In this document: in pieces, positions 1 through 23,586 of the stretch | Numbering within the stretch: the first letter of the stretch is position 1 | Layout of the letters: every line of letters starts with the position of its first letter | Origin: a virus | Reading direction: 5' to 3' (one strand) | DNA length: 23,586 nucleotides | IMG/VR virus record: IMGVR_UViG_3300037086_000013 | Location: 1 to 23,586 of that record | The notes under the pieces: model-generated | Seen by the model: the letters and a program-made list of their open reading frames with translations, nothing else | What the model was told of the DNA's origin: nothing | Databases searched by the model: none | Program-made: the position numbers and the translations under genes

Positions 1-9
1 TTCTCCTTT
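1..9 (-). promoter_or_regulatory. Shine-Dalgarno of the next (off-window) gene
   Basis: Read on the minus strand the first bases give TAAAGGAGAA. The TAA stop of the 686-aa gene runs straight into a strong AAGGAG ribosome binding site. The start codon it serves must lie just beyond the window edge, so the leftward gene series continues and the next gene is probably translationally coupled to the 686-aa gene. The same stop/SD fusion is seen at 15603 and 8226. Confidence 0.75.
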
Positions 10-2068
10 AAATCTGGTTCGCCTGAGTGGCTGGTCCGTATAATGAAATATCTTGGTAGTGACCCTGGAAGCTAGAGGTGAAGCCGGCTAGTGTTGAGAG
101 GTTATCCTGAATGAGCCAGCGCAATCTGTAGTACAACACCCCACTTATTCCTATTTCATTGCTGAAGGCCTGTACCATGTCAATGTTTACAACCAGGTTA
201 CCCGTGGCGTCTACGTTAAACTGCCCAAGAGCTGCAAGGTCCGCATTTGTTTTTACTGTAGCTAGTGTCTTAATGACATTGTCTTGGAGGTCCACAACTT
301 CTAGCACACAACCATTAACCAGCGCTGCTCGGCTGCCAAACTTAGTCCAGTCAGCCATTCCTGTAATAAATAATGTGCTCTTGCGAATGAAGAGAACCTG
401 TGTTGGTCCTGGTTTAATAGCAAACTCTACTGCAGTACCGCTGCCGTCTACATTCATTGCTGAAGAGGTAACCACTGAACCCACTATTGGGTTAGCCAAA
501 GTAAAGCCAGTTGCTGGTGCTCCGTCTGTCATGGCAGTTACTGTGCCCTTCCAGCGGTTATAAATGAAAACGTCTGCTGCATGCAGTAATGGGTTAATGA
601 GTTGTCCTAAGAAGTTCTGATTAGTAAGGGCTGTCTGCAGGGCAGCAGCCACTACATGGTCATTGTCTCCGTGAGCAATAACAACTGGTACTGCAATGTT
701 TGCATTTGGGTCTGTTCCAGCTAATGTTGAAACTGCCCATGGCGCTCCGATGTCTCCGTCTGCTGTGTCTGTACAGTTTCCTTTGGTCTTGTGAATGAGA
801 AGGAACTGATTTCCTGCTAGCATTGTGAACCAACCAGGTACTGAACTAATGGCTGCTGCTGTGGCTGCTGACACTACTGTGTCTGCTGCATTAAGAGCGA
901 CGTCAACTTCTGCTAATGTACTGTACCCTGCAATGGCTAGTATACCGTCTACACCAGCGACCGGAGTAGTAATAGCGAAGTTTGTATTACCGTCTGCAGC
1001 TGGTGCTGTTGGAAGTCCTGGAGCTCTATTGACTATAATGACCGTGTCAAAGACTGTTGGAGGGTTCTCCGTGACTGAGGCTGAAAAGACCAATGGCTGA
1101 GCCGCATTAATGGTTGCCGCTGTTCTGGTTGCTAGAGTGTCTGCAGTGTCTCCAGTTAGGAAACGAACTCCTATACCAATGTCTATGGCTAGTCCCACTA
1201 CTAGGTCTACTCCAGAGTATACTGCTGCAATAGTGAAACCCGTCGGGACTAGTCCATCTGTAGTTGCCACACAAACTCCAGTCACTAGGTTGGTAATGCT
1301 GAAAATAGTAGTGCTGACTGGAACTGCTGAAAAGACTGTTGGTTGTTGAAAGTTAATGGCTGTCATTGTGGCACCCATTACCTGGTTAGCAGAGGCCCCA
1401 GTTACTAGAATGACTTCTATTCCAGTATACCCTGGAAGAGAAGGGTCTGCACCTGCACCATTAACATTGTACCAGACATAGTAGTCGGTAGTTGTGCTAT
1501 GAACCTTAAAATAAGTGTTATTGAGACTACCAGCATTATCTTTAACTGGGGTAATGTTTGTCTTGCGCGGACGTCCGACCTTTGGGTTGTAGCTGTCGTA
1601 TTCACCTCTAGTGTACCACACAAAGTAACCCTGAGAAGGGCTTTTAATCTGGAAGTAGGTATTGTCTTGTATTCCTGCAATGTCGGCTATAGTAATAACC
1701 TGGCTTGTCTGTACTCTGCCTAATGAAGGGTTGAACCCCACACCAGCTACTTTGTACCAGACAATATAGTCTTCCTGATTAGTACTCTCACCGTCATGGA
1801 CAGTGAAATAGGTGCTAGCTAGGTCACCTGCAGCATCTGCTCTATTTGTAATAGCGTCGCTTTCTTTTGTACCTTTGGTTGGGTCCTCTCCAAATCCACC
1901 TGAAATAATATAAGGCTGAATGGGAAAGGCAACACCTCCACTGTCCTTTGTGCCGAAGGTGAAGTTAGCACCTGCGAGGCTGCCGGCAACGTCTCCTACA
2001 CATGTAACTTGAAACTCATTGTCAGTTTCACTGACTGTATACCCTGTGAAAACTTTAGAAAGGTCCAT
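8..2068 (-). CDS. Repeat-rich virion/tail-associated protein (686 aa)
   Basis: No enzyme motif is seen. The protein is built of repeats. Modules with an NTYF..V......YYVWYNV..G..P core lie at about residues 78-118, 130-166 and 178-215, with a degenerate copy at 23-66. A second, looser module (AAIN....FSA.V...T.F......G......DG...TGF) recurs at about 233-287, 315-373, 395-455 and 475-531. From memory, similar YYVWYNV modules are common in structural proteins of environmental phages, often near tail genes; that link is not tested here. The C-terminal 120 residues are non-repetitive and may be a folding or attachment domain. It starts at ATG 2068 with AAGGAG six bases upstream, behind its own SP6-like promoter and a leader hairpin, so it is set up for separate, strong late expression. 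A decoration, tail-appendage or adhesin role is inferred. Confidence 0.85.
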   Translation of the reverse strand: MDLSKVFTGYTVSETDNEFQVTCVGDVAGSLAGANFTFGTKDSGGVAFPIQPYIISGGFGEDPTKGTKESDAITNRADAAGDLASTYFTVHDGESTNQEDYIVWYKVAGVGFNPSLGRVQTSQVITIADIAGIQDNTYFQIKSPSQGYFVWYTRGEYDSYNPKVGRPRKTNITPVKDNAGSLNNTYFKVHSTTTDYYVWYNVNGAGADPSLPGYTGIEVILVTGASANQVMGATMTAINFQQPTVFSAVPVSTTIFSITNLVTGVCVATTDGLVPTGFTIAAVYSGVDLVVGLAIDIGIGVRFLTGDTADTLATRTAATINAAQPLVFSASVTENPPTVFDTVIIVNRAPGLPTAPAADGNTNFAITTPVAGVDGILAIAGYSTLAEVDVALNAADTVVSAATAAAISSVPGWFTMLAGNQFLLIHKTKGNCTDTADGDIGAPWAVSTLAGTDPNANIAVPVVIAHGDNDHVVAAALQTALTNQNFLGQLINPLLHAADVFIYNRWKGTVTAMTDGAPATGFTLANPIVGSVVTSSAMNVDGSGTAVEFAIKPGPTQVLFIRKSTLFITGMADWTKFGSRAALVNGCVLEVVDLQDNVIKTLATVKTNADLAALGQFNVDATGNLVVNIDMVQAFSNEIGISGVLYYRLRWLIQDNLSTLAGFTSSFQGHYQDISLYGPATQANQI

Positions 2069-2083
2069 TGTATTCTCCTTAGC

Positions 2084-2103
2084 CCTTCTGCTTAATCAGA
2101 AGG
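2084..2103 (-). other. 5'-leader hairpin ahead of the 686-aa gene
   Basis: A perfect 7-bp stem (CCTTCTG / CAGAAGG on the minus strand) with a 6-base loop (ATTAAG) sits between the promoter at 2112-2129 and the SD at about 2074-2080. No T-run follows it, so it is not an intrinsic terminator. If transcription starts near 2112 the hairpin begins about ten bases from the 5' end, a position expected for an mRNA-stabilising structure or an RNase III-type site. The function is inferred. Confidence 0.65.
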
Positions 2104-2109
2104 AGCTAC

Positions 2110-2421
2110 TTATATAGTGTCGTCCGCCATTGCCCGACGGACCAGCATTTCTACCTGGTTAGCCCTGTCGTGGGCTGTGTCATAGGGAGTGCCATTCTCA
2201 AGCATGTCGTGGTATTCTGTCCATTCATGAATGAAAACAGCCTCCTTATTTTTTACCTCGTCTCCAATCCAGATTTCACCTGGTGGTACAAACCAACAGG
2301 CTAGAGGTTGTCCAGCTTCTGTATAATCAGGGTCAATGTCTGTCTTAACGAGGTTTTCATTGACTACCCAGACCTCAAGGTCCTCTATTTTGAACCAGAG
2401 GTAAATATACAAATTAGACAT
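2110..2421 (-). CDS. Hypothetical protein with HEWTE motif (103 aa)
   Basis: Function is unknown. The distinctive part is the C-terminal half: HEWTEYH at residues 65-71, then G.PYDTAHDRAN at about 77-88. I recall a phage-protein pattern of the form HE..E...M..G..Y..AH..AN, and its H and E residues could bind a metal, but I cannot assign a family or an enzymatic activity. The start chosen is ATG 2421: AAGAAG lies just upstream and the codon overlaps the stop of the 21-aa microORF (ATGTCTAA), which suggests translational coupling. In-frame alternatives upstream are ATG 2451 and TTG 2463; neither has a clear SD. The last codons (DDTI) are written by the SP6-like promoter that drives the next gene. 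Confidence 0.75.
   Translation of the reverse strand: MSNLYIYLWFKIEDLEVWVVNENLVKTDIDPDYTEAGQPLACWFVPPGEIWIGDEVKNKEAVFIHEWTEYHDMLENGTPYDTAHDRANQVEMLVRRAMADDTI
2112..2129 (-). promoter_or_regulatory. SP6-like phage RNA polymerase promoter E
   Basis: The core GACACTATA is at 2121-2113 (minus strand), followed by TAAG. It has the same 9-base core as four other sites in the window and as the SP6 promoter (GTGACACTATAG). It overlaps the 3' end of the 103-aa gene and lies 44 bases upstream of the 686-aa gene, which it should transcribe. The base after TATA is T rather than the G usual for SP6 or T7, as at three of the other sites. Confidence 0.85.
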
Positions 2422-2479
2422 TTTTATTCTTCTTATGAGGTCCTGCTGCATTTTTATTGCCAACTAAACGCTTCGACAT
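2414..2479 (-). CDS. 21-aa basic microORF
   Basis: This short ORF fills the gap between the 121-aa and 103-aa genes. It starts at ATG 2479 with GAGG six bases upstream (AGAGGTGTAAAATG) and ends in a TAA that overlaps the ATG of the 103-aa gene. The product begins MSKRLVGNKN and ends in a Lys/His/Asn-rich tail (PHKKNKN), so it is strongly basic. It could be a real small protein or a leader whose translation delivers ribosomes to the next start. The good SD and precise overlap favour translation; no homology claim is made. Confidence 0.5.
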   Translation of the reverse strand: MSKRLVGNKNAAGPHKKNKNV

Positions 2480-2497
2480 TTTACACCTCTATTAGAC

Positions 2498-2863
2498 CTA
2501 TGCTATTCTATGACCATTATATTTTGAGGGCGAGCCTTTTTGGGACCGGTCACGTAGCATTGACCAAACATTTTTTCCATAAGAAGGGCCGGCACTGAAG
2601 GCTTTCCATACGTCATCTGGAACATTTTCATAAAGATATTTAGCCCCTCCTTTACCACCCTTAAATGTCACATTTAGGTTGTGTGCCACTGGGTCTCTGC
2701 CTATTCTAGCCACATTGCTGCTGCTGACCGCCTTGTCTACTGGCTTCTCTGCCTCAGGCCTCTCAGCACCAACCTCTTCGCTTTCTGCAAGAGACTTCTT
2801 GGCTGCTCGTGCCTGTTTAATGCTGTCCCAGAATGACTTCGAAAGGTTGTCAAGTAGTGCCAT
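2498..2863 (-). CDS. KTSC-domain protein (121 aa)
   Basis: The N-terminal 50 residues are charged and probably helical. Residues about 49-105 match the KTSC-domain pattern: SSNVARIGRDP at the start, a V.F..G strand (NVTFKGG, 63-70), YLYENVPDDVW (77-87) and a final AGPSYGKNVW (91-100), which corresponds to the family's apSkG.yfn. KTSC domains are short modules found in phage and bacterial proteins, sometimes fused to lysyl-tRNA synthetases, with no settled function. The start ATG lies one base after the stop of the 98-aa membrane protein, so the two are probably coupled. A role in lysis or virion assembly can only be guessed from position. Confidence 0.82.
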   Translation of the reverse strand: MALLDNLSKSFWDSIKQARAAKKSLAESEEVGAERPEAEKPVDKAVSSSNVARIGRDPVAHNLNVTFKGGKGGAKYLYENVPDDVWKAFSAGPSYGKNVWSMLRDRSQKGSPSKYNGHRIA

Positions 2864-2864
2864 G

Positions 2865-3161
2865 TTATTTTCCTGTGAAGGTAGCCAGCCAGGCTACAAG
2901 AGCCGGCAGCTTCCAAACTAATACTGAAACTAATGCTCCTAAGCCAATAATGGCCCCAACGAGCACCTTAATAACCAAACCGTTTACAAATGTCTTTACC
3001 TTGCCAACTTCCCTTTCAACCACACCCATGCTTGTCTTAGTAAGACTTTCAAGACTGTCCAGCTTTTTGTCTTGAGCCGCCAAATGCTGTTCAGTAAGCC
3101 TTTCACGTCCATCCATAAGTTTTTCCAGAAGTCTGAAACGTTCGTCATTATTGTTCTCCAT
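2865..3161 (-). CDS. Coiled-coil plus membrane protein, XhlA/holin-like (98 aa)
   Basis: Residues 1-58 are charged and predicted helical or coiled coil by eye. Residues 61-93 are an almost unbroken hydrophobic stretch (one long or two tightly packed transmembrane helices, with a K-P break at 84-86), ending in a short tail (GK). This layout is that of the haemolysin XhlA family and of some phage holins or holin accessories. A membrane role in lysis is therefore the leading hypothesis, but no endolysin is visible next to it to confirm. The start overlaps the stop of the 155-aa gene (TAATG), indicating coupled translation. Confidence 0.75.
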   Translation of the reverse strand: MENNNDERFRLLEKLMDGRERLTEQHLAAQDKKLDSLESLTKTSMGVVEREVGKVKTFVNGLVIKVLVGAIIGLGALVSVLVWKLPALVAWLATFTGK

Positions 3162-3628
3162 TACTGCTCCGCTAGAAAGCAGGTTCCGTCTAAAAAGAAT
3201 GAAGCATTGCTGCCGACTAGAGGTATTACCTGTCCAGCAGCTGTAATCTGGACACAGCCAAAGGCATTATTTGACATGACTGCAAAATAATGAGTAGCCA
3301 ATGGGCGGTAACCAACAGGCAGAGCATATGCTGCTGCAGCAATGGTTCCAGTAGAAAGAACCCCCGAAAGATGGACATACCCACTAATGTCTTTTCTGAA
3401 CTGAGGAGGACTGCCACCAGCTAGTGCTACCCAGCTGTTATTAAACTGAGGCTGGCTGGTTGCTCCTACTACCTTCCAACTACTGTCTGAGTTGTTAGCA
3501 GGAATGGCAGCACTAACCTTGTTTATTTTGTCTAATAGGTCTCTAATGGCTGTCTGAAAAGCAGTTACGTCTACGGTTTGAGGAAGAATGGTGCTGCTGT
3601 AATTTGGCCCGCCATGTCCTTCTGGCAT
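3161..3628 (-). CDS. Tail-fibre-like distal module protein (155 aa)
   Basis: Residues 21-40 form a short helical section. Residues 51-155 resemble a beta-rich module I recall from the distal parts of phage tail fibres and similar appendages: WKVVG, then NNSWVALAGG, a QFRKD..GYVHLSG stretch, a TLP.GYRP-like segment (ALPVGYRP, about 102-109), SNNAFGCVQI and a final FFLDG. In those proteins the module is usually a C-terminal domain of a longer fibre; here it is almost the whole protein. A receptor-binding tip or a fibre-cap role is inferred. ATG 3628 overlaps the preceding TAA by one base (TAATG). Confidence 0.72.
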   Translation of the reverse strand: MPEGHGGPNYSSTILPQTVDVTAFQTAIRDLLDKINKVSAAIPANNSDSSWKVVGATSQPQFNNSWVALAGGSPPQFRKDISGYVHLSGVLSTGTIAAAAYALPVGYRPLATHYFAVMSNNAFGCVQITAAGQVIPLVGSNASFFLDGTCFLAEQ

Positions 3629-4002
3629 TATTTACCCTTTTCTTTCACTATTGGAGTAGACCATTGCCCAGTCATTCCCATTGCAGGCCCTGTGCCTGTA
3701 CCTTGCATTGAAGCAGGTGGCCCCTTAGGAGCCATTACTTGAGGAGTAGCAGGGTCATAAATCTTCTGGGCCTGAAGTGACAGATAGACGCTGCCAACCT
3801 CTCTTACACCACGAGGGTGCTCTTTGACGTCATTAATGTCGGCCTGAACCAGAGCATCTGCCTTAGCTACTTCTTCTTTGTCTTTGTCTCTGATTTTCTT
3901 TTGTTCTTCCATTTTAACCCTAGGAAGCTTGAAGGCCTCAATATAGGGGTTAGCGTCTTTCTTAGGTTTCTTAGGTTCTGTTGTTTGCATTGCATCTGCC
4001 AT
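3628..4002 (-). CDS. Hypothetical charged protein (124 aa)
   Basis: Not recognised. The N-terminus is Lys/Pro-rich (EPKKPKKDANPY). A long charged, probably helical segment covers residues about 30-75. The C-terminus is Pro/Gly/Met-rich and disordered-looking (PPASMQGTGTGPAMGMTG). There is no signal peptide, membrane segment or catalytic motif. It begins immediately after the TAA of the 657-aa gene and its own stop overlaps the next ATG, so it is embedded in the block of candidate internal virion proteins and tail module. A minor virion or assembly protein is the simplest guess. Confidence 0.75.
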   Translation of the reverse strand: MADAMQTTEPKKPKKDANPYIEAFKLPRVKMEEQKKIRDKDKEEVAKADALVQADINDVKEHPRGVREVGSVYLSLQAQKIYDPATPQVMAPKGPPASMQGTGTGPAMGMTGQWSTPIVKEKGK

Positions 4003-5976
4003 TTATTGCCCCATTAAGCTGCCTAGTCCCTTGGACTGCAGCATATTCAAGTCCATTCCCATTGACTGGAGGACCTGAATGAGTTGTGCTTTCTTTTCGT
4101 CGTCTGTACCACCACTCTTACGAATGGAAGTTAGCATGTCTTCTATCTGGCTCTTTGTAATAGCCCCCCCACCTGGTTGGTCTGCTCCAGCCGCCAGGCT
4201 GACCATTGCCTGTACTAACTGCTGGTGTTGCAACTTCTGTGCTGAGGTTTTGCCTCCACCAGTTCCTTCTAGCAGTTCATTAATACCAGTGCCCAGGCCA
4301 CCGTATGCCAATGCTGCTGGTACATTAATCTTATTGAACTGAAGGGCCTTGTCATAGGTGTTGAGGTAACGCTGTCTCTCTTTCTCTGTTCCAAAGAGAA
4401 TGTTGACCGACTGCCTAGGGTCGAAGCCATCTGTTTGTTCTTTACAGGTGTCGTAGAAGTCCTTATAGGCCATGGTACCAAACTTACCGTAAGTATTCCA
4501 CCAGACGCTCTTAAGAGTACTGTCTATTTTCTTCTGGTACACTTGGTTAGTGTCGTATATAGATTTCTGAGTGGCCTCTGGTCCTACAGCTGTTGCCTTG
4601 TCGTCTACTTTCTGTACCAGATTAGTTGTCTTCTGTCCTACTGGTTCTCCAGCCGCTGCTGTCTGAACTAGGGTGTGAGCTATTGGTTGGTTGGGGTCAG
4701 GGGTCTTATTGAAGAGACCTTGACCCTGTGTTAGAGGGGCATTGGCTGCCGCACTGCCTTGAGGCTGTGTGTTGGCCAGTACTGAAGGTGCTGCTCCTGC
4801 TACCGCTGGAATGCGTGAGGCCACCTTGTCGAGGAAGTCCATTCCACCAGCTTTGGCTGGAGCTGCTCCTCCTAGTTTTGGTGCCGCTGACGCTATAATC
4901 TGGTCTGCAGTCATGTCGGCTGCTGGTTGTGCTACTGCCATGTCGGGTGTACTCTCCTTCTGTGTTGCACCTTTTCCAAGGTTGCGCGCGCCTGCTGCTC
5001 CTAATAGAGCTCCAGTGCCTACATTTCTCAGGTTGTCCCAGAGTGGTGCATTAGGGTTCCAACTAGCAGCTCCACCTGCTCCTCCTATTACTGCACCTGC
5101 ACCAGTCATAAGAGGTTTATTTGCTAGTACTTTCTGTATTGCAGGACCCACCTTAGGAATGTCTTGCAACTTAGTTACTCCACCCATTAGGGCTCCAGTC
5201 CCCGCACCTAGAACTGTACCTAATCCAGCTTCTGCAGCTGCCTTCTTCCAGTCTCCTGTTCTTATTCCGTCAAACACTCCTCTTGGTATTGCTTGTCCAG
5301 CTCCTGTAATAGCACCCTTTAGAACCTTAGCTCCTAAAGTTGCACCCTTAACTCCTGCTAATTCTCCTAGTCCAGGCAAGGCCAATGAGGCTCCTGTTCC
5401 TGCTAAAGTTCCAACAGTGCTTCCTATTGGGTGCTCTTGCTCAATCTGTCTGAGGCCTGCCCCTTTGTCGGGTGAGAATTTACTCTCAAGGGCGTTCGGA
5501 GCACCCATGAGGAATGCATTTAGACCAGTGCTGGTTCCTGCAACCACGTCCCCGTATGCACCTTTCATTGCTCCTGCCATTTTGTCGTAGCCCTGCATTA
5601 TTTGCTCAGGAGTTTGTCCTGCTTTAAGCATTCCTCTGTCTGAAATATTGTGACCGAGCTGCTGTTGTGTATAGCCTTTAGCAGCTTTCATTTGGTTTAA
5701 CTGTTGTTCCAGAGCGTCATATTTAGTTTTGTCTTCTGGGCTCTCTACAAAACCTAGCTTCTGTGCTAGCCCCTGTGCAGTGCCCTTTATTTGGTCCCAG
5801 ACGTTTGAAGTTTGAGCAGGCGCCGTTCTATTGGTCTGAGCCTGCTGGTACTCTGGTGTCTGAGCAATCTTAGCATTGAACTGCAAGGCCCCATTAGTAG
5901 TTTTATTTACGTCCGCTGCTTTGGGTCCGTATTGGTCCCAGAAGCTAGTGTCTGGTTTGTTCTGAGGGTCACTCAT
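4003..5976 (-). CDS. Candidate internal virion/ejection protein (657 aa)
   Basis: Not assigned to a family by motif. The N-terminal 140 residues are polar and Gln-rich. Residues about 184-335 are a chain of Gly/Ala-rich, small-residue helical segments (IGSTVGTLAGTGASLALPG; GLGTVLGAGTGALMGG; TGAGAVIGGAGGAA) of glycine-zipper type, suited to membrane insertion. A Pro/Gln/Ala-rich linker (about 340-450) leads to a polar helical C-terminus ending LGSLMGQ. Podoviruses usually encode two to four such proteins after the tail-nozzle gene; they ride inside the capsid and are ejected to form a conduit through the cell envelope. Position and composition support this role here. Its ATG overlaps the previous stop (ATGA), so expression is linked to the 292-aa gene. 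Confidence 0.8.
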   Translation of the reverse strand: MSDPQNKPDTSFWDQYGPKAADVNKTTNGALQFNAKIAQTPEYQQAQTNRTAPAQTSNVWDQIKGTAQGLAQKLGFVESPEDKTKYDALEQQLNQMKAAKGYTQQQLGHNISDRGMLKAGQTPEQIMQGYDKMAGAMKGAYGDVVAGTSTGLNAFLMGAPNALESKFSPDKGAGLRQIEQEHPIGSTVGTLAGTGASLALPGLGELAGVKGATLGAKVLKGAITGAGQAIPRGVFDGIRTGDWKKAAAEAGLGTVLGAGTGALMGGVTKLQDIPKVGPAIQKVLANKPLMTGAGAVIGGAGGAASWNPNAPLWDNLRNVGTGALLGAAGARNLGKGATQKESTPDMAVAQPAADMTADQIIASAAPKLGGAAPAKAGGMDFLDKVASRIPAVAGAAPSVLANTQPQGSAAANAPLTQGQGLFNKTPDPNQPIAHTLVQTAAAGEPVGQKTTNLVQKVDDKATAVGPEATQKSIYDTNQVYQKKIDSTLKSVWWNTYGKFGTMAYKDFYDTCKEQTDGFDPRQSVNILFGTEKERQRYLNTYDKALQFNKINVPAALAYGGLGTGINELLEGTGGGKTSAQKLQHQQLVQAMVSLAAGADQPGGGAITKSQIEDMLTSIRKSGGTDDEKKAQLIQVLQSMGMDLNMLQSKGLGSLMGQ

Positions 5977-6851
5977 TTATTGCCCCATGGTTTATTGATT
6001 GCGTCCATTGGTGTCACTCCCGTATTCTGTCCAAGCTTAAACATGTTTTGTGAAGCTTGCAACTGGTTCTGTGCTATTCTCTCTGCACTCTCTCTGCTCA
6101 AGTTAGCTTGTTCAGCCTCACCCTTGTAGCGAGCGTCTATTAGATTTCTCTCGTCTGAAGTTCTAGCAGTCTCCATTGCAAGGTCATGAGCTTCTTTAAT
6201 CTGCTCGAGCTTGGCCATATAGTCCTGTTCAGCTTTCTGAACCGCCAGAGTAGCCATGTTTTGCTGAGTTTGTAACTGGGACTGGGCCTGTTGCTGTTGT
6301 GTGGCCAGAGCCTGTGTCTGTTCTCTGCTCAGTCGTTCTTTCTGTCCAGTGTATTCCTTACCAGCCATTCCAGAGCCGAAGGCTGCAATGACCTCGAAAA
6401 TGCCTCTGCCAGTCTTCTTAGCTATTTCAGCTATTTTCTGTCCTGGTGAGAGTTCTGGTGCTTGAGCATTTACCTGTGCAGTTGCTTGTTGGACATCTGG
6501 TGGTGGAGTTGCTTTTCCACCTACTGGGTTAGGGGCTATAGCAGGAGGAGTTGACTGTTGTGGTACCTGGTAACCAGCTGGTACAGTACCTGGTGGCTGA
6601 TTGGTCTGTGGTTGAGCCGCCCCCCATTGAGGAACTGCTGCTTGAGCAATGTGTTGTTCAGTAGCTGTTGGGTCTTGTGCAGTTGTTGGGACGTCTACCG
6701 CCACTGGAGGTGGCTGGACTACTGCCTTCTGAGTTGGTGCTGGAACTGCTGGTTTCTTAGCCAATTGGAGTACTGGTAGGTTCTGGTTTATTCCCAGTGT
6801 CTTGTCATATTGAGCATTCTTCTGCTGTTGTTCGAGCCATAGGTCACTCAT
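5973..6851 (-). CDS. Candidate internal virion protein, Pro/Gln-rich with coiled coil (292 aa)
   Basis: Residues 1-35 are polar. About 35-135 are a low-complexity Pro/Gln/Ala/Val region (QPPPVAVDVP, QPQTNQPPGTVPAGYQVPQQ). A moderately hydrophobic helix lies at about 145-165 (GIFEVIAAFGSGMAG). A long Gln/Ala/Glu-rich helical or coiled-coil segment runs from about 170 to 275. No enzyme motif is visible. It is overlapped on both sides (TAATG with the 454-aa gene, ATGA with the 657-aa gene), so the three form a tightly coupled set. By position after the tail-nozzle gene it is a candidate ejection or capsid-internal protein; a short scaffolding function cannot be excluded. Confidence 0.75.
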   Translation of the reverse strand: MSDLWLEQQQKNAQYDKTLGINQNLPVLQLAKKPAVPAPTQKAVVQPPPVAVDVPTTAQDPTATEQHIAQAAVPQWGAAQPQTNQPPGTVPAGYQVPQQSTPPAIAPNPVGGKATPPPDVQQATAQVNAQAPELSPGQKIAEIAKKTGRGIFEVIAAFGSGMAGKEYTGQKERLSREQTQALATQQQQAQSQLQTQQNMATLAVQKAEQDYMAKLEQIKEAHDLAMETARTSDERNLIDARYKGEAEQANLSRESAERIAQNQLQASQNMFKLGQNTGVTPMDAINKPWGNK

Positions 6852-8215
6852 TAAATGCCTCCCTTAGCGGCTGCAAGTACTTGTTCGAGTTCTGAGGCTC
6901 GAGCTGCGAGTTTCTGTATTACTTTTAAATAATCAGGCGTAGCTGGTTCCTGGGCATTAGCTGCTTGAGCTGCTGCTGGAGCTTGAGCAGCTGGCACGTC
7001 TGCTATTGGGTCTGGCAAAGGAGTGCCCGGTGGGAGGCCCTCGTTTTTAGCCTGTGCCAGCTGTTTAAGCTTAGCCAGTACTTCGTCCATGTTAAACTTG
7101 TGTCCGTCTTTGCCTGTAAGAGGTACTACTGCTTCTGGTCCTCTTTCTCCTACAATATATTTCTGTGGTCCCTTGTTGGCAATGTCACCTTCTCCAGCAA
7201 ACATTGCTAACATTGGAAGCATTTGACCTATACCACCAGCAGCTCCACCAGCTCCCGCTGCTGCACCACCAGCCATTCCAGCTGCTCCTCCACCTCCACC
7301 ACTGCCCATTAAGGCTGCTGGGTCTGCTCCAGCTTGTGCTCCTGGTTTAAACTTACCCAATAGTTTAGTAAAGCCACTAGTATCTGGTGCGGGGTTCTGT
7401 ACGGCTGATGGGTCTGGTTGTGTTGCTGCTTGTTGTTGAGGTGCCTGCTTAAATGAACCCAATACTCCCTTGAGTTTGTCTATAGCTGATGTCTGTCCCT
7501 CGTCTCCACCTTGTCCACTCTGGTCAATAACACCTCCCTCGTCCAACATTCCAGCTACTGCACCTGCAGCCTGAGCGAGACCTGACCAGGCATTAGAGTT
7601 ATTCTGAGCCGCTTGTCCGTAGACACCAGCTCTCTGAGAAGCAATGTTTGAAGCTGTATTAGACTGTTGAGCAGCAACATTAGCTTCCTGACCCTGTTGT
7701 GCAAGGCCTCTAGCTCCTGCTGCACTCTCCTGTCCAGTCAATCCTTGTATTCTATTTTGTTCAGTATTCTGGTAGCGGTTTTCACCACTCTCTAGGGCAC
7801 TGCCGTAAGAAGAGCCGTAGGTAGAAGCCGCTCCTCTGCCTCCTGCTAGACCTGAGGCAGCTCTATTAAAGCCACCCGCTCTAGCTGCTGAGGCTCCTGC
7901 TGTAGCTGCTCCACTGGCTGCTCTATTGGCTGTTTCACCAGCCTGGTCTTCTGCAGCTGCTCTAGCGTCTTTCTGTTGCTGTGCGGCAGATTTAGAGAGT
8001 TCACCCATGGCCATTCCACCGTACTGGTCACGCTCAGTGTTAGCCAGTTTCTGTTGTTCTTGAGCAGTGGTTTTCATGGCTTGGTCTTCGTTGTAGAGAC
8101 CTTCTTCGCGCTTAATGGCCTCTTCTTGTTTGTCTTGAGCATTGCGCTTATTTTTGCCCGTTATGTCGTCCCACCACCCACTTATTCCCGCGCCGACGTC
8201 GTCAAAAAAACCCAT
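6851..8215 (-). CDS. Candidate internal virion protein with tape-measure-like GERGPEAVVPL motif (454 aa)
   Basis: The N-terminus MGFFDDVG and the following Ala/Gln/Glu-rich helical region (20-220) are of the type seen in podoviral internal proteins. LDEGGVI lies at 224-230. A poly-Gly/Ala stretch follows at about 304-330. FAGEGDIANKGPQKYIVGERGPEAVVPL-type sequence occupies 339-366; its GERGPEAVVPL end is a signature known from the C-terminal part of many phage tape-measure proteins. The C-terminus (378-454) is helical. With no long tail present, this is unlikely to be a tape measure, and a capsid-internal or ejected protein is more likely. It starts at ATG 8215 behind AAGGAG, fused to the stop of the giant gene (TAAGGAG). 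Confidence 0.78.
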   Translation of the reverse strand: MGFFDDVGAGISGWWDDITGKNKRNAQDKQEEAIKREEGLYNEDQAMKTTAQEQQKLANTERDQYGGMAMGELSKSAAQQQKDARAAAEDQAGETANRAASGAATAGASAARAGGFNRAASGLAGGRGAASTYGSSYGSALESGENRYQNTEQNRIQGLTGQESAAGARGLAQQGQEANVAAQQSNTASNIASQRAGVYGQAAQNNSNAWSGLAQAAGAVAGMLDEGGVIDQSGQGGDEGQTSAIDKLKGVLGSFKQAPQQQAATQPDPSAVQNPAPDTSGFTKLLGKFKPGAQAGADPAALMGSGGGGGAAGMAGGAAAGAGGAAGGIGQMLPMLAMFAGEGDIANKGPQKYIVGERGPEAVVPLTGKDGHKFNMDEVLAKLKQLAQAKNEGLPPGTPLPDPIADVPAAQAPAAAQAANAQEPATPDYLKVIQKLAARASELEQVLAAAKGGI

Positions 8216-8225
8216 GTTAGTCTCC

Positions 8226-11200
8226 TTACCTGCTGGCCCTAGGAGCGACTGTCGCGGCGACGTCGTCCTTGAGCTCTAGCTGCGCTGAGAGCAGCACTAT
8301 TTTGTTGTTTGCTGTAATACCTACACTGGTTGCCAATGAACGCTGCTGTTGTGGCTGGAGCCTTCTTCGTACTATTCCATTAGTGCTCCAGTCGTTTGTA
8401 TTAATGGCCCATGTCACTTCTTGCAGCTTCTCGCCATTCTCGTCAATAGTGTATACTCTACCAGCCACTGTCATAGCCTCTTTAGCTGCTGAATGGAATG
8501 TTAACACAATACTGCCTATAATGGACTTCTGGTTGCCCATTTGTCCGAAGTAACCTGATTGCCATGTAAATGGTACAACTGTGCTGCCTGAGAGTGGTTG
8601 CCACGTGTAACGCCACTTAGTTGTGTCATTGCTGATTACTATTCCACCAGTGGTTGTATACAATATAGTGTTCGTTTGGTTAACCTTCTTGGCATTCCTT
8701 GTAATAATCTTGTCCAATATAAACAGAAACTCGTCAGGTGTTTGTAATAAGAGGCCATTGTCGTGTACATTGTACACTCCATTTTGTATTACTGTCTCTT
8801 TATTGAAGCGCTGGCCTTTAGTCAGCTGTGCTCCACCATTGAATGTCCACATGCTGTTGTCGTAGCTACTTAGGAAGAAAATGTCGGTTGGTCCTGAGGC
8901 TATATACTGCAGACCACTGCCAATGGCTATTCTGCTTCTGCCACTAACTAGGCCATCCGTCATTTCTACTCTGTAAATAAAGTCACCGTCAAATAGGTAG
9001 TCTTGTGCAAAGAGGTAAAATGGAGTATACTGTCCTTGTATTTCATTGCCTGAGAGGAAGCCGTCATAGAAGTTAACTACACCATATATTGGTCCAGTAT
9101 TATAGTCACTCGTCATGAAGATGGTGCTTATTGGTGTAATGACTGCTTTGTTGAGGTACTGGAAGCCTATAGCAAATGGCAGGTTGTCATTGAAGGCGTA
9201 CGCTGCTCCAGCGAGTGCTGGGTTAGGCAGCTCTGAACCGTCTGAGAGAGTAGTACTCCAGTATACTGGAGCTCCACCTACAACCTGTCCAATATACACG
9301 TCTATGCCGTACTTAGGAGTTACTGTCCTGCTGCCTGCTATTGCTGTACCTATGACCTGGTAGTTAGTTGACACCGGGCTAGCAATAGTAACTGTCTTAA
9401 AGTTTACGTCTACTGAGTTGCTGTACTTGCCTTGCAGTATAGAAGCCATTTGCCAGCCACCTGCTGTAGGTGCCGCTGTACTTGTGAAGTACATTCTGCC
9501 ATTGTAGTCTACTGAGCCCAGTTCCAGAGTGCTGCTGATTGTATCTATAATGTTGAATGGGTAAATGGTGTTGAGCTTATACTCACGCTCACTAATCTGT
9601 TGTATTAGGTTAATTGGGCTTTCAGAGAGAGCCAATGCTTGGAACTGTCCATTAAACTGGTATAGAATACGGTTGTCTGCAACTACATGAGGAATGTAGT
9701 CCTGGTCGTACTCTCCTATATTAGTTAATAACACTCCTAGGTTGTCAGCCCCAGTTGTATTAGTGAGTGCTGCTGCTAGGGCTGCTTGAATGCCCTGTCC
9801 ATTTATTTGTCCCGTTGGTGTCCAAAGTACTCTCAGTTCATAAGGTACTGTAGGAGTTAGGCCGAATGCATTAGTCAGTTTGCCGTAGGCGTCAATCAGG
9901 GTATCAGTGTTGCTCTGGTAGACATTTATTGAAGTTAACTGAGGAGTTGTGTAGGTAGGGGCACTGTACTCCCAAATGTTGGTAGCACTACGTCCGTCCT
10001 TGAATGTAATGTCGGTGTAGCCCAGTCCTATATTGGAATGGAGCACCGTGGCACCTGGAGCAAACGTACTGCTGAAGACTACGTAGTTTGTGAAGGTGTT
10101 GAAGTCATTGTAGCCAGTCACTCCGTAGGCATTTAAAGTTGTGCCGTAGGTTATAGGTAGACTGCTGACCCATGCCCTGCTCTTACCGCCTGAAACTTGA
10201 ATGAGAGTGTAGCTGCCATTCAGAGCTGTCAGTTCATTGTCTAATGAGAGCCTATAGAACACACCCTCTGTGTTGTTTGTAATACCAAAGAGGTAGTATC
10301 CATTCTCAAACTTCCAGGCAAACACCTGTGCCAACTTTTGTTGAGGTAAAATAACCTGGTTAAGAATACCCGCTGAAGGAAAAAGCATGCTTTTTTGTAC
10401 TACAATATAAGGGGTATAGGCCTGTTCACTATACAGCGTGTTGTTATATACAATGGTAGCACCCCATGAGTAATACTTGGTAGCATTATTTGTACTTATT
10501 CCTATACCATAAGGGCCTGTTCCTACACCACCACCATTAGCAGCCCTCCATTGGCTGCCGTCAAATGAAGCTATAGCTCCTATGTATACAACAATACCAC
10601 CAACATAGTTTCCTCCTGAACCAGAGACTATTACATTACCACAATAACTAGTTAACCCAGTAATGTCACTATTAGTAGCACTAGCAGAAATGGGTGAATA
10701 GGCCAATTGAGTATTTACAACTCCAGCCACTGTGTTTTTTCCACACGCGGCTAATGAGGCCCATGGTCCTAATCCATTTCCAACACCTGAAGAGTTTACC
10801 CAGTTAACTGCGTCAAACGAAGCCATTAAACCAGTAACAGCTCCTACCATTAAATAGGAGCCGTATTGAGTAGCTGTGTATACAGCATTAGCACCGACTA
10901 CATTAGCATTGCATGCCGGAGTAGTAACACCAGTACCAGCCTCATTATAAGCATGCCAGCTCGCGGCCGACAAATAACCACCTAGTCCAGCTGCTCCACC
11001 TACCCAGAGAACAGTTGAGTTAGGACTGCCGGCAGGTGCGGTTGGGTAGGTATAAATACACATTGTGTATACATTATTAGCGCCTATAGGAGTAGTTACT
11101 GAAGCTTGTGCTATAGCACCACCAGAGTAGGTGTAATAGTTAACGTTACCAGCTCCACCTGCAAAATAGAGGTTATTATTGTACAGTTCCATACATGTAA

Positions 11201-14200
11201 TCGGTTGACCAGACCAATTTGCTGAAGCCCCACTGTTGTAGGGCCCTAAACCCGTGCCCGTTCCAGCATAAGTTTTCCAACCATTGACTGGGTCAAAACT
11301 ACTGACCATTCCATCAGTTGCTGCAGAAGCATTAATTGCTGCTCCACCAGCCACTACTAGCCAGTTATTATAAGATTTACCAGTAAATATATTTTTACCA
11401 TTTGCCATTATACCAGCAGCTACTAGAGTTGTTCCACCACCTCCACATGCAGCCGTTGAACCCCATGGACCTGTACCCACTCCACCATTCACTGTACCAC
11501 CTAAAAGAGTAGGAGGACTATTGGCTCCTCCAGAAGGGTAAGCCCAATCTGTACCGTCAAATGAAGCGAGGTTATTGCCTGCTGCATAAATCAGGTACTG
11601 GTTATATTGAAAAACTATAGGACTATTAATACTATTGCTGGGCAATTGCCAGTTGAAGTAAGACATTGGTACATTCTTTTTAGTGTATACTTGTTCAAAT
11701 GTCTCCGCCACTGGGTCATAAGAGAAAATAGCATTGTTACCTACCACTGTGGCATTATTTAAAGCGCTAGTTAATACATTTCCAGCAAAGAGTATTCTAC
11801 TGCCCAGCACTGCTGTTTTACCAGCTACTCCATAGTCTAGTGCTCCAAGAGAGTTTTTAAATGGACCAGCAGCAGAGAATGTGGCGCTGTAGGGTGTCCA
11901 AATAGAACCATTCCAATTAGCAATATAACCACCCGAACCTGAAATAATAAGCTTACTACCTAGAGTAGAAGCCCCACCTTGCCCAACCTGATTAATAGGA
12001 GCACCATTACTCCATGGACCAGTTCCTGTGCCTGTTCCATCAGAGTATTTCCAGTTAGCACCGTCCCATGAACGTACTTTGCCTGTAACACCAGAAACTA
12101 TTAAGTACGTACTGTAAGAAAGAATGAAAGCTGAACTGCTAATCTGATTGTCGAATGGACCAGTTCCTGTACCTGTTGCGTCGTAGTTTTTCCAATTGCT
12201 TCCGTCCCACGAACCAACACCACCAAAGCCAGGGCTGCTGACTACCAAATAAGAGCCCCAGGTATATGCAGTTCTAGTAGCTCCCCAACTGAAACCTGAA
12301 CCTGGGTGAGGCACTACACCAACATTAGTAAAAGGACCAGTTCCTGTTCCAGTACCATTCCAATACTTCCAGTTAGCACCGTCCCATGAAGACATTGTTT
12401 CACCACCCCAAACTATTAAGAATGTTAAATAAGTGGTTAAGGTTGTCATGACGTCAAATGTATTACCAAAGAGAGAGGTGCCATTACTGTACGGACCAGT
12501 TCCTGTACCTGTACCGTCCCAGTTCTTCCAATTGGCTCCGTCCCATGAAGCTATACGGTTGTAAGAAGAAGTATTGTTGTAGTCACACGCACCAACCACC
12601 AGCTTAGTACCAAAAGTTGTCATTGTACCTATTCCAATGCCCGGGTGGTCTAGACCAGTAGCAGTACCATTATTAAATGGACCAGTTCCTGTGCCTGTTC
12701 CATCAGAGTATTTCCAGTTAGCACCGTCCCATGAAGTTAGTTTTCCACTCTCTCCTGCTACTATATAGTAAGCACCAAAAACATTTGAAGTGAAAATCTG
12801 ATGACCAACACCAGCATTCCATGGTCCTGTTCCAGTTCCTGTACCGTCATAATTTTTCCATGCTGAACCGTCATAAGAGAACACTCGACCAACTAGTGTT
12901 GAGAAGACTACGGTAGTACCAAAAATGACACTGTCACTAATGTCAGCTCCACCTGAATGGGTACCCGCGTCATAGGGTTGAATGGTTGGTATAGCGGCAT
13001 TATAGTTTATCCACGTAGAAGCAGCAATACTCATGCTGCCCATTTTTCCGTTATTTGAAACTACAAATAGACGTCCACCACTCACAAAAAATGAGGCTAT
13101 AGCATCTGTTCCAACTACCGTTTGATTATTAGCAGGAATGTTTATACCAGTACCGGCTGAATTATATGAATACCACCCGAAAGCCCAACCCAAAAAAGTA
13201 GCCATGAGACCGGTGTTAGCTCCAAAGGAGAGATTACCGTATGACTGCATTGCATTTATGTCTTGACTATTTATTATAGTTGCAGGTGTTCCAGGTGGAC
13301 CAGCACTATAAGTAGAAGGCCCTGTTCCAGCCCCACTACCGTCGTAGTTTTTCCAGTTATACCCGTCATAAGAAGCTATTCTTCCTCCAGCTCCTGCCAC
13401 CACAATAGAAGTAGTAGCAGTAGCTTTGTAAATATAAAGAGTTGTCGCTCCAGTACCACCCAGAGCAAAATAAGTACCACTTGAAGACACCGCAGCCGCC
13501 AACCCTGCTGAAATAGAGGGTGGAGTGACTACATTTGGAAGGTTGTATCCAGTAATACCAACACTTATTAATTCAAAAGGAGTAGTAGCTGTTGCCATGA
13601 AGAAACCTATAGAGGCCCATGACTGGACAGCATACGGTAATCTGTCTAGAGCATTGACTGCATTTCCTGGAGCTACTATAAAGTTACTAGCGTAAAAATA
13701 ACCACCATTCTGTACCTGGTACTCTCTGAGGAATGGAGCACCAGTACAACCAACCATTAACCAACGCCCACCGTTGTCGTACTTAACACAAGTACCAGCA
13801 GTAACCGGCAATGTTCCTGGGTCTGTTTGTTTGGTCCAAACACCAGCAACCAAGAAATAAGTAGTCATGAATGGTGTGGTTGCATGACTAATAGTAACCG
13901 GGTAAGAATTATTTGTAGGGAAGGTTGGGTCTGTACTAAAATCTATTCCACTAGCTGCTCCAGTGGGTGTAACAACTGCTGTAGTCATTGCAGTAAAAGT
14001 GTCACCCGAACGGCTGTATATTCTATAATAAGGAGCACCAGTACAGGACACTCCCAAATACACATTGCCTGGACTGAAAGAACAGCCTGTTCCCTGTGTA
14101 ACTGGCAGTACCACTGGGTCAGCAAGTTTAGTAAAAGTGTCACCTGAGCGCTTATAAATAGTAACGAATGGTGTGGTTGCATGGGCACATGCCAGATAAC

Positions 14201-15593
14201 TGTCACTGTCAGACCAGCTGAGGCCATATACCTGACCAGCTGGCAGTGTTAATGGGTTAGTTAGTTTAGTGAATGTGTCACCTGACCTCTTGTATATAGT
14301 CACAAAAGGAGTTGCCTGACTGCCAACTGCAAGGTACGTGGTACTTTGACTGAATGCTGCTGCTGTGGCCTGAGTTCCGGCTGGCATTGTTCCAGGGTCG
14401 GCTAGTTTAACTAACACAGGAATAGCGGTATTTGAACTCAAATCTGTAATGGTGTATATTGAATTTCCAGATATAGCTGTTCCATTATTCGCCAAAGACG
14501 TTGTGCCGGCTCCTGGAGCATTATAGTTGGTCCACCGTGCTGTTATACTGTCATAGTACCCAATTCCACCATTAGAACTACCCAGTACTAAACGAGTGCC
14601 CACAACCGCGGCAGCCGTTATAGTATTGTTTAGTACTGTATTGTTTGCAGAAATGTTTATACCAGTTCCTGTTCCAGTACCATTCCAATTTTTCCAAGCA
14701 GCACCGTCATATGAAGCTAAATATACACTAGAAGTAACTATTAACCATGTACCGTATTGTAGTATATTTGTAACAGCTCCCACTAGACCACCCGTTCCTG
14801 CTAATGCCACTCCATTGTCATGAGGTCCTAAGCCTAGTCCTGAACCATCTGGGTATTTATAGTTGCCGTATTGGTCTACTGAAAAAATTTTTTGGTCTTG
14901 TGTACCAAATACTACAAATGACAGTCCACCAAATGTATAACTACCGGTAGCCGTAATAGTGTAGTTAGTCAGGTTGCTGTACTTAAGCTGGACCTGAGCT
15001 GCTGCTGCTTCTTTCAGGAAGAAGACCTGCTGGCCAGTCTTGAGCACAAACTCTTGCTGGTCAGCGTAGTGCATTGGTTGGTAGCGTACAAAGTTTAATG
15101 AAGTGTAGGCCGTAGTCAGAGTGCTGAGGGTACTAAAGGTTACTGAGCGAGTGTGTAGTGTGACCAGTGCAGTTGAGAGTTCTGAAATGGTTACTGTGGC
15201 TCCGTCAATCTTGCAAGTTATAAAGGTACCGTCAACTGTTTCAGCAATGTCGTCGTAGCCTGGTATCTGCTCTCTCAGCGTCACACCAACTGCAGACACT
15301 TGTCCCAGTGTCACGTCTGCTCCTACTCCGTCACCGAGCTTGACTGTTCGTAAATGAGAGGAGGGCGAGGTCAGAGTAATTACTTTATTGTCTTCTGTAA
15401 CGTAGTGCGCACCTGCGTCTGCGTAGGACAGCTCTTGCTCGTAAATGTTTGTGAGACCGCCCTCTCTCTCTATACCTGTATTCTGCGGATGTTTAACTGC
15501 TGTGTCTTGAAATGAGTGCGGAACTTGGTCCACGTCTTCTGTACAGACGGAGTTAATGAGAGCTATTTCTGCTTTCTGTCCTGGAAATGCCAT
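8226..15593 (-). CDS. Giant tail nozzle/stabilisation-like protein with inserted propeller repeats (2455 aa)
   Basis: Three parts can be seen. Residues 1 to about 235 hold a beta-rich N-terminus with HPQNTGIEREGGLTNIYEQE, and about 1740-2455 a beta-rich C-terminus (EYDQDYIPHVVADNRILYQF; FVRYQPMHYAD occurs in the N-part) ending in a short-strand segment NNKIVLLSAQLEL. Together, about 950 residues, they fit the size and position of podoviral nozzle/stabilisation proteins (T7 gp12, P22 gp10), themselves propeller proteins; this assignment is inference. Between them lie about 1500 residues of propeller-like repeats: about 20 copies centred on S(W/Y/F)DG..WK.(Y/W)DGTGTGTGP, and a separate block of YKRSGDTFTKL repeats (about 388-628). 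No signal peptide is seen. It starts at ATG 15593 with AAGGAG fused to the adaptor stop. It follows the adaptor and precedes the internal proteins, as in T7-like phages. It could instead be a large tail-spike/adhesin; I rate nozzle-plus-adhesin insertion highest. Confidence 0.75.
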   Translation of the reverse strand: MAFPGQKAEIALINSVCTEDVDQVPHSFQDTAVKHPQNTGIEREGGLTNIYEQELSYADAGAHYVTEDNKVITLTSPSSHLRTVKLGDGVGADVTLGQVSAVGVTLREQIPGYDDIAETVDGTFITCKIDGATVTISELSTALVTLHTRSVTFSTLSTLTTAYTSLNFVRYQPMHYADQQEFVLKTGQQVFFLKEAAAAQVQLKYSNLTNYTITATGSYTFGGLSFVVFGTQDQKIFSVDQYGNYKYPDGSGLGLGPHDNGVALAGTGGLVGAVTNILQYGTWLIVTSSVYLASYDGAAWKNWNGTGTGTGINISANNTVLNNTITAAAVVGTRLVLGSSNGGIGYYDSITARWTNYNAPGAGTTSLANNGTAISGNSIYTITDLSSNTAIPVLVKLADPGTMPAGTQATAAAFSQSTTYLAVGSQATPFVTIYKRSGDTFTKLTNPLTLPAGQVYGLSWSDSDSYLACAHATTPFVTIYKRSGDTFTKLADPVVLPVTQGTGCSFSPGNVYLGVSCTGAPYYRIYSRSGDTFTAMTTAVVTPTGAASGIDFSTDPTFPTNNSYPVTISHATTPFMTTYFLVAGVWTKQTDPGTLPVTAGTCVKYDNGGRWLMVGCTGAPFLREYQVQNGGYFYASNFIVAPGNAVNALDRLPYAVQSWASIGFFMATATTPFELISVGITGYNLPNVVTPPSISAGLAAAVSSSGTYFALGGTGATTLYIYKATATTSIVVAGAGGRIASYDGYNWKNYDGSGAGTGPSTYSAGPPGTPATIINSQDINAMQSYGNLSFGANTGLMATFLGWAFGWYSYNSAGTGINIPANNQTVVGTDAIASFFVSGGRLFVVSNNGKMGSMSIAASTWINYNAAIPTIQPYDAGTHSGGADISDSVIFGTTVVFSTLVGRVFSYDGSAWKNYDGTGTGTGPWNAGVGHQIFTSNVFGAYYIVAGESGKLTSWDGANWKYSDGTGTGTGPFNNGTATGLDHPGIGIGTMTTFGTKLVVGACDYNNTSSYNRIASWDGANWKNWDGTGTGTGPYSNGTSLFGNTFDVMTTLTTYLTFLIVWGGETMSSWDGANWKYWNGTGTGTGPFTNVGVVPHPGSGFSWGATRTAYTWGSYLVVSSPGFGGVGSWDGSNWKNYDATGTGTGPFDNQISSSAFILSYSTYLIVSGVTGKVRSWDGANWKYSDGTGTGTGPWSNGAPINQVGQGGASTLGSKLIISGSGGYIANWNGSIWTPYSATFSAAGPFKNSLGALDYGVAGKTAVLGSRILFAGNVLTSALNNATVVGNNAIFSYDPVAETFEQVYTKKNVPMSYFNWQLPSNSINSPIVFQYNQYLIYAAGNNLASFDGTDWAYPSGGANSPPTLLGGTVNGGVGTGPWGSTAACGGGGTTLVAAGIMANGKNIFTGKSYNNWLVVAGGAAINASAATDGMVSSFDPVNGWKTYAGTGTGLGPYNSGASANWSGQPITCMELYNNNLYFAGGAGNVNYYTYSGGAIAQASVTTPIGANNVYTMCIYTYPTAPAGSPNSTVLWVGGAAGLGGYLSAASWHAYNEAGTGVTTPACNANVVGANAVYTATQYGSYLMVGAVTGLMASFDAVNWVNSSGVGNGLGPWASLAACGKNTVAGVVNTQLAYSPISASATNSDITGLTSYCGNVIVSGSGGNYVGGIVVYIGAIASFDGSQWRAANGGGVGTGPYGIGISTNNATKYYSWGATIVYNNTLYSEQAYTPYIVVQKSMLFPSAGILNQVILPQQKLAQVFAWKFENGYYLFGITNNTEGVFYRLSLDNELTALNGSYTLIQVSGGKSRAWVSSLPITYGTTLNAYGVTGYNDFNTFTNYVVFSSTFAPGATVLHSNIGLGYTDITFKDGRSATNIWEYSAPTYTTPQLTSINVYQSNTDTLIDAYGKLTNAFGLTPTVPYELRVLWTPTGQINGQGIQAALAAALTNTTGADNLGVLLTNIGEYDQDYIPHVVADNRILYQFNGQFQALALSESPINLIQQISEREYKLNTIYPFNIIDTISSTLELGSVDYNGRMYFTSTAAPTAGGWQMASILQGKYSNSVDVNFKTVTIASPVSTNYQVIGTAIAGSRTVTPKYGIDVYIGQVVGGAPVYWSTTLSDGSELPNPALAGAAYAFNDNLPFAIGFQYLNKAVITPISTIFMTSDYNTGPIYGVVNFYDGFLSGNEIQGQYTPFYLFAQDYLFDGDFIYRVEMTDGLVSGRSRIAIGSGLQYIASGPTDIFFLSSYDNSMWTFNGGAQLTKGQRFNKETVIQNGVYNVHDNGLLLQTPDEFLFILDKIITRNAKKVNQTNTILYTTTGGIVISNDTTKWRYTWQPLSGSTVVPFTWQSGYFGQMGNQKSIIGSIVLTFHSAAKEAMTVAGRVYTIDENGEKLQEVTWAINTNDWSTNGIVRRRLQPQQQRSLATSVGITANNKIVLLSAQLELKDDVAATVAPRASR
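12014..12072 (-). repeat. 59-base perfect direct repeat, copy 1
   Basis: Bases 12014-12072 are identical to 12677-12735 (both start ATGGACCAGTTCC on the plus strand and end CCCATGAA). They encode the same SWDGANWKYSDGTGTGTGP segment of two propeller units about 220 residues apart. Most other copies differ at synonymous sites, so this identity implies a recent duplication or conversion. Confidence 0.9.
12677..12735 (-). repeat. 59-base perfect direct repeat, copy 2
   Basis: This is the partner of 12014-12072, 663 bases away and in the same orientation and reading frame. Recombination between the copies would remove or add 663 bases (221 codons, about four units) without breaking the frame. 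Confidence 0.9.
13710..14432 (-). repeat. YKRSGDTFTKL repeat block
   Basis: This second repeat class lies inside the giant protein at about residues 388-628. Five to six units of about 43-47 residues share TPF.TIYKRSGDTFTKL..P..LP....G..FS....YL.V. The clearest copies are coded at about 14259-14308, 14125-14176 and 13986-14036, spaced 134-139 bases. The pattern resembles WD40/lactonase-like blades. It interrupts the SWDGANWK series, which flanks it on both sides, so the two repeat families are nested. Confidence 0.85.
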
Positions 15594-15602
15594 GCCAGCT
15601 CC

Positions 15603-17093
15603 TTAGCGTAACTGATTGTACCAATCTGAGTAGTAGTTTTGTATTCTTTCCGGTGTGCCCTCGTCCTTCTTGAGCACATTCTTGAAGCGCTTCTTTAACT
15701 CTTCTAACCTTAGGGCCAGGGCTCCTGCGTCTGCATTCTGTTTCATTTTGAAGTCAATGGCTGCCCTATAGGACATCATTTCAGCCACTATATTCAGTGT
15801 ATCTGCAAACTCAGTGTCTTCGAAAGTGCTGTGAGCGTGGACGTCCAGGGTCTCTTCGTCTATTGTGCTGAAGTAGTTGTTAGCTGTGTTGCCGAGGTAC
15901 TGTACGTCGTCGTGTAGAATGACGTCTAGTGTAACTACCAATTGGCTGTTAACAGTCAGCTTGTGGACCTCAGAGACACTGTCATCCACGTAGAGGTAGG
16001 TGCCATCTGAAACAACGTGGGTTGTATTACTGTAAATAACACCACCTGCCCAGATTACATTACCAGTAGTAGTTAGGCCCACTAGTTTAAAGTTGCTGCC
16101 TACTCCTATACTGCAAATGTCTGTGAGAGCAAAGGCATATAACAATGTAACAGTACCACCTGAGGTATCTGCCGTATAGGTCTGAGTGCCGTTGTTGAAG
16201 TAAATCAGGTTGTCTATAATAGTGAAGTTCAGAATGTTGCCTATTGCAGTAATCTGTGTAGGTACCACTGTAGCTTGAAGGTCTGTTGCTCCCTTCCAAA
16301 TGTCTCCACCAGACAGGAAGTAGAGGTAGCCTTTGTAGTAAAATATATTACTCTTAGTTGGTGGTGGTGCTGGGTCGTACAATAGGAAGGTGCTGCCTAG
16401 CTGGGTCCACTCTGCGTAAATGTTATAGTGCAGGTTAGTAGGGTCCTGCCACAAGTAGAGCATAATGTCGTTGCTGTTCTGACTTGTAGTCAAGTTCACG
16501 TAGAAGACCTCTTTCAGGCTGTTCTTGTGAGCTACACTCATGCTTTCTACGTAACTTATTTCTGGAGCTGGTACACTCACCTTGGGTGGTGGTGGGTAGT
16601 AACCAACTCTAATCTGTAATGGCGTGGCCTGTGGTGTCTGTCCGACAATCCAAAGGAACCCACCTCTAAACCTGTACTGTGGTTCCATGAGGTTAAAGTT
16701 CTTAATGTTCATGTTGAACTTTTTCATTCGTTGCCACTGTGTCTGGCTCTGGTAGTCCACATAGCGGCCTTTGTAGAAATCTGCTGGTAGTGGTACAAGG
16801 TATTCATTATTCTTGCTGGAAGGTGTCAACATTGCAGAGGTTACCTGAATGGTAGCCTCTGTCAGGTAGGGGTCGAAGTCTGTCTCAGTCAGTGCTGAGT
16901 AAATGTCTTTCCATTCCTCATTCAGGCTGTTCATTTCGTCTGTCGGAGTAATAAACTGAGCATTCTCTAGGTCAGCCAGAGCACGAGCCCTGTCCAGTAT
17001 TTCACTTGCTTTCATTATATTTGGTGCTCCTTGAATGTTGGCTGGAGCGTACTGAAGGCCTGGTAGGAAGAGGAAGTTAAAGAGCAATAACAC
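15603..17093 (-). CDS. Head-to-tail adaptor-like protein with propeller-like insertion (496 aa)
   Basis: The two ends look like a short podoviral adaptor or gatekeeper. Residues 27-180 contain MKASEILDRARAL, a LNEEWKDIYSAL helix, YLVPLPADFYKGRYVDY and IRVGYYPPPPKV. Residues 430-496 hold a helical SYRAAIDFKMKQNADAGALA stretch and end IQNYYSDWYNQLR. Between them (about 185-425) is a beta-rich region with FYYKGYLYFLSGGDIW, NLIYFNNGTQTYT and VSDGTYLYVDD, which reads as propeller blades. It sits between capsid and nozzle, where T7 gp11-type adaptors (about 200 aa) are found. The start chosen is GTG 17093, nine bases after a perfect AGGAGG; ATG 17015 (residue 27), with AAGGAG 11 bases upstream, is a real alternative and would remove a hydrophobic N-terminal stretch. 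The adaptor role is inferred from position and shape. Confidence 0.72.
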   Translation of the reverse strand: MLLLFNFLFLPGLQYAPANIQGAPNIMKASEILDRARALADLENAQFITPTDEMNSLNEEWKDIYSALTETDFDPYLTEATIQVTSAMLTPSSKNNEYLVPLPADFYKGRYVDYQSQTQWQRMKKFNMNIKNFNLMEPQYRFRGGFLWIVGQTPQATPLQIRVGYYPPPPKVSVPAPEISYVESMSVAHKNSLKEVFYVNLTTSQNSNDIMLYLWQDPTNLHYNIYAEWTQLGSTFLLYDPAPPPTKSNIFYYKGYLYFLSGGDIWKGATDLQATVVPTQITAIGNILNFTIIDNLIYFNNGTQTYTADTSGGTVTLLYAFALTDICSIGVGSNFKLVGLTTTGNVIWAGGVIYSNTTHVVSDGTYLYVDDSVSEVHKLTVNSQLVVTLDVILHDDVQYLGNTANNYFSTIDEETLDVHAHSTFEDTEFADTLNIVAEMMSYRAAIDFKMKQNADAGALALRLEELKKRFKNVLKKDEGTPERIQNYYSDWYNQLR

Positions 17094-17102
17094 ACTTCTG
17101 GC

Positions 17103-17108
17103 CCTCCT
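17103..17108 (-). promoter_or_regulatory. Strong Shine-Dalgarno that sets the adaptor start
   Basis: A perfect AGGAGG on the minus strand lies about ten bases downstream of the presumed transcription start of promoter D and nine bases before GTG 17093. No other codon in this frame is as well served, so it favours the GTG over the downstream ATG at 17015. Confidence 0.6.
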
Positions 17109-17116
17109 TTACAGTA

Positions 17117-17134
17117 ATATAGTGTCTCTCATTC
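17117..17134 (-). promoter_or_regulatory. SP6-like phage RNA polymerase promoter D
   Basis: The core GAGACACTATATTA on the minus strand has GACACTATA at 17126-17118. It lies in the capsid-adaptor intergenic gap directly after an intrinsic terminator, so it should restart transcription for the adaptor, giant tail protein and following genes, giving a leader of about 24 bases with a strong SD. Five bases upstream (GAGACACTATATT) are identical to promoter B. No plausible sigma-70 -35 box stands at the right distance. Confidence 0.87.
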
Positions 17135-17146
17135 TGGAAATGTAAC

Positions 17147-17182
17147 AAAAAAAGCCTCCTGAATGTAACACACCCAGGAGGC
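17147..17182 (-). terminator. Intrinsic terminator after the capsid gene
   Basis: On the minus strand GCCTCCTG (17161-17154 side) pairs perfectly with CAGGAGGC (17175-17182 side): an 8-bp GC-rich stem with a 13-base loop, followed by seven Ts (17153-17147). It begins 22 bases after the capsid stop codon and precedes promoter D. It should end or attenuate transcripts of the scaffold-capsid cassette. Confidence 0.93.
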
Positions 17183-17204
17183 CAAGGAGTAAAAATGTTA
17201 CAGC

Positions 17205-18626
17205 TTAACTAAATTTTACGCATGCACAAACTGAAGCATTTGTAACAGCCAGATTGCCGTAAAACTGCAATGAAATCTGAGTAGCTGGTCCATTGACTGT
17301 GGCTGCACCTGGAACTACATTGAGGTAGTCGTCCATTAGGAGCTTGAATTCAGTTGAAGGCTCACCAGTACCGGTTACAGCCTGCTTGCCTGGGGCATTC
17401 TCAGCAATACCGTCGTTAATTGGCGTCTCCAAGTTGCTGAGGGTCAGCATTCTAAGTGCGTCCTCAGTCAAAATGTAGGCTGTTCCCTTTGGGCAGTATG
17501 GGTCGTCAAAGATTTTCTTAATCCAAGACGTACTGAACAACAGTGAGAGGTTGCTCATTCCTTTAGCCATGCTGATGTCTGTTCCACTAGCGTTATTAGC
17601 GTCAGCGAAGTAAGTCATCTGGCTACCAGCTGCGGTCATTTCGAATGAAATCTGTTGGAAGTCTTCGTCGTTGACTACAATGTACTGAGGTTCTCCACCT
17701 GCTCTGCGGACTAGTCGAACTCCACTGTAGAGGGCGTCGACGTACTTTTGGTTTCCACCAACGTCTCTCAAGTAGAAGTTACCAGCCAGTGCATAGGGTA
17801 CTGAACTTCTGTTAACATTATAGAACACAGTCTGAATGTAAGCATTCCATGCTGTAAGGTCTCCACCACCGGCTGCTCCTCTATTATAGAAAGAAGGCAA
17901 CCAAGCGGCTAGTCCTGTCCAGACATAGGGGCTGCGGGCCACGTCAGAAGCACCGTCTAGTTCAATCCAGGCATTCTGAATGAAACCTGCGACTGGAGCT
18001 ACTGCTGGTGCAAATGTAATTGTGGTTCCTAGAGCTGTTGGGTCAGCAATCTGAGTGACAACATAAGGTCCACCTGCTGCCAGAGCACTAGCTGGGTCAG
18101 CTGTGGTAGTAACCTGGAAGTTACTTCCAACTGCTAACTTAAGTCCCGCGCTATTGTCAACTAGCATTGTGGTTACACCTTGTGCTGAAGGAGCTTGTAC
18201 AACTCCTAGCTCACCGTAGCCACTACCGTATAATAGTGCGGCCATGGTCTTGCGGAAGCCTTCTGTAGCTGAGTGAAACTTTACAGCAGCAATTGGGTCA
18301 TAGGCACCCTTTGGCTTGCTAGAAGCAAGTATTTCTTTAGCTGTAATGTTTACGACAGCAAAGAGTTGTCCAGGTGGAACTTTGAATTCAACGTTCTGCT
18401 CAGCCTGTGCAGCAGCTAGTGCTATAGCAGTGTTATAGTTTCCACTGACTGAGGCACTTCTTCCTGCCATTCCGGCGAACGCGTATTCCTTACCACCCAC
18501 TCTTTCTTTCTTAATGACCCTCATGAGAGGTGAATTTCTGAAGAGTAGACTTTCTACTCCTTTTTCTGTATACCAGGTCTTTAGTACATTTAATACCCCC
18601 TGGTCGGGTGAAACAACTTGTGGCAT
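17205..18626 (-). CDS. Major capsid protein (473 aa)
   Basis: It forms the icosahedral head shell. The assignment rests on position (directly after a scaffold-like gene, following terminase and portal), length, and general character: a polar N-arm (MPQVVSPDQGVLNVLKTW), a compact mixed alpha/beta body with Ala/Gly-rich loops, and a segment AALLYGSGYGELGV (about 129-142) of a kind I associate with HK97-fold capsid proteins. No protease domain precedes the mature sequence, so no maturation cleavage is evident. It has the best ribosome binding site in the window (AAAGGAGG, six bases before ATG 18626) and is followed at once by an intrinsic terminator. With promoter C it forms a self-contained high-expression unit. 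Fold membership should be regarded as inference. Confidence 0.88.
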   Translation of the reverse strand: MPQVVSPDQGVLNVLKTWYTEKGVESLLFRNSPLMRVIKKERVGGKEYAFAGMAGRSASVSGNYNTAIALAAAQAEQNVEFKVPPGQLFAVVNITAKEILASSKPKGAYDPIAAVKFHSATEGFRKTMAALLYGSGYGELGVVQAPSAQGVTTMLVDNSAGLKLAVGSNFQVTTTADPASALAAGGPYVVTQIADPTALGTTITFAPAVAPVAGFIQNAWIELDGASDVARSPYVWTGLAAWLPSFYNRGAAGGGDLTAWNAYIQTVFYNVNRSSVPYALAGNFYLRDVGGNQKYVDALYSGVRLVRRAGGEPQYIVVNDEDFQQISFEMTAAGSQMTYFADANNASGTDISMAKGMSNLSLLFSTSWIKKIFDDPYCPKGTAYILTEDALRMLTLSNLETPINDGIAENAPGKQAVTGTGEPSTEFKLLMDDYLNVVPGAATVNGPATQISLQFYGNLAVTNASVCACVKFS

Positions 18627-18640
18627 TTAAGCCTCCTTTG

Positions 18641-19180
18641 TTATTCCGGTTCAACCACTAGGGGAGAACCTGGCTTTCTAGATTGAGCTATTTTCTTAAT
18701 ATTGTCTAATGGGTCTTCTTCCATTGGACCCTCACTCTTCTCTGCAGTCGGCTCCACACTCTTGGTCTCTACGCTTACTGCAGCAGCTGGGGACTTGTCA
18801 CCGAAGCGTGTCTTGAACTGCTCGAGAATGCTGCCAATGTGTCCTTCTTCGTTGAACCCTTCTCCACCCTTGGCCTCTTCGAGGTCGTCAAACAGATGTT
18901 CGTATATACCTTCTGGGTCTGCTTGAAGAAGTTTATTGTAGTCGTCGTGGAATGGAGAAAACTTCTCGCCGTATTTGCTCTTGACACCAGCAATGCCGTC
19001 CTGTCTGAGCCCGTCTTTCCACATTTTGTCGGCGTCACCAATAATGCGGTCATACACGACAGTCTGAAGTTCAGCGTTGTCTGTGTAGTTTTTGTGTGCT
19101 ACCTGCGCCAATAGGTCCAGTTTTTCCTGGGTCTCTTTCATGAAGCCTTCTAGCGCGGTAATCAGTTCATTTAGTTCCAT
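18641..19180 (-). CDS. Scaffold-like protein (179 aa)
   Basis: A small, acidic, almost wholly helical protein. The N-terminal helices are Glu/Leu-rich (MELNELITALEGFMKETQEK). The centre contains DLEEAKGGEGFNEEG, and the C-terminal 50 residues are Pro/Glu/Ser/Lys-rich and disordered-looking (PTAEKSEGPMEEDPLDN). That composition, and the place between portal and major capsid protein, are typical of phage scaffolding proteins, whose charged ends contact the coat during procapsid assembly. It starts at ATG 19180, 15 bases after the expected start site of promoter C, with only a weak SD-like AGGTAGG. It should be co-transcribed with the capsid gene. A non-scaffold capsid accessory protein is possible. 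Confidence 0.78.
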   Translation of the reverse strand: MELNELITALEGFMKETQEKLDLLAQVAHKNYTDNAELQTVVYDRIIGDADKMWKDGLRQDGIAGVKSKYGEKFSPFHDDYNKLLQADPEGIYEHLFDDLEEAKGGEGFNEEGHIGSILEQFKTRFGDKSPAAAVSVETKSVEPTAEKSEGPMEEDPLDNIKKIAQSRKPGSPLVVEPE

Positions 19181-19194
19181 AGTATTACCTACCT

Positions 19195-19212
19195 ATATAG
19201 TGTCTTTTCCGG
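19195..19212 (-). promoter_or_regulatory. SP6-like phage RNA polymerase promoter C
   Basis: On the minus strand AAAAGACACTATATAGGTAGG has its core GACACTATA at 19204-19196. It occupies almost the whole 32-base gap between the portal stop and the scaffold start, which supports a dedicated promoter for the scaffold-capsid cassette. The predicted leader is only about 15 bases. Confidence 0.87.
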
Positions 19213-21090
19213 TCAACCTGTTGGAGAAGTCGGTGGCGCCGGTGGTCCTGCTGATTGTTGGTCCATTGGCATCTGTCCGCCTGCTGGGCCTGGGGCTGTT
19301 GGGGGTTGTCCTGTTTGAGCTCCTTGAGGCTGCATGTTTGGAGGAGCCGGAGGAGTGGCGGCCTGTTGTACTGCGTCTATGTCGTCCTTTACCTTGTGTA
19401 ACAACTTTACCAGATTAGTCATGACATCTGAAGCCGGGTCTTCGTCAATAGCGTCCAATCTGAGTAGCATGTTTACTGTCTGAGTATAGAGCTGGGTAAT
19501 GTCGACAACCTCGTAATACTCTACGTTGCCGTCTTCTATAGCCCTCTCTATAATCCGTTGGCAGTCGTTATAACTGGCCTCTAGAATGCTATTAGCTCCT
19601 GCGAGGTCAGGGAGGTCCATGTACAGAGAGACCATGGACTGGTCTATCAGTTTCATGGCTACCATTTGGTTCAGCTGCTCCAGACGTTTGCTGGGGTCCT
19701 TGCTCAGGCTGCTAGCGGCTGATGTCTGAATGCTGTAGTTCTCTCGTTCTTTCTTAATGTCGCCCCATTTAACTGTAGCTCTGCCTGTTTTTTTAGGCAG
19801 TATTTCAAGGTCATTGGGCATTACTTTAATATACGTGTCCATCAGCCTCATGAAGAAGTTAATATAGTCGTCTCTCAGTCTCTGGAAGCGCTCACTCTCT
19901 ACATCTTGCAGAGTGTCCAGGGCCTTACCACTGCTGACATCTGCTGGTTTCTTCTGTTGTGCTGAGAGTTGACTAACTCCTTCCTGTTCGAAGAGCATCT
20001 GGAAGAGTTGTTTCTCTCTGTCTAAGTACTGAGGGTTAATGGCTGCTGGTGTTGCGACTGCTATCTGGCTAGCCCCTCCCCCCAGCGCTGGGTCATAAGT
20101 AACCACTACACCAGCTTGGTTAGTCATCATGCTGGCCTTAGGAATGTCGTCGTCGTCTGTCTTAGGCATTATAATAGTATTGAATGGAGTTACCTGGAAG
20201 GCGTCGTGTATTCTGCGTTCTAGGTCATTTATTTCATTCTGAATGCCCATGGTAGCGTCAATCAGAGAAATACTGAAGCCACCTTTCATTGCTGGTTCGT
20301 ACCAGAATGTTACCACTGGAGGACAGTCATAGTCTATAGCCTGGACCGTAAGTAACTCTGCGTCTAGGAACTCGTATTTGAAGCCATTGTGAAGGTCGTA
20401 GTAAATCCAATAGGTTCCATTGACATTACGTCTTCCCTCTTCGTATTTCTTTTTAACATTGGGGTTGTCATCTAGTTTGCCTCTGTTGTAAAGGTCGCTG
20501 ATTGGGTAGAAGCGTCTGTGTACCATTACTCTGCTGTATTTGTCAAATTGCATTTCAGCTGGGTCGTAGTAGTACTCCCATGGACCAAGACGCTGAATGC
20601 AGCGTTGGTCGTCGTCAACCCAGAGAGCTCCGTACTCCATGGTAAGAGCGTCTCTTAAGCTCATTCGGCCCTTCTGGTAAAGGTTTTCTTTCTCTACTAT
20701 TTCGTCCATGTATATCTGAGCATTGCGACATGTCTTCTGTGTCTTCCACCCACCTGCTACTGGGTTGAAGAAAACGCGTACCTTTATTTGAGACAGTTTG
20801 CTTTCTAGGCTGTTTATAGCACTGCGCTGAGGGTTGAAGTTAGGCAGTATACCTAGGTCCTCGTCACCAACCAGGTAACTAAAGCCCAGTGGCATGCCGT
20901 AAGGATTATAATGAGCCTCTCGTCTGGCTCCATTGGTGTAGAACTGGTTGAAGTTACGTCTATACTTAGTGTCTCGTTGTATCAGATAAGAGTAGAGTAT
21001 CTGAGCGTCACTAATAACAATCTGCTTCTCTAGCTGCCCATTGACTGCACTCTTGTTGGTTACGACTGCTGGTAGGTTTTCTTTTGCCAT
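19213..21090 (-). CDS. Portal (head-tail connector) protein (625 aa)
   Basis: The portal is the dodecameric ring through which DNA is packaged and ejected. It is identified by position between terminase and scaffold/capsid, length (portals of podoviruses are commonly 500-700 aa), and character: an aromatic-rich N-terminal wing (LIQRDTKYRRNFNQFYTNG, LGPWEYYYDPAEM), long helices such as INDLERRIHDAFQVTPF followed by a PKTDDDD loop, and a QLSAQQKKPADVSSGKALDT segment resembling the portal clip/crown region. The last 43 residues (about 583-625) are Pro/Gln/Gly-rich and probably disordered. It starts at ATG 21090, directly after the TAA of the 108-aa gene with only a weak SD, so it depends on translational coupling. 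I cannot say which portal subfamily it belongs to. Confidence 0.88.
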   Translation of the reverse strand: MAKENLPAVVTNKSAVNGQLEKQIVISDAQILYSYLIQRDTKYRRNFNQFYTNGARREAHYNPYGMPLGFSYLVGDEDLGILPNFNPQRSAINSLESKLSQIKVRVFFNPVAGGWKTQKTCRNAQIYMDEIVEKENLYQKGRMSLRDALTMEYGALWVDDDQRCIQRLGPWEYYYDPAEMQFDKYSRVMVHRRFYPISDLYNRGKLDDNPNVKKKYEEGRRNVNGTYWIYYDLHNGFKYEFLDAELLTVQAIDYDCPPVVTFWYEPAMKGGFSISLIDATMGIQNEINDLERRIHDAFQVTPFNTIIMPKTDDDDIPKASMMTNQAGVVVTYDPALGGGASQIAVATPAAINPQYLDREKQLFQMLFEQEGVSQLSAQQKKPADVSSGKALDTLQDVESERFQRLRDDYINFFMRLMDTYIKVMPNDLEILPKKTGRATVKWGDIKKERENYSIQTSAASSLSKDPSKRLEQLNQMVAMKLIDQSMVSLYMDLPDLAGANSILEASYNDCQRIIERAIEDGNVEYYEVVDITQLYTQTVNMLLRLDAIDEDPASDVMTNLVKLLHKVKDDIDAVQQAATPPAPPNMQPQGAQTGQPPTAPGPAGGQMPMDQQSAGPPAPPTSPTG

Positions 21091-21417
21091 TTATTTGTCC
21101 AAGAAGCCTAGGGCGGCCTCGTCTGCTTGTGCTTTGAGTTTGCGTTGTCTCATGACTTCCTCATATGAGGGTAGAGGTTCTATAGTAATAATGGTTCTGT
21201 TGGGCAGAGTTACACTCATTTTGACATACTTAGCCTGATTAACCAGGTCCTGCAGAATAGGGTAGTTCAACTCACCCTCTTTAAACTCAGCAAACTTCTT
21301 CTCGTACTCTAGTACCCTCTCTGCGTTAATCAGTTTACCAGCCTCTTCTATTAGCTGGTTCTTCTCAGCTACACGTACTCTATGCCAGGCCTTCCACAAT
21401 ATTCGTAGGTTAGTCAT
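21091..21417 (-). CDS. Hypothetical protein between terminase and portal (108 aa)
   Basis: Not recognised. Residues 1-60 are basic and helical (RILWKAWHRVRVAEKN, then a Glu/Lys-rich coiled-coil-like section). A short beta segment (KMSVTLPNRTIITIEPLPS) and a charged helical C-terminus follow. The start is set at ATG 21417, not the upstream in-frame ATG at 21444, because codons 1-9 of the longer form lie inside promoter B. Transcription should begin near 21422, leaving only about five bases before this ATG and no SD, so the mRNA may be effectively leaderless. Its position suggests a packaging or portal accessory protein, which is a guess. Confidence 0.72.
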   Translation of the reverse strand: MTNLRILWKAWHRVRVAEKNQLIEEAGKLINAERVLEYEKKFAEFKEGELNYPILQDLVNQAKYVKMSVTLPNRTIITIEPLPSYEEVMRQRKLKAQADEAALGFLDK

Positions 21418-21421
21418 AATA

Positions 21422-21439
21422 ATATAGTGTCTCATTTCA
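21422..21439 (-). promoter_or_regulatory. SP6-like phage RNA polymerase promoter B
   Basis: On the minus strand ATGAGACACTATATTATT has its core GACACTATA at 21431-21423. It lies right after the post-terminase terminator and right before the 108-aa gene, so it should drive the 108-aa protein and portal. Its GAGACACTATATTA matches promoter D base for base. Confidence 0.87.
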
Positions 21440-21450
21440 GCCATTTCAGC

Positions 21451-21489
21451 AAAAAAAGCTACCTGTTGGGGGCACCCTCTAGGTAGCTT
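21451..21489 (-). terminator. Intrinsic terminator after the terminase gene
   Basis: On the minus strand AAGCTACCT (21489-21481) pairs with AGGTAGCTT (21464-21456), a perfect 9-bp stem with a 16-base loop, and runs into TTTTTTT (21457-21451). It begins 33 bases after the terminase stop and is followed within 20 bases by promoter B. The terminator-promoter order is the same as at 17182-17117. Confidence 0.93.
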
Positions 21490-21521
21490 GGTCTCCTGCC
21501 CACTAGAGCCAATAGTAGGCG

Positions 21522-23195
21522 TTATATGTCTATTACTGTTTTACCCGAATGCCATACTGGTCTCATGGCATAAAGAACCGCGTCTAAGAGGTCTGGGTGG
21601 TACTGTTCGTCTATTTCTCTGGTCAAGTTGTCGTCGTTGTCTCTAGCAAAAATAGTACGCAAGGCCTCGTCTGCAAACACCCCGCCTGCTCTGACTTTGA
21701 AGTAGCCTAGACGCACCTCTTCTTGGAGTATTTCTATAGCCTGGTCCTTGCCTGCCTTGAAGGCATCAGCCATTGGAAGACCGTATTGCTTCTGTAGGTC
21801 GTAGCTTATTTTCAGTGTGCCACCTGCTGTGTCTGCAAAGACATGGAACTTGCGCTTAATGGTCTCTACTGCTGGTGCTCCTGGTGGCATTATTTGTGGT
21901 CTGGCTGCTGGTACTGTGACTGTTGAGTGTTTGAAAATAGGGTGGTTCTCTACCCAGTCTATACCCTTGCGTACCTGCTCAGCTATAGTAGCCACTCCAG
22001 TCCTTCTAGCCTTATAGTCCCAGATTAACCAGCGCTCTGGCTTGTGGGTGCTGTAACAGATTATAGCAAAGCCGTCAGCGTCCTCAAAGCCGTAGTCCAG
22101 TCCTGCTGTAAAGCGGATGTCTGTAACAGGCTGGCTCTTCACCCATTGGTCGAGCTGGGTGTCTGTGAAGTAGTTGTTGTCCTTAAGCCTGTATACCAGC
22201 GCGTCTTCGTCGTATACTGCTCTGCCCAGCCACTCTCTCTGGTAGGTTGGGCTGGCCTCTGTCCACTGCTTCTCTATTCTCTTGCGCTCCAGGAAGCCCT
22301 CGTGGTCCTGAATGTAGGGGTTGTCTTCTATAGTCCAGTTGCTCTGTCCGACTGAAGGGTACCTGAAGCCCGGCCATTTGCCGCTCTCATTAGCCCAAAT
22401 GACGTCCCAGTCGTGGCCCTTGACCTTAGGAGCCGTACCACCCATTATCAGAGTGCCGTCTCTGTCTGCCAACTCAGGGTCCAGTATTTCCTGTATAAAG
22501 CTAATCAGATCAGTGTGCGACTGAGCCTCGTCTATAATAACCAGGTCCCAGTAGGGGCCCCTGTTCTTCTCTCGTTCGGCCACTGAACTGTTGCCTCCTA
22601 CCTTGAACAGAGAGCCGTTTGAGAGGGTAATGGTGCCCTCGCTCTTGTTCTCTTGGAAGTCCGAACCCAGCTCTCTGAGGCCATTGGTCATAGGCAGCCA
22701 CATTAGGTCCATGGCCTTGCCTATTGTGAGGCCTATATAGAGGACACGGCTGTGAGGGTGTGCTGTGAGCTGGCCCCTAGCCTTCTTCTCGTAGTATACC
22801 GTCTTACCTGCACGTCTGCCTGCTCTAATGAATACGCGCTTGGCTGGGTTCATGAGAACAGTCCACTGTTTCTCTGAACTGCCTTGGTATGCGCGGAATA
22901 GAGCGTAATCAGCGTCCTTGCGTGCTTCTGCTGCCTCGTCTGTTAGGATCTGCTTCTGTACTGGTAGTCCTTCTGTCCTGTTGGTTACGAAGTCTATAGC
23001 CCACTTGTCACCATTGAGAGCCATCTGCAGGGCTCTGAGCATAATGGCTTCCTTATAGGTTACCTTCTGCTGCCCATTCATTGGTCCCAGTTCAGAGAGC
23101 TTATTTTTGAGAAGATCTGTAATGCCTTCGCCCTTTTTGGGTCTGCCGGCTGGGTTGCCGGAGACACCAGCGGGCCATTTATATCCGCCTGCCAT
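21522..23195 (-). CDS. terL: Terminase large subunit with N-terminal GNPAGRP domain (557 aa)
   Basis: It is the ATP-driven motor and nuclease that packages and cuts phage DNA at the portal. Walker A is RAGRRAGKT (124-132), Walker B with catalytic Glu is LVIIDEA (218-224), and the coupling motif is GGTAP (252-256). The C-terminal RNase H-like nuclease shows acidic residues at GLDYG (D367), ADTAGG (D455) and HPDLLDAV (D535/D538). Residues 1-95 are an extra domain: VSGNPAGRPKKGEG (11-24) and a helical TYKEAIMLRALQMALNGD section, like the DUF5681 GNPxGRP family that is usually encoded as a separate protein near terminases. No small terminase gene is seen in the window, so this domain may supply DNA recognition (inference). 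It starts at ATG 23195 with AAGGA six to seven bases upstream, just after the methyltransferase stop. It is followed by an intrinsic terminator. Confidence 0.97.
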   Translation of the reverse strand: MAGGYKWPAGVSGNPAGRPKKGEGITDLLKNKLSELGPMNGQQKVTYKEAIMLRALQMALNGDKWAIDFVTNRTEGLPVQKQILTDEAAEARKDADYALFRAYQGSSEKQWTVLMNPAKRVFIRAGRRAGKTVYYEKKARGQLTAHPHSRVLYIGLTIGKAMDLMWLPMTNGLRELGSDFQENKSEGTITLSNGSLFKVGGNSSVAEREKNRGPYWDLVIIDEAQSHTDLISFIQEILDPELADRDGTLIMGGTAPKVKGHDWDVIWANESGKWPGFRYPSVGQSNWTIEDNPYIQDHEGFLERKRIEKQWTEASPTYQREWLGRAVYDEDALVYRLKDNNYFTDTQLDQWVKSQPVTDIRFTAGLDYGFEDADGFAIICYSTHKPERWLIWDYKARRTGVATIAEQVRKGIDWVENHPIFKHSTVTVPAARPQIMPPGAPAVETIKRKFHVFADTAGGTLKISYDLQKQYGLPMADAFKAGKDQAIEILQEEVRLGYFKVRAGGVFADEALRTIFARDNDDNLTREIDEQYHPDLLDAVLYAMRPVWHSGKTVIDI

Positions 23196-23197
23196 GT

Positions 23198-23586
23198 TCA
23201 GTCCTTGTTTGTTGGGGCCCAGTCAGCCCCGTTTAGTTTCACGGATGGGTTAACCTTGTTGTCCTGGCACCATTGGGTGTAACGACGTACTATAGTGTCA
23301 CAGTGGTGTGTGTCCAGCTCCATGCAGAAGGCCTTTCTTTTCATTTTCTCAGCGGCTATTAGAGTTGACCCTGAACCAGCAAACGGATCCAGGATGTTCA
23401 TTCCTGGACTGGAGCTGTTGTGCATTATATAGACGAGCATGTCGACTGGTTTCTGGTTGGGGTGCTCTCTATTTCCTATAGGTAGTTTATAGAAGAAAAC
23501 GTCCAACTTAGTTGTGCCTTCTGACTGGAAAAACTTTTCTTTGAAGACTTGTTCTTGGTAACCATATATAGCTTTCTCATAGCTCT
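23198..23586 (-). CDS. DNA methyltransferase, beta-class-like (3' part; 128 aa visible)
   Basis: This is the C-terminal part of an S-adenosylmethionine-dependent DNA methyltransferase; the 5' end is off the right edge and the frame is open to base 23586. Visible are HPNQKPVDML, then the AdoMet-binding motif LDPFAGSGST followed by AAEKMKRKAFCMELD. An AdoMet motif at the C-terminal end, with the catalytic (D/N)PPY motif expected upstream, is the permuted order of the beta class of N4/N6 amino-methyltransferases (the class of CcrM and M.HinfI). Target specificity cannot be read. It ends two bases before the terminase ATG, and SP6-like promoter A lies inside it. Roles could be protection from host restriction or marking DNA for packaging; which one is unknown. 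Confidence 0.92.
   Translation of the reverse strand, partial: SYEKAIYGYQEQVFKEKFFQSEGTTKLDVFFYKLPIGNREHPNQKPVDMLVYIMHNSSSPGMNILDPFAGSGSTLIAAEKMKRKAFCMELDTHHCDTIVRRYTQWCQDNKVNPSVKLNGADWAPTNKD
23290..23307 (-). promoter_or_regulatory. SP6-like phage RNA polymerase promoter A (inside methyltransferase)
   Basis: On the minus strand CTGTGACACTATAGTACG contains GTGACACTATAG, 12 of 12 bases identical to the SP6 promoter core from -11 to +1, and is the only copy here with G at the expected start site (23290). It lies in the coding sequence for HHCDTIVRRY, about 95 bases upstream of the terminase ATG, and should drive the terminase gene up to the terminator at 21489. Confidence 0.8.

Follow-up and report, generated by a model that had tools for sequence, protein, structure and literature searches.

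Podovirus tail nozzles gate the passage of DNA, dock fibers and bear varied inserts at their tips. In T7 gp12, the tip leaves blade 3 near residue 146 (PMC6702177), in SU10 the nozzle domains are inserted between blades 2 and 3 (PMC9509320), and in crAss001 the insertions lie both between blades 2 and 3 and in blade 3, contact of the muzzle insert with the cell surface having been proposed by the authors (PMC10172136). A precedent for a tail-region protein as receptor binder is provided by the N4 gp65 tail sheath, for which binding to the receptor NfrA has been reported (PMC12892993).

The window, that is, the whole stretch of DNA analyzed here, is an IMG/VR virus sequence of 23,586 bases whose main genes all lie on the minus strand. 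Its nozzle-like gene is a single uninterrupted open frame from ATG to stop, encoding 2455 aa as the initial annotation had stated. The protein reaches this length because about 1,490 residues of beta-propellers (about residues 225–1717) are inserted at one site, leaving the following layout:

8226..15593 (−): nozzle-like gene, 2455 aa, about 258.5 kDa
14922..15593 (−): N-terminal nozzle part, residues 1–224; alignment, conserved NTGIER.GG.TN motif
14502..14921 (−): SWDG units 1–3, residues 225–364; 22–37 bits, with shuffled controls reaching at most 6.4
13419..14441 (−): nested WD40-like YKRSGDTF block, residues 385–725; about seven 46-aa units
12789..13415 (−): SWDG units 4–7, residues 727–935; unit profile
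11694..12779 (−): SWDG units 8–14, residues 939–1300; unit profile, last unit degenerate
10443..11609 (−): SWDG units 15–21, residues 1329–1717; unit profile, two units degenerate
8229..10442 (−): C-terminal nozzle core, residues 1718–2455, with the remaining core strands and the C-terminal platform; 11-sequence alignment, Foldseek

By analogy with T7 gp12 the protein is presumably hexameric, and if so would have a mass of about 1.55 MDa. We consider it likely that it is a nozzle of the T7 gp12 type that bears exchangeable propeller heads where tip domains are inserted, with host binding as their probable role.

The assignment of the two ends to a podovirus tail nozzle is well supported. Behind a methylase fragment, the minus-strand gene order runs from TerL through portal, MCP and adaptor to the 2455-aa gene, and the same slot is occupied in about 20 relatives:

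21522..23195 (−): terminase large subunit (TerL); phrog_2, E 8e-20
19213..21090 (−): portal protein; phrog_156, E 5.5e-5
18641..19180 (−): probable scaffold, from position only
17205..18626 (−): major capsid protein (MCP), from position and homology among relatives
15603..17015 (−): adaptor-like (head–tail connector) gene, 470 aa from ATG; position, synteny and short-adaptor alignment
15816..16565 (−): insert in the adaptor, residues 151–400, 250 aa; lacking in four distant relatives

Six relatives (L040, L042, L046, L047, L049 and L050) have array-less orthologues of 900–960 aa in the nozzle slot. The N-terminal and core profiles are contiguous in two of these (L040 and L042) and 1483 residues apart in the 2455-aa protein, where the N-terminal part ends at residue 235 and the core starts at residue 1718; the ends proposed in the initial annotation (1–235 and 1740–2455) were thus accurate. 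An AlphaFold2 model of the C-terminal core, built from a 3-row alignment, is poor (pLDDT 34), so that its Foldseek result serves as support only: all seven of the top seven PDB matches are podophage nozzle or tail chains (phages VP1, E1004 and PhiM1, and T7 gp12; E 1.1e-5 to 3.9e-4). Seven like matches from four phages are unexpected from noise, but with TM-scores of about 0.12 they constitute support and not proof. The initial annotation had called the ends nozzle-like, a reading it would have abandoned had structure prediction pointed elsewhere; the slot after the adaptor, the array-less orthologues and the matches of the core, which are nozzles, all agree with it.

No sequence similarity to known nozzle families was detected in PHROGs, Pfam or the PDB, even using the array-less members. 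This is usual, since the nozzles of SU10 and T7 are not detectably similar in sequence either (PMC9509320). The 2455-aa protein itself has no match in PHROGs, and in Pfam only weak matches to WD40-type propellers around residues 403–490. Searches of sequenced phages with the core, portal and MCP of this record gave no match, nor did searches with the array-less L050 nozzle and the L049 portal, and no relative of the nozzle core or of the SWDG units was found in the bacterial and archaeal genomes searched. In L008, a distant TerL match, the protein occupying the nozzle slot (1060 aa) shows no detectable similarity, and this locus was left out.

An iterated SWDG-unit profile that covers 13 relatives, its threshold set by composition-shuffled controls, recovers 18 units in the 2455-aa protein, and three degenerate units recognized by eye (at about 1264, 1526 and 1715) bring the total to 21. 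The ‘about 20’ SWDGANWK-type repeats of the initial annotation are therefore a fair description, the strict motif itself being present in only about 8–10 copies. The units agree with the four-strand blades of about 45–60 aa, closed in sets of seven, that are expected of seven-bladed propellers, and their counts leave out HMM matches inside nested blocks. Across relatives the sets comprise 7, 14 or 21 units, counts that are partly by eye and include degenerate units, the last blade being degenerate in most nozzles. Because closed seven-bladed propellers require multiples of seven, these counts fit such propellers, and the sets of the relatives appear to be whole ones. The SWDG units have no Pfam match, and hence no match to a named repeat family (Kelch, WD40 or BNR). 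An origin from duplicated nozzle blades is not supported: a core segment (2306–2329) entered the iterated model, yet it scored −0.1 bits once the model was made from the other units.

SWDG propellers also occur as the C-terminal heads of four fiber-like proteins (L013:5729-10990, L016:8060-11803, L017:8468-11287 and L018:8297-10813), which belong to large phages (91–250 kb contigs). Unit counts in these independent proteins are 7 (L017), 14 (L016), 14 (L018) and 6+1 (L013). The heads stand behind Ig-like repeats in L016 and behind a Cys/Gly-rich stretch in L017.

A better model was obtained for the relative L025, which carries seven SWDG units (six by profile, one degenerate). This AlphaFold2 model, built from a 21-row alignment and without the 33 N-terminal and 18 C-terminal residues, has a mean pLDDT of 84.4 and a pTM of 0.67. 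It is almost all beta, and its predicted secondary structure comprises strand groups at 51–86 and 89–150 before the insert, an insert (residues 173–505) of seven repeats with three clear strands each and a fourth that is short or missing, and a four-strand group at 532–568 after it. This arrangement, as read from secondary structure, fits a placement of the insert after blade 2. In the PDB, multi-propeller proteins match the model best, and a chain of the crAss001 tail assembly (7qol_P), presumably the muzzle gp44, is found at rank 49. Among the matches in a viral library, crAss-like ‘stabilization proteins’ and one protein annotated as P22 gp10 stand amid generic propellers. Together with the repeat counts in sevens, the L025 model supports the earlier suggestion that the insert consists of propellers.

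Within the first SWDG propeller lies a second type of repeat. The YKRSGDTF block described in the initial annotation was recovered at residues 385–725, with four strong units, three of them near-exact copies of YKRSGDTF/YSRSGDTF, two partial units above shuffle, and degenerate remains. It matches Pfam WD40 models weakly (E 2e-5 to 3e-5, under Pfam's own cut-offs) and WD40-type proteins of other phages at E 5e-22; phages CGphi29, ctYwJ313 and ZRG1 have similar units in genes of their structural regions. In L014, 18 SWDG units by profile and 21 with degenerate ones form a layout equal to that of the 2455-aa protein minus the WD40-like block, which is absent. Since the two arrays otherwise align (38% identity over 1028 aligned positions), the simplest reading is that the block was inserted into the first SWDG propeller after unit 3 and before unit 4, the pairing of units being ambiguous around this junction. 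Most other relatives have four SWDG units, then a nested BNR-like block (YGNG.FVAV...TSPDGITWT) and then three SWDG units. The BNR-like blocks thus follow unit 4 and the WD40-like block unit 3, so that these are insertions at different places. L021 harbors two BNR-like nested blocks, and in L044 and L045 BNR-like repeats alone occupy the insert site; the type of insert is exchanged at a single position of the core.

Relatives were collected from IMG/VR with the repeat as query (16 loci) and with the core alignment of 11 sequences (24 loci). Both searches together yield about 15 distinct nozzles with an array, from 1251 to 2455 aa in length, the present one being the longest, and all share the TerL–portal–MCP–adaptor–nozzle order as far as their contigs reach. 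The initial annotation knew of no described nozzle of this design, and a search of open-licence papers found none with propeller arrays; the design is not unique to this phage, given the about 15 related contigs. In a tree of portal and MCP, the four shortest array-less nozzles form the outgroup and L014 is the sister of this phage (support 99). At least three changes in SWDG presence are needed on this tree, which implies that propellers have been both gained and lost. In the closest pair, L023 and L031, the nested block diverges fastest: identity is 78% for the portal, 55% for the core, 47% for the SWDG blades and 25% for the nested block. The L019/L020 and L015/L019 pairs also show nested-block identity below that of portal and MCP, with SWDG blades not below the core.

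Two further relatives show variations of the locus. L002, found by an MCP search, has in the nozzle slot a 1614-aa gene with the same repeats as the 2455-aa gene; in L004, found by a second search, the nozzle homologue is split inside the array, giving one ORF of 422 aa and another of 1534 aa. An AGGAGG motif stands eight bases before the second ATG (L004:15313-21187), and the split may reflect a frameshift from sequencing or a genuine nozzle made of two chains. Both loci carry a 609–631-aa gene between MCP and adaptor (L002:11770-13599 and L004:12158-14053) that is missing from this record.

The neighborhood holds additional candidates for appendage parts. The adaptor insert, which contains repeated YYKGYLYF/DGTYLY-like strands, is shared with the array-bearing relatives as well as with L040, L042 and L044, the adaptors of the four distant relatives without it being 215–234 aa long; it might be a fiber dock or another propeller. 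Downstream of the 2455-aa gene lie proteins of 454, 292, 657, 124, 155, 98, 121, 117 and 686 aa. The repeats of the last (8-2068; ..SLNNTYFKVHSTTTDYYVWYNV..) resemble a domain in the SWDG protein of L013 (5729-10990), making it a candidate second fiber or appendage protein, and the 155-aa protein (3161-3628), a candidate short fiber tip, matches minor tail proteins of phages at their C-terminus (phrog_13022 and phrog_3285).

A more far-reaching proposal, for and against which our judgment is evenly balanced, is that the nozzle of this lineage is a platform for exchangeable propeller-in-propeller heads and its channel gate the main host-recognition organ, one site gaining, losing, multiplying and nesting whole seven-bladed units of three families (SWDG, BNR-like and WD40-like). 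In the reading that we consider likely, a platform from both chain ends would surround a central seven-bladed propeller closing the DNA channel, as in T7 gp12, SU10 and crAss001. Where known nozzles bear tip domains, this lineage would insert one to three seven-bladed SWDG propellers, a further propeller (WD40-like here, BNR-like in relatives) often being nested within the first of them. Six copies around the tail would present about 24 extra propellers per virion at its distal end, and these propellers probably bind glycans or proteins of the host surface, binding perhaps being passed mechanically to the nozzle gate. We infer the exact insertion blade, the distal display and the coupling to the gate; position, module exchange and divergence suggest the role of the array as an adhesin.

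Multi-blade propellers can also serve as enzymes or scaffolds, and the most serious alternative retains the nozzle but regards the propellers as a structural or enzymatic extension, for tail lengthening or degradation of capsule or matrix, rather than as receptor-binding heads. The tip domains of SU10, which mainly build an extended nozzle (PMC9509320), and the weak match of an L021 nested block to the sialidase-type repeat model BNR_2 (E 4.6e-6, under Pfam's own cut-off) would agree with such a function, but neither the SWDG units nor the WD40-like block matches any Pfam enzyme family at its cut-off. Recognition better fits the occurrence of different propeller families at one site and the fast divergence of the nested block, and we judge the structural or enzymatic alternative unlikely.

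Far less probable still is a separate fiber or spike with the nozzle encoded by another gene. The use of SWDG propellers as terminal heads of fiber-like proteins in large phages speaks for it, but it is largely refuted by the nozzle-sized array-less orthologues in the slot; the core itself gives Foldseek nozzle matches, and no second nozzle-like gene was recognized from sequence between MCP and the downstream genes of the record. Short-read assembly can misjoin repeats, and the broken L004 homologue might be taken as a sign that the long array is a metagenome misassembly. This is just as improbable: the array lies in a single 7.4 kb open frame, its units, mostly 60–83% identical in DNA, are distinct enough to assemble, and L014, from a different sample, shares the 21-unit layout (without the WD40-like block).

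A nozzle of the T7 gp12 type with exchangeable propeller heads, the reading we prefer, provides a natural series of 0, 7, 14 and 21 units on one conserved core. This series makes two questions testable, namely how receptor contact opens the gate and how domain-in-domain insertion evolves, and the exchangeable heads could be useful as binding modules.

The protein shares with T7 gp12 (PMC6702177), one of the seven top Foldseek matches of its core, the slot after the adaptor and probably the central propeller, and the position of the insert, after about 200–235 residues, is comparable to that of the T7 tip domain, after about 146 residues. However, the tip of gp12 is a small beta-barrel, compared with about 1490 residues of propellers here, and the two show no detectable sequence similarity. 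The SU10 nozzle (PMC9509320) likewise has a multi-domain tip insert at blades 2/3 directed towards the host, but this consists of four Ig-like domains forming an extending nozzle and includes no propellers. The crAss001 muzzle gp44 (PMC10172136) has very large, length-variable insertions at the same blades, a T7-like ring-joining domain and a propeller, its presumed chain 7qol_P being among the L025 matches; by contrast, its insert is built from Ig-like and ‘crass’ folds and has no propeller repeats, and there is no sequence match. The WD40-repeat proteins of phages CGphi29, ctYwJ313, XacN1, ZRG1 and POR1 contain YKRSGDTF-type units, but are encoded by separate genes and not within a nozzle in the three regions examined. 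The fiber-like proteins of L013, L016, L017 and L018 have the SWDG unit in C-terminal sets of 7 or 14, but on other N-terminal parts and without the nozzle core. Large variable nozzle-tip inserts are already known; what appears to be new here is an insert of whole propellers.
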